From IMG/VR virus record IMGVR_UViG_3300029798_000006, positions 1 through 53,698 of that record: DNA of 53,698 nt. One strand, given 5' to 3'. Within the stretch, counting starts at the first letter, position 1, and each line of letters begins with the position of its first letter. This document shows positions 1 to 53,698 of this stretch, one piece after another. A program made the translations under genes and the position numbers. The DNA comes from a virus. The notes beneath the pieces are model-generated. The model searched no databases. It saw only the letters and a list, made by a program, of their open reading frames with translations, and was not told the DNA's origin.

Positions 1-1533
1 AGACCTATTAGTGTATATGGAACTTCTCTCGGATCTATAGATTTGGATAATGTAAGTGTAAGTACTGAAGTATTACCAAGAAAAAAGATTATAATTAATC
101 ATCTTAGTGGATCTATAGAAAGACTCAACGAAACTAAAGATTTTGGAGAATTGTTTAGTAAAACTATATTTGAATCTTTAAAGAATCCTACTTATAACAT
201 AGAAAATATACAACATGATACTATAGATACTGTAACTGTTATAACAAATGATTCTCATAGTTTTATTATTGGTGATAAAATAACAATAAAGAACTCGGCA
301 AATGATTCCATCTATGAGGGTAGTTATTTAATTTCAAATGTAATAGATGATACTACATTTCGATTTATATTGCCATATTTTGAAGTCGGTAATACTCAAC
401 CATCATTACCATTATACTTTTCTATAGAAAAAGAAACATCTTCTACTATTTTATCTAAAATTTTTAATTTTACAGAAGTAGAAACTCCTATTAATGCAAT
501 GAACAATATGTTCAATTATGGAGATATAGACTATTCTTTTAATAATCAATTGTTTCTTGGAGTAGATTATTATTCTATGATGGCAAATGAAATAATGTCA
601 GAATGGCCTAAAGTACTCGTTTCTCCTACAGAAGAAACTGTTAAAGCTGTTATTGGAAGAAATATAAAGGATTTTTATTATTCAAAAGGAACTGAAGATT
701 CTATTAAATTCTTATTTAGAATAATATATGGAAAAGAAGCACAAGTATTTTTGCCTGCAGATAGATTATTTTCATGTAATGATGGAAGATGGTCAATAAA
801 CTACTCCATTAAAGTCAACACTGATTTGTCTGATGAGGTTTTGTTATCAAATAATAGAATAATTCATAATACTGCTAATACTGGTTATTATGCCTTTGTT
901 GAGTCTACTAAAGAAGAAAGTGCAATTTTAGATATAACAGTAATTGGATCAGATAATCTTGATTTTGATCTATATGAAATAGTTACATCTAATATTGGTG
1001 CTACAGCAACTGTATCTAGTTGGGATAACATAACAAATAAATTGTCTATAAAACCTTTAACTGGAAGTATTCATATAAATGATACTATAACAGGTTCTAA
1101 TAGTTCATGCAATGCAAATGTAACATCAAAATCTGGTATAACATCTTTAATATTATCTAATGCATTTGGCGATTTTGTGTTTGGAGAGAGTATAGTAGGT
1201 TCTACTTTATCCGGTGCAGAATTTACTTGCGACATAGTAGAATCTATGATTCAGATAGAATCTTATGCTAGTAATAGAGGTTTATTAAACGGCGGAATTC
1301 AAGCGCCTATACCGACTGGATATGATACATGGGATGATCCTAATTTAGCGTCTCAAGCTTTAGATGTTGCAAATTCTAATGTTACAGATAGAATACAGGA
1401 TGGTGATTATTGGCAGTTATTTTCTTATGTTATTAGAACTAATCTAAGTTCTACTGAATTTGAAAGTGCAAAATCTAATATTCAAAAACTTGTACATCCA
1501 GCTGGATTCAAATTATTTTTAGAACCATTATAA
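1..1533 (+). CDS. Virion structural protein, baseplate/tail-fibre region, 5' end outside window
   Basis: The reading frame is open from the first base. The first possible start inside the window is a TTG at 43, but coding continues upstream of it, so this is the 3' part of a gene (at least 510 codons). The central part has an F-Y-x-x-K-G-T-x-x-S-x-x-F-L-F-R stretch followed by a basic/aromatic segment, and the C-terminus reads as a compact domain ending H-P-A-G-F-K-L-F. I recall similar patterns in structural proteins encoded near the baseplate and fibre genes of T4-like cyanophages; that is a family-level impression, not a search result. It is followed by a late promoter and the long tail fibre gene, which fits a virion role. 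Exact baseplate identity is unassigned. Confidence 0.6.
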   Translation, partial: RPISVYGTSLGSIDLDNVSVSTEVLPRKKIIINHLSGSIERLNETKDFGELFSKTIFESLKNPTYNIENIQHDTIDTVTVITNDSHSFIIGDKITIKNSANDSIYEGSYLISNVIDDTTFRFILPYFEVGNTQPSLPLYFSIEKETSSTILSKIFNFTEVETPINAMNNMFNYGDIDYSFNNQLFLGVDYYSMMANEIMSEWPKVLVSPTEETVKAVIGRNIKDFYYSKGTEDSIKFLFRIIYGKEAQVFLPADRLFSCNDGRWSINYSIKVNTDLSDEVLLSNNRIIHNTANTGYYAFVESTKEESAILDITVIGSDNLDFDLYEIVTSNIGATATVSSWDNITNKLSIKPLTGSIHINDTITGSNSSCNANVTSKSGITSLILSNAFGDFVFGESIVGSTLSGAEFTCDIVESMIQIESYASNRGLLNGGIQAPIPTGYDTWDDPNLASQALDVANSNVTDRIQDGDYWQLFSYVIRTNLSSTEFESAKSNIQKLVHPAGFKLFLEPL

Positions 1534-1541
1534 TTTATTTC

Positions 1542-1549
1542 TATAAATA
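1542..1549 (+). promoter_or_regulatory. T4-type late promoter TATAAATA
   Basis: Perfect TATAAATA octamer 33 nt before the TTG start of the tail fibre gene and just after the preceding stop codon. T4-family late promoters have this single -10-like element and are read by the gp55 sigma factor, which is encoded in this window. Confidence 0.7.
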
Positions 1550-1581
1550 GAATTAGATATTAACATTAAAATACCAAAAGA

Positions 1582-3765
1582 TTGGCAAATAAGAAAATAA
1601 CAGAACTACAGAGACTCTATCCATACGAGATGACATCATCTGATTGGATGATTATCGTAAATGGTTCGGGTTCTGGTTTAGAAACTAAGAAAGTTTCTGT
1701 AGGTGATCTATTTAATGGTAGCACTTTAACTAGTAATGTTTCTTTTGGAAATACTGCTCTATTTGTAGATACATTAAATAAGAGAATTTCTATTAATGGA
1801 ATGCCTTATTTAACAAATAAATTTAGTGTTTATGGTGATTCTTTCATTGATGGTAATATTTTTGCTACAGGAAAGATAACTGTACAAGGTGACTTAGAAA
1901 TTGGAAATACAGATACCGATAAAGTTACATTCAATGCGGATATATCATCTAGTCTCATTCCTCTTACATCAAATACTTATAATTTTGGTACTACAACAAA
2001 ATATTGGAATGATTTATTCATAAAAGATGTTTACGTAAAAAGAGATATAGATGTAATTCGTAATGGTATTTTTCATTCTAATGTTTCTATTACAGGAAAT
2101 ACAACAATAGGTAAAACTCTTGATGTAGGTCAGACTTTAGATGTTACTGGTAATACAATTTTGTGGTCAGATCTTGCTGTAAATGGAGGTGACATGACCA
2201 CAAATCAGACAACCTTCAATATATTAAATAATACGGCAACCACCATAAATGCGTTTGGGGCTGCAACTACTCTTAATATTGGTTCTTCAAATGGTACTGC
2301 TACATTTAAAAATATTGCATCATTTAGTAAAGATGTTACTATTACAGGAAATTTAAATGTTTTGGGAGCAGCATCGATAGATTATCTCTATGCAACAGGA
2401 AGATCAACATTTACTTTAAGAAAAGATGAGGTCGTCGCTGGATCTGGTAGTATTATTATACATTCAGGTTCAGGTTTAGGACAAGACAGAACTTTTCAAT
2501 GGGATAATACAAATAATAGATGGAGTTTAGATAATAACACCTATGTTTCTGGTACTTTTATTTGTACAGGAAATATTACTACAAGTGGAGATCTTGCTGT
2601 AAATGGAGGTGACATGACCACAAATCAGACAACCTTCAATATATTAAATAATACGGCAACCACCATAAATGCGTTTGGGGCTGCAACTACTCTTAACATA
2701 GGAGTTTCTGGTGGTAATGCCACATTTAATAGCAATTTAATTGTGACTGGAGATCTAACAGTAAATGGAACTACCACAACAATAAATGCTACTACTTTAG
2801 TAGTAACGGATAAAAATATAGAGATAGGTAAAGTTACTACCCCTACAAATATTACAGCGAATGGTGGTGGAATAACTTTACATGGAGCTACTGATAAAAC
2901 AATTATTTGGGATAGTGCTAATAGTAATTGGTCATCAAGTGAAGATTGGAATCTCCTTAGCAGTAAAGTATTTAAAATAAATAATGTTTCTGTATTAAGT
3001 TCTACTACACTTGGTTCTACCATAACGGGTTCATCCTTAACTTCGGTTGGTACAATTACAAGCGGTACCTGGTCTGGTAATTTTGGAGCAGTTAGTGGAT
3101 CTAACTTAACTTCATTAACTGCTGGTAATTTGAGTGGCACGATTCCATCAGGAGTATTAGGTAATTCCACTGTTTATATCGGTACCACAGCAGTTCTCTT
3201 AAATAGAATTTCAGGGGCACTTGCATTAACAGGAATTACTAGTATTGATGGTAACGCTGCAACCGCAACTACATCTACTAATCAATCTGGTGGTACTGTA
3301 TCAGCTACTACTGGTTCTTTCTCAGGAGTTGTTACCCATAGTATATCTACAGGAACTGCACCGTTTTCAATTACTTCTACTACAGTAAATACTAATCTTA
3401 ATGCAGATTTACTTGATGGTCAACATGGAAGTTATTTTGCACCTATAGCAGCACCAGATTTTACTGGTAATCATATAGGAATACCGAGTGGTGCAACTTC
3501 GGCAAGACCAACTGGTGCAACTGGATATTTTAGATTTAATACTGATCTAATTTCATTTGAAGGATATAATGGTACTTCTTGGGGTAGTGTTGGAGGTGGT
3601 GCAACTGGTGGTGGTACAGATCACGTATTTGTAGAAAATGACATACACGTTACAACATCATATACAATAACAAGCGGGAAAAATGCACATAGTGCTGGCC
3701 CTATAACTATAGACAGTGGTGCTGTTGTTACTATTCCAACAGGCTCAGTCTGGATAATTTCTTAA
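1582..3765 (+). CDS. Long tail fibre protein with internal repeats
   Basis: A 727-aa protein rich in G, T, S, N and V, with low charge and many short beta-strand-like repeats, as expected for a trimeric fibre shaft. The N-terminus (I-T-E-L-Q-R-L, S-D-W-M-I-I-V-N, E-T-K-K-V-S) resembles the head-proximal attachment domain of T4-like fibres. The middle contains repeated V-x-G-N-x-T-I-G and A-F-G-A-A-T-T-L-N-I-G units, and two copies are identical over 108 bp. The C-terminal part has the F-R-F-N-x-x-x-x-x-F-E-G-Y-N-G-T-S-W motif that often ends phage fibres. The start is TTG at 1582; no in-frame ATG exists nearby and the leader has no strong Shine-Dalgarno site. It probably forms part of the host-recognition apparatus together with the following collar and DGR target genes. 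Confidence 0.8.
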   Translation: MANKKITELQRLYPYEMTSSDWMIIVNGSGSGLETKKVSVGDLFNGSTLTSNVSFGNTALFVDTLNKRISINGMPYLTNKFSVYGDSFIDGNIFATGKITVQGDLEIGNTDTDKVTFNADISSSLIPLTSNTYNFGTTTKYWNDLFIKDVYVKRDIDVIRNGIFHSNVSITGNTTIGKTLDVGQTLDVTGNTILWSDLAVNGGDMTTNQTTFNILNNTATTINAFGAATTLNIGSSNGTATFKNIASFSKDVTITGNLNVLGAASIDYLYATGRSTFTLRKDEVVAGSGSIIIHSGSGLGQDRTFQWDNTNNRWSLDNNTYVSGTFICTGNITTSGDLAVNGGDMTTNQTTFNILNNTATTINAFGAATTLNIGVSGGNATFNSNLIVTGDLTVNGTTTTINATTLVVTDKNIEIGKVTTPTNITANGGGITLHGATDKTIIWDSANSNWSSSEDWNLLSSKVFKINNVSVLSSTTLGSTITGSSLTSVGTITSGTWSGNFGAVSGSNLTSLTAGNLSGTIPSGVLGNSTVYIGTTAVLLNRISGALALTGITSIDGNAATATTSTNQSGGTVSATTGSFSGVVTHSISTGTAPFSITSTTVNTNLNADLLDGQHGSYFAPIAAPDFTGNHIGIPSGATSARPTGATGYFRFNTDLISFEGYNGTSWGSVGGGATGGGTDHVFVENDIHVTTSYTITSGKNAHSAGPITIDSGAVVTIPTGSVWIIS
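2169..2696 (+). repeat. Pair of perfect 108-bp direct repeats inside the fibre gene
   Basis: Bases 2169-2276 and 2589-2696 are identical, 420 bp apart and in frame. Each encodes the same fibre-shaft unit of about 36 residues around N-G-G-D-M-T-T-N-Q. Identity at the DNA level, including third positions, indicates recent duplication or gene conversion. Confidence 0.95.
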
Positions 3766-3775
3766 CGATAAAATA

Positions 3776-4276
3776 ATGGCTACTCAAATAGATGGAAGTT
3801 TAGGAATTAATAAAGTTAATCCAACAGCATTACCAGGTATTATGCCTGCTGGAAGTGTGTTGTAGGTTGTGAGTGCTACTTATAGTACTATTGAAAATAC
3901 ATCATCAGTAACATTTTCTAATACTGGAATAACAGCAACTATTACACCTAATAGTATAACAAGTAAAATCTTAGTGTTAGTTAGTATTAACGGTTGTGGA
4001 AAATATACTACAAATACAGCTGGTGCATTAAGAATTATAAGAAACTCAGTTCCAATAATAAATATAGATAGCATGATAGGATACACAAACAATACAAATA
4101 CTGTAGATGGATCAAGTTCCGCAACAATACTTGATTCACCAAGCACAACAAGTTCTATTACATATACAGTACAAAAAGCATCAAGTTCCAATAGCAATTA
4201 TTTTTATATAAACGATTACTATAATACAATAGGTCCCACAACTTCAACTATAACCTTGATGAAAATAGCAGGATAA
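3776..4276 (+). pseudogene. Tail protein gene interrupted by an in-frame TAG
   Basis: An ATG at 3776 opens a 29-codon frame ending P-A-G-S-V-L, then TAG at 3863-3865, then the same frame continues V-V-S-A-T-Y-S-T to a stop at 4276. P-A-G-S-V-(L/I)-Q-V-V is a recurrent motif in phage tail proteins, so the TAG most likely replaces a CAG glutamine codon by one C-to-T change. Intact, the gene would give a 166-aa beta-rich protein. A GTG at 3869 could restart translation of a 135-aa product. Several other genes in the window end in TAG (48363, 49504, 52520), so general TAG recoding is unlikely. It may be a lesion, a suppressible amber codon or a sequence error. Confidence 0.7.
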
Positions 4277-4295
4277 CAACAAAACAAATACTAAA

Positions 4296-4679
4296 ATGAA
4301 ACCAACAATTATAACAGCAATACAGGCACTAATTCCTAATGTGTCTATAGCAATGTCGTCTGATGTTACATATGATACGGGATGGGATTTCCCACATGCT
4401 AAGTCTGTATTTACAGACTCAGATAACAACCCAGTGGTTATCTGTTGGGAGCAGTATACAGTTGCTCCATTAACACAAGAACAAGTTAATGCAGAAATCA
4501 ACAGACTGCAGAGTGAGTATGATAACACAGAGTATCAAAGACTTCGTGCATTAGAATACCCTGATATGTATCTATATTTAGATGCTGTAGTCAAGGGAGA
4601 TTTAGTTCAACAGCAACTCTACATTGATCAATGTCTTGCTGTCAAGGCAAAGTATCCTAAACCAACAGGAGTGGTATGA
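4296..4679 (+). CDS. Small tail-fibre-associated protein (chaperone-like candidate)
   Basis: 127 aa. The N-terminal half carries D-T-G-W-D-F-P-H and a W-E-Q-Y segment, the C-terminal half Y-x-x-x-R-x-x-E-Y-P followed by V-x-K-G-D and A-V-K-A-K-Y-P-K-P. This R-x-x-x-Y-P / K-x-K-Y-P arrangement is common in phage tail-assembly or fibre-assembly chaperone families, but I cannot place it in one family. The stop overlaps the next start (ATGA at 4676-4679), indicating translational coupling to the collar-domain protein. ATG start with an A-rich leader and no Shine-Dalgarno site. Confidence 0.55.
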   Translation: MKPTIITAIQALIPNVSIAMSSDVTYDTGWDFPHAKSVFTDSDNNPVVICWEQYTVAPLTQEQVNAEINRLQSEYDNTEYQRLRALEYPDMYLYLDAVVKGDLVQQQLYIDQCLAVKAKYPKPTGVV

Positions 4680-5272
4680 GTGGATCAGTGAATTTAGTTA
4701 GTTCAGGTGGTGGTAGTGTAGCTATCATCCCTCCAAATACAGCTTCGGATTACACGCTGACAGCTCCAGCAAGTACAGGCGTTATAGCACAAGTATTAGT
4801 TGGTGAAGTCAAAGCCTTTATTACAGGCACAGTACCAACAGGATACTTGGAATGTGATGGTGCATCAGTAAGCACAACCACTTATGCGGGACTATATGCC
4901 ATTATTGGTTACACCTATGGTGGTTCCGGTGCATCCTTTACCCTTCCAGACTTCAGAGGCAAATTCCTTCGTGGATGGGCACATGGTTCTGCTAATGACC
5001 CTGATGCAGCCAGTCGTACAAATAGAGGCGATGGGACAACGGGTGATCATGTTGGTACGTTGCAGGGGAATCAATATGTCTCGCATACTCACGCGCCGAC
5101 GATTGGTCGGAACGGATCATCAGGAGGAAGTAACGTCGTCTGCGTAGTTACCACTACGGGAGTCTATGTGGCACCTGCGTATGGGGACACTGGCGGCATA
5201 GCAATTGTTGCGTCAGGCGGCAACGAAACCCGCCCAATCAACATCAACGTCATGTACATAATCAAATACTAA
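4676..5272 (+). CDS. Phage tail collar domain protein
   Basis: 198 aa. The collar domain is clear: G-x-V-x-A-F-I-T-G-T-V-P-T-G-Y-L-E-C-D-G around residues 43-63, then L-P-D-F-R-G-K-F-L-R-G-W at about 92-103, and a C-terminal H-T-H / E-T-R-P-I-N-I-N segment. In T4 gp12 and many fibres this fold forms the metal-binding receptor-contact tip. Start overlaps the previous stop by 4 nt. The gene has a higher GC content than the upstream shaft gene, a common mark of exchange of fibre tips. It is probably one of several interchangeable tip proteins before the DGR target. Confidence 0.85.
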   Translation: MSGSVNLVSSGGGSVAIIPPNTASDYTLTAPASTGVIAQVLVGEVKAFITGTVPTGYLECDGASVSTTTYAGLYAIIGYTYGGSGASFTLPDFRGKFLRGWAHGSANDPDAASRTNRGDGTTGDHVGTLQGNQYVSHTHAPTIGRNGSSGGSNVVCVVTTTGVYVAPAYGDTGGIAIVASGGNETRPININVMYIIKY

Positions 5273-5273
5273 A

Positions 5274-5606
5274 ATGAAAATATATAGTTACACAAACACT
5301 GGTGAATATATATATTCACAAGACGCATCTCTTGACCCTCTTGAATTAGAGTTAAATGGTAAGGAAATATACCTACTTCCTGCATTTGCAACTTTTGAAG
5401 TTCCACCTGAACCACAGGAAGGCAAGTTAATTTTGTGGGCAGGTAAATGGGAGCTAATTGATATACCTAAACCTATTATTCAAGAAGAACCTATTGTTCC
5501 ACCATTATCAAAAGAAGAGCAAGATGCTATTGATTTAGAGGTTCTTATCCAGGATAAAATAAGACAACAGGCTATTGAAGCACTTAAAGCAGAAGGGAAG
5601 ATATAA
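5274..5606 (+). CDS. Small fibre-associated protein
   Basis: 110 aa, starting 2 nt after the collar protein stop and ending exactly before the DGR target gene. The N-terminal half is beta-rich with W-A-G-K-W-E at about residue 55; the C-terminal half is acidic then helical (S-K-E-E-Q-D-A-I to the end). A short N-terminal beta domain plus a C-terminal helix is typical of tail-fibre assembly chaperones. This role is inferred from position and composition; no diagnostic motif is present. Confidence 0.5.
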   Translation: MKIYSYTNTGEYIYSQDASLDPLELELNGKEIYLLPAFATFEVPPEPQEGKLILWAGKWELIDIPKPIIQEEPIVPPLSKEEQDAIDLEVLIQDKIRQQAIEALKAEGKI

Positions 5607-6833
5607 ATGAGCATAGTAATAGATCCAAATAAAGGTTTAACCATACCTGTACTCACGACCACGCAGAAGAATGCGATTGTGAGTCCGAACACGGGAGCTA
5701 TGCTATATGATAGTTCTTTAGGTAGAGTTGAAGTCTATAATACAAGTACTTGGAAATTAGTAGGTATTGATTTCATAGAATCTTACTTCTTCAGATCAAC
5801 AAGAATGACGGGTGGTAACAATCCTGCTGTTGGGCAGTATACTGGTTCATCTACGGTAGCGGAATGTAGAAGTGTTAATATTCCTGCTATGCAGTTGAGA
5901 GTTAATTCAAGTTCTTTGATTTCACCTACAACCTTAGTAAAAGATTTAAATACCGCTGGAAATTGGGATTCTGCTACTTATGCAACTGCGGCAAATCGCG
6001 CCGGAAAAGACTTTTATCTCTATGCTTGCCTGCCTACATCGAGCGTCGTGCCTGATTTTATACTGAGTGCAAATACAACTTATCCATCCGCGATACCGTC
6101 TGGAGCAACACCTTCTGCAACAAACACTCGTAAGGTTGGTGGATTCCATTGCCTTTGTGTAGCAGTTGGAACTATATCTGGGCATGACCTGACAGGATAT
6201 TTGGCAGGTGATATTCTTCCAAGGTCTTGTTGGGATTTACAACATAAACCAATTAGTTCTGTTGAGGGTATGGTTTATGGAAAACATGGGCAGTGGGTTG
6301 ACATCTACTTACCTTCGGTTACAGGAGGCGAACTCGTTTCTGTAAATGGTGGAACTATTGCTGATGGCGCAAGTGCAACAGCTTTTCATGCTTATAAGTT
6401 CGATCAATGGTTTGGTAGAATTGGTAAGAAATCTATAGCTTCTCTTGAGTTTGTTGCTGCATCTATTGGAGCAAATCAAAGTACAAACATTGCAGGTTTG
6501 GCTGACCCCGGAACTACAGGAGGCCATACAGATACTGCTGGTCGTAGGATGATTAGCAACATAGGTTGTGAGGATATGTGCGGTGTTTTGTGGCAATGGG
6601 GAAGAGAACAAGGCGCAATTGCAGGAGCGACCGCATGGGCTAATGCTTATGATGCCAATGATTCAGGCGTAGGTGGACAACATTACAACGCACCAACGCG
6701 CCCTTATTTCGGCGGTAATTGGAGTAACGGTGGGATTTGCGGTTCGCGTGGTTCTCTATGGGCTGGTGGCGCTCTGAATCTGAGTTCTGATTGTGCGAGT
6801 CGGGGTTGCACGGAGCCAGCATATTTTGATTAA
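5607..6833 (+). CDS. DGR target: variable C-type-lectin-fold fibre protein
   Basis: 408 aa, directly adjacent to the preceding stop. The N-terminus (L-T-I-P-V-L-T-T-T-Q-K-N-A-I, G-A-M-L-Y-D) is a short attachment region seen at the start of many phage and Bacteroidota fibre proteins. The C-terminal part resembles the formylglycine-generating-enzyme/C-type-lectin fold used by DGR targets: G-V-L-W-Q-W-G-R-E near residue 330, then G-G-N-W-S-N-G-G-I-C-G-S-R in the last 45 residues. The VR occupies codons 364-402, almost at the C-terminus, and carries 21 substitutions at positions where the downstream TR has adenine. It is likely displayed at a fibre tip as the diversified receptor-binding protein, like Mtd of Bordetella phage BPP-1. 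Confidence 0.9.
   Translation: MSIVIDPNKGLTIPVLTTTQKNAIVSPNTGAMLYDSSLGRVEVYNTSTWKLVGIDFIESYFFRSTRMTGGNNPAVGQYTGSSTVAECRSVNIPAMQLRVNSSSLISPTTLVKDLNTAGNWDSATYATAANRAGKDFYLYACLPTSSVVPDFILSANTTYPSAIPSGATPSATNTRKVGGFHCLCVAVGTISGHDLTGYLAGDILPRSCWDLQHKPISSVEGMVYGKHGQWVDIYLPSVTGGELVSVNGGTIADGASATAFHAYKFDQWFGRIGKKSIASLEFVAASIGANQSTNIAGLADPGTTGGHTDTAGRRMISNIGCEDMCGVLWQWGREQGAIAGATAWANAYDANDSGVGGQHYNAPTRPYFGGNWSNGGICGSRGSLWAGGALNLSSDCASRGCTEPAYFD
6696..6814 (+). repeat. DGR variable repeat (VR)
   Basis: This stretch aligns without gaps to 6873-6991, offset 177 bp. I count 22 differences over 119 bp; 21 fall where TR has A (15 A-to-G, 4 A-to-T, 2 A-to-C) and one is T-to-G at 6733. About 36 adenines are available in TR. 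The 3' end shared by both copies is GC-rich (GGGTTGCACGGA) and would act as the initiation-of-homing site. Confidence 0.95.
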
Positions 6834-6838
6834 TAAGT

Positions 6839-6856
6839 TTAACCAATGACGGTTAA
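6839..6856 (+). other. Inverted repeat between VR and TR
   Basis: TTAACC, a 6-nt loop, then GGTTAA, starting 24 nt after the VR and 5 nt past the target gene stop. DGRs often carry a short hairpin or cruciform just downstream of VR that promotes homing. Stem length fits, but the loop and low GC are not the classical form. Confidence 0.5.
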
Positions 6857-6872
6857 TGAGATAAGAAGTATT

Positions 6873-6991
6873 ACGCGCCCTAAATTCAGCAGTAATTGGA
6901 ATAACAGTGTGATTTGCAGTTCGCGTAGTTCTAAATGGAATAATGACACTCTGAATCTGAATTCTAATAATGCGAGTCAGGGTTGCACGGA
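6873..6991 (+). ncRNA. DGR template repeat (TR) RNA region
   Basis: TR matches the VR except at adenines. It is rich in AAT/AAC codons in VR register (nine), the codon type that gives broad amino-acid choice without creating stop codons when A is randomised. An open frame of 66 codons runs across it (6846-7046) but is a by-product of the copied coding sequence. TR is followed by about 125 nt of spacer before the reverse transcriptase; in characterised DGRs the TR-spacer RNA serves as template and primer for cDNA synthesis. Confidence 0.93.
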
Positions 6992-7068
6992 TACAGGCGG
7001 TGAGTCAAATAGTCTGGCTGACTTCTTATCTTTGTCACATACGTAAAGTATTGGCAAAACACACAACG

Positions 7069-7088
7069 ACTAACTGTTTCGGGTTAGT
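7069..7088 (+). other. Hairpin in the TR-RT spacer
   Basis: ACTAAC and GTTAGT enclose an 8-nt loop, 29 nt before the reverse transcriptase start. Spacer structure next to TR is needed for cDNA priming in the BPP-1 DGR, so this may be part of the functional RNA. Confidence 0.4.
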
Positions 7089-7116
7089 AGTGTAACCGAA
7101 AGTCCGAAATAGTATT

Positions 7117-8214
7117 ATGAAAAGACATGGCAATTTATGGGAAAAGATTACATCGCTTGATAATCTTCATGAGGCTTATATTCAAGCAAGAAAAGGTAAA
7201 AGATGGCAAACTAAAATAAAGACTTTTGAAAAAGATGTAGATGGTAATTTATTAGAATTACAAAAGTCTTTAATAAATAAAACATACGCAACTTCAGAAT
7301 ATAGAGTAAAACGCATATACGAACCAAAGGAACGTGATATTTATATATTGCCTTTTTATCCAGATAGAATTGTTCAACATGCTCTTTTAAAAATTGTTAT
7401 TCCGATATGGGACGGGTTAATGATTCATGATTCGTATGCTTGTAGAGAAGGTAAGGGTATGCACCAAGCAAGTAGAAAGGTGATGTTACATATTAATAAA
7501 TACGATTATTGTTTAAAATGTGATATTAGGAAATTCTATCCAAGTATTGTGCATGATATACTGATGAACATTGTACGAAAAAAGATTAAGTGTGAATATA
7601 CGTTATGGTTAATAGAGGATATTGTTAGATCGTTTCCGGGTGGAAAGAATACCCCGATAGGAAATTATACAAGTCAATGGTTAGGTAATCTGACGATGAA
7701 TGAGTTAGACCAATGGCTAAAACACACTAAGAGAAGGAAAGCATATATAAGATATTGTGATGACTTTGTTTTATTTGATAATGACAAAGCTGAGTTACAC
7801 AAACTAAAAAACGATATTGAGGTATTTTTAAAAAATGAGTTAGAACTAACATTTTCTAAATGGTCAATATTTCCAGTAACACAAGGACTTGATTATTTGG
7901 GGTATCGTCATTTTAAGACAAAGGTTTTATTAAGAAAATCAACAGCTCGAAGAGTAAAGAAAAGAATTTCGTCATTACAAAGTAACTTTGATAAAAATAA
8001 AATAAATATAGAACAGTTTCGTTCTTCGATAGCAAGTACAGAGGGTTGGTTACGATGGTCAAATAGTTACAACTTGAGTAATTCATTAAAAATAAAAGAA
8101 ATAAAGGAGAAACATGATTGGATTTCCAAGAACAATAGGAACAAAACACGATGTAGAAGTCTTGTTGCAGATACTTCCAGTAGAAACAAAGAGTTATCTT
8201 TCATCTTTAATTGA
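7117..8214 (+). CDS. DGR reverse transcriptase
   Basis: 365 aa. Motif A is C-D-I-R-K-F-Y (D136), motif B is P-I-G-N-Y-T-S-Q-W (180-188), and motif C is R-Y-C-D-D-F-V (Y213, D215, D216). The I-G-N-x-T-S-Q form of motif B distinguishes DGR reverse transcriptases from group II intron and retron enzymes. There is no maturase or endonuclease extension, and the length is usual for a DGR enzyme. It would copy the TR RNA with errors at adenines and replace the VR. The last ~34 codons overlap the next gene in another frame. Together with VR/TR this is a complete, apparently intact DGR; no typical Avd four-helix accessory gene precedes it. Confidence 0.95.
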   Translation: MKRHGNLWEKITSLDNLHEAYIQARKGKRWQTKIKTFEKDVDGNLLELQKSLINKTYATSEYRVKRIYEPKERDIYILPFYPDRIVQHALLKIVIPIWDGLMIHDSYACREGKGMHQASRKVMLHINKYDYCLKCDIRKFYPSIVHDILMNIVRKKIKCEYTLWLIEDIVRSFPGGKNTPIGNYTSQWLGNLTMNELDQWLKHTKRRKAYIRYCDDFVLFDNDKAELHKLKNDIEVFLKNELELTFSKWSIFPVTQGLDYLGYRHFKTKVLLRKSTARRVKKRISSLQSNFDKNKINIEQFRSSIASTEGWLRWSNSYNLSNSLKIKEIKEKHDWISKNNRNKTRCRSLVADTSSRNKELSFIFN

Positions 8215-8401
8215 TGAGATTCCACAGTGGTATGAAGTTGAATTAGTTGGAGAAGGTGTTACTGACGACACTCATAAAGTAATTGAGAATAAAGGTATTG
8301 ATGACGTTATTACTTTTACTCAATACGAATTACGAGATAATCCTAATGCAAAATTATTTCAACTTGGATTTACAGTAGATGAAGTAAAGAATATAATTTA
8401 A
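8114..8401 (+). CDS. Small DGR-associated protein of unknown function
   Basis: 95 aa, overlapping the reverse transcriptase by 101 nt in a different frame. The start is well supported: AAAGGAG at 8103-8109 lies 4 nt before the ATG, unusual in this window where many starts lack a Shine-Dalgarno site. It begins M-I-G-F-P-R-T-I-G-T-K, and has a T-K-S-Y-L-S-S-L helix, a W-Y-E-V-E-L-V-G-E-G strand and a C-terminal F-T-V-D-E-V-K helix. It is not basic or all-helical like the Avd accessory factor. It may be a DGR accessory or simply a tail gene captured with the cassette; the sequence cannot decide. Confidence 0.65.
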   Translation: MIGFPRTIGTKHDVEVLLQILPVETKSYLSSLIDEIPQWYEVELVGEGVTDDTHKVIENKGIDDVITFTQYELRDNPNAKLFQLGFTVDEVKNII

Positions 8402-8505
8402 AAACTAACATTATTAATTTAAAATAAATACATAAAATGGATTTTCGACAATAACCCTATTAGAAATAGGATAGTCACATATGGACTTATCATTATTAAG
8501 TAAGA

Positions 8506-8513
8506 TATAAATA
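8506..8513 (+). promoter_or_regulatory. Late promoter TATAAATA (first of two before the 2271-aa gene)
   Basis: Perfect octamer in the 232-nt gap between the DGR and the giant structural gene. Transcripts starting just after it would meet the 17-bp hairpin at 8539-8578. The gap also holds a smaller CCTATT-AGA-AATAGG hairpin at 8456-8470. Confidence 0.55.
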
Positions 8514-8538
8514 CCATCTACTATAATAAAGTATATCG

Positions 8539-8578
8539 TAAACAAAAATATCCTATAAAAGTAGGATATTTTTGTTTA
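8539..8578 (+). terminator. Strong 17-bp hairpin, probable intrinsic terminator of the DGR operon
   Basis: TAAACAAAAATATCCTA and its exact reverse complement enclose a 6-nt loop (8556-8561). The U-rich 3' arm and A-rich 5' arm make it a plausible bidirectional Rho-independent terminator separating the DGR unit from the next late transcription unit. Confidence 0.75.
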
Positions 8579-8588
8579 TAGAATTTCT

Positions 8589-8596
8589 TATAAATA
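8589..8596 (+). promoter_or_regulatory. Late promoter TATAAATA
   Basis: Perfect octamer 37 nt before the ATG of the 2271-aa structural gene and 10 nt after the terminator hairpin, so it is well placed to drive that gene. Confidence 0.75.
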
Positions 8597-8633
8597 CATT
8601 TATAGTTTATACCAACATATTAATACGTACCAA

Positions 8634-11600
8634 ATGTCACGTACATTCGATGTAGCTCCATTTTTTGATGATTATCTTACCCCTAATTCTGGTGGTTTAG
8701 CTAAGAATTATTATAAAGTATTATTTAGACCTGGTCGTGCACTTCAAGCACGTGAGTTGACTACTGCACAAACAATTCTTCAGAATCAATTGGGATCTTT
8801 TGGAAAATTCTTTTTTCCAGAAGGTGCATCTATATATGGTGCAAATAAATTCTTATATACGCCTCTTGATTATGTTATTGTTAAGAGTACTTTAACAGAC
8901 ACTACAGTTCTTCCAAAAAATCCAACTGGTGATGGTTTTCTTAACTTTAAGGTTGGTGATGTTATTAAAGGAGCTACCTCTGGAATAACAGCTGTTATTC
9001 AGTTTGTTTCTCCTGCAGAAGCTGGAACGGATCCTGATATGATATTTGTTAAGTATTTAACTGCAAATACGGATATAGTTACCTCTGTTACAACGAGCAC
9101 ATTTTTGCATAGTGAATCTCTTACTCACGCAAATTCTTCTGTTGAAATTGCAGTAACTTCCGACGTTGATTTCTCTTATGGTCATGGTATTTCTGTTAAT
9201 TCTGGAATAATTTTCACAAAGGAACTTTTTATTCAAACAACAGATCAGTCATTGTTATTTGATAAATTTTCTACAACATCTAATTCTAGAGTTGGTTATG
9301 TTGTTACAGATAAAATAATTAGTTCTTTAGATGATGTTTCACTTAAAGATAATGCTCAAGGATATCCAAACTATTCTGCGGATGGCGCAGATAGACATCA
9401 AATTAGTCTACAATTATGTAGTTTAGGTTATGATAATGATTGGGTGGCAAATGAAGTTGTAGAATGGACTTCTGGTGTTAGATATCATAAAAATAGAAAA
9501 ACTAAATTACCCGGATCTTCAGAAGTCTTTGTTTGTATTCAATCCCATGTATCAACTCTAGGATCTTCAAGCAATAGACCCGTATCTAATTCTGATAGTG
9601 AATATTGGGTACAAGCAATAAATTTCATAGAAATTTGTCGTATAAAAAATGGTGGATGGATAACAGCAACATTGGCTGCGCCTGATGCTAACATAGGGTT
9701 TTCCAAAAGTACGTATGATACTCTTTTAAAATTAATTGAAAAACGAGATTCTCTTATTCATGGAGATTTTACAATTAAACCATTTGGCTTAAAAATAAAA
9801 GATAACGATACTTCTGGTATTAATATTACAAATAATTTAGTAGAATCTAACTCTAATATATACATCGAACAAACAGTTGCAAACACCTCTCAACTCTTAC
9901 TATCAGTTGATTTTGGTCACGCATTTAAGGATGGTCATGAAGTAATTACTCAAACTCCTGAATTTTTTGTGCTAGATAAACCAAGAACTGCTAAACATGT
10001 TAAAAAATCTTCTGATTATTCACCAGAAATAAATTATGGCAACTACATGTTGCTCCAAAACGTAAATGGTTACTTTGATATACAAAGACATGAAACTGTA
10101 AGTTTCTATAATGCAAACACTCATGTTGCTGGATGGTCAAACACCTCTCATGAGATTGGTACTGCTAAAATTAGATATTTCGATATTAATTCAGGTCGCA
10201 AGACGGAAACTGCAAACACTGCAAGTCCTCATTACCCAACTTATCGTGCGTACTTGTATAATTTTAAAGGAATAAAACCAGGAGAAGCTAGAGCTATAAA
10301 GGGTGCTTATGGACACGCAGATACAAAGGTTAGTGTAACAACTCTTACAAGTCTTGCAGGCGGAAATATTAACGTTGCTACTGCAAATGTATATGGAGAA
10401 ATGTTTGAAACTGGTTTGGAAAATAAAAGTGTTTTTCAATTAAATCCAAATTATGTTCAATTTTTATATCCAACTAATACTTCAGGTGTACCAATTTATT
10501 ATACATATAAAGATTTTGATGCGAAATTTGTTAGAGTATCGAAGACATTGGGGGGTATTTCTACAAATGTCTTTGAACTGAGATCTGCAAACACGAATGC
10601 ACTTTTTACAGAAGCAGATTTTGGTTCAGAATTGGGTAATGGTCTTGTTAATCCCATGAATGAAGTTGATCTTGCAGAAGCAAATTATACTTTGTTTAAT
10701 ATGAGTTCCATGAATGTTGAAATTTTTTCATGTGGATCTGAAATTAACGTTACACATGGAAATATTATTCCAGAAGACGCTATAGCCGGAGAAAGCAATT
10801 GCGATTATAAATGGACATCAGACCCTACTCCTAAATTTTCTGTTTATTTTGCAACTTCTAATGTTAGTGTTACAACAATACCTGATATTAAGCTTCGTGT
10901 AAAAATGGGAATACTTGATGCAGTGTCAGATAAAAAGGTTTATAATCCTTGTATAACAACAAAACTACTTTCTACAGAAACATCTACACATCAAGGATAT
11001 AATTCTAAAGAAATATCATTATTTGAACCAGATGTTTATTCATTAGATGCTGTTTATATGGCGGGAACTGGTAATACTTCTCCAGCATTCCCTACTATAG
11101 AACTTGACATGTTTTCTGGAACATTTCTTGGAGGAGAGACTTTTTATGAAGTAAATTCTCTTACTGGTATAGCTACAGGTGTAACTGGTAAACTAATAGC
11201 AAATATACCTTCTAGTAATACGTGGACATTTATTCCAAAAGGATCTATCAATGGAATGTATACTATAAGTGCAAACAATTTTGTTATTGGAGATACTTCT
11301 GGTTCTGGTGCTAGAATACCAGAAAGTCCTATCATAAACGCTGGGTTTATGGATATTACAGGAAGATATGAATTAGACAATGGACAAAGAGATAATTATT
11401 ACGATTGGGCAAAAATAAAATTGCTTAAGGGTAAAACTGCGCCAACAGCACCTATTTTAATAGTATATAGTAAGTTTGATACCCAGTATGGAGTTGATAA
11501 TGAAAAAACTTTCTATTCTATAAATTCTTATGGATTTTTTGCAGGAGATGAATGGGTTGGTTGGTATGTTGCTGGAAAAGATCGTCTCAAATATTCTCAA

Positions 11601-14600
11601 TTACCTCTATATAGTTCTTCTAAATTGGGTAATATTAGACTTAGAGATGCTATAGACTTTAGACCTGCAAGACATGCAAACACTACTGTGACTATTTCTG
11701 GGAATTTATCAAATGGACTTTTCAGTGACATTTCTAATTTAAATAATAACTGGTTAGATAATTCTATTAAAGTAGTTAATCCATCTCCTAGAATATACGA
11801 TACCTTTAAAATAGACTATAATTATTTCTTAGATAAAAAGGCATCTGTTACTCTAAATAAAAACTATGATTTTGAAATTATAGAAGGACAGCCGGGTTCT
11901 ATTGCAGATCCTGTGCTTACAGACAATTCTCTTCTTTTATGGAAACTTTATTTTCCACCATACTTAGATTCCATAGATCTGATAGAGAAAACGTTTATAG
12001 ACAATAGAGTTTATCAAATGAAAGACATTGGTGCTATTGATACACGTCTCACTGCTTTAGAAAAAATCGTTAAATTGAATGTTGATGAATTGAAAGCGAT
12101 GTCGTTTCACGAGCCATCTACAAGTGCTCTTTATTTGGGATTGGAAAGATTTAAAAATGGAATACTATTAGATACATTTACTGGACATAGTGTTGGTGAT
12201 GTTCAAGATCCTGATTATAAATGTTCTATAGAACCTGATGCACAGACTCTTCGTGCTCCGTTTGAATCTCAAGTTATAGATATGGATGTTATATTTACCA
12301 GTTCAGGGGTTACTTATCATCCTATAAACTCTAGAACATTCGTAAATGATAAAGGACAAACAGTTACAACTAATGATGGTATAGTTACACTTAACTATCA
12401 GCATGTATCTTATTTAGAACAGAGGAATTTTACGTCTTCTATGAGTGTTAATCCATATAACGTAACAAAATTTGTTGGTAAATTAACACTAGATCCTGAA
12501 TCAGATAATTGGATGGACACTCAAGTTCAACCTACTGTTGAAATTAATTTGACAGGAGATGCAGATGCATGGAATGCTTTAACTTCATCTGTTAATTCAA
12601 GACTTGTTGTAACTTTAGATAGAACCCCATTATTTAGTATTGGAAGTCATGTAACATCAAATTCTGGCGGTGGCGGTACAGTTTCTGCAATAGAAGATGG
12701 TAATAATATTGTATTAATAGATTATGAAGGTTCTTTTTATATAGGTTCAACTTTAGTTGGAATAAAGAATGATGGTTCTGGTTTTTCTGCTCTTGTAAAT
12801 GATACGTGGGAAAGAGGTGGTGCTCCTGGATTTGGAACACAATTCGGAGATTGGCAAACACAATGGACCGGTGTTAATTCAACAACAGATATATCTGCGA
12901 CAGGTACATCTAGAACTGTTGTTGATAATCAAACTAATAGAACAACATATGCTGCAACTGGTCAAATTGTTGTTGAAAGTAATGCAGTTGCAAGAAACCA
13001 ATCTGGAACTATAACAACTGATAGAACTACAACTAATACAACAAATATTCAGTCAAATAGTGGAACAAATACTGTTTTAGGTAATAGTGTTTTAACACAG
13101 GACATGGGTGAAAAAGTAGTTGATGTTTCTATAATACCATATATTCGTACAAAAGATGTTTTATTTGATGCTGTTGGATTAAAACCAAATACTAGACTTT
13201 ACCCATTCTTTAATGGCATTTCTGTTAGTCAATATTGTTCACCTAGAACTTTAAGTGGAGGCATATGGATTTTAGATTCATATAATTCTCCATTAATATC
13301 AGATTCTACTGGCAAAATTAACGGAATATTCAAAATTCCTGGAGGCGTTTTTGCGACAGGAGAAAGAACGTTTAGATTAATTGATGATTCTTCTAACGAT
13401 CTTACAAGTGCAACTACAAATGCAGAAGCTGGTTATGTTGCTTCTGGTTTACAACAAACAAAGGTAGACCAAATAATCTCTACGCGAGTGCCTACAATAG
13501 AACGTAGAGATGTTTCTGTAGAAAGAAAAGTCACAACTTCATCTACAGACGTATCTACATCTACTTCTTGGAATACTTTACCTGCATTGCCGGATGTTTC
13601 TACTACAATAGAACCGCAACCTATACCTGCGCCTGTTCCTGTAACGAACATATACAATACTATTCAACAAATACCTGCACCTGCGCCTGTAGTCCCTACA
13701 CCTGCACCTTGTTCTGGTAAAGGTTGTTCTAGTGGTGGAGCTGACCCTCTAGCTCAGACTTTTTTTATTAATCTTAATGAAGATCCTACAGGAGTATTTA
13801 TAACTGCTATAGATGTTTATGTTGCTATAAAGGCATTTACAAATACTTTACCTTTAGTATTAGATGTAAGAACAACTGTTAATGGATATCCATCACAATA
13901 TACTGTACCCGGAACAAGTACTTGGTATTCACACACGGATCTAATTAGCAGTGCATCTCATGACGGTGCTAATACTCTTACAATAAATACTGTCGTAGAA
14001 CATAAAATGTTAGATAACCAATATATAACATTGCTCAACGACACTAACTATAATGGAACTTATCCTATAAGACTAAAAACTGTTAGTGGGGTAACAAGTA
14101 GAACTTCGTTTGAAATAACTGTTCCTTTTGCTAATGTTAATAATATACAGCCTGTAGGTTTAAATTTTTCTAAAATTAACATTGCAACGTTAAATAATAA
14201 TTGGGTACCTACAAAATTTGTTTTTGAATGCCCTATTTATTTAGCTGGAGGAGAATATTCATTTGTTGTTAGATCAACTACAGAAGAATATGAAATTTAC
14301 TTATCAACAATGGGTAAAAATTCTCTCAGAGATAGTCAAATTGTAACAAAACAACCTGCCATAGGTTCTATGTTTAGATCACAGAACTCTAGTACCTGGA
14401 CTCCAGATCAAGAATCTGACCTTGCTTTTAATATTTGGAGAGCAAGTTTTGATACATCTAACATAGGAGATATTGTTTTTACACAAAATGATTTGTCATT
14501 AGATAATTTAGTAGGTGTCGGTGGCACTTTTTCTAGTAATTTTAACGTAAAATATAATTTACTTAACCTTCAGACTGCAAGTCTTAATATACAAAAAACA

Positions 14601-15449
14601 AAGATAGAATGGTATTCTAAAATGACTGATTTAGTTGGTGGTTTAGAATCTGATTGGGCAAAAACAGTACCTAACGCTGATTTTGAAACAACTAAAACAA
14701 AAGTTGTTTATAAAGGTTCATCTTCAATTCAAGTTAGAGCAATGATGAATACTGGAAGCGATATGGTATCTCCGGTCGTTGATCTTCTTAATCAAAGAGC
14801 TATTCTCGTAGAAAATATAATTAACAATAATTTAGAACGAGAGTATGAGGCAGATGGAGGATGTTCACAAGCTAAATATATTTCTAGATCTGTTATTTTA
14901 GATGAGGGAATGGATGCAGTAGATATATCTGTTCACATCGATGCATCAAAAACTAGATTTGAAAACAGCATTTCAGATATAAGATGTTATGGAAAAATAT
15001 TAGCTTCTGGAGATGAAAAGTCATTTCATGATAGATTTTGGTATCCATTAAATCTTCAAGTAGATCCAGGTTATTCTACCGCATCAAATGATTATAAAAA
15101 ATATGACTATAAATTCCCAAAGAATATTTGGTTTGTTAATGAGGGTGGAAATGTTTCTGTTCATTATACTGGAGATGGAGTTCTTTATAATTTTTCTGCT
15201 ATAGATTACGAAGAATCTCAAATGTCTACTTTTTTAGATGCTTTTTCTGTTCCTTTAGAACATTTACACTATGATGATCAAACAGAAACTATGACATATA
15301 CATATTATGATGGAGTTGCTTATCCAAGTCAGTCTAAAGTTACAACATACAATTCGTTTAAGCAATACTCTATAAAAATTGTGATGTTGAGTGACAATAA
15401 ATCTATGATCCCATTGATTAAGGGTTATAAAGCACTTGCTTTAACATAA
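8634..15449 (+). CDS. Giant virion structural protein with N-terminal DUF4815-type domain
   Basis: 2271 aa. The N-terminus has the DUF4815 signature found in large tail proteins of T4-like cyanophages: Y-Y-K-V-L-F-R-P-G-R-A-L-Q-A-R-E-L-T, T-I-L-Q-N-Q and a following F-F-P-E-G segment (residues ~25-65). The body is a long beta-rich region. A T/S/N-rich stretch at about 1400-1490 is followed by a proline-rich linker near 1660-1705 (repeated P-A-P-V units), a C-S-G-K-G-C-S motif and D-P-L-A-Q-T-F-F, a segment typical of cyanophage tail-associated proteins. The C-terminal ~500 residues form further structural domains. It is likely a baseplate- or fibre-network protein at the tail tip. It sits alone behind a promoter and is followed at 6 nt by the next small gene. 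Confidence 0.8.
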   Translation: MSRTFDVAPFFDDYLTPNSGGLAKNYYKVLFRPGRALQARELTTAQTILQNQLGSFGKFFFPEGASIYGANKFLYTPLDYVIVKSTLTDTTVLPKNPTGDGFLNFKVGDVIKGATSGITAVIQFVSPAEAGTDPDMIFVKYLTANTDIVTSVTTSTFLHSESLTHANSSVEIAVTSDVDFSYGHGISVNSGIIFTKELFIQTTDQSLLFDKFSTTSNSRVGYVVTDKIISSLDDVSLKDNAQGYPNYSADGADRHQISLQLCSLGYDNDWVANEVVEWTSGVRYHKNRKTKLPGSSEVFVCIQSHVSTLGSSSNRPVSNSDSEYWVQAINFIEICRIKNGGWITATLAAPDANIGFSKSTYDTLLKLIEKRDSLIHGDFTIKPFGLKIKDNDTSGINITNNLVESNSNIYIEQTVANTSQLLLSVDFGHAFKDGHEVITQTPEFFVLDKPRTAKHVKKSSDYSPEINYGNYMLLQNVNGYFDIQRHETVSFYNANTHVAGWSNTSHEIGTAKIRYFDINSGRKTETANTASPHYPTYRAYLYNFKGIKPGEARAIKGAYGHADTKVSVTTLTSLAGGNINVATANVYGEMFETGLENKSVFQLNPNYVQFLYPTNTSGVPIYYTYKDFDAKFVRVSKTLGGISTNVFELRSANTNALFTEADFGSELGNGLVNPMNEVDLAEANYTLFNMSSMNVEIFSCGSEINVTHGNIIPEDAIAGESNCDYKWTSDPTPKFSVYFATSNVSVTTIPDIKLRVKMGILDAVSDKKVYNPCITTKLLSTETSTHQGYNSKEISLFEPDVYSLDAVYMAGTGNTSPAFPTIELDMFSGTFLGGETFYEVNSLTGIATGVTGKLIANIPSSNTWTFIPKGSINGMYTISANNFVIGDTSGSGARIPESPIINAGFMDITGRYELDNGQRDNYYDWAKIKLLKGKTAPTAPILIVYSKFDTQYGVDNEKTFYSINSYGFFAGDEWVGWYVAGKDRLKYSQLPLYSSSKLGNIRLRDAIDFRPARHANTTVTISGNLSNGLFSDISNLNNNWLDNSIKVVNPSPRIYDTFKIDYNYFLDKKASVTLNKNYDFEIIEGQPGSIADPVLTDNSLLLWKLYFPPYLDSIDLIEKTFIDNRVYQMKDIGAIDTRLTALEKIVKLNVDELKAMSFHEPSTSALYLGLERFKNGILLDTFTGHSVGDVQDPDYKCSIEPDAQTLRAPFESQVIDMDVIFTSSGVTYHPINSRTFVNDKGQTVTTNDGIVTLNYQHVSYLEQRNFTSSMSVNPYNVTKFVGKLTLDPESDNWMDTQVQPTVEINLTGDADAWNALTSSVNSRLVVTLDRTPLFSIGSHVTSNSGGGGTVSAIEDGNNIVLIDYEGSFYIGSTLVGIKNDGSGFSALVNDTWERGGAPGFGTQFGDWQTQWTGVNSTTDISATGTSRTVVDNQTNRTTYAATGQIVVESNAVARNQSGTITTDRTTTNTTNIQSNSGTNTVLGNSVLTQDMGEKVVDVSIIPYIRTKDVLFDAVGLKPNTRLYPFFNGISVSQYCSPRTLSGGIWILDSYNSPLISDSTGKINGIFKIPGGVFATGERTFRLIDDSSNDLTSATTNAEAGYVASGLQQTKVDQIISTRVPTIERRDVSVERKVTTSSTDVSTSTSWNTLPALPDVSTTIEPQPIPAPVPVTNIYNTIQQIPAPAPVVPTPAPCSGKGCSSGGADPLAQTFFINLNEDPTGVFITAIDVYVAIKAFTNTLPLVLDVRTTVNGYPSQYTVPGTSTWYSHTDLISSASHDGANTLTINTVVEHKMLDNQYITLLNDTNYNGTYPIRLKTVSGVTSRTSFEITVPFANVNNIQPVGLNFSKINIATLNNNWVPTKFVFECPIYLAGGEYSFVVRSTTEEYEIYLSTMGKNSLRDSQIVTKQPAIGSMFRSQNSSTWTPDQESDLAFNIWRASFDTSNIGDIVFTQNDLSLDNLVGVGGTFSSNFNVKYNLLNLQTASLNIQKTKIEWYSKMTDLVGGLESDWAKTVPNADFETTKTKVVYKGSSSIQVRAMMNTGSDMVSPVVDLLNQRAILVENIINNNLEREYEADGGCSQAKYISRSVILDEGMDAVDISVHIDASKTRFENSISDIRCYGKILASGDEKSFHDRFWYPLNLQVDPGYSTASNDYKKYDYKFPKNIWFVNEGGNVSVHYTGDGVLYNFSAIDYEESQMSTFLDAFSVPLEHLHYDDQTETMTYTYYDGVAYPSQSKVTTYNSFKQYSIKIVMLSDNKSMIPLIKGYKALALT

Positions 15450-15455
15450 AATACA

Positions 15456-15665
15456 ATGGATAACGTAAGAATAGAAGGTTATAATGCAGTTAAGAATATG
15501 TATTCTAAGGGACTTTTAAGTACAGATTCTGATAAACTTGCTGCATATAGAATACAAAGAAATCTTAAAAAGACAGAATCTGATAGAATATCTGCATTAG
15601 AGTCTGAAGTCAAAGAGATTAAAGCATTGCTAATAAAATTGATAGAGAATAATGGCAACAAATGA
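15456..15665 (+). CDS. Small coiled-coil protein
   Basis: 69 aa, 6 nt after the giant structural gene. The C-terminal half is a heptad-like helix (R-I-S-A-L-E-S-E-V-K-E-I-K-A-L-L-I-K-L-I-E). The N-terminal half is mixed (G-Y-N-A-V-K-N-M-Y-S-K-G-L-L). It overlaps the next gene by 14 nt. Small coiled-coil proteins in this position may act in fibre trimerisation or assembly, but function is unknown. Confidence 0.6.
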   Translation: MDNVRIEGYNAVKNMYSKGLLSTDSDKLAAYRIQRNLKKTESDRISALESEVKEIKALLIKLIENNGNK

Positions 15666-15999
15666 TTCTTATATACCAGCAGAATATCACACTGGCATTG
15701 TTAGGGGTGATTACTTTCGTGAAAGTTTTTCATTTACTGTAGATGGGTTTGACTTGGATATTACTAGCGCAACAGTAAAAATCCAATTAAAAAATTCCAT
15801 TAACGAAAATAAAGGACAATGGACAGTTGGGAATGGATTGTCAATAGAAAATAATGTTTTACTTTGGGAAATATTAGAAGAAGAAACATCTATGTTAATC
15901 CCATCAGTTTATAAATATGATATTGAAATAATTATTAATGGGAAAAAGAAGACATATGTGAGAGGAAATTTTAATGTAGAAAAATATATAACTATATGA
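15652..15999 (+). CDS. Probable baseplate/fibre adaptor protein
   Basis: 115 aa. It reads as an immunoglobulin-like beta sandwich: I-V-R-G-D-Y-F-R-E-S-F-S-F at the start, alternating strands, and K-Y-D-I-E-I-I-I-N-G-K-K-K-T-Y-V-R-G-N-F near the end. The R-G-D-x-F-x-x-x-F-x-F pattern with a late G-x-F strand resembles N-terminal domains of upper-baseplate proteins such as BppU; this is an impression, not a confirmed match. It overlaps the coiled-coil gene by 14 nt and the fibre gene that follows by 4 nt (ATGA), so the three are co-translated. Confidence 0.6.
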   Translation: MATNDSYIPAEYHTGIVRGDYFRESFSFTVDGFDLDITSATVKIQLKNSINENKGQWTVGNGLSIENNVLLWEILEEETSMLIPSVYKYDIEIIINGKKKTYVRGNFNVEKYITI

Positions 16000-16776
16000 G
16001 CAATCCTAATCAAATAGATAGCAGATCGAATCAAATTGTTCAAATTGATATTTCAGATAAAATTGTTATAGTAACCCCTGAAAATGTCATTTCTAGTTTG
16101 GGTTATGTACCAGAGAATGCTAATAATAAAATAGAAGTATGGTCTTCGCAAAGTAACAATATAAACTATCCAGCCGAAAAGTTAGTAAAGGATTCTCTTG
16201 ATCTAAAATTAGACTCTTCTGCATATAATGCAGAAGACATTTTGTCTAAATTAAAAACTGTAGATGGTCCATCGAGTGGTCTGGATGCAGATCTTTTAGA
16301 TAGCAGATCAGGAACATTTTATTTAGATTGGGATAATGCTACAAATAAACCCGGACCTAACATAGAAGTAATTTTATCTGGAGATGTTTCGGGTACTTCT
16401 AATGTTACTTTAACTAACTTAGAGAATGGTGTTATTTCTATAGTAACATCAGTTGCAGATGATTCTCATAATCATACTATAGAAAATGTTGATGGATTAC
16501 AAACATCTTTAAATTTTATATCAGAAGAACTATCTTCTCATATAGGAAATAACAACAATCCTCATGAAACAACAGCTTCTCAGGTAGGTCTTGGTAACGT
16601 TGACAATACACCAGATTCAACGAAATCTGTATTGTCTGCAAATACCGCTTTACACGTTTCATATAGTGGTCTTATAGGAATTCCTATAATATGGAATCAA
16701 GATACAACTGGAACTGCAAATAATGCTACACATTTAAATGGACAACAATCATCTTTCTATTATCCAGTGAATAATC
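15996..16776 (+). pseudogene. 5' part of a tail fibre gene split by the IS21 element
   Basis: About 260 codons of fibre sequence before the IS boundary; the frame then runs 32 nt into the element to a stop at 16808. The N-terminal region carries the V-I-S-S-L-G-Y-V-P-E-N motif (the A-L-G-Y-T-P-x-N family repeat of fibres). The middle has D-A-D-L-L-D-S-R-S-G-T-F-Y, and then N-P-H-E-T-T-A-S-Q-V-G-L-G-N-V-D-N-T, a common fibre-shaft motif. The downstream half is at 19324-21119. As sequenced, this half would make a truncated fibre lacking its receptor-binding end. Confidence 0.85.
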
Positions 16777-16870
16777 TGCATCAAAGTGTACCAGGGATTC
16801 TGGCCTAAAGTGTACCAGTAAATCTGGAGCAATGTGTACCACTTGTTCTGGTGCAAAGTGTACCACCCAA
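16777..16870 (+). repeat. Left-end multiple transposase-binding repeats of the IS
   Basis: Four spaced copies of a unit with core GTGTACCA and a following T-C-T-G-G or equivalent, at about 24-bp spacing. Such multiple terminal repeats are a hallmark of IS21 ends and bind IstA. Confidence 0.8.
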
Positions 16871-16926
16871 GAAGGACGGATTTGTAACATTGCCTGAGGT
16901 ATCTTCGGTAAAAAACCGGAGACCAA

Positions 16927-18492
16927 ATGGCAAACAATCCATTAAGCATGTTACAAATTCGGCGTATTTTACAACTGCTGTCCGACGGTAGATCATGCCG
17001 TCAAATTCATCGTGAGTGCGGCGTTCATCGCAACACCGTCAAGGGCTATGTGGCCCGTTTTGAGCAAACAGGCAAAAGTTATGCTGAACTTGGAGCTCTC
17101 CTGGACAGTGAGCTTAGCGCTGTGGTTTATGCCCCTCGATCCAGCCTTACAACGGACGAACGTCTGCAGTATCTGGAAACAAAGTTTGAGCATTATCGCC
17201 AACAACTGAAACGGACAGGCGTCACTAAACTGCTTTTATGGGAAGAGTACCTGCAGGAACAGCCTGGAGGGTACCGGTATGCTCAATTCAGTCTACATCT
17301 CAAGAACTATCTCGCAGCCCAGCCACAAGCAACAATGCCGCAGTCGCATGCTCCTGGTGAGCGCCTTGAGATTGATTTTGCCGGTAAACTGCTTCAATAT
17401 TTTGATCGAGCGAGTAACGAGTTGATAAATTGTCCGGTGCTGGTCTGTACCCTACCGTTCAGCAGCATGAGTTATGTGGAGCCCTTGGCGTCAAGCCGCC
17501 AGGAGCATCTTATCCCGGCACTGAACCGTGCCCTTGAGTACTTCGGAGGAATCCCCAAAATCATTCTGAGCGATAATATGGCGCAGGTGGTTGTAAGAAG
17601 TTGCCGCTACGAGCCCGTGTTTACGCAGCTTATCGAACAGTGGGCGCTTCATTATCACACGACCATGAAAGCCACCCGGGTCTCTCATCCCAAGGATAAA
17701 CCCTCCGTTGAAAAAACGGTACACCTCTCTTATCAGCAGATCTACGCCCGGCAACGCAACGAGACTGCGACCAGTCTGTCTGCCCTCAAATACCGTACAC
17801 ACCAATTACTCGAAGAGTTCAATGACCGGCTGATGTCGCAGTACGGACTCAGCCGACGGCAGCGGTTTGAGCAAGAAGAAAAAGCATCGTTACAGGCTTT
17901 GCCCGATACAGCATTCCAATTGAAACATGAAGCTATGGCAACCGTGAAGAAGAGCTATCACGTTATTCTTGGTGAAGACTGGCATCAGTACAGTATCCCG
18001 TATCAGTATATCGGAAAGCGGGTTAAGCTGATCTATGATGAATCGGTTGTTGAGGTCTTTCTGGACTTCCAGCGGATTGCACTTCATCAGCGAAGCACCT
18101 TGCGCAATGGTTATACGACAAAGCCGGAGCATATGCCGGAAGCGCACCGCCGCTACAGGCTCCACCAGGGATGGTCACCCGATGACTTTATCTGGAAGGC
18201 TGCTGCTATCGGAGCCCATACCGAAAACGTCATGCAACGCATGCTCGCATCGAGATCGTTCATTGAACAAACCTATGATGCCTGCCTTGGAGTCCTCCGG
18301 CTGAAGGAGCGCTACGGTGCTGACCGGCTGGAAGCTGCCTGCGGGATCGCCTTGCCGCATCCGACTGTTGGCTACCGGATGCTGAAAAATATGCTTGAAA
18401 ACAACCGTGATAAACTTCCAGCATTCGAGCCTGGCAAGTTGCTGCGCTTGCCGACTCATGACAATATCAGAGGCAGAGAAGCCTATCATTAA
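16927..18492 (+). CDS. istA: IS21-family transposase IstA
   Basis: 521 aa. An N-terminal helix-turn-helix (L-S-D-G-R-S-C-R-Q-I-H-R-E-C-G-V-H-R-N-T-V-K, about residues 19-40) precedes a DDE integrase core: L-E-I-D-F-A-G at ~150, I-I-L-S-D-N-M-A at ~210 and K-P-S-V-E-K-T at ~260. Length matches IstA. It catalyses strand cleavage and transfer, assisted by the IstB ATPase that follows after 18 nt. The frame appears intact. Codon use and GC differ sharply from the flanking phage genes, marking recent transfer from a bacterial genome. Confidence 0.95.
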   Translation: MANNPLSMLQIRRILQLLSDGRSCRQIHRECGVHRNTVKGYVARFEQTGKSYAELGALLDSELSAVVYAPRSSLTTDERLQYLETKFEHYRQQLKRTGVTKLLLWEEYLQEQPGGYRYAQFSLHLKNYLAAQPQATMPQSHAPGERLEIDFAGKLLQYFDRASNELINCPVLVCTLPFSSMSYVEPLASSRQEHLIPALNRALEYFGGIPKIILSDNMAQVVVRSCRYEPVFTQLIEQWALHYHTTMKATRVSHPKDKPSVEKTVHLSYQQIYARQRNETATSLSALKYRTHQLLEEFNDRLMSQYGLSRRQRFEQEEKASLQALPDTAFQLKHEAMATVKKSYHVILGEDWHQYSIPYQYIGKRVKLIYDESVVEVFLDFQRIALHQRSTLRNGYTTKPEHMPEAHRRYRLHQGWSPDDFIWKAAAIGAHTENVMQRMLASRSFIEQTYDACLGVLRLKERYGADRLEAACGIALPHPTVGYRMLKNMLENNRDKLPAFEPGKLLRLPTHDNIRGREAYH

Positions 18493-18510
18493 CCCTTAAC
18501 CACCGAACCA

Positions 18511-19239
18511 ATGAACACTCAACAGACGCTTGATCAACTCCGCTCCTTGAAGCTTCATGGCATGGCCAAAGCCTATGAGGTAGCCAGATCTCTTCCTGTT
18601 CACGATCAGGTAAGCGGCGATCCGCTAATCGCCCAACTGGTAGAATCGGAGTGCCACTACAGAAAAGAACAGACCACCAAACGCTACCTACAGCAAAGCA
18701 GGCTGCGCTATCCGGCACATCTTGAACAGGTTCACTGTAACGCCCAACGCAACCTTTCCCGAGAGCAGCTTATGAGTCTTGCGGATGGCGGTTTTATTGA
18801 CAGGGCTGAAAACGTCCTGATTACCGGCTACACCGGATGCGGGAAAAGCTATCTGGCATGCGCTCTTGCCCGGCAGGCCTGTTCTCTGGGATACCGAACC
18901 CTTTACTTTGGCTTTAATCGCTTCATTGAACAAATCCTCCAGTCAAAACTGGATGGCACCTTTGTCAAACTGCTCGATCAGATCGCACGAACCCGGCTGG
19001 TCATTCTCGACGACTTCGGCCTTCAGCCGCTTGATGCCACCACGCGCATCGCACTCTTGCAAATCCTTGAAGATCGGTATGGAAAACAGGCAATTATCGT
19101 CACTTCTCAGTTGCCGGTCTCAAAATGGTATGACGTAATAAATGATCCGACTTTGGCCGATGCTCTTATGGATCGGCTGACCGCAAATGCGCATCGGATT
19201 GAGCTTGAAGGAGAGACGCTAAGAAGAAAGAAATCTTGA
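18511..19239 (+). CDS. istB: IS21 transposition helper ATPase IstB
   Basis: 242 aa. Walker A is G-Y-T-G-C-G-K-S (about residues 108-115) and Walker B is L-V-I-L-D-D-F-G (about 165-172), the DnaC/IstB-type AAA+ core. The N-terminus T-L-D-Q-L-R-S-L-K-L-H-G-M-A is typical of IstB. It forms DNA-bound oligomers that select target DNA and stimulate IstA. Intact and immediately downstream of istA, so the element may still be active. Confidence 0.95.
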   Translation: MNTQQTLDQLRSLKLHGMAKAYEVARSLPVHDQVSGDPLIAQLVESECHYRKEQTTKRYLQQSRLRYPAHLEQVHCNAQRNLSREQLMSLADGGFIDRAENVLITGYTGCGKSYLACALARQACSLGYRTLYFGFNRFIEQILQSKLDGTFVKLLDQIARTRLVILDDFGLQPLDATTRIALLQILEDRYGKQAIIVTSQLPVSKWYDVINDPTLADALMDRLTANAHRIELEGETLRRKKS

Positions 19240-19279
19240 GATATTTTTGTATGTTTTCTTTATCAAATCCATCCTGAAT

Positions 19280-19323
19280 TGGGTGGTACACTTTCCTCCA
19301 GAATCAGTGGTACAGTTTCCCCA
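19280..19323 (+). repeat. Right terminal repeats of the IS
   Basis: Two copies of the terminal unit in inverted orientation (top strand GGTGGTACACTTTCC and GTGGTACAGTTTCC). They match the left repeats when reverse-complemented and define the right boundary. Confidence 0.8.
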
Positions 19324-21119
19324 GAATATTCAATCCAGCATCCAATCCATCAAATTTTATATCTGGGATAACATATAATAGCGTAGTAAACGCTTTAGGA
19401 TTTAATCCAGAAAACAACACGAACAAAAATGTTAATAATGGGTATTGTGGTCTGGATAGTGGTGGAAAAGTTCCTATCACAAATCTACCAACTACATTAT
19501 TACAATATATTGGAGTTTGGAATGCCACAACAAACTCCCCAACACTAACTGCTGTGGATATTACAAAAGCAGGCTATGTTTATAATGTAACAGGTGTCGC
19601 GCCTTATCATACAGTAACTCAGTTTGGTATCTCTTTTCATCTCGGTGATTGGGCTATCTATAATAGTTCAGGTATGATCGAGAAATCCGATAACTCAGAT
19701 GATGTTACTAGTGTTAATGGACAAACAGGTACTGTAATAATATCACTTACAGATTTGGGTGGCCTTGCTGCTCGTACACCGATAACAGGGGGCACCCACA
19801 CTAAGATAAGTTACGGTGCTGATGGGTTGGTGACAGGCGGCAGTGATGCTACTACTGCTGATTTTGTGGACAGTTTGAATAAACGGTTTTGTACTGATGC
19901 TCAAAAAACTGTAATAGAAAATACTTCGGGGACGAATACGGGTGATACCTCAGACAATACATCTCTCGTAAAACTCGCAGGCCGGACAGGTGGACAAACA
20001 TTGATCGGTGGCACAGGTGTTACCGATACATTAACTATACAAGGCACAAGTGGTAACGGTACTCTAACAAGCCCTGCTATTAAAGCCTTAGTGGGGAATA
20101 ATGGCGCAACGACGGCGATGACGGTGCTGAATAACGGCAACGTCGGCATCGGAACGCCGGGGCCGGCAGGAAAACTTGATGTTGTAGGCGGAAATATAAA
20201 TATTGGTAGTCCGACTGATGCTACTGATAGGATTTTAACAATTTACGGAAGTGGCAATTCTGGTGCTGCAAATATGTATCTGAGAATGACTGGCACTAAT
20301 GGAACTTGGCATTCTGGTTACGGAACTTTCACTTTGGAACCATCAATGTCGCTATCTTTCAGCACACAACCGGGAGGCACGGGCTCTTACATCCCGCATA
20401 TGAGATTAAACAATCTTGGCGGATTTTCTGTGGGCGATACTTATGTTTCAACTGACCCTGGAATGGGGAATATGATAATTCAAGGCAACGTCGGCATCGG
20501 GACGACGGGACCGGCGTATAAAGTGGATGTAAGTGATAGTGTTGCTATTCTTGGTAAGTTTGAATCATCGGCGACAAATGCATGTTCAGCTATAAACTTA
20601 GGTGGAATTGGAGTAAGTAAAGGCAATTCATTCTTTGGCGGTTACTATGCTGGAGCGCCAACAAACTATTTTAGTTCTAATGTTTATATAAACTCAGCAG
20701 GGAATTACGTTAGGGGAATAAGCGGGACGGGTGATGTAAAATCAACGACTGCTTTTTATTTTATGCAGGGCGGTTGTTATTATTGGAATTCGGCTAATGC
20801 GACGGAAGACCCGTATGGAACGAAAAAAATGGTGTTGAGCCAAGCGGGAGGATTATCGCTTGGTAACGCATATGCTGCAACAGACCCAGGTGCAGGGAAT
20901 ATGATAATAAGCGGCAACGTCGGTATCGGAACGCCGGGACCAACTGAAAGATGTCATGTCGTCGGTAACGGACTGTTTACAGGGTCTGTCCAGTTAGGTA
21001 GCTATACAACAGCTACACGCCCAACACATAGCGCAGGTAAAGTGATATACGTGACAGATGGCAGCGCAGGCAGTAAATATCAAGGTAGTGACGGCTCTAC
21101 ATGGCTTTCACTTGGATAG
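19324..21119 (+). pseudogene. 3' part of the IS-split tail fibre gene
   Basis: The frame is open from the IS boundary and has F-N-P-A-S-N-P-S-N-F-I-S-G-I-T, a shaft motif that naturally continues the upstream half. The first in-frame GTG is at 19554 (521 codons from there). Later parts hold D-V-T-S-V-N-G-Q-T-G-T-V near residue 44 of that frame, then three G-N-V-G-I-G-T-x-G-P units (about 195, 315 and 465) and a C-terminal D-G-S-T-W-L-S-L-G cap, all typical of fibre and phage adhesin proteins. GC rises after about 19780, as expected for a swapped receptor-binding region. Without a promoter of its own, it may be silent or expressed only from within the IS. Confidence 0.8.
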
Positions 21120-21141
21120 ATAAAATTAAAAGGTAATCAAA

Positions 21142-21504
21142 ATGACAATCAACGAGACACGACAGCCGTATGAATTTTTAGTACGGTGGAATGATGGTAT
21201 ACTTACAGGTTCACACGTAAAATTCAAAACAGTGCTTGACAGAGACGGAGTAGTCTTTCAAGAAACCGAAGGCCCTGCTTTACCAGTTGGAACTGAAGGG
21301 TTTCCATTGCTGGATATTATTAATTTGACGCTTCAAGAGGCATTGCAGTCTATTGACGTTCTGACGAACGAACTTTCCGCATCAAAGGCAGAGACGGAAT
21401 CAGCAATAGCTACAATAGCAGAAAAAGACAGTGATTTGGAAGCAAAGCAGTTTGATCTTGATACTGCACTTGAGGAAATCACAAGGCTCACAGTCACAGA
21501 ATAA
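21142..21504 (+). CDS. Small fibre-associated protein with C-terminal coiled coil
   Basis: 120 aa, 22 nt after the fibre stop. A beta-rich N-terminal half (Y-E-F-L-V-R-W-N-D-G, H-V-K-F-K-T-V) is followed by an alanine/glutamate-rich helix from about residue 62 (L-Q-E-A-L-Q-S-I-D-V-L-T-N-E-L) to the end. In phages a small gene at this position after a fibre often encodes its chaperone, but no recognised motif supports that. GC is similar to the preceding fibre tip, suggesting both arrived together. Confidence 0.6.
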   Translation: MTINETRQPYEFLVRWNDGILTGSHVKFKTVLDRDGVVFQETEGPALPVGTEGFPLLDIINLTLQEALQSIDVLTNELSASKAETESAIATIAEKDSDLEAKQFDLDTALEEITRLTVTE

Positions 21505-21617
21505 GCGCACACATGAGTACATAACCAAAACCATTGCCCGTAAAGCGTTGACTGGCGTATGAGTTCGTATCCTAACCTGAGTCTTACGGACTGACTCCCC
21601 GACAAGATCAGTTGAAA

Positions 21618-21651
21618 CCTTGGCATTAATAGGTTGGTGTCAGGGTTTTTT
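21618..21651 (+). terminator. Intrinsic terminator after the fibre operon
   Basis: CCTTGGCA pairs with TGTCAGGG (8 bp including two G-U pairs) across a 12-nt loop, then six T. It ends the fibre transcription unit. The 112 nt between the previous gene and this hairpin hold only a short AGTC/GACT hairpin. Confidence 0.7.
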
Positions 21652-21705
21652 ATTTGCCTTATTATTTATACATTGTTAAGAACGTAAAACTTTAAACCCA
21701 AAAAT

Positions 21706-21831
21706 ATGGCATACGTAGAGATAGCGGCAATCACAAAAGAGCTTAAGATAGACCGGATAGCGGTGTACTACCACATCGGAAAAAAGAGAATCCAGAAGGT
21801 AAGCGCAAAGTCAGGGCTTTCTACATTTTAA
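21706..21831 (+). CDS. 41-codon ORF, possible remnant of a helix-turn-helix protein
   Basis: ATG at 21706, stop TAA at 21829-21831. The peptide has an I-A-A-I-T-K-E-L-K-I-D-R-I-A-V-Y-Y-H-I-G segment that could form the start of a helix-turn-helix domain, but it is too short for a full one. Codon use (GCG, CGG, GGA-rich) is unlike nearby phage genes. It may be a fragment of an imported gene. No Shine-Dalgarno site. Low confidence that it is expressed. Confidence 0.35.
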   Translation: MAYVEIAAITKELKIDRIAVYYHIGKKRIQKVSAKSGLSTF

Positions 21832-21864
21832 TATCTCTTTCTGTTGCTTTACGTCTAATATCAT

Positions 21865-21889
21865 ATATCCCACTAATTTGGGATATTTT
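21865..21889 (+). terminator. Hairpin with short T tract
   Basis: ATATCCCA and TGGGATAT enclose a 6-nt loop, followed by TTTTATAA. A weak intrinsic terminator isolating the neck operon from upstream transcription. Confidence 0.5.
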
Positions 21890-21978
21890 ATAAGCTTAAA
21901 TAATAGATCTGCTTGTTTTTTATTTCTAACTACTGGACAGTCTTTTCTTTATAATACAAAGCTATAAATTACATTCCT

Positions 21979-21986
21979 TATAAATA
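21979..21986 (+). promoter_or_regulatory. Late promoter TATAAATA before gp13
   Basis: Perfect octamer 34 nt before the gp13 start. A 12-bp inverted repeat (ATAAATAAGTAA at 21980-21991 with TTACTTATTTAT at 22005-22016) overlaps the octamer and extends to 4 nt before the ATG, so the promoter and the leader share a palindrome. Confidence 0.75.
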
Positions 21987-22020
21987 AGTAAAATAATCAA
22001 AAAATTACTTATTTATTACA

Positions 22021-22800
22021 ATGGCAACAACTTACGGAACTTTAACAAATATACATTTACCTCAGAATATAATGGAACTTAAGGACTATGTTAAACGTCG
22101 CTTAGGGCATCCTGTTGTAAAAATAGACGTCACTGATGAGCAGTTCTATGATAGAATAGCAGATACTCTTCAATTTTATCAAGATTTCCACTACAATGGA
22201 TCACTTAGAACATACTCAAAGTGGCAGGTAACTCCTCAAGATATTGTTAATAGATATCTAACAACTAGCCCTAATGTTTTGGGTGTAACGAGAATTCTTG
22301 ATCCTAGAAGCGCTCAGAGTTCTATGTTTACTTCTGTAGAATTTTGGCTTCGTTCTCAAATAAACTTCTTTGACTTCTTTGGTTCTACTCAAGCATCGTT
22401 CGTAGATTATTTTCTTACTCAGCAGAGAATAGCAGATATGGATATGTTATTTAGATCAAATCCTAATATTCTATTTAGTAGAAATGATCACAGACTTTTT
22501 ATAGAATTTGACTGGCAAAATGATATTAGAGTTGGGGATTGGATTGTTGCAGAAGTACACACATTTCTCGATCCACAAACTAGTAAAGATGTACTTAATG
22601 AAAGATTTATACTTGCTCACGTTACAGCTTCTGTTAAGATGCAATGGGGAGAGAATTTGAAGAAATTCGGGGGAGTCCCTCTTCCCGGTGGCCTTACTGT
22701 CAATGGCGACAAAATTTGGCAAGAAGGTAAAGATGAAAAAGAAACAATAGAAAAAGAATATATGTCTATGATTTTACCACCTTTAGATTTGATTGGATAA
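22021..22800 (+). CDS. gp13: Neck protein gp13 (head completion)
   Basis: 259 aa, close to the usual ~300 aa. The N-terminal segment L-K-D-Y-V-K-R-R-L-G-H-P-V-V-K-I-D-V-T-D-E-Q-F-Y-D-R-I-A-D (given by pieces, about residues 20-48) and the W-V-K/Y-Q-D-F-H-Y-N-G pattern after it match T4-like gp13 proteins. gp13 binds gp14 and, with gp15, joins the filled head to the tail. It starts the neck-terminase operon behind a late promoter and its stop is one base before the next start. Confidence 0.85.
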   Translation: MATTYGTLTNIHLPQNIMELKDYVKRRLGHPVVKIDVTDEQFYDRIADTLQFYQDFHYNGSLRTYSKWQVTPQDIVNRYLTTSPNVLGVTRILDPRSAQSSMFTSVEFWLRSQINFFDFFGSTQASFVDYFLTQQRIADMDMLFRSNPNILFSRNDHRLFIEFDWQNDIRVGDWIVAEVHTFLDPQTSKDVLNERFILAHVTASVKMQWGENLKKFGGVPLPGGLTVNGDKIWQEGKDEKETIEKEYMSMILPPLDLIG

Positions 22801-22801
22801 C

Positions 22802-23854
22802 ATGTTAAGTTTCAAATCATTTATTATAGAAGGGGTTTATCTCTTAGAGGACCGACTTGATTATTTAGAAAAGAAATATCCAATTATTTCTATAAAACAT
22901 GATCATTTAGCAAAATTAGAGAAAGCAAAAGATATTATACAATATTTTGCAGAAAATGCCGACCCTACATTTTCCAAGAAGTATACAGATTGGATTATTA
23001 TACAATATAAAAATGGGAACGTTAGGCAAGAAGATGCACCAAGAATTCATGCGACGCTTAAGAATTTTGACAAATTTAAATCAAAATTAAAAAATAAAGA
23101 TATTAATTTTTACAAACATTTAGATGAATTAGAACAACAATTGGAATCTCATCTTGGAACAAAATCTAATAGAGAGGTTGTGAAAGAAATAAAACACAAA
23201 GGAGCAGACAAAGTTCTAGATAAAAATGATATCGTTGTTTATAAAATAAAAAATAAGGAAGCTGCCTGTTATTATGGTAAGGGAACAAAATGGTGCACAG
23301 CAGCAGATAATTACAATAGATTTGATAGTTATAACAATAAAGGTCCGTTGTATATAATATTCGCTAAAGATATGCATGGAAAATTAGCTAAATACCAATT
23401 TCATTTTGAAACAGACTCTTATATGGATGAAAATGATAGATCTATCAACTTAGAAGATTTAGTAAAGAAAAATCCTGAACTTAAAGAAGTTCCTAATTGG
23501 CAAGGTAAATCTTTAATATTGACATCCGATAAAAATTTTGGTAAATATTTTAATGTATTGTTAAAAAGTACACCACGTTTAACTTTAGCCGATCCAAGAA
23601 CTACACAAGAATTTGTTAATAATGCATTAAATTCTCCAGATTATATGGTTAAGTTTCAGGCTCTAGATTATGATAATATATCTAAACAACAACTGTCAAT
23701 GGCATTAAATGATCCACATGAATCTGTTAGATATATGGCTATAGTTCATCCAAATATTACTAAGGCTCTTCTTTTAAGAGCTTCAGAAGATTATGATAAA
23801 ACAAATAAAGATACTGCTAAAAAAAGATTATCTTCAGGAGATTTCAAACAATAA
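22802..23854 (+). CDS. Protein with G-T-K-W-C-T-A motif and a CTS-like N-terminus; function unknown
   Basis: 350 aa from the ATG at 22802 (a TTG at 22793 is also in frame, inside gp13). The N-terminus M-L-S-F-K-S-F-I-I-E-G resembles the T4 capsid-targeting leader M-K-T-Y-Q-E-F-I-A-E. Near residue 160 is A-C-Y-Y-G-K-G-T-K-W-C-T-A-A, a motif I have seen in uncharacterised proteins of large myoviruses. The C-terminal third has repeated N-x-D-x-x-x-x-V-R-x-x-A-like helical units (S-P-D-Y-M-V-K-F-Q-A and D-P-H-E-S-V-R-Y-M-A), probably a short HEAT-type solenoid. It could be a head-packaged protein. No catalytic family can be assigned with confidence. Confidence 0.7.
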   Translation: MLSFKSFIIEGVYLLEDRLDYLEKKYPIISIKHDHLAKLEKAKDIIQYFAENADPTFSKKYTDWIIIQYKNGNVRQEDAPRIHATLKNFDKFKSKLKNKDINFYKHLDELEQQLESHLGTKSNREVVKEIKHKGADKVLDKNDIVVYKIKNKEAACYYGKGTKWCTAADNYNRFDSYNNKGPLYIIFAKDMHGKLAKYQFHFETDSYMDENDRSINLEDLVKKNPELKEVPNWQGKSLILTSDKNFGKYFNVLLKSTPRLTLADPRTTQEFVNNALNSPDYMVKFQALDYDNISKQQLSMALNDPHESVRYMAIVHPNITKALLLRASEDYDKTNKDTAKKRLSSGDFKQ

Positions 23855-23865
23855 CACATATAATT

Positions 23866-24882
23866 ATGAAACCATATTTAACTTTATTAGAAGAAATAAG
23901 TCAATCTATATTACAGAATCAGTTAAAAGAATCTTTATTTGAACTTATAGAAGATTCAGAATTGGAAGATCTCTATTATTTTCAGGAAGAATTTATAGAA
24001 GAGAGTTTAGGTAATCTTCAGGGTGTTCCGCCGGGACTATTAAAAACTATTACAGGAAAAGGATCATATGGCAGTACTATAAGAGGCGGCGCTTATTCTA
24101 AAAGAGAAGAAACTTCTTCTGCAAAGACTAAAAGCCAGTTAAAGAGCATGATAGCTAATGCTGTTGGTGAACATAAAATGGCAATCATTCATAAGAATGG
24201 AAAGCCAATTGCTGCTGTAGCACACAACGATGGATCTATCGAATGGAATGAAAGACCAAATTATAGTGTACATACACCAAATTCATCTGATGTTAATTTT
24301 ATAGTTAAAAATCAAAGAAGTGGAACGTATCAGTATGTAAAAAGAGAATCTGTTTCTGGTTTCCCTAAAGGTGAAGCTATAGATAGAGCGATGAATAAGA
24401 TAAACCGAAATATAAACTTAGATGAACCTGAAAAAGAACATTTTAAGAAAAACTCATATAATGTAGTTACTATAGGTGTAGATAAAAGACGTAAGGCGGC
24501 TCACGATGCGAGATTGGAAAGAAAAAGAGCGGGAACAGATTCTATTACAAGTAATGAGATTATTGCATCTAAAAAACTTGCAAATAAAAAGCTAGGATCT
24601 ACAGGCAATCCTTATTATGTAGCATCTTTACTTTATAAAAAACTAGGAGATGCTATAGAACATTCAGATAAAGAAGGAGCGATTATTGCTACTAAAAATT
24701 TAGAAAAACACCTTAGCGATTATTATGGTGGTTTATCAAAAGAAGATAAAGATGTAGAAAAGTATGCTAAATTATTAAGAGACCTTAAAAGTGATTATAA
24801 AAGAGATAGCGATAGAGATAGAGATTATTATATAAAAGTTCGTCGTGCAGATTTAAAAATACTAAGAGATATTAGAAAATAA
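23866..24882 (+). CDS. Unknown protein with CTS-like N-terminus
   Basis: 338 aa, 11 nt after the previous gene. The first residues M-K-P-Y-L-T-L-L-E-E-I match the M-K-x-Y-x-x-(L/F)-x-E pattern found at the N-termini of many proteins in this window. An acidic helical region follows to about residue 48, then a glycine-rich segment (G-K-G-S-Y-G-S-T-I-R-G-G), a beta-rich middle (H-K-M-A-I-I-H-K-N-G-K-P-I-A-A-V-A-H-N-D) and a basic, helical C-terminus ending R-D-I-R-K. The basic C-terminal half suggests nucleic-acid contact. Perhaps an internal head protein; no family recognised. The stop overlaps the next start by one base. Confidence 0.65.
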   Translation: MKPYLTLLEEISQSILQNQLKESLFELIEDSELEDLYYFQEEFIEESLGNLQGVPPGLLKTITGKGSYGSTIRGGAYSKREETSSAKTKSQLKSMIANAVGEHKMAIIHKNGKPIAAVAHNDGSIEWNERPNYSVHTPNSSDVNFIVKNQRSGTYQYVKRESVSGFPKGEAIDRAMNKINRNINLDEPEKEHFKKNSYNVVTIGVDKRRKAAHDARLERKRAGTDSITSNEIIASKKLANKKLGSTGNPYYVASLLYKKLGDAIEHSDKEGAIIATKNLEKHLSDYYGGLSKEDKDVEKYAKLLRDLKSDYKRDSDRDRDYYIKVRRADLKILRDIRK

Positions 24883-25094
24883 TGAAAAATCGTACTTTGC
24901 AGAAAACAGAACTTATTGGTATTAGAGTATCTCCAAAGGAACGTAAAATTATAGAAAGTAATGCTGCACAAAATGATATGAGCCTTTCGAATTTTATAAG
25001 AGCTTCTGCAATCAACACTAAAGAAGTACGTACTACTATAAAAACAGAAAGAATAGAAGATAGTATTTTTGACTTTACGGAAAATCCAAATTAA
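24882..25094 (+). CDS. Small ribbon-helix-helix-type DNA-binding protein
   Basis: 70 aa. The segment I-G-I-R-V-S-P-K-E-R-K-I-I-E-S-N-A-A (13-30) followed by M-S-L-S-N-F-I-R-A-S-A (38-48) fits a ribbon-helix-helix fold: a beta strand, helix, turn and a second helix with S-x-S-x-F-I-R. This pattern occurs in MobC- and DUF1778-like proteins. It would bind DNA as a dimer, possibly as a repressor. Its start shares one base with the previous stop, so it is expressed with the neck genes. Confidence 0.7.
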   Translation: MKNRTLQKTELIGIRVSPKERKIIESNAAQNDMSLSNFIRASAINTKEVRTTIKTERIEDSIFDFTENPN

Positions 25095-25096
25095 AA

Positions 25097-25777
25097 ATGG
25101 CAACTAACCCTTATATAGATTTTAGAAATTATACATCAGCTCAGGACTTAGAGAAGTCTTTAATGGCAGAATCTATCGCTTTCTTTGGATTTGATGTAAA
25201 TTATTTGCCTAGAACATTATTCTCTATTGATACAGTATTTGGAGAAGCGGCTCATAGTTCATTTGAAAGTTCTATGGTAATAGAAGCATATATGGAACAG
25301 ACAGATAGATTTGAAGGTCCTGGAGATCTCTTATCTAAGTTCGGAGTAGAAATCCATGACTCTGCGAGAATATGGATTTCTATGGATAGATTTGCAGAAG
25401 AAGCATTAAATGTAGGATATGCAAATACAGAACAAATGAGATCTTACTTCCCTAGAGAAGGTGATCTTGTTCAATTTCCTTTTAATGGAAATATATTCCA
25501 AATAATGTATGTAGAACATGAAAAGCCGTTCTGGCCACAAGGTACAAGACTATGCTGGGAACTAAGTCTTGAATTGTTCCAATACACAGGAGAAACATTC
25601 TCTACTGGAGATTCTAATATAGATTCTGTTACGACAAAATATCATGTTGGTTCTTCAAATACAGATTTACAGATCCCAGCAGACAACGTTCAATTTGAAA
25701 TAGATGCCGCACAAATTTGCGATTTTAGTGAACCTAATCAATTTTCTGTAGAAAATCCATTTGGAGAATTGTTCTAA
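25097..25777 (+). CDS. gp14: Neck protein gp14 (head completion)
   Basis: 226 aa; T4 gp14 is 256 aa. Features shared with gp14 are F-G-F-D-V-N-Y-L-P-R-T-L (34-45), I-D-T-V-F-G-E-A, the acidic F-E-G-P-G-D-L-L-S-K-F-G-V-E-I core and the later L-V-Q-F-P-F-N-G-N-I-F-Q-I segment. gp14 joins gp13 at the portal vertex to seal packaged heads. It starts 2 nt after the ribbon-helix-helix gene, with an A-rich leader and no Shine-Dalgarno site. Confidence 0.85.
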   Translation: MATNPYIDFRNYTSAQDLEKSLMAESIAFFGFDVNYLPRTLFSIDTVFGEAAHSSFESSMVIEAYMEQTDRFEGPGDLLSKFGVEIHDSARIWISMDRFAEEALNVGYANTEQMRSYFPREGDLVQFPFNGNIFQIMYVEHEKPFWPQGTRLCWELSLELFQYTGETFSTGDSNIDSVTTKYHVGSSNTDLQIPADNVQFEIDAAQICDFSEPNQFSVENPFGELF

Positions 25778-25795
25778 TATAAAAGATTACAATAA

Positions 25796-26260
25796 ATGAA
25801 AAGCTTTAAACAACATAACGCAAACAATAATACAGACTTAGCAAAAATTCTTAATTTAGCATTGGCAAATGAATGGATTACAATTTTTCAATATGACAAC
25901 GATGGAATGAATGCAGATAATCTAGATGTTCGTAGAGAGTTTATTCAACATGCTAGAGAGGAAAGCAGCCACGTTTTGTCTTTGGAAAAGATAATGTTAA
26001 ACATTTCTATTGCGATTACAATTACACCAGAAACGGTCTTTAAATTTTCATCAGAGAAGTTTGAAAAGCGAAATAATGTAGATAATAAAATGTTAAAAAG
26101 TAACCTAAGTGCAGAGCATAGAGCAGTTAAACTATATGCAAATATCTTACAGGATTATGAATTTTCTGAAAATAATAGACATTTATTACAGTTAATTTTA
26201 GATAAAGAATTAGAACATGTAGCAGATTTGACAAGATTGTCAAAGGAGGTATTATCTTAG
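25796..26260 (+). CDS. Bacterioferritin-like di-iron protein
   Basis: 154 aa, four predicted helices. The complete ferritin-superfamily ligand set is visible: E26 (A-L-A-N-E-W-I-T-I-F-Q-Y), E56-x-x-H59 (R-E-E-S-S-H), E107 (L-S-A-E-H-R-A) and E138-x-x-H141 (D-K-E-L-E-H-V). Spacing and length match bacterioferritin (~158 aa), whose ligands are E18, E51-x-x-H54, E94 and E127-x-x-H130. No methionine is seen at the usual haem-binding position next to the first E-x-x-H. It could oxidise and store iron or be a virion component; its place between gp14 and gp15 is odd for a metabolic gene. It overlaps the next coding frame by up to 10 nt. Confidence 0.8.
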   Translation: MKSFKQHNANNNTDLAKILNLALANEWITIFQYDNDGMNADNLDVRREFIQHAREESSHVLSLEKIMLNISIAITITPETVFKFSSEKFEKRNNVDNKMLKSNLSAEHRAVKLYANILQDYEFSENNRHLLQLILDKELEHVADLTRLSKEVLS

Positions 26261-27105
26261 GACAAGAATATTATTATTGGTCTAGCATAAGGAACTTTGT
26301 AAGTTGTTTTGGTTCTATATTCAGTAATATAACAATCAAAAGGTTAAATGGTGATCTTATTAAGATACCTATTTCTTATGGTCCAAAGGAGAAATTTCTT
26401 GCAAGGCTTTCCCAAAGAGAACAAAATGGTCTAGATAATCTTGTTGCTATGACTCTCCCTAGAATGGCGTTTGAAATGAATAGACTTTCCTATGATGCTA
26501 CGAGAAAATTAAATAAGACGTTTACAATAGTAAAAAATAATAACATTTCTGATCTTTCTGGTAATACTTCTATTGATATTACAAATAATAAAGTTCTTTC
26601 TACATTTACTCCAGTTCCTTATGATATAGATTTTTCTTTGTTTGTACTTACCAATACAGAAACAGATGGATCTCTTATTATGGATAAGATAATGCCTATG
26701 TTTACACCTCAATTGGACATTGCCATTAAGATGGAACCTAATTTAGGAATTGCTTATAATTCTTCTATTCAAGATTATATTAATAGTTTTAGGAATAGCA
26801 TGAACATTATATTAGATACTCCTATTATATTGAAATCTATTTCGATGGAAGATAATTATGAGGGAGATTTTGAAACACGTAGGAGTCTTATATGGACATT
26901 TCAATTTACTATGCGAGGAAGTTTTTTTGGACCAACTACAAAGTCAAGTGTAATAAAATTACCAGAAACTTCTATAAATCCGCATTTGGATTTATCTATA
27001 GAACATAAAAGAACACAGTTTGAGCCTTATACTCCTACAAAAAATTGGGTTCAGATATCAATCGACGATTCTTCAGATATTTTATGGAAGGAGAATGATT
27101 TATGA
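26251..27105 (+). CDS. gp15: Tail sheath stabiliser gp15, paralogue 1 (non-ATG start)
   Basis: The conserved gp15 region begins well before the first in-frame ATG (26449): coding sequence reads L-G-Q-E-Y-Y-Y-W-S-S-I-R-N-F-V from about 26257. No ATG, GTG or TTG occurs in frame after the stop at 26203-26205. AAAGGAGG at 26242-26249 lies just before ATT (26251) and ATC (26254), so an AUU or AUC start is likely, coupled to the ferritin-like gene. The rest has I-P-I-S-Y-G-P-K-E-K-F-L-A-R, M-T-L-P-R-M-A-F-E-M, F-T-P-Q-L and D-N-Y-E-G-D-F-E-T-R-R, all shared with the next gene. gp15 caps the contracted-sheath end of the tail. The two paralogues may form a hetero-oligomer. Confidence 0.8.
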   Translation: MILGQEYYYWSSIRNFVSCFGSIFSNITIKRLNGDLIKIPISYGPKEKFLARLSQREQNGLDNLVAMTLPRMAFEMNRLSYDATRKLNKTFTIVKNNNISDLSGNTSIDITNNKVLSTFTPVPYDIDFSLFVLTNTETDGSLIMDKIMPMFTPQLDIAIKMEPNLGIAYNSSIQDYINSFRNSMNIILDTPIILKSISMEDNYEGDFETRRSLIWTFQFTMRGSFFGPTTKSSVIKLPETSINPHLDLSIEHKRTQFEPYTPTKNWVQISIDDSSDILWKENDL

Positions 27106-27857
27106 TAACCCGCAAACTCGTTTCTGCGTTTGGTGCTCTTTTTTCTGATATTACCATTAGAGAATGGGACGCTAATATAAACAAATGGAAAAACTTTATA
27201 AAGGTTCCGGTGTCGTACGGTCCTAAGGAGAAGTTTCTTGCTAGAGTTAGACAGCGTGCAGAAGTTGGTTTTGGAGATGATGTTGCTATGGTTTTACCTA
27301 GAATTGCCTTTGAGTTGAATGGCACTTCTTACGATTCTGCTAGAGTTCTTAATAAAAGAAATTATTATGTAGAATCAATAGATACCGATGGAAACCGCGT
27401 TAGTAGACAGTGTGTTGGAGTTCCCTATGATTTTAGTTTCAGTCTTTATGTTATGGTAAAACAAGTCGAGCATGGAACAAAAATAATAGAACAGATTTTA
27501 CCTTTTTTTACACCTCAATTAAATGTTACGATAAAAATATCTGGAGAACATAATATATCATTAGACGTTCCCATTATTCTTAATTCTATATCTTTAGCGG
27601 ATAATTATGAGGGAGATTTTACTACTAGAAGAGATATTGTTTGGACTTTAGATTTTACAATGAAAGCCTTTACGTTTGGTCCAGTTTCTACAGGAAAAAT
27701 AATTAAAACAGCAATAACTGAACTTGGTATTATGGACTTCGAAGGAAAACATTTATTTCAGAAAAATACTACTATTCCAGTTGTACCAGGAAAGACTTTA
27801 GATGAAATTTTTCTTACAGATGACTGGGGATTTTTAACTACAACAGAAACAATATGA
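27102..27857 (+). CDS. gp15: Tail sheath stabiliser gp15, paralogue 2
   Basis: 251 aa; T4 gp15 is 272 aa. V-P-V-S-Y-G-P-K-E-K-F-L-A-R (about 35-48), M-V-L-P-R-I-A-F-E-L, V-P-Y-D-F-S-F-S-L-Y-V, I-L-P-F-F-T-P-Q-L and D-N-Y-E-G-D-F-T-T-R-R match the gp15 family. The ATG overlaps the stop of paralogue 1 by 4 nt, and AAGGAG lies 10 nt before the start. This copy is the more complete gp15. gp15 binds the last gp18 ring and gp3 and is needed for head-tail joining. Confidence 0.85.
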   Translation: MITRKLVSAFGALFSDITIREWDANINKWKNFIKVPVSYGPKEKFLARVRQRAEVGFGDDVAMVLPRIAFELNGTSYDSARVLNKRNYYVESIDTDGNRVSRQCVGVPYDFSFSLYVMVKQVEHGTKIIEQILPFFTPQLNVTIKISGEHNISLDVPIILNSISLADNYEGDFTTRRDIVWTLDFTMKAFTFGPVSTGKIIKTAITELGIMDFEGKHLFQKNTTIPVVPGKTLDEIFLTDDWGFLTTTETI

Positions 27858-28249
27858 AGGATAATATTTCTACAGCGTTTGGAGTTTCACCACTAGATTC
27901 GAGTAAGTCTTTGGTTAAATCTATTAAGACAGAAACTGCAATTATAAAAAAAATAAATACGGAAGACAAAGGAGACTATGAGTATGCTCGTAGTAATATC
28001 AAAGATTTAATTTCTAAAGGAACAGAAGCTTTAGATAATTTGTTAGAATTAGCAAAAGCAACAGAACATCCCAATGTTTACGTTGTTCTTTCACAATTAC
28101 TAAAAACTATAGGTGATCAGAATATTTCTTTGATAGATATACAAGAGAAAATTAAACCTAATTTAGAAAAAGAAAGTTCAGGAAATACAAAAATAGAAAA
28201 AGCAGTATTTATTGGAAGTACTGCAGATCTTTTAAAGGCATTAAAATAA
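27854..28249 (+). CDS. gp16: Small terminase subunit gp16
   Basis: 131 aa; T4 gp16 is 164 aa. The segment G-D-Y-E-Y-A-R-S-N-I-K-D-L-I-S-K-G-T-E-A-L (about 40-58, in pieces) and the helix after it (L-L-E-L-A-K-A-T-E-H-P-N-V-Y-V-V) match the central coiled-coil of T4-like gp16. It recognises DNA and regulates the gp17 motor. It overlaps gp15 by 4 nt (ATGA). The large subunit follows after the HNH gene. Confidence 0.85.
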   Translation: MKDNISTAFGVSPLDSSKSLVKSIKTETAIIKKINTEDKGDYEYARSNIKDLISKGTEALDNLLELAKATEHPNVYVVLSQLLKTIGDQNISLIDIQEKIKPNLEKESSGNTKIEKAVFIGSTADLLKALK

Positions 28250-28285
28250 AAATTAATTTCGTTGTCGAATCTCAAATCATAATAT

Positions 28286-28660
28286 ATGGCAAAGTACAAT
28301 AATTATACGAAGCCAAGTAAAAGAGCTAAACAGAACATAGAATACCCACAAAATAACGAAAACCAAGAATATATTCCATCACCAGAGAGAAAACCTAAGG
28401 TAGCAAAAACCCCTACCAGGAAAAGAGACCCATTTTATTCTAGCCAGCAATGGAAAATCATTAGATTTGAAGTTTTAAAAGAAAATGATGGAAGATGTTC
28501 TTTGTGTGGTAAAACTAAAGATGATATTGATGATAATGGAAAAAAATTAAAAATGACTGTTGATCATATAATAACAAGAAAAAATAATAAAGATCTAGAA
28601 TTAGATAAGACAAATCTTAGAGTATTATGTGACTATTGTCATCAAGGAAGAATTCATTAA
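28286..28660 (+). CDS. HNH endonuclease next to terminase
   Basis: 124 aa. A basic N-terminal tail (about 1-48) precedes the HNH domain: C71-x-x-C74, D93-H94 with V-D-H-I-I, N110 and C115-x-x-C118. The two CxxC pairs bind a structural zinc; H94 and N110 are the catalytic/metal positions. HNH proteins beside terminase are widespread in tailed phages and can assist DNA cleavage during packaging; the insertion between gp16 and gp17 could instead be a homing endonuclease. The lack of an intron or intein here favours a packaging role. Confidence 0.85.
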   Translation: MAKYNNYTKPSKRAKQNIEYPQNNENQEYIPSPERKPKVAKTPTRKRDPFYSSQQWKIIRFEVLKENDGRCSLCGKTKDDIDDNGKKLKMTVDHIITRKNNKDLELDKTNLRVLCDYCHQGRIH

Positions 28661-28669
28661 ATAAAAAAT

Positions 28670-30337
28670 ATGATAAAGAATGTAGGATATAATGGAAATC
28701 AGTTTGTTAAAAAGGCAAACATAGAACATAATTTCACGGGTGAGCAAGTAAAGGAATACCTTAAATGTAAAAACGATATAATTTATTTTATTAGAACTTA
28801 TTGCAAAATAGTTACTCTTGATAGAGGTTTGGAACTATTTCAGCCATTTGACTATCAAATTAGAATGATAGAAGCATTTGAAAATAATAAATTTGTTGTT
28901 AATCTATTGCCTCGTCAGATGGGAAAAACTGCAATTGTTGCGGCTTATTTACTTCATTACGCAATGTTTAATGAAGATAAAATGATTGGTATACTTGCTA
29001 ATAAAGCTTTAGTTGCTAGAGAAATTCTATCTCGTATACAACGAATGTATGAAAATCTTCCTATGTGGATTCAACCTGGAGTAAAGGAATGGAATAAGGG
29101 ATCGATGGAACTAGGAAATGGAAGTATTTTAATGTCATCTGCAACATCTTCAAGTTCTATTCGTGGATTTGCCTTTAACATCATATATTTAGATGAATTT
29201 GCTCATATTTCTAATCAGATTCATTGGTGGGAATCAACATATCCTGTAATTTCGTCTGGTAGTGATTCTAAAGTTATAATTACCAGCACACCAAATGGTT
29301 TAGATCTATTTTATAAAATATATACAGAAGCAGAACAGGGAATCAACAATTTTACACCTGTAAAAGTTGATTGGTGGGAACATCCTAAACGAGATGAAGC
29401 TTGGAAAGAAGAAACTTTACGCAATATAGGTTACGAACAATTTGAGCAAGAATTTCTCTGTCAATTCCTAGGATCTTCAGGTACTCTTATATCAGGAAAT
29501 TCACTGAAAAATCTTGCGTCGATAAATCCATTAAAATTCTCTAACAATATCTCGGTTTATTCAGAAGTAGAAAAAGATAAAACGTATGTTGCAATTGTAG
29601 ACGTTTCACGTGGTAAAGGACTTGATTATTCTGCTATTCAGGTAATAGATGTAACTAAAATGCCTTATAAACAAGTCTGTGTTTTTAAAGATAATGGAAT
29701 AACACCTGTAGAATTTACAGAAATAATTTATAGAGTTTGTAAGACTTATAATGAATGCGCAGTTCTTATAGAAATAAATGATATAGGAGCACAGGTATCA
29801 GATTTACTTCTATTTGATTATGAATATGAAAATATTCTTTATACTGAAACAAATGGTAGATCTGGAAAACAAATATCTACAGGATATAGTAATAATAAAT
29901 CTATAGATAAAGGAATTAGAACAACAAAGACTGTAAAATCTGTTGGATGTTCTATCCTAAAACTTTTAATAGAACAAAATCAACTAATTATTAATGATGC
30001 TGATACTATAAAGGAACTAACAACTTTTTCTAGAAAGGCAAACTCATACGAAGCAGAGCCTGGTTGTAATGATGATCTTGTAATGTGTCTAGTTTTATTT
30101 GCTTGGCTATCAGATCAAAAATACTTTAAAGAGTTGACAGATATAAGCACACTTAGTGCGCTAAGAGAAAATAGTGTAGATTCTATAAATGATAGTATGT
30201 TATCCTTTGGATTTATGGACAATGGAATCCCAGAAGAATCTGTTGTTTCTTATGGTGATGAATGGGATATTGGTTTATTTGATAATGCAAAACCACTAAA
30301 TTTGGCTCCAGATCGTTGGAAATCTGTTATTATATGA
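28670..30337 (+). CDS. gp17: Large terminase subunit gp17
   Basis: 555 aa (T4: 610). ATPase: F-D-Y-Q at 60-63 (adenine-binding region), Walker A R-Q-M-G-K-T (82-87), Walker B I-I-Y-L-D-E-F-A (171-178; D175, E176), and coupling motif T-S-T-P (205-208). Nuclease: D311 in V-A-I-V-D-V-S, E368 in L-I-E-I-N-D and D468-D469 in C-N-D-D-L-V, the RNase H-like acidic triad. It drives DNA into the prohead and cuts the concatemer. It begins 9 nt after the HNH gene. Confidence 0.97.
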   Translation: MIKNVGYNGNQFVKKANIEHNFTGEQVKEYLKCKNDIIYFIRTYCKIVTLDRGLELFQPFDYQIRMIEAFENNKFVVNLLPRQMGKTAIVAAYLLHYAMFNEDKMIGILANKALVAREILSRIQRMYENLPMWIQPGVKEWNKGSMELGNGSILMSSATSSSSIRGFAFNIIYLDEFAHISNQIHWWESTYPVISSGSDSKVIITSTPNGLDLFYKIYTEAEQGINNFTPVKVDWWEHPKRDEAWKEETLRNIGYEQFEQEFLCQFLGSSGTLISGNSLKNLASINPLKFSNNISVYSEVEKDKTYVAIVDVSRGKGLDYSAIQVIDVTKMPYKQVCVFKDNGITPVEFTEIIYRVCKTYNECAVLIEINDIGAQVSDLLLFDYEYENILYTETNGRSGKQISTGYSNNKSIDKGIRTTKTVKSVGCSILKLLIEQNQLIINDADTIKELTTFSRKANSYEAEPGCNDDLVMCLVLFAWLSDQKYFKELTDISTLSALRENSVDSINDSMLSFGFMDNGIPEESVVSYGDEWDIGLFDNAKPLNLAPDRWKSVII

Positions 30338-30381
30338 TATTCTGTTTATCAAACGTTAAACATTTTAGAACCTAGTATTTT

Positions 30382-30389
30382 TATAAATA
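30382..30389 (+). promoter_or_regulatory. Late promoter TATAAATA before the sheath gene
   Basis: Perfect octamer 67 nt before the gp18 ATG, in a 119-nt gap with nothing else recognisable. Confidence 0.75.
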
Positions 30390-30456
30390 TCATCAATAAG
30401 AATATTAGGGAAACTATACGTTTCAATAGAATTAATAACAATAATGGAGCAATAAT

Positions 30457-32172
30457 ATGTCATTTTCTGTAAGTCCCGGAGTTTTAATTTCCGAAGTGGA
30501 CATAACAACAACAGTATCTACTGGAGTTTCTACTTCAACAGGAGCTTTTGCAGGTAATTTTCAGTGGGGACCTGTAAATGAAAGAACTTTAATTGGTAGT
30601 GAAGTAGAATTAGTTGATAATTTTGGAAAGCCAACCTCAGACACATATCAAGACTTTTTCTCTATCGCAAATTTTCTTTCTTATTCTAGTGCTGCTTGGG
30701 TAGTTAGAATAGGAGATGCTAATAATCAAGTAAATTTAAACTCTACTTCCGGTTCTAGTGCAATAAGAATAGATAATAACGAAGACTATTTCGTAAAATC
30801 TAAACCAGTTGGAACTGGTTCATGGATAGCACGATATCCCGGTGCAAAAGGAAATTCGCTTGCGGTTGCTGCATGTGATAGTTCTGTTTCATTTAATAGT
30901 AATGTTACTATTACAGGAAATACTGTTGGAACATGGTCAAGCAATTTCTCTATAGTTCCTTCAACTTCTTTAGCTGCATCTATAAATGGAGGTCAGAATG
31001 ATGAGCTTCATATTTTAGTTATAGATGAGGATGGTGCATTTTCAGGAACGCGTGGAACTATTTTAGAATCTTATGCACATCTATCAAAAGCAAAAGGTGC
31101 AAAGGCTGAAGATGGAACAAATAACTATTATGTAGATGTAATAAATAATTCTTCAAAATATGTTAGAGTTGGTGGAGCTTTTGTTTTAGGTGCTAATACG
31201 TCAGGAACACTTTCTACAACTTGGACTCCTACTGGTTCTAATGTGGTATCATTGAGCAAAGGAACTGATCTTGATCCTCTTTCTTCACTAACCAACGAAT
31301 ATATTATAGGTTATTCGCTATTCTCTAACCCTGAAGCAGTTGATGTAGCACTTATTGTTTCTGGAGCAGCTTCTACTGTTGTAGCACAATCTGTTATTGA
31401 TATAGCTACCAATAGAAAAGATTCAATAGCATTTATCTCTCCTCTTTGGGCTAACGTTCAACCTGGACAAAGTATTTCTACTATAACAACAGCTGTTACT
31501 GGTTTTAGAAATTCATTGAATAGATCGTCTTCATATTTTGTTGTAGATTCGGGTTGGAAGTATCAATACGATAAATATAATGATGTTTATCGTTGGGTTC
31601 CTCTTAATGGAGATATTGCTGGACTTTGCGCTAGAACAGACTCTTCAAGAGATCCTTGGTGGTCACCAGCTGGATTTAACAGAGGAAACATTCTGAATAT
31701 TATTAAATTGGCATGGAATCCAGGACAAGCAGAAAGAGATCTTCTTTATCCTGCTAATGTAAATCCGGTTGTTTCCTTCCCAGGTGAAGGTACAATTCTT
31801 TACGGCGATAAAACAGGTCTTACAAAACCATCTGCATTTGACCGTATTAATGTGCGTAGATTGTTTATTTTACTCGAAAAAATTATTGCAAATTCTGCTA
31901 AATACAGTTTGTTTGAATTTAATGATGAATTTACTAGAGCTCAATTTAAATCTATGATAGAACCATTACTTCGTGACATTAAATCACGTAGAGGAGTTTA
32001 TGACTTCCAAGTAATATGTGATGGTACTAATAATACCGCACAAGTAATTGATGCGAATCAGTTTGTTGGCGATATTTACATAAAACCAGCAAAATCAGTT
32101 TCTGTAATTAAATTAAATTTCGTTGCTGTCCGTACTGGTGTATCGTTTAATGAAATTATAGGTAAGTTTTAA
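30457..32172 (+). CDS. gp18: Tail sheath protein gp18
   Basis: 571 aa (T4: 659). The N-terminus S-V-S-P-G-V-L-I-S-E-V-D, then G-A-F-A-G-N-F-Q-W-G-P-V-N-E and a C-terminal V-R-R-L-F-I-L-L-E-K-I plus F-E-F-N-D-E-F-T-R-A-Q-F are standard for T4-like sheath. It polymerises around the gp19 tube and contracts during infection. A GGAG at about 30445 precedes the ATG. Confidence 0.95.
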   Translation: MSFSVSPGVLISEVDITTTVSTGVSTSTGAFAGNFQWGPVNERTLIGSEVELVDNFGKPTSDTYQDFFSIANFLSYSSAAWVVRIGDANNQVNLNSTSGSSAIRIDNNEDYFVKSKPVGTGSWIARYPGAKGNSLAVAACDSSVSFNSNVTITGNTVGTWSSNFSIVPSTSLAASINGGQNDELHILVIDEDGAFSGTRGTILESYAHLSKAKGAKAEDGTNNYYVDVINNSSKYVRVGGAFVLGANTSGTLSTTWTPTGSNVVSLSKGTDLDPLSSLTNEYIIGYSLFSNPEAVDVALIVSGAASTVVAQSVIDIATNRKDSIAFISPLWANVQPGQSISTITTAVTGFRNSLNRSSSYFVVDSGWKYQYDKYNDVYRWVPLNGDIAGLCARTDSSRDPWWSPAGFNRGNILNIIKLAWNPGQAERDLLYPANVNPVVSFPGEGTILYGDKTGLTKPSAFDRINVRRLFILLEKIIANSAKYSLFEFNDEFTRAQFKSMIEPLLRDIKSRRGVYDFQVICDGTNNTAQVIDANQFVGDIYIKPAKSVSVIKLNFVAVRTGVSFNEIIGKF

Positions 32173-32182
32173 GTAAATATCA

Positions 32183-32190
32183 TATAAATA
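32183..32190 (+). promoter_or_regulatory. Late promoter TATAAATA before the tube gene
   Basis: Perfect octamer just after the gp18 stop. Transcripts starting about 6 nt later would carry the 10-bp hairpin at 32208-32231 near their 5' end. Confidence 0.7.
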
Positions 32191-32207
32191 AAAAATATAA
32201 TAGAAAA

Positions 32208-32231
32208 GGCTAGTATTATAAAATACTAGCC
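32208..32231 (+). other. 10-bp hairpin in the gp19 leader
   Basis: GGCTAGTATT and AATACTAGCC enclose a 4-nt loop. No T tract follows. It could terminate upstream transcripts weakly or, more likely given the promoter before it, stabilise the 5' end of the tube mRNA. Confidence 0.6.
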
Positions 32232-32257
32232 AATTCTTAAACATAACAAGGAAAGAT

Positions 32258-32815
32258 ATGGCAAAAAGTTTTAATGTTTCTGATTTCAGAGGCAATTTTG
32301 TTGGGGATGGCGCAAGACCTACCCTATTTGGTGTTAATATAACATCTCCAGTAGGAGCACTTGACGGAAATGCACTTCAGTTTATTTGTAGCGCATCTCA
32401 TTTACCTGCTTCTTCTGTATCTGCAAAAACTATATCGTATTATGGTCACGATGTTCATTTAGCAGGAAATAGAACATTTGATGATTGGAGTATTACGGTT
32501 TATAACGATGAAAATTTTAAAATTCGTAATTCATTTGAAATTTGGCTAGATGCTATAGATAGACATTCTGGTGCTGGTAGAGGACAGGGGTTGGGAGTTG
32601 GACCAAGTGAGTATGTGGTAGATGCTTCTGTTCATCAATTTGGAAAAAACGGTGATATTTTAAAAGAATATGTATTTTATAATCTTTGGCCTTCTTCTAT
32701 AGGACAGATAACCGTTGATTGGAATAGTAAAGACGACATTGAGACCTTTGAAGTAACTATGAAATTTGATTGGTTTCACGCTGTTGATGCTTCTGCTAAT
32801 ATAATCACATCTTAA
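32258..32815 (+). CDS. gp19: Tail tube protein gp19
   Basis: 185 aa (T4: 163). The N-terminal F-x-G-N-F-x-G-D-G-A-R-P-T-L-F-G-V, the S-A-S-H-L-P-A-S-S-V segment and the R-T-F-D-D-W-S-I-T-V-Y-N-D strand pair are typical of T4-like tail tubes. AAGGA lies 5 nt before the ATG. It is the highly expressed inner tube, with its own promoter, leader hairpin and terminator. Confidence 0.95.
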   Translation: MAKSFNVSDFRGNFVGDGARPTLFGVNITSPVGALDGNALQFICSASHLPASSVSAKTISYYGHDVHLAGNRTFDDWSITVYNDENFKIRNSFEIWLDAIDRHSGAGRGQGLGVGPSEYVVDASVHQFGKNGDILKEYVFYNLWPSSIGQITVDWNSKDDIETFEVTMKFDWFHAVDASANIITS

Positions 32816-32833
32816 TTATTACTTACTACATTA

Positions 32834-32863
32834 GGAGACTGTATATTGCAGTCTCCATTTTTT
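32834..32863 (+). terminator. Intrinsic terminator after gp19
   Basis: GGAGACTG and CAGTCTCC (8 bp) enclose a 7-nt loop and are followed by ATTTTTTG. This hairpin covers the start of an upstream in-frame extension of the portal gene, which therefore is not its real beginning. Confidence 0.9.
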
Positions 32864-32884
32864 GTTAAACAAAATTATATTTGC

Positions 32885-35119
32885 ATGTCTGAAGAAAAAA
32901 TGAGTTTACTTGAATCTATTGGACAAAGGTTTGGATTTGTTTCTAAGCAAAAAGAACCATTGATATTGCCATCTATAGTAACACAAAAAGAAGATGATGG
33001 AGCAGTAGAAATTGCTGCTGCTGCCTCTGGTGTATATGGACATTATCTTGATATAGATGGCAAAATTGGAAATGACTTTGACCTTATATCTAGATATAGA
33101 GATCTCGCGTTACAACCAGAAATTGATTTTGCAATTGGTGATATTGTAAATGAAGCTATAGTTATAGATAATGATTTACACCCTGTTACGATTAATCTAG
33201 ATGATTCCGAATATTCAGATAAAATAAAAGATTCCATTATTAAAGAGTTTGAAGAGATTATATCTATGCTCAATTTTAATAATAAAGGTAATGATATATT
33301 TAGACAATGGTATGTAGATGGTAGAATTTATTATCATACGATGATAGATGAAAAAAATCCTAAAAAAGGAATTCAAGAAATACGTAACATAGATCCTAGA
33401 CGTATTAAAAAGATTAGAGAAGTAAAACAAGAAAAAAGTAATTCTGGAGTTAAAGTTGTAACCGGACATGAAGAATATTATCTTTATAGCGCTCAGGGGT
33501 TTGGTCCTACAAGTTCTGCTAAAAGTCCTAATACTGAATTAGTAAAGCTCAGTCCTGATGTTATTAGTTATGTAACGTCTGGAATAACCGACTCTAATAA
33601 TGTTACAGTGTTATCAAATCTTCATAAGGCAATAAAGCCAATGAATCAACTCAGAATGCTTGAAGATTCTGTTGTAATATATAGATTAGCTAGAGCTCCT
33701 GAAAGAAGAATTTATTCTATAGAAGTTGGTAATTTGCCAAAAGCAAAGGCAGAAGAATATCTTGCTTCTGTTATGAATAAATACAGAAATAAGATGGTAT
33801 ACGATGCTTGTTTAGACTTAACTACAAGAATACCATTATTAGATGGAAGAACTTTATCTCTATCAGAAATAATAGGAGAGTATAATTCTGGAAAAGAACT
33901 TTGGGCTTATTCATGTGATCCTATTACAGGTAAATTTGCACCCGGCATAATTTCATGGGCAGGTATCACTAGAAAATTGGAAAGCGTGCTAAAAATAACC
34001 TTAGATAATGGAGAATCTATAACATGTACACATGATCATAAGTTCCCTGTTTGGGAGAAAGGAAAAGTAGAGGCAAGAAATCTTATTGTTGGAGATTCTA
34101 TGATTCCATTTAGTAAAGACATAAATACAACAGAATTTAATAATTGTAATATTTCTAGTATAGAATATCTCGCAGAAAAGATGGATGTTGGTACATTAAC
34201 TATTGATAGAGAAGAAAAGTATCATGATTATCATACATTTGCACTGCAAGTAGGAATATATACCTGTAACAGTACAGGAGAACTTAGAGATGATAAACGT
34301 CACATGTCAATGCTTGAAGATTTTTTTGTACCTAAGAGAAATGGTGTTGGTACCGAAATAACTACACTTCAACCTGGGCAGAATTTATCTGCTTTGGATG
34401 ACGTTGACTATTTTAGAAAAAAACTTATGAAATCACTTAACGTTCCTTATTCTAGATTAGATTCAGAGGCACAATGGACTCTTGGAAGAGCAACAGAAAT
34501 AACTAGAGATGAGGTTCGATTTGCTAGATTTATAGAAAAACTACAAAACAAATTTAGTGATTTATTTGATTCTATTTTAGAAAAACAGCTTATCTTTAAA
34601 GGAATAATTTCACATGACGAATGGAAAAAACTTAAGAGTATAATAAAATATAGGTTTGAATGTGATTCTTATTTTTCTGAAATGAAAAAGATGGAAGTGA
34701 TTAAAACCCGGTTTGATCTTCTACAGACTGTTGAGGCATATTCGCCCAATGCTTTAGCACAAGATGCTTCTGCAAGACAGGCATATGTTTCTACAGATTG
34801 GATTTTTAAAAATATTCTTCAAAGAACAGAAGAACAGATTAAGGAAGATAAAAAGGAAATTAATAAAGAAGAAGAACAAATTAAGAAAAGGTCAGAAAAA
34901 GCAGAGAATGTATCTACTAATGATGGTAATGTAGTAGACCCTTCGATAGATAGCGTAGATGATCTTCCTGCTGATGCAGAAAAGGTTCCAACAGATGATA
35001 TAGATAATATTCCTGTGGATAAGAAACCTGAACAAAAATCGAACTCTTCTTCTAGATTTGATCGCAAAAGAAAACCCTTTCAAGTAAAAGGGAATTTTAA
35101 AAAAAGTACAGAAATTTGA
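32885..35119 (+). CDS. gp20: Portal protein gp20 containing a mini-intein
   Basis: 744 aa precursor from the ATG at 32885; a longer in-frame start at 32846 falls inside the gp19 terminator and is rejected. After removing the intein (residues 309-462) the extein is 590 aa, near T4 gp20 (524). The host protein shows R-N-I-D-P-R-R-I-K-K-I-R, L-R-M-L-E-D-S-V-V-I-Y-R-L-A-R-A-P-E-R-R, then M-V-Y-D-A joined to S-T-G-E-L-R-D-D, then H-M-S-M-L-E-D-F and L-N-V-P-Y-S-R-L. These form the portal core. The C-terminal ~90 residues are charged, with alternating K/E and P-rich segments. gp20 is the dodecameric channel for packaging. Confidence 0.95.
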   Translation: MSEEKMSLLESIGQRFGFVSKQKEPLILPSIVTQKEDDGAVEIAAAASGVYGHYLDIDGKIGNDFDLISRYRDLALQPEIDFAIGDIVNEAIVIDNDLHPVTINLDDSEYSDKIKDSIIKEFEEIISMLNFNNKGNDIFRQWYVDGRIYYHTMIDEKNPKKGIQEIRNIDPRRIKKIREVKQEKSNSGVKVVTGHEEYYLYSAQGFGPTSSAKSPNTELVKLSPDVISYVTSGITDSNNVTVLSNLHKAIKPMNQLRMLEDSVVIYRLARAPERRIYSIEVGNLPKAKAEEYLASVMNKYRNKMVYDACLDLTTRIPLLDGRTLSLSEIIGEYNSGKELWAYSCDPITGKFAPGIISWAGITRKLESVLKITLDNGESITCTHDHKFPVWEKGKVEARNLIVGDSMIPFSKDINTTEFNNCNISSIEYLAEKMDVGTLTIDREEKYHDYHTFALQVGIYTCNSTGELRDDKRHMSMLEDFFVPKRNGVGTEITTLQPGQNLSALDDVDYFRKKLMKSLNVPYSRLDSEAQWTLGRATEITRDEVRFARFIEKLQNKFSDLFDSILEKQLIFKGIISHDEWKKLKSIIKYRFECDSYFSEMKKMEVIKTRFDLLQTVEAYSPNALAQDASARQAYVSTDWIFKNILQRTEEQIKEDKKEINKEEEQIKKRSEKAENVSTNDGNVVDPSIDSVDDLPADAEKVPTDDIDNIPVDKKPEQKSNSSSRFDRKRKPFQVKGNFKKSTEI
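33809..34270 (+). other. Mini-intein (154 aa) in the portal gene
   Basis: The insert starts with C1 (C-L-D-L-T-T-R-I-P-L, block A) and has block B with T72-C-T-H75-D-H, then G-D-S-M. It ends H-T-F-A-L-Q-V-G-I-Y-T-C-N (blocks F/G), followed by Ser+1 of the extein. Splicing would join M-V-Y-D-A to S-T-G-E, exactly the uninterrupted portal sequence of T4-like phages. The penultimate residue is Cys rather than His, a known but uncommon variation. There is no room for a homing endonuclease between blocks B and F. Confidence 0.93.
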
Positions 35120-35124
35120 GCTTG

Positions 35125-35132
35125 TATAAATA
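35125..35132 (+). promoter_or_regulatory. TATAAATA at the start of the gp21 fusion gene
   Basis: Perfect octamer only 4 nt before the ATG at 35137. A T4 late transcript would start at about 35138, so it could not carry that ATG with a leader. Transcripts from here may serve the internal gp21 start at 35821 and downstream genes. Confidence 0.55.
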
Positions 35133-35136
35133 GAAG

Positions 35137-36465
35137 ATGAAAACATTTAACGAATTTAGAAAGGAAATAGAAATTCAGCATGCGAATATTCATCTAGATG
35201 AAGGTTTGGGTGTAGTTTTAGCTGCTACTACAGCTGCAGCTGGATATGGTGCTTATAAAATAGGTAGAGCTGCTCTTCTAGTAATTAGTGCTATAGCAAC
35301 TCAATTAAATGATATTATTGCTGCAAAATGGAGACGTGCTAATGGCGTGTCTAAAGCAGCATCACAGAAATGTAAATATGCATCTGGATTTGACGGAGGA
35401 AGCAAACAATATAAAAAATGCATTTTAAGCGCTTATATAGATGGTGCTAAAGATAAAATAGATATTTTGATGCAGATGAAATCAGAAGTATCTAATAAAT
35501 TTGATGACGAAAAAGCAAATTTATATCATAAAACTATAGAAGCAGAAATTGTAAAGCTTAAAAATAAAATTGGGAAATGGGAAGGACAAATTGAATTTAT
35601 AGATTCGCATTTACAAAAATGGGAATCAGTAAAAATCGAAGGAGATATCTTAGAATCTAAAGATCCAGAAAGTTATCAAAAAGTAACATTACCAATTCAT
35701 CCCTTGGATCTAATAGATTTTGATAAACACGTTACATCTGTATCTAAGAAACATAAAATTTCTATAGAAAATTTGTTATCAAGAATAGGAAATTTAATAT
35801 CAACTTATAAAAAAAGATCAATGAAATTACTTACAGAAACATTTATAGCAGAGGCTGTAAAGGACTCTAAAAAAGGATGGTTCATAGAAGGTGTTTATTT
35901 ACAAGGAAACTTAAAAAATAAAAATGGTCGTTATTATCCAAAACCAACCTTAGATGAAGAAGTTAATCGTTATATAAAGGAATATGTAGAAAAAAATAGA
36001 GCTGTAGGAGAGTTAAATCATCCAGCTACACCTTCTATAAATTTGGATAGAGTATCACATCGTATTATTGGATTGATAGAAGATGGGAATAATTGGATAG
36101 GGAGAGCACAAATATTGCATACTCCTATGGGAAATGTTGTGATGGGTCTTTTAGAAGGAGATGTTAAGATTGGAGTTTCTTCAAGAGGTTTAGGTTCTCT
36201 TAGAGAAAGAAACGGTCTTCATGAAGTTCAAAATGATTTTAAATTATCTGCTGTCGACATCGTGTCTGACCCAAGTGCTCCAGACGCTTACGTAAATGGT
36301 CTCAACGAATCTGCGGATTGGATTTTTTGCGAAGACGGTCACTGTTATGTTAAACAAGACTTAGTAGAACAACACGAGAAAATTGCTAAAGAACAATATA
36401 AGTCATTAACACTTGAACAAAAAGCATTACTATTTTCTGACTTTTTAAATAACATTAAAGGATAA
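35137..36465 (+). CDS. gp21: Prohead protease gp21 with N-terminal internal-protein-like extension
   Basis: 442 aa, about twice T4 gp21 (212 aa). Residues 229-442 are gp21: W-F-I-E-G-V-Y-L-Q-G, N-G-R-Y-Y-P, G-E-L-N-H-P (H294) and G-V-S-S-R-G-L-G-S-L (S348/S349) with the later D-I-V-S-D-P-S-A-P-D-A. Residues 1-228 are unrelated to gp21: a CTS-like start M-K-T-F-N-E-F-R-K-E, a hydrophobic stretch (25-51), W-R-R-A-N-G-V-S (65-72), C79 and C95 then C-I-L-S-A-Y-I-D-G-A, a module shared with two nearby small proteins. An ATG at 35821 (M229, M-K-L-L-T-E-T) matches the usual gp21 N-terminus, so protease alone may also be made. It digests scaffold and CTS leaders during head maturation. Confidence 0.88.
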   Translation: MKTFNEFRKEIEIQHANIHLDEGLGVVLAATTAAAGYGAYKIGRAALLVISAIATQLNDIIAAKWRRANGVSKAASQKCKYASGFDGGSKQYKKCILSAYIDGAKDKIDILMQMKSEVSNKFDDEKANLYHKTIEAEIVKLKNKIGKWEGQIEFIDSHLQKWESVKIEGDILESKDPESYQKVTLPIHPLDLIDFDKHVTSVSKKHKISIENLLSRIGNLISTYKKRSMKLLTETFIAEAVKDSKKGWFIEGVYLQGNLKNKNGRYYPKPTLDEEVNRYIKEYVEKNRAVGELNHPATPSINLDRVSHRIIGLIEDGNNWIGRAQILHTPMGNVVMGLLEGDVKIGVSSRGLGSLRERNGLHEVQNDFKLSAVDIVSDPSAPDAYVNGLNESADWIFCEDGHCYVKQDLVEQHEKIAKEQYKSLTLEQKALLFSDFLNNIKG

Positions 36466-36467
36466 AA

Positions 36468-36755
36468 ATGTTACCAAAAATAGAAAAACAATTGTTAGAA
36501 GACATTTCTAAGTTTCTCCTTGAAAAGAATGAAGAATCAATATATGAATTACCGTTTGGAAATGCTGGTCTTGAATATAGTTTTATTAAACTTGCATTAA
36601 AAGCAGGAATTAAAGCAAAATTATCCGATAAAAAAGATAATGGAATATTTCCTATAGTTGAAATTAGATGTGTTGGCGATACTTCAAAAGTCGCTTCTTT
36701 CTTGAAGAAACATTATGATTCTGAAATTGTAATAGATGATTATAAATTAGATTAA
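36468..36755 (+). CDS. Small unknown protein after gp21
   Basis: 95 aa, 2 nt after the gp21 stop. A helical N-terminal half (L-L-E-D-I-S-K-F-L-L-E-K-N) is followed by a beta-alpha-beta fold (G-L-E-Y-S-F-I-K-L-A-L-K-A-G-I-K-A-K-L, I-V-E-I-R-C-V-G-D). No motif is recognised. Its place between protease and scaffold suggests a head role, but this is inference only. Confidence 0.65.
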   Translation: MLPKIEKQLLEDISKFLLEKNEESIYELPFGNAGLEYSFIKLALKAGIKAKLSDKKDNGIFPIVEIRCVGDTSKVASFLKKHYDSEIVIDDYKLD

Positions 36756-36845
36756 TCAAGGGAGATATTCTGAATATTTAAATTCTCTTATATTCCAGGA
36801 GATGAAGAATTAAAAATAACACTAAAATAGAAAAAAGGAAGAAAA

Positions 36846-37313
36846 ATGACTTTATATAAAAGAGAATCAGAAATTCAGCAGGAAAATCAAATCTTAAATG
36901 ATTTTGCACAATTTCTTAAAGATAAAGCAGCAATAAAGGAAGAAGCTGACCTTAAAAAAGCTATTCAGACGTTGAAAGTTCAAGAAAGAAAAGAACTTAT
37001 AGCAGAAGCATATGATTCTGCAGATAAAAACGGTATTTATAAAGAAGAATGGAAACAATATAAATCTTCTGTTATAGAGATCAGAGATAAATCCCGTGAA
37101 AAGCATAGTGAATTAATTGAAAAATTAATAATGGATTCTTATTTGGATGGTGTTGTTAAAGATGAAGTTGTAGATCAATTATTTTCTGGTTATGATAAAT
37201 CAGGTTTAGAAAAAGCACTAGAACATGCTAAAGATAGAAGAGGAACAGAACCTCGCGTTGCTATTGATTTAATTAATAGTATTTTATCAAGTATTCTTCG
37301 TAAAATAAAGTAA
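36846..37313 (+). CDS. Unknown helical protein in the head cassette
   Basis: 155 aa, almost wholly helical and highly charged. It starts M-T-L-Y-K-R-E-S-E, a distant form of the CTS-like pattern, has a long amphipathic helix (D-F-A-Q-F-L-K-D-K-A-A-I-K-E-E-A) and ends S-S-I-L-R-K-I-K. AAGGAAG lies 4 nt before the ATG. Composition fits a core or internal head protein such as T4 gp67/gp68, though no sequence match is claimed. The 90-nt gap before it shows no clear signal. Confidence 0.6.
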   Translation: MTLYKRESEIQQENQILNDFAQFLKDKAAIKEEADLKKAIQTLKVQERKELIAEAYDSADKNGIYKEEWKQYKSSVIEIRDKSREKHSELIEKLIMDSYLDGVVKDEVVDQLFSGYDKSGLEKALEHAKDRRGTEPRVAIDLINSILSSILRKIK

Positions 37314-37316
37314 TAG

Positions 37317-37823
37317 ATGTCTTATAAATCTCTACTAGAAGAAATGCAGTTCATAGATTATGATAAGCAAATTAATGAAATGTTTTCTATTATGTTTTCT
37401 ATAGAAGATGCTTCTATATTGTTTAGGACTATTAGATTTTTTATTGATAAAGGTCTAATATCTTACACAGATGGTTCACTTCTTATAATAGGAACTCTTT
37501 TTGGTGCTATATTCGGGTCTTCTGTTTTTCTTTTCGGTTCTTGGATTAAGAAAAATATAACCGATCCTATTAAGTTTATTCTTAACATGAAAACAGAAAA
37601 AAATATTCAACCAAAAGATATTCAAAAATTATCTAAAGAGGTAAGAAGTTCATTTAATAGAATAGAAGAACCTGAAGTAAGAATTGCTATTCAAAATATG
37701 GTAATAAAATATTCTAGAGAATTAGAAAAAAATCCAGATGATAGGCAGCTTTTAATAAAAATGCAGCAAGAATTATTAGATATTAAACAAGAATTTACAA
37801 AAAATAAAATAAAATTACAATGA
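37317..37823 (+). CDS. CTS-like protein with one membrane-type helix
   Basis: 168 aa. The N-terminus M-S-Y-K-S-L-L-E-E-M is very like that of the next gene (M-K-T-Y-K-S-L-L-E-E-I). A strongly hydrophobic glycine-rich helix spans about 53-77 (S-L-L-I-I-G-T-L-F-G-A-I-F-G), followed by a basic turn and a long charged helix to the end. Could be a head-packaged, membrane-active protein. Stop overlaps next start by 4 nt. Confidence 0.65.
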   Translation: MSYKSLLEEMQFIDYDKQINEMFSIMFSIEDASILFRTIRFFIDKGLISYTDGSLLIIGTLFGAIFGSSVFLFGSWIKKNITDPIKFILNMKTEKNIQPKDIQKLSKEVRSSFNRIEEPEVRIAIQNMVIKYSRELEKNPDDRQLLIKMQQELLDIKQEFTKNKIKLQ

Positions 37824-38305
37824 AAACTTACAAATCGTTACTAGAAGAGATTAACTCCATCAAAGAAGATTCTAATTATCTTGGTGAAGAAGTATCTTTT
37901 GAATTTTTATTTGAAGAATTAGATAGAATTGATGAAGATTCTAATCTGTCTAGTAATAATCTGTCTAGTAATAATCTGTCTAGGAATATTACCGCAATGG
38001 GAGCGGTGGCGGCGGTTGCTCTTGCTGCACAGTCTGCGCTTGTGATTAGAGGTCTTTATCGTGCTGCACATGGAGTTACTTTAAACCAGATTAACGCTTG
38101 TCATGGCGATTCAAAGTGTATCAAAACTGCTTATATTGCTGGTGCAAGAAAGAAAATTTCTATTCTGCAACAAGCTAAAGCAAAGAACCCTACAAAATCA
38201 CAGGAATTTGATGCTAAGATACAAAAATTGAATGATCGTATTGCAAAATGGTCTAAGAGTAATGCAGATGCTAGAGCAGCTATTGCGCGCAGTTATAACG
38301 ATTAA
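37820..38305 (+). CDS. Putative internal head protein, CTS plus two-cysteine module
   Basis: 161 aa. M-K-T-Y-K-S-L-L-E-E-I is close to the T4 CTS M-K-T-Y-Q-E-F-I-A-E, which directs internal proteins into the prohead core and is removed by gp21. An acidic linker with a tandem N-L-S-S-N repeat (42-56) leads to a hydrophobic helix (59-76), R-A-A-H-G-V, then C94 and C100 in C-H-G-D-S-K-C-I-K-T-A-Y-I-A-G-A and a K/Q-rich helix. The same module occurs in the gp21 extension and in the gene at 38487. Function unknown; the CTS-cleavage motif would be (L/I/F)-x-E. Confidence 0.7.
   Translation: MKTYKSLLEEINSIKEDSNYLGEEVSFEFLFEELDRIDEDSNLSSNNLSSNNLSRNITAMGAVAAVALAAQSALVIRGLYRAAHGVTLNQINACHGDSKCIKTAYIAGARKKISILQQAKAKNPTKSQEFDAKIQKLNDRIAKWSKSNADARAAIARSYND
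37943..37987 (+). repeat. Three tandem 15-bp repeats
   Basis: AATCTGTCTAGTAAT occurs twice, then once with one change (AATCTGTCTAGGAAT). In frame, it encodes N-L-S-S-N units in the linker of the internal-protein gene; copy number could vary by slippage without frame change. Confidence 0.9.
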
Positions 38306-38314
38306 TAGAAAATA

Positions 38315-38524
38315 ATGTCGTATAAAATATTCAGAGAAACAATCTTAGATGATTTAAAATATAAGGTCTATGCTAGACTGCAATTAGAGAAACAAATTAT
38401 TGCATCTAATATATTTGAAGAAAATTTAAGTGAAGATTTTATTTTTGAATCAGAAAAATTTGATGTTTTATTTGAAGATTTATTGAATGAATATAATCAA
38501 GATGAAGCACAAAAGAGTGTTTGA
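38315..38524 (+). CDS. 5' part of a frame-disrupted internal-protein gene (CTS half)
   Basis: 69 codons starting M-S-Y-K-I-F-R-E-T-I-L-D-D-L, followed by an R-L-Q-L-E-K-Q-I-I-A-S segment nearly the same as in the genes at 38901 and 39937. It ends D-E-A-Q-K-S-V. Removing one A from the AAAA run at 38510-38514 would join it to the downstream frame as D-E-A-Q-R-V-F-D-I-G-F-R-A-G, giving one ~190-aa protein built like the gene at 37820. Either a one-base lesion or a +1 frameshift site. Confidence 0.65.
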   Translation: MSYKIFRETILDDLKYKVYARLQLEKQIIASNIFEENLSEDFIFESEKFDVLFEDLLNEYNQDEAQKSV

Positions 38525-38888
38525 TATAGGTTTTCGTGCAGGCACTAATGATAATAAACATTCAGTTTCACAAAATATAAATAAAGCTACTGGAAGTAGT
38601 ATTGTTGCTGTAGGAGTAGGGGTAGCTTTAATGGCACTTAGAAATCAATGGAGAAAAGCTCACGGTGTTACTAAAGATCAAATTAAGAGATGTGACGGAA
38701 ATCGTTCTTGTATTCTTAAGGCTTATATTGATAGTACAAACGCGAAAATTAAAATGTTAGGACAGATGAAAACAAAAGATCCTAAAAATTCTACAGAATA
38801 TGATAAAAAAATAGTAACACTTAGAAATAATTTACAAAGATATAATCAAAAGAAGTCTGTCCTTACAGCAAACGGAATAACATCTTAA
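38487..38888 (+). CDS. 3' part: two-cysteine module protein
   Basis: 133 codons from ATG 38487, or 128 from ATG 38502, both inside the previous frame. It contains G-F-R-A-G-T-N-D, a hydrophobic helix (38-51), Q-W-R-K-A-H-G-V-T (54-62), C69 and C75 in C-D-G-N-R-S-C-I-L-K-A-Y-I-D-S and a K-rich helix. The C-terminal module aligns with the 37820 gene along its full length, including the spacing of the two cysteines. It lacks a CTS of its own, supporting the view that it was fused to the preceding frame. Confidence 0.65.
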   Translation: MNIIKMKHKRVFDIGFRAGTNDNKHSVSQNINKATGSSIVAVGVGVALMALRNQWRKAHGVTKDQIKRCDGNRSCILKAYIDSTNAKIKMLGQMKTKDPKNSTEYDKKIVTLRNNLQRYNQKKSVLTANGITS

Positions 38889-38900
38889 ACAAAAAATGTA

Positions 38901-39287
38901 ATGTCATACAAAAATTTTCGCGATAACATTATCGCAACACTACAAGAAAAAATTCTAAAAAGATTAGAAACAGAAACACAAACCATCACTTCTAGAACTT
39001 TTAATGAATCTGCAAAATTACCTAAACCTCGTGTAGACTTGGGTGGTTTTGAAAAATCATTCACAGACTTTCTTAATAAGCACTATCAGAAGTTAATCTC
39101 ATTAGCAGGTGATATAGATAAATTGATTGCATACGTAAAAGAAGAATCTAAAGATTATTATGTATCTTCAGAATATCTAAGAAAATTTGAATCTAATGTT
39201 AGATCTCAGAAAAATTTACTTGGTGTGCAAAAATATATTACTAATATAGTTCTTAAAGGTTCCGGATTATCATTGGAGGATAAATGA
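38901..39287 (+). CDS. CTS-like head protein
   Basis: 128 aa. The first ~35 residues (M-S-Y-K-N-F-R-D-N-I-I-A-T-L, K-I-L-K-R-L-E-T-E-T-Q-T-I) are homologous to the N-termini at 38315 and 39937. The rest is a helical domain with no cysteine module. ATGA overlap with the next gene. Probably a core protein carried into the prohead by its N-terminus; that role is inferred from the leader and the location between gp21 and gp22. Confidence 0.65.
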   Translation: MSYKNFRDNIIATLQEKILKRLETETQTITSRTFNESAKLPKPRVDLGGFEKSFTDFLNKHYQKLISLAGDIDKLIAYVKEESKDYYVSSEYLRKFESNVRSQKNLLGVQKYITNIVLKGSGLSLEDK

Positions 39288-39940
39288 ACGAAAACAATCC
39301 ATTATTAAATTTCGAACTGATAGATGATATCAATCTGTTCTTAGAAGATCAAAAAGCAGCTCAGTTAAAGGGTTTCATTGATGGAAAGGCTGGTAAACCA
39401 CAGGATTCTAAAGAGCTAGTAGGAAAAAACCCTCGTGCTTACAAAAAGGGATATGAAATAGGTTCTAATCAACAAGGAATAAATAAAACCGACAAAATCT
39501 CTAAAGAAAAAATAGAAGAATCTGTGACACGAGCAGATTGGTTAGGCGGAACGTGGGACGGTGGTACTTGGAAAGATGGCACTTGGAAAGGTGGTACTTG
39601 GAAAGGCGGTATCTGGAACGGCGGCACCTGGCGAGGCGGTACTTGGAAAGGTGGAACTTGGAAAGATGGCACTTGGTTAGGTGGAACATGGGAAGACGGA
39701 ATCTGGAAAGATGGTATTTGGAGAGGTGGCACTTGGTTAGGTGGGAATTGGTTGGGTGGTACTTGGTTAAGAGGAACATGGGAAGACGGAATCTGGAAAG
39801 ATGGTCTCTGGAGAGGCGGCACTTGGTTAGGCGGCGATTGGAAAGGCGGAGATTGGTGGGGTGGTTATGATAAATACGGCAGTTATCATGCTGACGGCGA
39901 TTCACCGGATAAATGGAAACTAAAAAACAAACTAAAATGA
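39284..39940 (+). CDS. Tryptophan-glycine pentapeptide-repeat protein
   Basis: 218 aa. Residues ~1-85 are acidic and contain A-Q-L-K-G-F-I-D-G-K-A-G and A-Y-K-K-G-Y-E-I-G, a short helix also hinted at in the gene at 38487. Then 22 uninterrupted pentads of form W-x-(G/D)-G-(T/I/N/D) run from about residue 86 to 195, ending in a tyrosine/aspartate-rich tail. A regular five-residue period with W, G, G, T suggests a right-handed beta-solenoid like the pentapeptide-repeat proteins, though with Trp in place of Leu/Phe. GGAGG precedes the ATG. Function unknown; its location implies packaging in or on the head. Confidence 0.75.
   Translation: MNENNPLLNFELIDDINLFLEDQKAAQLKGFIDGKAGKPQDSKELVGKNPRAYKKGYEIGSNQQGINKTDKISKEKIEESVTRADWLGGTWDGGTWKDGTWKGGTWKGGIWNGGTWRGGTWKGGTWKDGTWLGGTWEDGIWKDGIWRGGTWLGGNWLGGTWLRGTWEDGIWKDGLWRGGTWLGGDWKGGDWWGGYDKYGSYHADGDSPDKWKLKNKLK
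39539..39868 (+). repeat. 22 tandem 15-bp units encoding W-x-G-G-T pentads
   Basis: The 330-bp array has TGG every 15 bp. Longer blocks are also duplicated: the stretch encoding T-W-E-D-G-I-W-K-D-G appears twice, 75 bp apart. Growth by unequal exchange is likely. Confidence 0.9.
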
Positions 39941-41229
39941 AAACTTATAAAGAATTCAGAGAGAGTGTTTTCGAATCTCTTAAAGAAAAAATAGCTTCTC
40001 GTTTATCAGAAGAAAAACAGATCCTCGCTTCTTCTTTAATTGGTACAGAAAAAAATGTTAATGAAGTAAAGAAAAGCACTTTGATTTCTTATATAGACAA
40101 AGCAGCTAATACTGATAAACTTAGGGATGCACATGATGATGAATATAGTTACATTGATGACTTTTGCGGGTCTCCATATTCCTGTATCGATGGAAAAGAT
40201 GGAACTTGGAAAGAAATTGAACGACTAGATAAACGACACAAAGGTATTAAAACTGCTGCTAAGAAACTTGCAAAGGGAGATTATCAGAATGAGAATCTAC
40301 ATGATTTTGGACCTACCGAAGAACAAACGACTAATTATTCATTAAAGAAAGGTGCTTTTCATAAATGGTTAGGAAAACCTGAAGGTGAAAAAATTACAGA
40401 TGAAGATATTCAAAGGGGTTTAGATTCTAAAGATTCTCATGTCCGTAAAATGGCTCAGTTTGCTAAAAATTCTAAAAATTGGCATAAAGAGTCAATAGAT
40501 TTAGATGAATCAAAAAGCAGTAGGATAGCTAAACTTCATGATAAGAAAAGAACATTGCAAGATAGACTTCAGAAACTTAGTAGTGGTCCTGATAGAGATG
40601 AAAAAAGATTGCGTGTAATAAGAGATGAGATGGCGCTTATAGATGATAGAATAGATCTTTATCAAAGTCTCAAAGAAGCTTCTTCACAAGAAACTATAGA
40701 TGAATTGCATAAAGAAACTCTTGCGTCTTATGTTAAAGGTGCGTCTTATGATAGAAAAAATATAGGATCAAAACAAGTAATGGATTTTGTTATAAATCGA
40801 TCTTTAGCATCAAAGAAACAGATAGAACTTCATGCTAAAGATGTTAAAAGAAAGAAAGGTATTGCCTTAGCTGTAGATAAAATTGTAAAGAAGGATTATC
40901 AGAACGAATCCTTAGAAACTATAGATGAAGCAAGAGAAAAGTCGTTTCATGATAAAGTGAGAGCTCACTATAAAGAAGAGATTGATTCTTATGAGGACGG
41001 TTCTTTAGTAGGTAAAGATAAAGATAAAAATACATTAGTTAGAAAAGGATTTTTCTACACGCATGGAAAAACATCTAAGGATCATGCTAATAAAGTATCT
41101 CAACGTTTAAATGATGCTGGTATAGAACATGAGGTAGTTGATCATGGAGAAATAGACAAACCTTTTAGAGGAGGATCGAATACTAAGCAAGGCTCTCATT
41201 TCTGGGTTTCTCTAAGAGATAAAGGGTGA
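39937..41229 (+). CDS. CTS-bearing internal-type protein with duplicated domain
   Basis: 430 aa from the ATG at 39937 (an upstream in-frame ATG at 39913 lies inside the previous gene). N-terminus M-K-T-Y-K-E-F-R-E-S-V is the closest match in the window to the T4 CTS. A ~55-residue unit occurs twice: S-T-L-I-S-Y-I-D-K-A-A ... G-I-K-T-A-A-K-K-L-A-K-G-D-Y-Q-N-E (from about 43) and E-T-L-A-S-Y-V-K-G-A-S ... G-I-A-L-A-V-D-K-I-V-K-K-D-Y-Q-N-E (from about 260). Such units are common in head-region proteins of T4-like marine phages. A C-terminal domain ends S-H-F-W-V-S-L-R-D. Likely a core protein ejected with DNA. Confidence 0.7.
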   Translation: MKTYKEFRESVFESLKEKIASRLSEEKQILASSLIGTEKNVNEVKKSTLISYIDKAANTDKLRDAHDDEYSYIDDFCGSPYSCIDGKDGTWKEIERLDKRHKGIKTAAKKLAKGDYQNENLHDFGPTEEQTTNYSLKKGAFHKWLGKPEGEKITDEDIQRGLDSKDSHVRKMAQFAKNSKNWHKESIDLDESKSSRIAKLHDKKRTLQDRLQKLSSGPDRDEKRLRVIRDEMALIDDRIDLYQSLKEASSQETIDELHKETLASYVKGASYDRKNIGSKQVMDFVINRSLASKKQIELHAKDVKRKKGIALAVDKIVKKDYQNESLETIDEAREKSFHDKVRAHYKEEIDSYEDGSLVGKDKDKNTLVRKGFFYTHGKTSKDHANKVSQRLNDAGIEHEVVDHGEIDKPFRGGSNTKQGSHFWVSLRDKG

Positions 41230-41242
41230 GAAAACGGGTTTA

Positions 41243-41250
41243 TATAAATA
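41243..41250 (+). promoter_or_regulatory. Late promoter TATAAATA before the scaffold gene
   Basis: Perfect octamer 54 nt before the gp22 start, giving scaffold and major capsid genes their own late transcript. Confidence 0.75.
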
Positions 41251-41304
41251 AAACAATAAAGATTTTTGCAAAAATCATTTAAAAAGTAAAAGGACTACAA
41301 AGTT

Positions 41305-42600
41305 ATGTTTAAAGAAACTATTATTTCAAAACTATCTGCTGGTTTAAATGGTGAAGAACTTTCACTATTTCAGGCAGCTGCAAAGTTAACAGAGGATGTG
41401 GAAGGTAAGTCTCTAGTAGAAACTCTCACCGAACTCCGTGAAAGTGGCTTAGAAGGTTATAAAGCTGTTATAGAAGAAGCAGGAGAATATCTTGATGAAG
41501 ATATCAATGGCTCTGAAGAAGAAGCAAAACGTTATGGACCAGCTCCTAGTGGTTCTATAGCAAATGATTATAAAGCTCAGTATAAGAAAGAAAATGAAGA
41601 TGCCGATGAAGTAGAAGAAGGACCTCAGGCAGATCAGGATGACAAAAGAAAGAAAGCAAAACCTGAAGGAGAAAAAACAAACACAACACCAGATGGATAT
41701 GGTGTTGGTTCTACCGACGATGACGACGACGATAACGACGACGACAAAGAAGATGTAAAAGAAGAAAATGAATCTTATTCAAGTATTGTCAAAAGACGTC
41801 TAGATGATATTATTAAGATTGATGAGACATATGGATCATGTTGTGATGAAAGTGAAATTAGTGTTTCTGAAGATGTTGATGCTATGTTTGCAGGAGCAGA
41901 CCTAACAGAAGAATTTAAAGATAAAGCAACAATGATTTTTGAAGCTGCTGTTGCACGACAAGTAAATCTTCAGGTTTCTAATTACAAATCTCTTGTAGAA
42001 GAAGCAATTGATGATCTTGTTGAAGAAGAAGTAATAAAGGTGACAGAAGAATTGACAGGAAAAATTGATCAATATCTTGATTATGTAGTAGAAGAATGGA
42101 TGGAAGAGAATAAACTTGCTATAGAAACAGGAATTCGCACAGACGTAGCAGAAGGTTTCATCGCAGGTCTTAAGAATCTATTCATCGAGAATTATATAGA
42201 GGTACCAGAAGGAAAAGAAGATATTCTTGTTAAGGTATCAGAAGAAAAAATTGAAATAGAAGAAGAGTTTGAATTGGCTATTCAAAGAAATATTGAACTT
42301 GCTGCGGAAAACAAAGATCTTAAGAAAGGTATTATCATTTCTGAAATGACAAAGGGTCTTGCAGATACTCAAGCAGAAAAATTAACGCAACTATCAGAAT
42401 CTGTAGATTTTGAAGGAACTCAGGATTTTGCGAAAAAGGTATCTCAAATCAGAGAATCGTATTTCAATACACCAGCTCCTCGTAAAAAAGAATCTATTTC
42501 TATAGATGAAGAACAATTTATCCTAGAAGAAGATTCTATGAAAGTTACAAATAAGAAGATGTCTACTTACGTTGACACATTATCAAAGTATCTTAAGTAA
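41305..42600 (+). CDS. gp22: Prohead scaffold protein gp22
   Basis: 431 aa; longer than T4 gp22 (269). It is highly acidic and helical, with L-N-G-E-E-L-S-L-F-Q-A-A at the start, an aspartate run at about 138-150 (D-D-D-D-D-N-D-D-D), the long E/K helices and a C-terminal M-S-T-Y-V-D-T-L-S-K-Y, the typical gp22 ending. It lies directly before the major capsid gene, as in T4. gp21 would degrade it during maturation. The N-terminal third including the poly-D region is an insertion relative to T4. Confidence 0.9.
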   Translation: MFKETIISKLSAGLNGEELSLFQAAAKLTEDVEGKSLVETLTELRESGLEGYKAVIEEAGEYLDEDINGSEEEAKRYGPAPSGSIANDYKAQYKKENEDADEVEEGPQADQDDKRKKAKPEGEKTNTTPDGYGVGSTDDDDDDNDDDKEDVKEENESYSSIVKRRLDDIIKIDETYGSCCDESEISVSEDVDAMFAGADLTEEFKDKATMIFEAAVARQVNLQVSNYKSLVEEAIDDLVEEEVIKVTEELTGKIDQYLDYVVEEWMEENKLAIETGIRTDVAEGFIAGLKNLFIENYIEVPEGKEDILVKVSEEKIEIEEEFELAIQRNIELAAENKDLKKGIIISEMTKGLADTQAEKLTQLSESVDFEGTQDFAKKVSQIRESYFNTPAPRKKESISIDEEQFILEEDSMKVTNKKMSTYVDTLSKYLK

Positions 42601-42640
42601 AAAGTAATATTAGAAATAACAAAAACATAAAATTAAACAC

Positions 42641-43975
42641 ATGGAACATCTAACAGAGACTTTAGTTAAAAAGTGGACTCCTATATTGGATCATAAATCA
42701 CTTGACCCAATCAAAGATTCCTACAAAAAGAGTGTTGTAGCTACTATTTTAGAAACTACTGAAACTGTCTTAGGCAGCCAGGGTATGGTTTTTGAAGGTA
42801 ACGTAGCTGGTGATAGCATGTCAGGTAACTATTCTGCGTCTAACAATTCAGATAATGGTTCGCTATCAAACTTCACCCCAGTTCTTATTTCACTTATCCG
42901 TCGTGCTATTCCTCAGCTTATCGCTTTTGATATCTGTGGTGTTCAGCCGATGACAATGCCTACCGGACTTATCTTTGCTATGAGATCTGGATATGCTAAT
43001 ACAACTTCTGCTTTCCATAAGGAAGCATTGTTCAACGAAGCAAACTCTGCATTCTCAGGTGCTTCTTCTGGACATGGTGTAGCTGGTCTTCCAGGTACAG
43101 CAAATAATGCTCTTGCTCTATTTGATATTGGTATTGGTATTTCTACATCTACTGGTGAAGCAGATTCTGCATGGCCTCAGATGGGATTCACAATCGAAAA
43201 AGCAACAGTTGACGTTCAGACTCGTAGATTGAGAGCTGACTACACTTTAGAGCTTGCACAGGATCTTAAAGCAGTTCATAACCTTGATGCAGAATCAGAA
43301 CTTTCTAACATCCTTTCACAGGAAATCTTAGGTGACATTAACCGTGAAGTTACTCGCCTTATTTATTCTGTAGCTAAAGCTGGTGGAACAAACAGCGTTG
43401 GTTCAGTTCAGCTTCAAGTAAAAGGTGGTATAAAAGCTGACATTGATGGTCGTTATTTTGCAGAACAGTGGAGAGGACTTCAGTTCTTAATCGAACGCGA
43501 CGCTATTGGTATTGCAAAAGATACTCGTAGAGGAAAAGGTAACTTTATCATTGTTGATGCTGAAACCGCTTCTGCACTTTCACTTGCTGGTGTTCTTGAT
43601 TACTCTACAGTAATTTCACCTAAAGCAACTCTTGCTGATGTGCCAGATGAAACTACATCAACCTTTGCCGGTACACTTGGTGGACGTCTTAAAGTATATG
43701 TAGATCCTTACGTTACTCTTGGTGCTAACTTCTATTGCGTAGGTTATAAAGGAACATCTCCTTATGATGCTGGATTGTTCTATTGTCCTTACGTTCCTCT
43801 ACAGTTGGTAAGAGCACAGGATCCTCATACATTCCAACCAGCAATCGGTTTCAAAACTAGATATGGTCTTGTAGAACATCCTTTCTCAGGTTCAACTTAT
43901 TCACATAAGATTAACCCAGGTGCATCTCACCAGAACAAATATTACAGAATTGCTGTAATCAATGGCTTAATATAA
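42641..43975 (+). CDS. gp23: Major capsid protein gp23
   Basis: 444 aa (T4 521). Clear gp23 features: W-T-P-I-L-D-H near the start, L-I-R-R-A-I-P-Q-L-I-A-F-D-I-C-G-V-Q-P-M (about 85-104), the R-A-D-Y-T-L-E-L-A-Q-D-L-K-A-V-H segment and C-V-G-Y-K-G-T-S-P-Y-D-A-G (366-378) with G-F-K-T-R-Y-G after it. Forms the HK97-fold capsid lattice. Codon use is richer in C-ending codons than its neighbours, as expected for a very highly expressed gene. Confidence 0.97.
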   Translation: MEHLTETLVKKWTPILDHKSLDPIKDSYKKSVVATILETTETVLGSQGMVFEGNVAGDSMSGNYSASNNSDNGSLSNFTPVLISLIRRAIPQLIAFDICGVQPMTMPTGLIFAMRSGYANTTSAFHKEALFNEANSAFSGASSGHGVAGLPGTANNALALFDIGIGISTSTGEADSAWPQMGFTIEKATVDVQTRRLRADYTLELAQDLKAVHNLDAESELSNILSQEILGDINREVTRLIYSVAKAGGTNSVGSVQLQVKGGIKADIDGRYFAEQWRGLQFLIERDAIGIAKDTRRGKGNFIIVDAETASALSLAGVLDYSTVISPKATLADVPDETTSTFAGTLGGRLKVYVDPYVTLGANFYCVGYKGTSPYDAGLFYCPYVPLQLVRAQDPHTFQPAIGFKTRYGLVEHPFSGSTYSHKINPGASHQNKYYRIAVINGLI

Positions 43976-43992
43976 TATTTGATTGTAATAAC

Positions 43993-44022
43993 AAAAAAGA
44001 GCGCTTTAAAGCGCTCTTTTTT
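43993..44022 (+). terminator. Intrinsic terminator after gp23
   Basis: AAAAAAGAGCGC and GCGCTCTTTTTT (12 bp) flank TTTAAA, with a T run after the stem. Perfect symmetry makes it usable in both directions. Confidence 0.95.
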
Positions 44023-44039
44023 TCACTAAAAATATATTG

Positions 44040-44047
44040 TATAAATA
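44040..44047 (+). promoter_or_regulatory. Late promoter TATAAATA
   Basis: Perfect octamer 23 nt before the next structural gene and right after the gp23 terminator. Confidence 0.75.
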
Positions 44048-44070
44048 ATACAATTAAAAATATTTTTTAA

Positions 44071-44625
44071 ATGCCATCGACACAGAAAGTAAATAATCTA
44101 AATTTTCTATCAACTACAGGGTTTTCTTTTGCATTGGCAAGATGTCCTAATTTAACTTGGTTTGTTCAGGAAATTAACATGCCTGGTATATCTCTAGGTG
44201 ATTCATCAAGAAATTATGCTACAGGTAAGGCAGCTATCCCTGGTGATAATTTGGAATACAACGAACTTACATTAACATTTGCTATTGATGAGTCTATGAA
44301 TAATTGGAGAGAAATCTACAATTGGATGAGAAGTCTTGCCCCAACCCGTTTAGGAAAAGAAAATAATCAATATGCTACTTTAAGTAATTCTGATTTTGGT
44401 AGAATTTCTGATGGAACTCTTCTTATTATGACTAATTCTGTTAATGTTAATATAAGTGTAGATTTTAAAGATTTATTTCCCACTTCACTTTCTAATATTG
44501 AATTTAGAACAACGGATACTGCTATAGAAGCAATAACATCTACAGTATCATTTAGATATAGTTATTATAATATAAGAGTAAACCCTGAGTATAATCTAAC
44601 TTCAGTACCTGATAATATAGTATAA
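44071..44625 (+). CDS. Tail structural protein (tube-like; gp3 position)
   Basis: 184 aa. N-L-N-F-L-S-T-T-G-F-S-F-A-L-A-R-C-P-N and F-V-Q-E-I-N-M-P-G-I-S-L-G are the first strands of a tail-tube-like fold; N-N-W-R-E-I-Y-N-W-M-R-S-L follows at about 90. T4-like marine phages encode a similar protein here, and in the conserved order gp23-gp3-uvsY this position is held by the tail completion protein gp3. I cannot separate gp3 from another tube-like baseplate protein, so no symbol is given. Confidence 0.65.
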   Translation: MPSTQKVNNLNFLSTTGFSFALARCPNLTWFVQEINMPGISLGDSSRNYATGKAAIPGDNLEYNELTLTFAIDESMNNWREIYNWMRSLAPTRLGKENNQYATLSNSDFGRISDGTLLIMTNSVNVNISVDFKDLFPTSLSNIEFRTTDTAIEAITSTVSFRYSYYNIRVNPEYNLTSVPDNIV

Positions 44626-44866
44626 AAATAACATGTTCTGCGCGAGTTTCTTTTAATTAAAGGTAGTTATATCATCTATATTAAATAATATAAAATATAT
44701 GAAATTATTTGTATGCCAGTATTAACTCTCTTCCCCTCATTTTAGAAATAACATGTTCTGTGCACTTCATAATCTTCTCTTTTTCTAGTAAATGTTACTA
44801 TTTCTTTTTTAGCCCGACATTTCTATATTATTCTTATAAGAAAGATTGAACTAAAATAAAATTAAG
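44626..44866 (+). other. Intergenic region with a 15-bp direct repeat
   Basis: AAATAACATGTTCTG occurs at 44626-44640 and again at 44746-44760, with similar bases after it. The 241-nt gap has no ORF. AT-rich, with no clear terminator or T4 late octamer; the repeat may be a regulatory site or a relic of duplication. Confidence 0.6.
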
Positions 44867-45238
44867 ATGTCAACAAAGTCTTCAGAAGTTATAGTAGCAT
44901 TATATAGAGATTCATTTAATGGTGATCATGGTACATTTTATAACTATGATATAATTATGAAAAATGGTGATGATGGAATTTATACTTCTACCACCAAAAA
45001 TCAAGATAGATTTATAGTTGGTAAGGAGACAGAATATACCATATCTAGGTTTAATGGGAAAGTTAAAATAAAACCGATATATGGATTGCAAAAAGAAAAA
45101 AATGAATCTAATAAAATTATTGAACTTTTACAGGATATTCAATCTAAATTATACGATCAAGAGTATTTAATCTCTGAAATAAGAAAAGATATTAAGGGAT
45201 TGAAAAATTTAAAACAACAAGTCGTTAATCTTACTTAA
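44867..45238 (+). CDS. Unknown small protein with C-terminal coiled coil
   Basis: 123 aa. Beta-rich N-terminal half (V-I-V-A-L-Y-R-D-S-F-N-G, Y-D-I-I-M-K-N-G, F-I-V-G-K-E-T-E-Y-T-I) then a helix with L/I heptads from about 82 (I-I-E-L-L-Q-D-I-Q-S-K-L). It ends 1-2 nt before the candidate ncRNA region. The N-terminal pattern could be an OB-type or SH3-type barrel. No family recognised. Confidence 0.65.
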   Translation: MSTKSSEVIVALYRDSFNGDHGTFYNYDIIMKNGDDGIYTSTTKNQDRFIVGKETEYTISRFNGKVKIKPIYGLQKEKNESNKIIELLQDIQSKLYDQEYLISEIRKDIKGLKNLKQQVVNLT

Positions 45239-46075
45239 CGAATGTAGTACAAAAGAACAAAAGGTGGACCCATAGTAGTATTTGCGAAATATAGAAGAGA
45301 GCATCTAAATATTATGGGAACAGAATATCTGAAAACCCGGGGCTTGCAGATGGAGAACAATAGTAAGAATTGTTGCTGAATACCGGAGTCGCAGAGAAAG
45401 AAACCACCACCGCTAATGGCGGTTCCTTAGTCGAGGAGTCAACACCTATTGATTACACTTGAAAGAGTTGTCAGACAGCAAGGTGTGTAGGCAGTAAGAA
45501 ATTACTGTTGAGATAAGGTCACGTTTTAGGAAGGACACGAAAGTGCCTAGAAATTCAGTGAGACTATGATTTACAGAATCAGAAATAATTTCTAAGATGA
45601 GAGAACTGTTTCTTCTCATTAAGACAAAAAAAAGAACACACGATCCAGTCTAGTAATGAAGTTACACGGCGCGCATCCCTAATCAGGTTAAAGGCGTTCA
45701 CGAAAAACTGAGGGACAATTTGTATTTTTTATTTTTCTTGAACTTCACGTGAGATCCGACAAGGAGCCGTCTTGCGTGAAGACAGGAGCACTCTGGTAAT
45801 CAGGGTTTGGATAATCTAAAAGCATTTAACCTTGATAAGCTAATAAGCTAGCAATCATCTAACCTTGATAATCCAATATTGATAAACTAGCAATCAAGCA
45901 ATTATCTAACCCTGGAAAACCCTAACCACATGGAGCCTTGCTCCAACAGAATTGGAAACCAATTCTGTAGAACATGATTATCAAGCATAACCATCATAAC
46001 CATTAAAATACAAGTAGAGCCTAGTCAAGACGGGCTATTCAAGGGTTTAGTACTTGATTTCTTTTTGTCTAATCA
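45239..46075 (+). ncRNA. Candidate large structured non-coding RNA
   Basis: About 840 nt without a plausible gene, with higher GC than its surroundings and many perfect or nearly perfect stems. Examples: ACCGC/GCGGT (45409-45423), CAGTAA-GAAA-TTACTG (45492-45507), a CAC-GAAA-GTG hairpin (45536-45545), ATGAGAGAA with TTC-T-TCTCAT (45597-45619), TCCCT...CAG with CTG-AGGGA (45676-45715), CTTCACG/CGTGAAG closing CAAG/CTTG (45743-45781), CAGGGTT...GATAAT with ATTATC...AACCCTG (45801-45914), TGGAGC/GCTCCA (45931-45945), ACAGAATTGG-AAA-CCAATTCTGT (45946-45968). It may end at TCAAG/CTTGA plus a T-rich tract (about 46040-46066). Size is in the range of GOLLD and ROOL RNAs, known in phages, but family membership is not shown. 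+ strand is favoured because GNRA loops appear on it. Confidence 0.65.
45827..45896 (+). repeat. Interleaved short direct repeats inside the ncRNA region
   Basis: TAACCTTGATAA at 45827-45838 and 45860-45871; CTAGCAATCA at 45848-45857 and 45887-45896. They lie within the loop closed by the long CAGGGTT stem, so a duplicated sub-domain is likely. Confidence 0.85.
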
Positions 46076-46115
46076 CTTGCTATATTATTAATCAAGAATA
46101 ACTTAAAAATAATTA

Positions 46116-46556
46116 ATGGCAAAGATAGAAGACATAGAAGAACTTTGGAATAATGATTGTGAAATAGATTCAGTCATGCTAGATGTAGCTGCTTTAGATA
46201 TTCCTAAATTACATAATAAATATCTTATTATTCATAACGAAGTAAGATTACTTTTATTACAACTAGAAGAAAAGTATAATGATCTTGCTATGATAAAAAG
46301 TTCATATTATACCGGTAAAATGTCTAAGGAAGAATTAGATGAAAAAGGATGGGAACCATTTCAGATCAAGGTTCTTAGGAGTGATGTAAAATCTTATCTA
46401 GAAACTGATCCTGACGTAAGAAAGATTAAAACAAGAATAGAATATAATAAGATAGTGCTAGAATACCTTAAATCTATAATAGAACAGATTAATAAAAGAA
46501 ATTTTAGTATATCTTCTGCAATTGCTTGGAGAAAGTTTACATCAGGAGAACATTAA
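46116..46556 (+). CDS. uvsY: Recombination mediator UvsY
   Basis: 146 aa (T4: 137). N-terminal I-E-E-L-W-N-N-D-C-E-I-D, the L-H-N-K-Y-L-I-I-H-N-E segment and the C-terminal N-K-R-N-F-S-I-S-S-A-I-A-W-R-K-F-T-S-G are the conserved UvsY pattern. It loads the UvsX recombinase onto gp32-coated ssDNA. uvsW follows after 3 nt, as in T4-like phages. Confidence 0.92.
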   Translation: MAKIEDIEELWNNDCEIDSVMLDVAALDIPKLHNKYLIIHNEVRLLLLQLEEKYNDLAMIKSSYYTGKMSKEELDEKGWEPFQIKVLRSDVKSYLETDPDVRKIKTRIEYNKIVLEYLKSIIEQINKRNFSISSAIAWRKFTSGEH

Positions 46557-46559
46557 CGG

Positions 46560-48008
46560 ATGCCAGATGTAATTATCCATAAGGTAGATCAGGTTTGGTT
46601 GAAGGTAGAATGTGAAAAAAGTATTCTTTATGAAATTTCAGACGCATTTTCTTTTTATGCTCCTAATTATAAATTCAATCCAAAATTTAAACATAAAATT
46701 TGGGATGGAAAGATTAGGTTAATTAATTTATCTTCATGTAAGATGTATTATGGTCTGCATTCTTCTTTAAAAAAGTTTTTAGAAAAATCAGATTATTCTG
46801 TAGAATATGCAGCTGGGTTCTTTAATAAATCTACTATTAGTTATGATCCTAAAGAAATTGAATCTGCTAATTTTGAACCTAGAAATTATCAAATAGAGGC
46901 AGTTAAATTTGCGTTAGAAAATAAAAGATGTATTCTTCTTTCTCCAACTGGGTCTGGAAAATCTTTTATTATCTACATGATAATGAAGCACATTAAAAAA
47001 AGAACATTAATAATAGTTCCTACTATAGGTTTAGTTCATCAACTAGCGTCTGATTTTGTAGGATATAATCCAAAATGTGCCAATTGGATTCATAAAATAA
47101 TGGCAGGAGAAGATAAGGACACAAAGAAACCTATAGTAATATCTACTTGGCAAAGTTTAACTAAACAAACAGATAGTTGGTTTAATCAATTTGATTGTAT
47201 AGTAGGAGATGAAGTTCATTTATTCGCTGCCACTTCTCTATGTGGAATTATGGAAAAAAATCATAATACAGAATGGAGAATAGGAACAACAGGAACTATA
47301 TCTAATGTGGATGCTAAAGTTAATTCTCTTACATTAGAAGGTCTTTTTGGAACGATTTATAAAGTTTCTTCTACAAAGGAATTAATGGACGATAATTATT
47401 TGGCAAAATTCAAAATAAACATTTTACTTTTAAAACACGACAAAGAGACTAGTATTAAAGTTCGTAAAATGAATTATCAAGAAGAAGTAGACTTCTTTGT
47501 TAGAAATGAAAAAAGAAACAAGTTTATTTGTAATTTAGCATTATCACAAAAAAAGAATACTTTAATTTTATTTCAGTTTGTAGAAAAACAAGGCAAAGTC
47601 CTTTATGAAATGATAAAGGAGAAAGCTGGTAATAAAAAGATTTATTTCATATCTGGAGAAATTGATGGTGAAATTAGAGAAAAAATAAGAAATTCCGTCA
47701 ATTCTAGTGAAGATAATATAATAATTGGAAGTTTTGGAACAGTTTCTACAGGTTTGGATATTCCTAATTTGCATGTGATAATATTTGCATCTACATATAA
47801 ATCAAAGATTAAAAATTTACAGTCTATAGGTAGAGGTTTAAGATTAAATGAAGGAAAAGATATTGCGGTTCTCTATGATATTGTAGATGATTGTTCTGTA
47901 AAATCTAAAAAAAATTATTCCATATTACATTTATTGGAAAGAATAAAAATATATAATGAAGAACAGTTTGATTTTAAAATAATAGATATTCCATTTAATA
48001 ATAAATAA
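46560..48008 (+). CDS. uvsW: DNA/RNA helicase UvsW
   Basis: 482 aa (T4: 503). N-terminal domain (H-K-I-W-D-G-K-I-R-L), then R-N-Y-Q-I-E-A-V (Q motif-like), Walker A T-G-S-G-K-S (130-135), Walker B D-E-V-H (217-220), motif III T-G-T-I and motif VI Q-S-I-G-R-G-L-R. Superfamily 2 helicase that resolves R-loops and drives branch migration and the switch from origin- to recombination-dependent replication. Confidence 0.95.
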   Translation: MPDVIIHKVDQVWLKVECEKSILYEISDAFSFYAPNYKFNPKFKHKIWDGKIRLINLSSCKMYYGLHSSLKKFLEKSDYSVEYAAGFFNKSTISYDPKEIESANFEPRNYQIEAVKFALENKRCILLSPTGSGKSFIIYMIMKHIKKRTLIIVPTIGLVHQLASDFVGYNPKCANWIHKIMAGEDKDTKKPIVISTWQSLTKQTDSWFNQFDCIVGDEVHLFAATSLCGIMEKNHNTEWRIGTTGTISNVDAKVNSLTLEGLFGTIYKVSSTKELMDDNYLAKFKINILLLKHDKETSIKVRKMNYQEEVDFFVRNEKRNKFICNLALSQKKNTLILFQFVEKQGKVLYEMIKEKAGNKKIYFISGEIDGEIREKIRNSVNSSEDNIIIGSFGTVSTGLDIPNLHVIIFASTYKSKIKNLQSIGRGLRLNEGKDIAVLYDIVDDCSVKSKKNYSILHLLERIKIYNEEQFDFKIIDIPFNNK

Positions 48009-48021
48009 AATAAAATACAAC

Positions 48022-48363
48022 ATGAGTAACAGTAGGTACAGTAAAGGTGCTATTAAGTATGATTTAAATCCAGTAGACACTACAGGAATGAATGATGAAG
48101 ACACCGAATTTTTTGGAGAAAAAAAGAATGCTAGATTTCAATTTAGATCAAATAACAATAAACCTGGTATTGGTGTAGCACTTCATAAAGAAGAGTCTGT
48201 AGATTCTTTGATAAAAAGATTTAAAAAGAGTATGTTAGAATCAGGTAAGATGAAAGAATACGCAGAAACTCAATTCTTTGAAAAACCTTCTATATTAGCT
48301 CGTAAGAAAAAGTCCAATAGAAGATATAAAGCAAAACTTGCATCAGAAATTACAAATAACTAG
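48022..48363 (+). CDS. rpsU: Phage ribosomal protein bS21
   Basis: 113 aa; the last ~60 residues are bS21: G-V-A-L-H-K-E-E-S-V-D-S-L-I-K-R-F-K-K-S-M (49-69), G-K-M-K-E-Y, F-F-E-K-P-S and R-K-K-K-S-N-R-R-Y-K. The order of E-S, R-F-K and F-(F/Y)-E-K-P-S is diagnostic. About 48 residues form an N-terminal extension absent from bacterial bS21. bS21 binds the 30S platform near the anti-Shine-Dalgarno region; phage copies are known and could replace host S21 to favour phage mRNAs. It lies between uvsW and the late sigma gene, so timing is probably middle to late. Ends in TAG. Confidence 0.85.
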   Translation: MSNSRYSKGAIKYDLNPVDTTGMNDEDTEFFGEKKNARFQFRSNNNKPGIGVALHKEESVDSLIKRFKKSMLESGKMKEYAETQFFEKPSILARKKKSNRRYKAKLASEITNN

Positions 48364-48379
48364 GCAAAACCGGGAGTAA

Positions 48380-48973
48380 ATGGCAGCAAAAAAGATTAAT
48401 TATGTAGACAATAAGAAACTATTTGCAGAGTTAGTGAAATATAAAGAAGCTCAGGCAAGATCATTAGCAGAAGATAAGAAAAGACCTCGAATCCCTGAAT
48501 ACGTCGGCGAATGTATTTTGTTGATTGCACAGAGATTGAGTTATAAATATCAATTTGCTAATTATATATTTAAGGAAGATATGCAAATGGACGGTGTAGA
48601 AAATTGTTTACTTTATATAGACAATTTTGATCCAGAAAAGTCTCAGAATCCTTTTGCATATTTTACTCAAGTTATTTATTATGCATTTTTAAGAAGAATA
48701 CAAGGCGAGAAAAAACATCTTTATTTGAAGTATAAACTACAACAGAATAATGATAATATGGACAATAATGTTACGTTTCAGTCTGGCGATACTTCTAGAG
48801 AAATGATTTATACAGGACAATCCTTTTTGGACCTAGATAAAGTAGATTCTTTTATTACAGATTTTGAGAGTTACATGAGTAGAAAGAAAGAACCACCTAA
48901 GAACATATTATTAGATGCAATAGAGCCTATTTTAGAAATAGAAAATGAACTAAAAGAACCTAATGACTTATAA
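48380..48973 (+). CDS. gp55: Late transcription sigma factor gp55
   Basis: 197 aa (T4: 185). The core I-A-Q-R-L-S-Y-K-Y-Q-F-A-N-Y, then M-D-G-V-E-N-C-L-L-Y-I-D-N-F-D-P-E-K-S-Q-N-P-F-A-Y-F-T-Q-V-I-Y-Y-A-F-L-R-R-I (written here in two runs: residues ~70-83 and ~95-110) is the sigma region 2-like segment of gp55. It recognises TATAAATA. GGGAG lies 4 nt before the ATG. Its stop overlaps a possible ATT start of the next frame. Confidence 0.93.
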   Translation: MAAKKINYVDNKKLFAELVKYKEAQARSLAEDKKRPRIPEYVGECILLIAQRLSYKYQFANYIFKEDMQMDGVENCLLYIDNFDPEKSQNPFAYFTQVIYYAFLRRIQGEKKHLYLKYKLQQNNDNMDNNVTFQSGDTSREMIYTGQSFLDLDKVDSFITDFESYMSRKKEPPKNILLDAIEPILEIENELKEPNDL

Positions 48974-49254
48974 TTACGATAAAAAATGAATTTCCTAAGT
49001 TAGATTTCGTAATAGAGAAAACTATTATTGAACCTAAAACAAGAAGATTTAGACCTGATTGGCATAAACATTCTTTTCTTAATGGTGATTTTATACTATT
49101 TAAGAAAACTAAAAGGAATTTGATAAGCTTTTATCTTGAGAAATTTAAAAGAAAAGTATTTGGAGAACCTAATAGACGTTATGAGACAAGAAATAAATCT
49201 ATAGTTTCATTAACAAGAACTTTTACACCAAATAAATTGAAAATTGGAAAATAA
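48973..49254 (+). CDS. Unknown protein without an ATG start
   Basis: An open frame of ~93 codons between the gp55 stop and 49254 has no ATG, GTG or TTG near its beginning; the first candidate is ATT at 48973 (overlapping the gp55 stop), or ATA at 48979. It would give M-T-I-K-N-E-F-P-K-L-D-F and a basic protein with R-R-F-R-P-D-W-H-K-H-S-F and F-G-E-P-N-R-R-Y-E-T-R. Basic composition suggests nucleic-acid binding. The next gene starts inside it. Real coding is likely from codon composition and tight packing; the start is unproven. Confidence 0.55.
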   Translation: MTIKNEFPKLDFVIEKTIIEPKTRRFRPDWHKHSFLNGDFILFKKTKRNLISFYLEKFKRKVFGEPNRRYETRNKSIVSLTRTFTPNKLKIGK

Positions 49255-49504
49255 CTTAATAGACAAATTTAGAAAAAGGCGTGAAGAAGAAGCTAGTCGT
49301 AGAAATAGCTATTATACTCTTCATGAAGTATCTATAGAAGGTATTAAAGATTTTAGAGAAAGATATAAAAGTTATGTTGGCTACAAAGGAAGATCTTCTT
49401 ATGATGCTGGATTTTTCTATTGTCCTCACATTCCTTTAATTATATCATATAAATTGACTGAGGGAAAGAGAATAAAAGATTTAAACAAAAAAATAAAAGA
49501 TTAG
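49244..49504 (+). CDS. Small protein with a gp23-like segment
   Basis: 86 aa from TTG at 49244, overlapping the previous frame by 11 nt. The N-terminal half is basic and helical (F-R-K-R-R-E-E-E-A-S-R-R-N). Residues 45-65 read V-G-Y-K-G-R-S-S-Y-D-A-G and F-Y-C-P-H-I-P-L, identical at 16 of 21 positions to the major capsid protein of this phage (about 367-387). The rest has no resemblance. It may bind where this gp23 segment binds, or be a relic of recombination. Stop is TAG. Confidence 0.65.
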   Translation: MENNLIDKFRKRREEEASRRNSYYTLHEVSIEGIKDFRERYKSYVGYKGRSSYDAGFFYCPHIPLIISYKLTEGKRIKDLNKKIKD

Positions 49505-49507
49505 ATA

Positions 49508-50584
49508 ATGGCATTTATTGCAATGATAACAGATCAACATTTTGGTGTGCGCGGTGATTCGCAAATATTTCTTGATTACCAAAGGAAGTTTTTTGAAGAA
49601 ACCTTTTTCCCTTATTTAAAAGAACATAATATTGTTTCTGTTTTTGAACTGGGTGATACCTTTGACAGACGCAAGAATGTCAATTACAACACATTACATC
49701 ATGTTAAGGAATTTTATTTTGATCATCTTCAAGCGTCAAATATACAATTACATTCTATAGTTGGAAATCACGATGCGTTTTTTGGCAATAGAATAGACAT
49801 AAATTCCATTCTCGCACTTCGCGAATATTCCAATATTAAGAGTTACGAAAACCCAGAAGATATAGAAATAGATGGGTGTAAATTTTTAATGATGCCTTGG
49901 ATAAATTCGGAAAATTCTAAACCATGTGTTGATGCTATAAATAATACCGATGCTCATATAATGATTGGTCATTTTGAGTTATCTAACCAAATACTTCAGA
50001 GGAATTTTAAATTCTCAGGTGGAATAAATTTAGAAGATGTAAAAAAATTCGAAATTGTTCTTAGTGGACATTATCATCATAAAATCACAAAGAAAAATTT
50101 TAAATATCTAGGAACCCCATATCAAATGGCATGGGATGATACTGATAACGAAAAAGGTTTCCATGTCTTTAATACAGAAACTAGAGAAATAACTTTCATA
50201 AAGAATCCTCATGATATTTATATGAAGATTTTTTGGGAAGATAAAGGTGATTATGATATTACCGAAAAGTTAGATTTTGTTAATAATCATCAAGATGCTT
50301 TTAGAGATAAGTATATAAAGATTATAATAAAACAAGGAGCTAATCCATATATTTTAGATAGATATATTGATGCATTAGAGAATTGTGACCCGCATAGTGT
50401 TGTTACAGAAGATCCAATAATTCAATACAGTCAAGAAGAGTATATAGAACCTTTAGATAACATAGAAGACACTCTTACTATTCTTAGAAAACATATAAAT
50501 TCAATTGAAAATTACTCTAATAAGAATAAGTTACTAAATTATATAGAAGATATCTATAACGAAGCACTACAAATAGAGGAGTAA
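49508..50584 (+). CDS. gp47: Recombination nuclease subunit gp47 (Mre11-like)
   Basis: 358 aa (T4: 339). Calcineurin-type phosphoesterase motifs: D-Q-H-F-G-V (8-13), L-G-D-T-F-D-R-R (47-54), G-N-H-D (84-87), I-G-H-F-E (about 150) and S-G-H-Y-H-H (about 180). With gp46 it processes DNA ends for recombination-dependent replication and degrades host DNA. gp46 begins 5 nt downstream. Confidence 0.95.
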   Translation: MAFIAMITDQHFGVRGDSQIFLDYQRKFFEETFFPYLKEHNIVSVFELGDTFDRRKNVNYNTLHHVKEFYFDHLQASNIQLHSIVGNHDAFFGNRIDINSILALREYSNIKSYENPEDIEIDGCKFLMMPWINSENSKPCVDAINNTDAHIMIGHFELSNQILQRNFKFSGGINLEDVKKFEIVLSGHYHHKITKKNFKYLGTPYQMAWDDTDNEKGFHVFNTETREITFIKNPHDIYMKIFWEDKGDYDITEKLDFVNNHQDAFRDKYIKIIIKQGANPYILDRYIDALENCDPHSVVTEDPIIQYSQEEYIEPLDNIEDTLTILRKHINSIENYSNKNKLLNYIEDIYNEALQIEE

Positions 50585-50589
50585 ATGAT

Positions 50590-52308
50590 TTGGTACTGTT
50601 TAAATATGTAAAATGGAAAAACTTTCTATCCACAGGAAATTATTTCAATGAAATAAATCTACAATCTCATGCTGTATCTGTAATTGTTGGTAAAAATGGA
50701 GCAGGCAAGTCAACTATGTTGGATGCTATTTGTTTCTGTTTATTCAATAAGGGATTTAGAAATGTTCCAAAAGGAAACTTTGTAAATTCTATTAATAATT
50801 CTGAACAAGAAACTGAAGTTGGTTTCTCCATTGGGAAAAAGGAATATATAGTAAGAAGAGGAACGAAACCTAGTTTTTTTGAGATTTATGTTAATGGTAT
50901 CATTTTAGATCAAGTTTCCAACGTAAGGGATCATCAATCCTATTTAGAGAAAACTGTTCTACATCTAAATTGGAAATCATTTACTCAGGTAGTAATGTTA
51001 GGTAGTGCAATTCATCATCCATTTATGCAACTTCCAACTGGAAGTAGAAGAGAAATAATTGAAGATCTTCTTGATTTAAAAATATTCTCTATTATGAAGT
51101 CGTTGCTTAAAGATAAGTTTGATGTTTTGAAGCATGATATTGAGAACTTGAATACAGAAATATCTTCTTTAGAAAGTGAAATAGAATTAGAAAAAACATA
51201 CAAGAAGAAGTCAACTCAAGATAATACAGAAAGGATAAAAAAAGATAAACTAGAGATTAAAAAGACTAAGGAAATTATATCAAAAGAATTAGAAGCAATA
51301 AAGATTCTAAAAGAAGATCTAGACTCTAGAGATGAAGTCTCTTTAAAAAAATCTCTATCTAATATACAGAAGAAAACACAAGAACTTAATAGACTAGAAC
51401 AACAAATAGATATTAAGATACAAAATCTTGAGACGGATATACATTTCTTTGGGGAAAATGATAAATGCCCAACTTGTAAACAGGAGATGAAGGAAAGCTG
51501 GAAAAAAGATATTATAATAGAAAAAAAGAATAAGATAATAGAAACAAGAAAGGGTGTAGAACTTCTTACAGAGAAGACTACAGAACTTGATATAAACAAA
51601 GTAGATACTCTTACAAAGATTTCTGAAATTGATGATATAAGAAAAAGGATAAATGCTCATAAGAATACAATATTCTCCTATGAAAAATTTATAGAAAAAT
51701 TGCAATCTGATATAGATGATTTGATTTCTAATAAACACTCTATAAAAACAAAGGATATAAAAATACAGGAAAATACTCTCGCAAATAAGATATCAGATAA
51801 AGATAAATTATTAGAATTACGCGATATTTATAATATTGCATCTGTTCTTCTGAAAGATAATGGAATTAAGGCTAATGTAATCAAACAATATATCCCCATT
51901 ATAAATTCATCGATAAATAAGTATCTTTCTTATATGGATTTCTTTGTCAAGTTTAATTTAGACGAAAATTTTGAGGAGACTATAAAATCGCGACACTTAG
52001 ATAATTTTAAATATTATAATTTTTCAGAAGGGGAAAAACAGAGAATAAATCTATCGATTTTATTTGCTTGGAGAGATGTTTCAAAGAAAAAAAATTCTAT
52101 GAGTACAAATCTTCTCATTTTAGATGAAATTTTTGATAGTGCAATGGATATAGATGGCTCAGATGCCTTTATTAAAATTATAAAATCTTTAACAAATCAA
52201 AATGTGTTTATAATCACACATAAACAAGAAATTGCAGATAAATTAGAATCTGATAAAAATAGAATTATAAAATTTGAAAAAATTAAAAACTTTTCACAAA
52301 TAATATGA
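50590..52308 (+). CDS. gp46: Recombination endonuclease subunit gp46 (Rad50-like)
   Basis: 572 aa (T4: 560). TTG start at 50590; no in-frame ATG is available and the N-terminus F-K-Y-V-K-W-K-N-F-L-S-T-G-N fits the family. Walker A G-K-N-G-A-G-K-S-T (34-42), long coiled coils with a zinc hook C293-P-T-C296, ABC signature S-E-G-E-K-Q-R (479-485) and Walker B L-L-I-L-D-E-I-F-D. Forms the SMC-like ATPase of the gp46/47 complex. Ends with a 4-nt overlap with the next gene. Confidence 0.96.
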   Translation: MVLFKYVKWKNFLSTGNYFNEINLQSHAVSVIVGKNGAGKSTMLDAICFCLFNKGFRNVPKGNFVNSINNSEQETEVGFSIGKKEYIVRRGTKPSFFEIYVNGIILDQVSNVRDHQSYLEKTVLHLNWKSFTQVVMLGSAIHHPFMQLPTGSRREIIEDLLDLKIFSIMKSLLKDKFDVLKHDIENLNTEISSLESEIELEKTYKKKSTQDNTERIKKDKLEIKKTKEIISKELEAIKILKEDLDSRDEVSLKKSLSNIQKKTQELNRLEQQIDIKIQNLETDIHFFGENDKCPTCKQEMKESWKKDIIIEKKNKIIETRKGVELLTEKTTELDINKVDTLTKISEIDDIRKRINAHKNTIFSYEKFIEKLQSDIDDLISNKHSIKTKDIKIQENTLANKISDKDKLLELRDIYNIASVLLKDNGIKANVIKQYIPIINSSINKYLSYMDFFVKFNLDENFEETIKSRHLDNFKYYNFSEGEKQRINLSILFAWRDVSKKKNSMSTNLLILDEIFDSAMDIDGSDAFIKIIKSLTNQNVFIITHKQEIADKLESDKNRIIKFEKIKNFSQII

Positions 52309-52520
52309 AAACATTTAGATCTAGAGTACCAGGATATGTTGATGCAGATCCAATTTTTATAAAATACGATACTATAGATGAACTGTTAACACATAATTTC
52401 TTCGATAACAGAAGAATACATGGAGGAATTTTCTATGTAAATTCAATAGGAGATTTGCTTATGTGTAGATATGAAAATGGAGAAAGATTTGTAGTTGGAT
52501 ATCTAAATTCTAAAGTATAG
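52305..52520 (+). CDS. Small unknown protein
   Basis: 71 aa, overlapping gp46 by 4 nt. Contains V-P-G-Y-V-D-A-D-P-I-F-I, a short helix (T-I-D-E-L-L) and a beta hairpin (G-G-I-F-Y-V-N-S-I-G-D-L-L-M-C-R-Y). Looks like a small alpha-beta domain. No family recognised. Ends in TAG, 3 nt before the next gene. Confidence 0.65.
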   Translation: MKTFRSRVPGYVDADPIFIKYDTIDELLTHNFFDNRRIHGGIFYVNSIGDLLMCRYENGERFVVGYLNSKV

Positions 52521-52523
52521 CAT

Positions 52524-52853
52524 ATGAAAATTGTAAATAGAAAAACATTCCTTGAATTACCTAATAATATATTATTTTGCGAATTTGATCCAAATATTTT
52601 TGGAGATTTTTGTATAAAAACAAGAACATTAGAAAATGATTTTTGTTACATTTCACTAATGGACTTTAATGATGACGGTTCTAGTAAATATGGCTGTTAT
52701 GATATTTTCGATGCTTCTTTGGAAAAAGGTGTTATAGTACCTTTAGATTTGGATATAGAAAATAGAGATGGATGCTTTGATGACAATCAATTGTTTGCTG
52801 TGTTTGATGCAAATGATATAAATTCATTAATTAATAAATTAAAAACTTTATAA
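52524..52853 (+). CDS. Unknown protein
   Basis: 109 aa. M-K-I-V-N-R-K-T-F-L-E-L-P at the start, a central G-D-F-C-I-K-T-R-T-L and an acidic C-terminus (C-F-D-D-N-Q-L-F-A-V-F-D). A similar layout (N-R-K-x-F-L-x-L-P then a beta sheet) is seen in small conserved T4-like phage proteins of no known role. Co-transcribed with gp46 and thyX. Confidence 0.65.
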   Translation: MKIVNRKTFLELPNNILFCEFDPNIFGDFCIKTRTLENDFCYISLMDFNDDGSSKYGCYDIFDASLEKGVIVPLDLDIENRDGCFDDNQLFAVFDANDINSLINKLKTL

Positions 52854-52854
52854 A

Positions 52855-53066
52855 ATGAGTACTAAACAAATAGTAACAGATGCATATCATAAGGTAATAA
52901 CAAATGCCGATGGATCTGTCGAGATAAAATTGATAATTTTGAAAAAAATTCTGTAGGATCTTGGTATACAGAATATGAATTACCTTTTTTAAAAATAAGT
53001 GCAGACTCATTAGAAAGACTATCCAAACAAGGCCCAGAAGAACATAAAATAATAGAAATACTATGA
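52855..53066 (+). pseudogene. Small gene with a one-base frameshift
   Basis: ATG at 52855 opens a frame ending at TAG 52954-52956 (33 codons). The neighbouring frame then gives N-F-E-K-N-S-V-G-S-W-Y-T-E-Y-E-L-P and runs to TGA at 53064-53066, which overlaps the thyX start in the usual ATGA manner. Adding one T to the AAATTG at about 52928-52933 would restore a ~70-codon gene (E-I-K-F-D-N-F-E-K). Either a lesion or a sequencing error in a homopolymer. Confidence 0.65.
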
Positions 53067-53665
53067 AACTTGTAGAACCATCATTTGAAATATTAAATAT
53101 TTCTGGAGATTTAAAAACTATAGAACAAGCAGCAAGAACCTGTTACAAGTCAGAAGATAAAATTACAGAAGGATCTTCAGAAAAGCTTGTTCAAAATTTA
53201 ATAAGTAGAGGACATGGAGCAATGTTAGAATTTGTTTCAGTTTCTGTTAGAATAATTACAGATCGTGGAGTTTCGCATGAATTAGTAAGACATAGAATTG
53301 CATCGTTTGCGCAGGAAAGTACGCGTTACGTTAATTATAAAGGAGGCGTCGAATTTATAGAACCATTATCTATTATTGAAGGTCCTAAAGATTGCCAACA
53401 AACATTTAGAAAGACATGTAGTGATATAGAGAAAGCTTACGTATACTTTATAGCAAACGGACTAAAACCACAAGATGCTAGATCAATACTCCCATGCTGT
53501 ACAAAAACTGAAATAGTTATTATGATGAATGTTCGGGAATGGAGACATTTCTTTAGTTTACGTTGTTCTAAGGCTGCACATCCAGAAATGCGGCGCATAA
53601 CCATTCCTATGCTAGCAGAATTTCAAAAAAGAATCCCAATAGTTTTTGAAAATCTTTCACTTTGA
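53063..53665 (+). CDS. thyX: Flavin-dependent thymidylate synthase ThyX
   Basis: 200 aa. The ThyX motif R-H-R-x7-S is present as R76-H-R-I-A-S-F-A-Q-E-S86, followed by T-R-Y. Residues H-G-A-M-L-E-F (51-57) and the C-terminal L-R-C-S-K-A-A-H-P-E-M-R (active-site arginine region) are also typical. It makes dTMP from dUMP using FADH2 and methylene-tetrahydrofolate, supporting phage DNA synthesis. The frame appears complete; only 33 nt follow in the window. Confidence 0.95.
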   Translation: MKLVEPSFEILNISGDLKTIEQAARTCYKSEDKITEGSSEKLVQNLISRGHGAMLEFVSVSVRIITDRGVSHELVRHRIASFAQESTRYVNYKGGVEFIEPLSIIEGPKDCQQTFRKTCSDIEKAYVYFIANGLKPQDARSILPCCTKTEIVIMMNVREWRHFFSLRCSKAAHPEMRRITIPMLAEFQKRIPIVFENLSL

Positions 53666-53698
53666 TTAAATTTTATTTTATATTATCTTAGTATAATT

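Follow-up and report, generated by a model that had tools for sequence, protein, structure and literature searches.

The gene-free stretch at positions 45239-46056 of IMG/VR record IMGVR_UViG_3300029798_000006, an uncultivated T4-like phage, probably encodes, on its + strand, a large structured RNA of ~0.8 kb that is free-standing and not listed in Rfam 15. To our knowledge, phages have yielded few large structured RNAs, and no task is known for any of them. All 53,698 bases of the record were analysed and are referred to below as the window. An initial sequence-only reading of this DNA had placed a large structured RNA here. The non-coding gap, its position and covariation at the same locus in two relatives, L083 and L084, speak for that placement, whereas the folding energy of the interval as a whole is unexceptional. 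The RNA is non-coding and separate from the promoter that belongs to uvsY.

The gap upstream of uvsY and its promoters

The window shares 34 kb of identical sequence with a second contig, IMGVR_UViG_3300022555_000024 (112 kb), and the two merge into 131.5 kb. Protein families reveal a T4-like gene layout around the gap (Table 1). None of the cultured phages is close, the best capsid identity being ~50% and the best UvsY identity ~41%. Between the genes for the late sigma factor and the gp47-like nuclease, an 86-aa ORF (49244-49504) encodes a short major-capsid-like fragment, which matches Pfam Gp23 304-326 and PHROG 138 360-388 and reads as a stray capsid piece.

The gap spans 877 nt (45239-46115) and is the longest gene-free one both in the window, as had been claimed, and in the merged 131 kb. 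It contains no ORF of at least 60 aa. Stop codons number 12-23 per frame in all six frames, and the codon-usage scores of all three + frames are negative (-0.46 to -0.65 per codon, vs +0.19 for uvsY). Coding potential is thus absent from the interval, as expected of large structured phage non-coding RNAs in general, and the sequence-only reading was right on this point. It was also right that the base composition differs, since the G+C content of the gap is 0.37-0.42 vs 0.24-0.30 in the flanks.

Two motifs are enriched upstream of genes, namely TATAAATA, which is of the T4 late type, and TATATTAT, which mostly has a T-rich box 12-13 nt upstream and precedes 10 of 77 starts (1.5 expected). The TATATTAT class matches T4 middle promoters in its spacing and is found before uvsY, a T4 middle gene; by inference from these features, we label the class middle-type. 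Its member at 44824 outscores all others in 131 kb by position weight matrix (PWM), being itself among the nine seed sites, and is the presumed promoter of both the 123-aa ORF and the RNA. It shares ATTTCTTTTT with the uvsY promoter, a PWM hit of 16.4 at 46081, 35 nt upstream of the uvsY start. A uvsY leader is thus too simple a description of the RNA, given that this separate promoter lies between the RNA and uvsY and that promoters also precede the RNA. The uvsY promoter box begins at 46057, so the 3' end of the candidate RNA is better placed near 46056 than at 46075.

In the window, no separate promoter for the RNA is present from the end of the 123-aa ORF to 46050. In the relatives, a -10-like motif of the same class as that before uvsY lies directly upstream of the RNA (L083, 665; L084, 3982). 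The codon score of the 123-aa ORF resembles that of uvsY; the ORF has no Pfam or PHROG match and is found only in the identical contig. Upstream of it are two near-identical 21-nt repeats (TARAAATAACATGTTCTGYGC) at 44623-44643 and 44743-44763, 120 nt apart, whose core AACATGTTCTG has no other + strand occurrence in 131 kb.

Table 1. Features in and around the gap upstream of uvsY, in window positions
Feature	Position	Strand	Details
Major capsid protein gene	at 42641		protein families
Tail tube gene	at 44071		protein families
Putative middle-type promoter	44800..44831	+	T-rich box TTTCTTTTTT, -10-like TATATTAT
123-aa ORF	44867..45238	+	directly upstream of RNA, same presumed transcription unit
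Candidate large structured non-coding RNA	45239..46056	+	start uncertain; end placed before uvsY promoter box
Outermost helix	45245-45257 with 46059-46071		13 pairs, probability 0.68-0.87, A/U-rich
Hairpin CCCAUAGUA/UAUUAUGGG	45269..45318	+	pair probability 0.99
Long-range helix UACCGGAGU with ACUCUGGUA	45381-45389 with 45790-45798	+	9 pairs, probability 0.97
GAAA-capped hairpin GGCAGUAA-GAAA-UUACUGUU	45490..45509	+	probability 0.91
GAAA-capped hairpin, tip CAC-GAAA-GUG	45532..45548	+	probability 0.82-0.97
12-bp stem CUUCACGUGAGA/UCUUGCGUGAAG	45743..45781	+	core of most stable segment, probability 0.99
Two imperfect 43-nt direct repeats (TTGATAA...CTAACC)	45832..45921	+	77% identity, start-to-start 47
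Adjacent hairpins UGGAGC/GCUCCA and perfect 10-bp ACAGAAUUGG/CCAAUUCUGU	45931..45968	+	probability 0.96, 0.99
uvsY's own promoter, same putative class	46057..46088	+	between RNA and uvsY
uvsY recombination mediator	46116..46556	+	PHROG 231, E 7e-41; Pfam UvsY, E 6.5e-30
uvsW helicase	46560..48008	+	PHROG 16, E 3.5e-99
Ribosomal protein bS21 homologue	48022..48363	+	Pfam S21, 44.6 bits
Late sigma factor gene	at 48380		protein families
gp47-like nuclease gene	at 49508		protein families

Predicted fold and covariation at the same locus in relatives

Fold energy by itself is not decisive for the interval, with z values of -3.8 (20 shuffles) and -2.6 (40 shuffles); 3 of 31 other 842-nt windows fold with a lower score. 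Segment 45689-45988 alone is exceptional, its z of -5.5 being the lowest among the 300-nt values computed. The - strand of the interval folds about equally well, and the direction of the RNA therefore rests on the promoters and on synteny. Well over nine stems are predicted, in keeping with the earlier count of at least nine, and both GAAA-capped hairpins recur in the prediction, at 45490-45509 and 45536-45545. The earlier reading also described a 14-pair long-range helix, for which it gave no coordinates. The outermost long-range helix predicted here has 13 pairs and is doubtful. It consists largely of A and U, and the T-rich box of the uvsY promoter (46057-46067) serves as its 3' arm, so the pairing may be fortuitous. 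The perfect 10-bp hairpin is present as described (45946-45968) but carries little weight, since about five places in the window have one (8 matches in overlapping registers; 0-4 matches in shuffles).

Scans with UvsY, UvsW, the tube and the 123-aa protein yielded three other contigs of the clade with sequence near the locus: L083 and L084, whose UvsY is 64-65% identical, and L190, whose capsid is 75% identical. L190 is the closer by tube and capsid (72-75%), and its contig ends 110 nt past the tube gene. A genome-collection search returned a single remote tube fragment and nothing else. Both L083 and L084 have a gene-free stretch of 530-580 nt at the tail-tube/uvsY junction, the same place as in the window. 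About 100 other T4-like loci have <250 nt from tube to uvsY, or protein genes there. Tube-to-uvsY gaps of L049, L052 and L148 that appeared ORF-free were considered as counterparts and proved on reading to be coding.

The predicted RNA of L083 and L084 is 420-450 nt long, with 76% mutual identity. Substitutions between the two are flat over codon positions (31/33/33), as compared with 64/30/109 in the neighbouring tube gene and 14/5/52 in uvsY, and the indels measure 1, 2, 3, 4 and 16 nt. The stretch is thus free of the codon periodicity that the sequence-only reading had named as evidence against an RNA. A fold model of 13 helices, 80 pairs (G-U pairs included) and three pseudoknots keeps 80 of 80 pairs in both sequences. 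In this model, which is drawn from two sequences and whose helices were picked by inspection of the same alignment that served for the controls, 12 pairs change on both sides (5.9 in shuffles; 0-2 when slid). With the same limits, three helices of at least 5 bp carry two or more double changes (0.5 in column shuffles; three reached in 1 of 200). Taken together, the pattern of changes lends good support to a covarying, pseudoknotted RNA fold predicted at the L083/L084 locus. Covariance analysis had been proposed as a check on the window RNA, whose other copy is identical, and the paired changes come from the same locus in L083/L084.

The most conserved block of the L083/L084 RNA (L083:697, L084:4018) contains AAGGA-N6-ATG and an ORF of 14-18 codons beginning MALAQKVL..., which possibly encodes a leader peptide. 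Further along in L083 (1997-3889), uvsW is seemingly split after GDEC by an intein-like insert that ends in ...NGINVSNC.

Homology searches and comparison with known RNAs

Rfam 15 has no family at gathering score in the window, and relaxing the threshold to E 10 for the interval gave only chance-level snoRNA-type and similar matches. Rfam searches of L083, L084 and other loci, at gathering and permissive thresholds, gave no large RNA family. The sequence-only reading had suggested either the GOLLD or ROOL class or a new class. A GOLLD or ROOL identity is not supported, as neither has an Rfam covariance match in the interval, the rest of the window, L083 or L084, and a new class is the better of the two suggestions. 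Nor did Rfam or ARAGORN lend support to a group I/II intron, a tmRNA or RNase P, and these readings were set aside.

Against 50,697 phage records, a DNA search with the window RNA gave one weak 64-nt match to an Erwinia phage (E 0.9), and the L083/L084 RNAs gave short or weak matches only. In pattern scans of IMG/VR, a segment of the window RNA matched nothing but the identical contig, which carries the only other copy found of this RNA, and the relatives' RNA matched nothing but the two known contigs. Neither blastn nor MAFFT matches the window RNA to the L083/L084 RNA. With filters off, covariance models R1 and R2, built from L083/L084, scored at best 5.8 and 7.2 bits on the + strand of the window region; both of these hits fall within the 123-aa ORF rather than the RNA, and a 13.4-bit hit on the - strand of the region was judged to be chance. 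The window RNA and the L083/L084 RNA agree in position, strand, non-coding nature and promoter class, and differ in sequence and in length (~820 vs 420-450 nt). On these comparisons the two are not demonstrably homologous: one RNA gene may have diverged rapidly, or another RNA may have replaced the original at the locus.

Large RNAs in ORF-free phage gaps have precedent (PMC7567579, PMC12286853). The Vibrio phage ICP1 has a ~1 kb ORF-free gap and an abundant ~800-nt RNA (PMC7567579). The window RNA resembles it in lying in an ORF-free gap of a lytic phage and in its size of ~800 nt, whereas the ICP1 RNA sits at the lysis cluster; the phage collection shows no similarity at E <=1 except the weak Erwinia phage match. 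With GOLLD, the candidate has in common that it is phage-encoded, ~800 nt long, ornate and devoid of a coding frame. GOLLD is frequently a neighbour of tRNA islands (PMC12286853). In the window phage, by contrast, those tRNA and tmRNA genes that were found are >20 kb from the RNA. The window itself contains no tRNA or tmRNA, and the nearest one found in the extension of the phage is a tmRNA at merged position ~68250. The tmRNA gene of the extension is complete (L182:9045-9411, equivalent to G001 49045-49411; Rfam RF00023, 104.8 bits) and specifies the tag ADTFEYRMAA, with a tRNA-Asp and a second tRNA-like match further along. ROOL, likewise a large RNA of phages or prophages, is pseudoknotted and not known to have a protein partner (PMC12286853); the present RNA differs from it in lacking an Rfam match and in its genomic setting.

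Other RNA elements were seen in T4-like phages. Between their capsid and tube genes, L120 (~900-1210) and L117 (~2560-2860) have a stretch free of ORFs that looks like another structured RNA, on the - strand, with no Rfam match. A glutamine riboswitch is present at L123:2646-2708 (RF01739, 59.9 bits).

Alternative explanations and possible function

Flanked by the 123-aa ORF and uvsY on one and the same strand, the RNA might act only in cis, as a leader or attenuator of uvsY/uvsW or as a 3' UTR stabilising the 123-aa mRNA, and have no trans function. Without its own promoter the window RNA would indeed be a 3' extension of that mRNA, and the L083/L084 RNA begins with the AAGGA-N6-ATG and possible leader peptide described above. 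We nonetheless regard a purely cis-acting role as unlikely, in view of the uvsY promoter between the RNA and the uvsY start in the window, of a length (0.4-0.8 kb) that is very long for a leader, and of L083 and L084, which are without the 123-aa ORF yet keep an RNA. A functionless, decayed or foreign sequence with chance stems, for instance what remains of a gene or mobile element, would account for a fold energy within the range of coding windows, for searches that found no homologue of the window RNA beyond the identical contig and for other close T4-like loci that have no gap at this junction. This is very unlikely given a covarying RNA at exactly the same junction in both nearest relatives with sequence there, the z of -5.5 for 45689-45988 and the otherwise tight packing of phage genomes.

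The stretch could also be origin DNA or encode a primer RNA, as at T4 oriF. There, RNA transcribed from a middle promoter pairs into an R-loop at an A+T-rich unwinding element and serves as primer for DNA synthesis until UvsW removes the R-loop (PMC3016281). The present stretch shares the neighbourhood of oriF, next to uvsY and uvsW (PMC3016281), with the locus at uvsY beside middle-type promoters; such putative promoters flank the present stretch on both sides, and its direct repeats (45832-45921) could be iteron-like. For T4 oriF, or ori(uvsY), ~100 bp comprising the promoter and the A+T-rich element suffice, with no demand on RNA sequence and no need of a structured RNA (PMC3016281), whereas the present stretch is G+C-richer than its surroundings, and the covariation in L083/L084 is of RNA type, with G-U pairs and pseudoknots. 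Additionally, the sign of the GC skew is unchanged across the stretch, and the origin-like part, the uvsY promoter at 46081 with its A+T-rich leader, lies downstream of the RNA. A replication origin is therefore a distinctly unlikely explanation.

Under the preferred reading, a free-standing structured RNA, a host-type RNA polymerase would start at the putative middle-type promoter at 44824, before or around the time of uvsY expression, and would transcribe first the 123-aa ORF and next the RNA; processing may then release the RNA. The RNA would fold into a compact multi-domain structure and may work in trans during infection, as a folded RNA or an RNA-protein particle; this proposed role is modelled on those suggested for GOLLD, ROOL and the ~800-nt RNA of ICP1.

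A bS21 gene lies within a few hundred nt after uvsW in the window, L083 and L084. A bS21-like match near uvsW occurs in 13 of the 124 loci with >1.2 kb after uvsW, all 13 being copies of the three RNA-bearing viruses, and a profile search of all fetched T4-like loci likewise places bS21 beside uvsW only in RNA-bearing viruses; S21 is found elsewhere in the contig in 2 of 22 other T4-like contigs. Because the three RNA-bearing viruses form one clade, the co-occurrence of RNA and bS21 counts as a single event at most. OLE is a mostly cellular RNA of Bacillota with partner proteins of its own. It binds bS21 via a mimic of Shine-Dalgarno/anti-Shine-Dalgarno pairing (PMC12054373). The likeness to OLE lies in a large ornate RNA with a bS21 gene close by in the window phage, L083 and L084; the difference is that neither the window nor the interval matches the OLE covariance model. 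Short UCCUU/AAGGA or UCCU/AGGA helices occur in all three RNAs and are often expected by chance. The phage bS21 as a partner of the RNA is thus a speculative proposal, and that the two form a ribonucleoprotein acting on translation initiation or host ribosomes during infection has, in our estimation, only a very slim chance of being correct.

If the preferred reading is true, at least one family that Rfam does not list would be added to the large structured phage RNAs, and the L083/L084 form is supported well enough for modelling. The RNA would occupy a fixed place in the recombination block of these T4-like phages, where the promoters predict its timing and the nearby bS21 gene suggests a possible partner.
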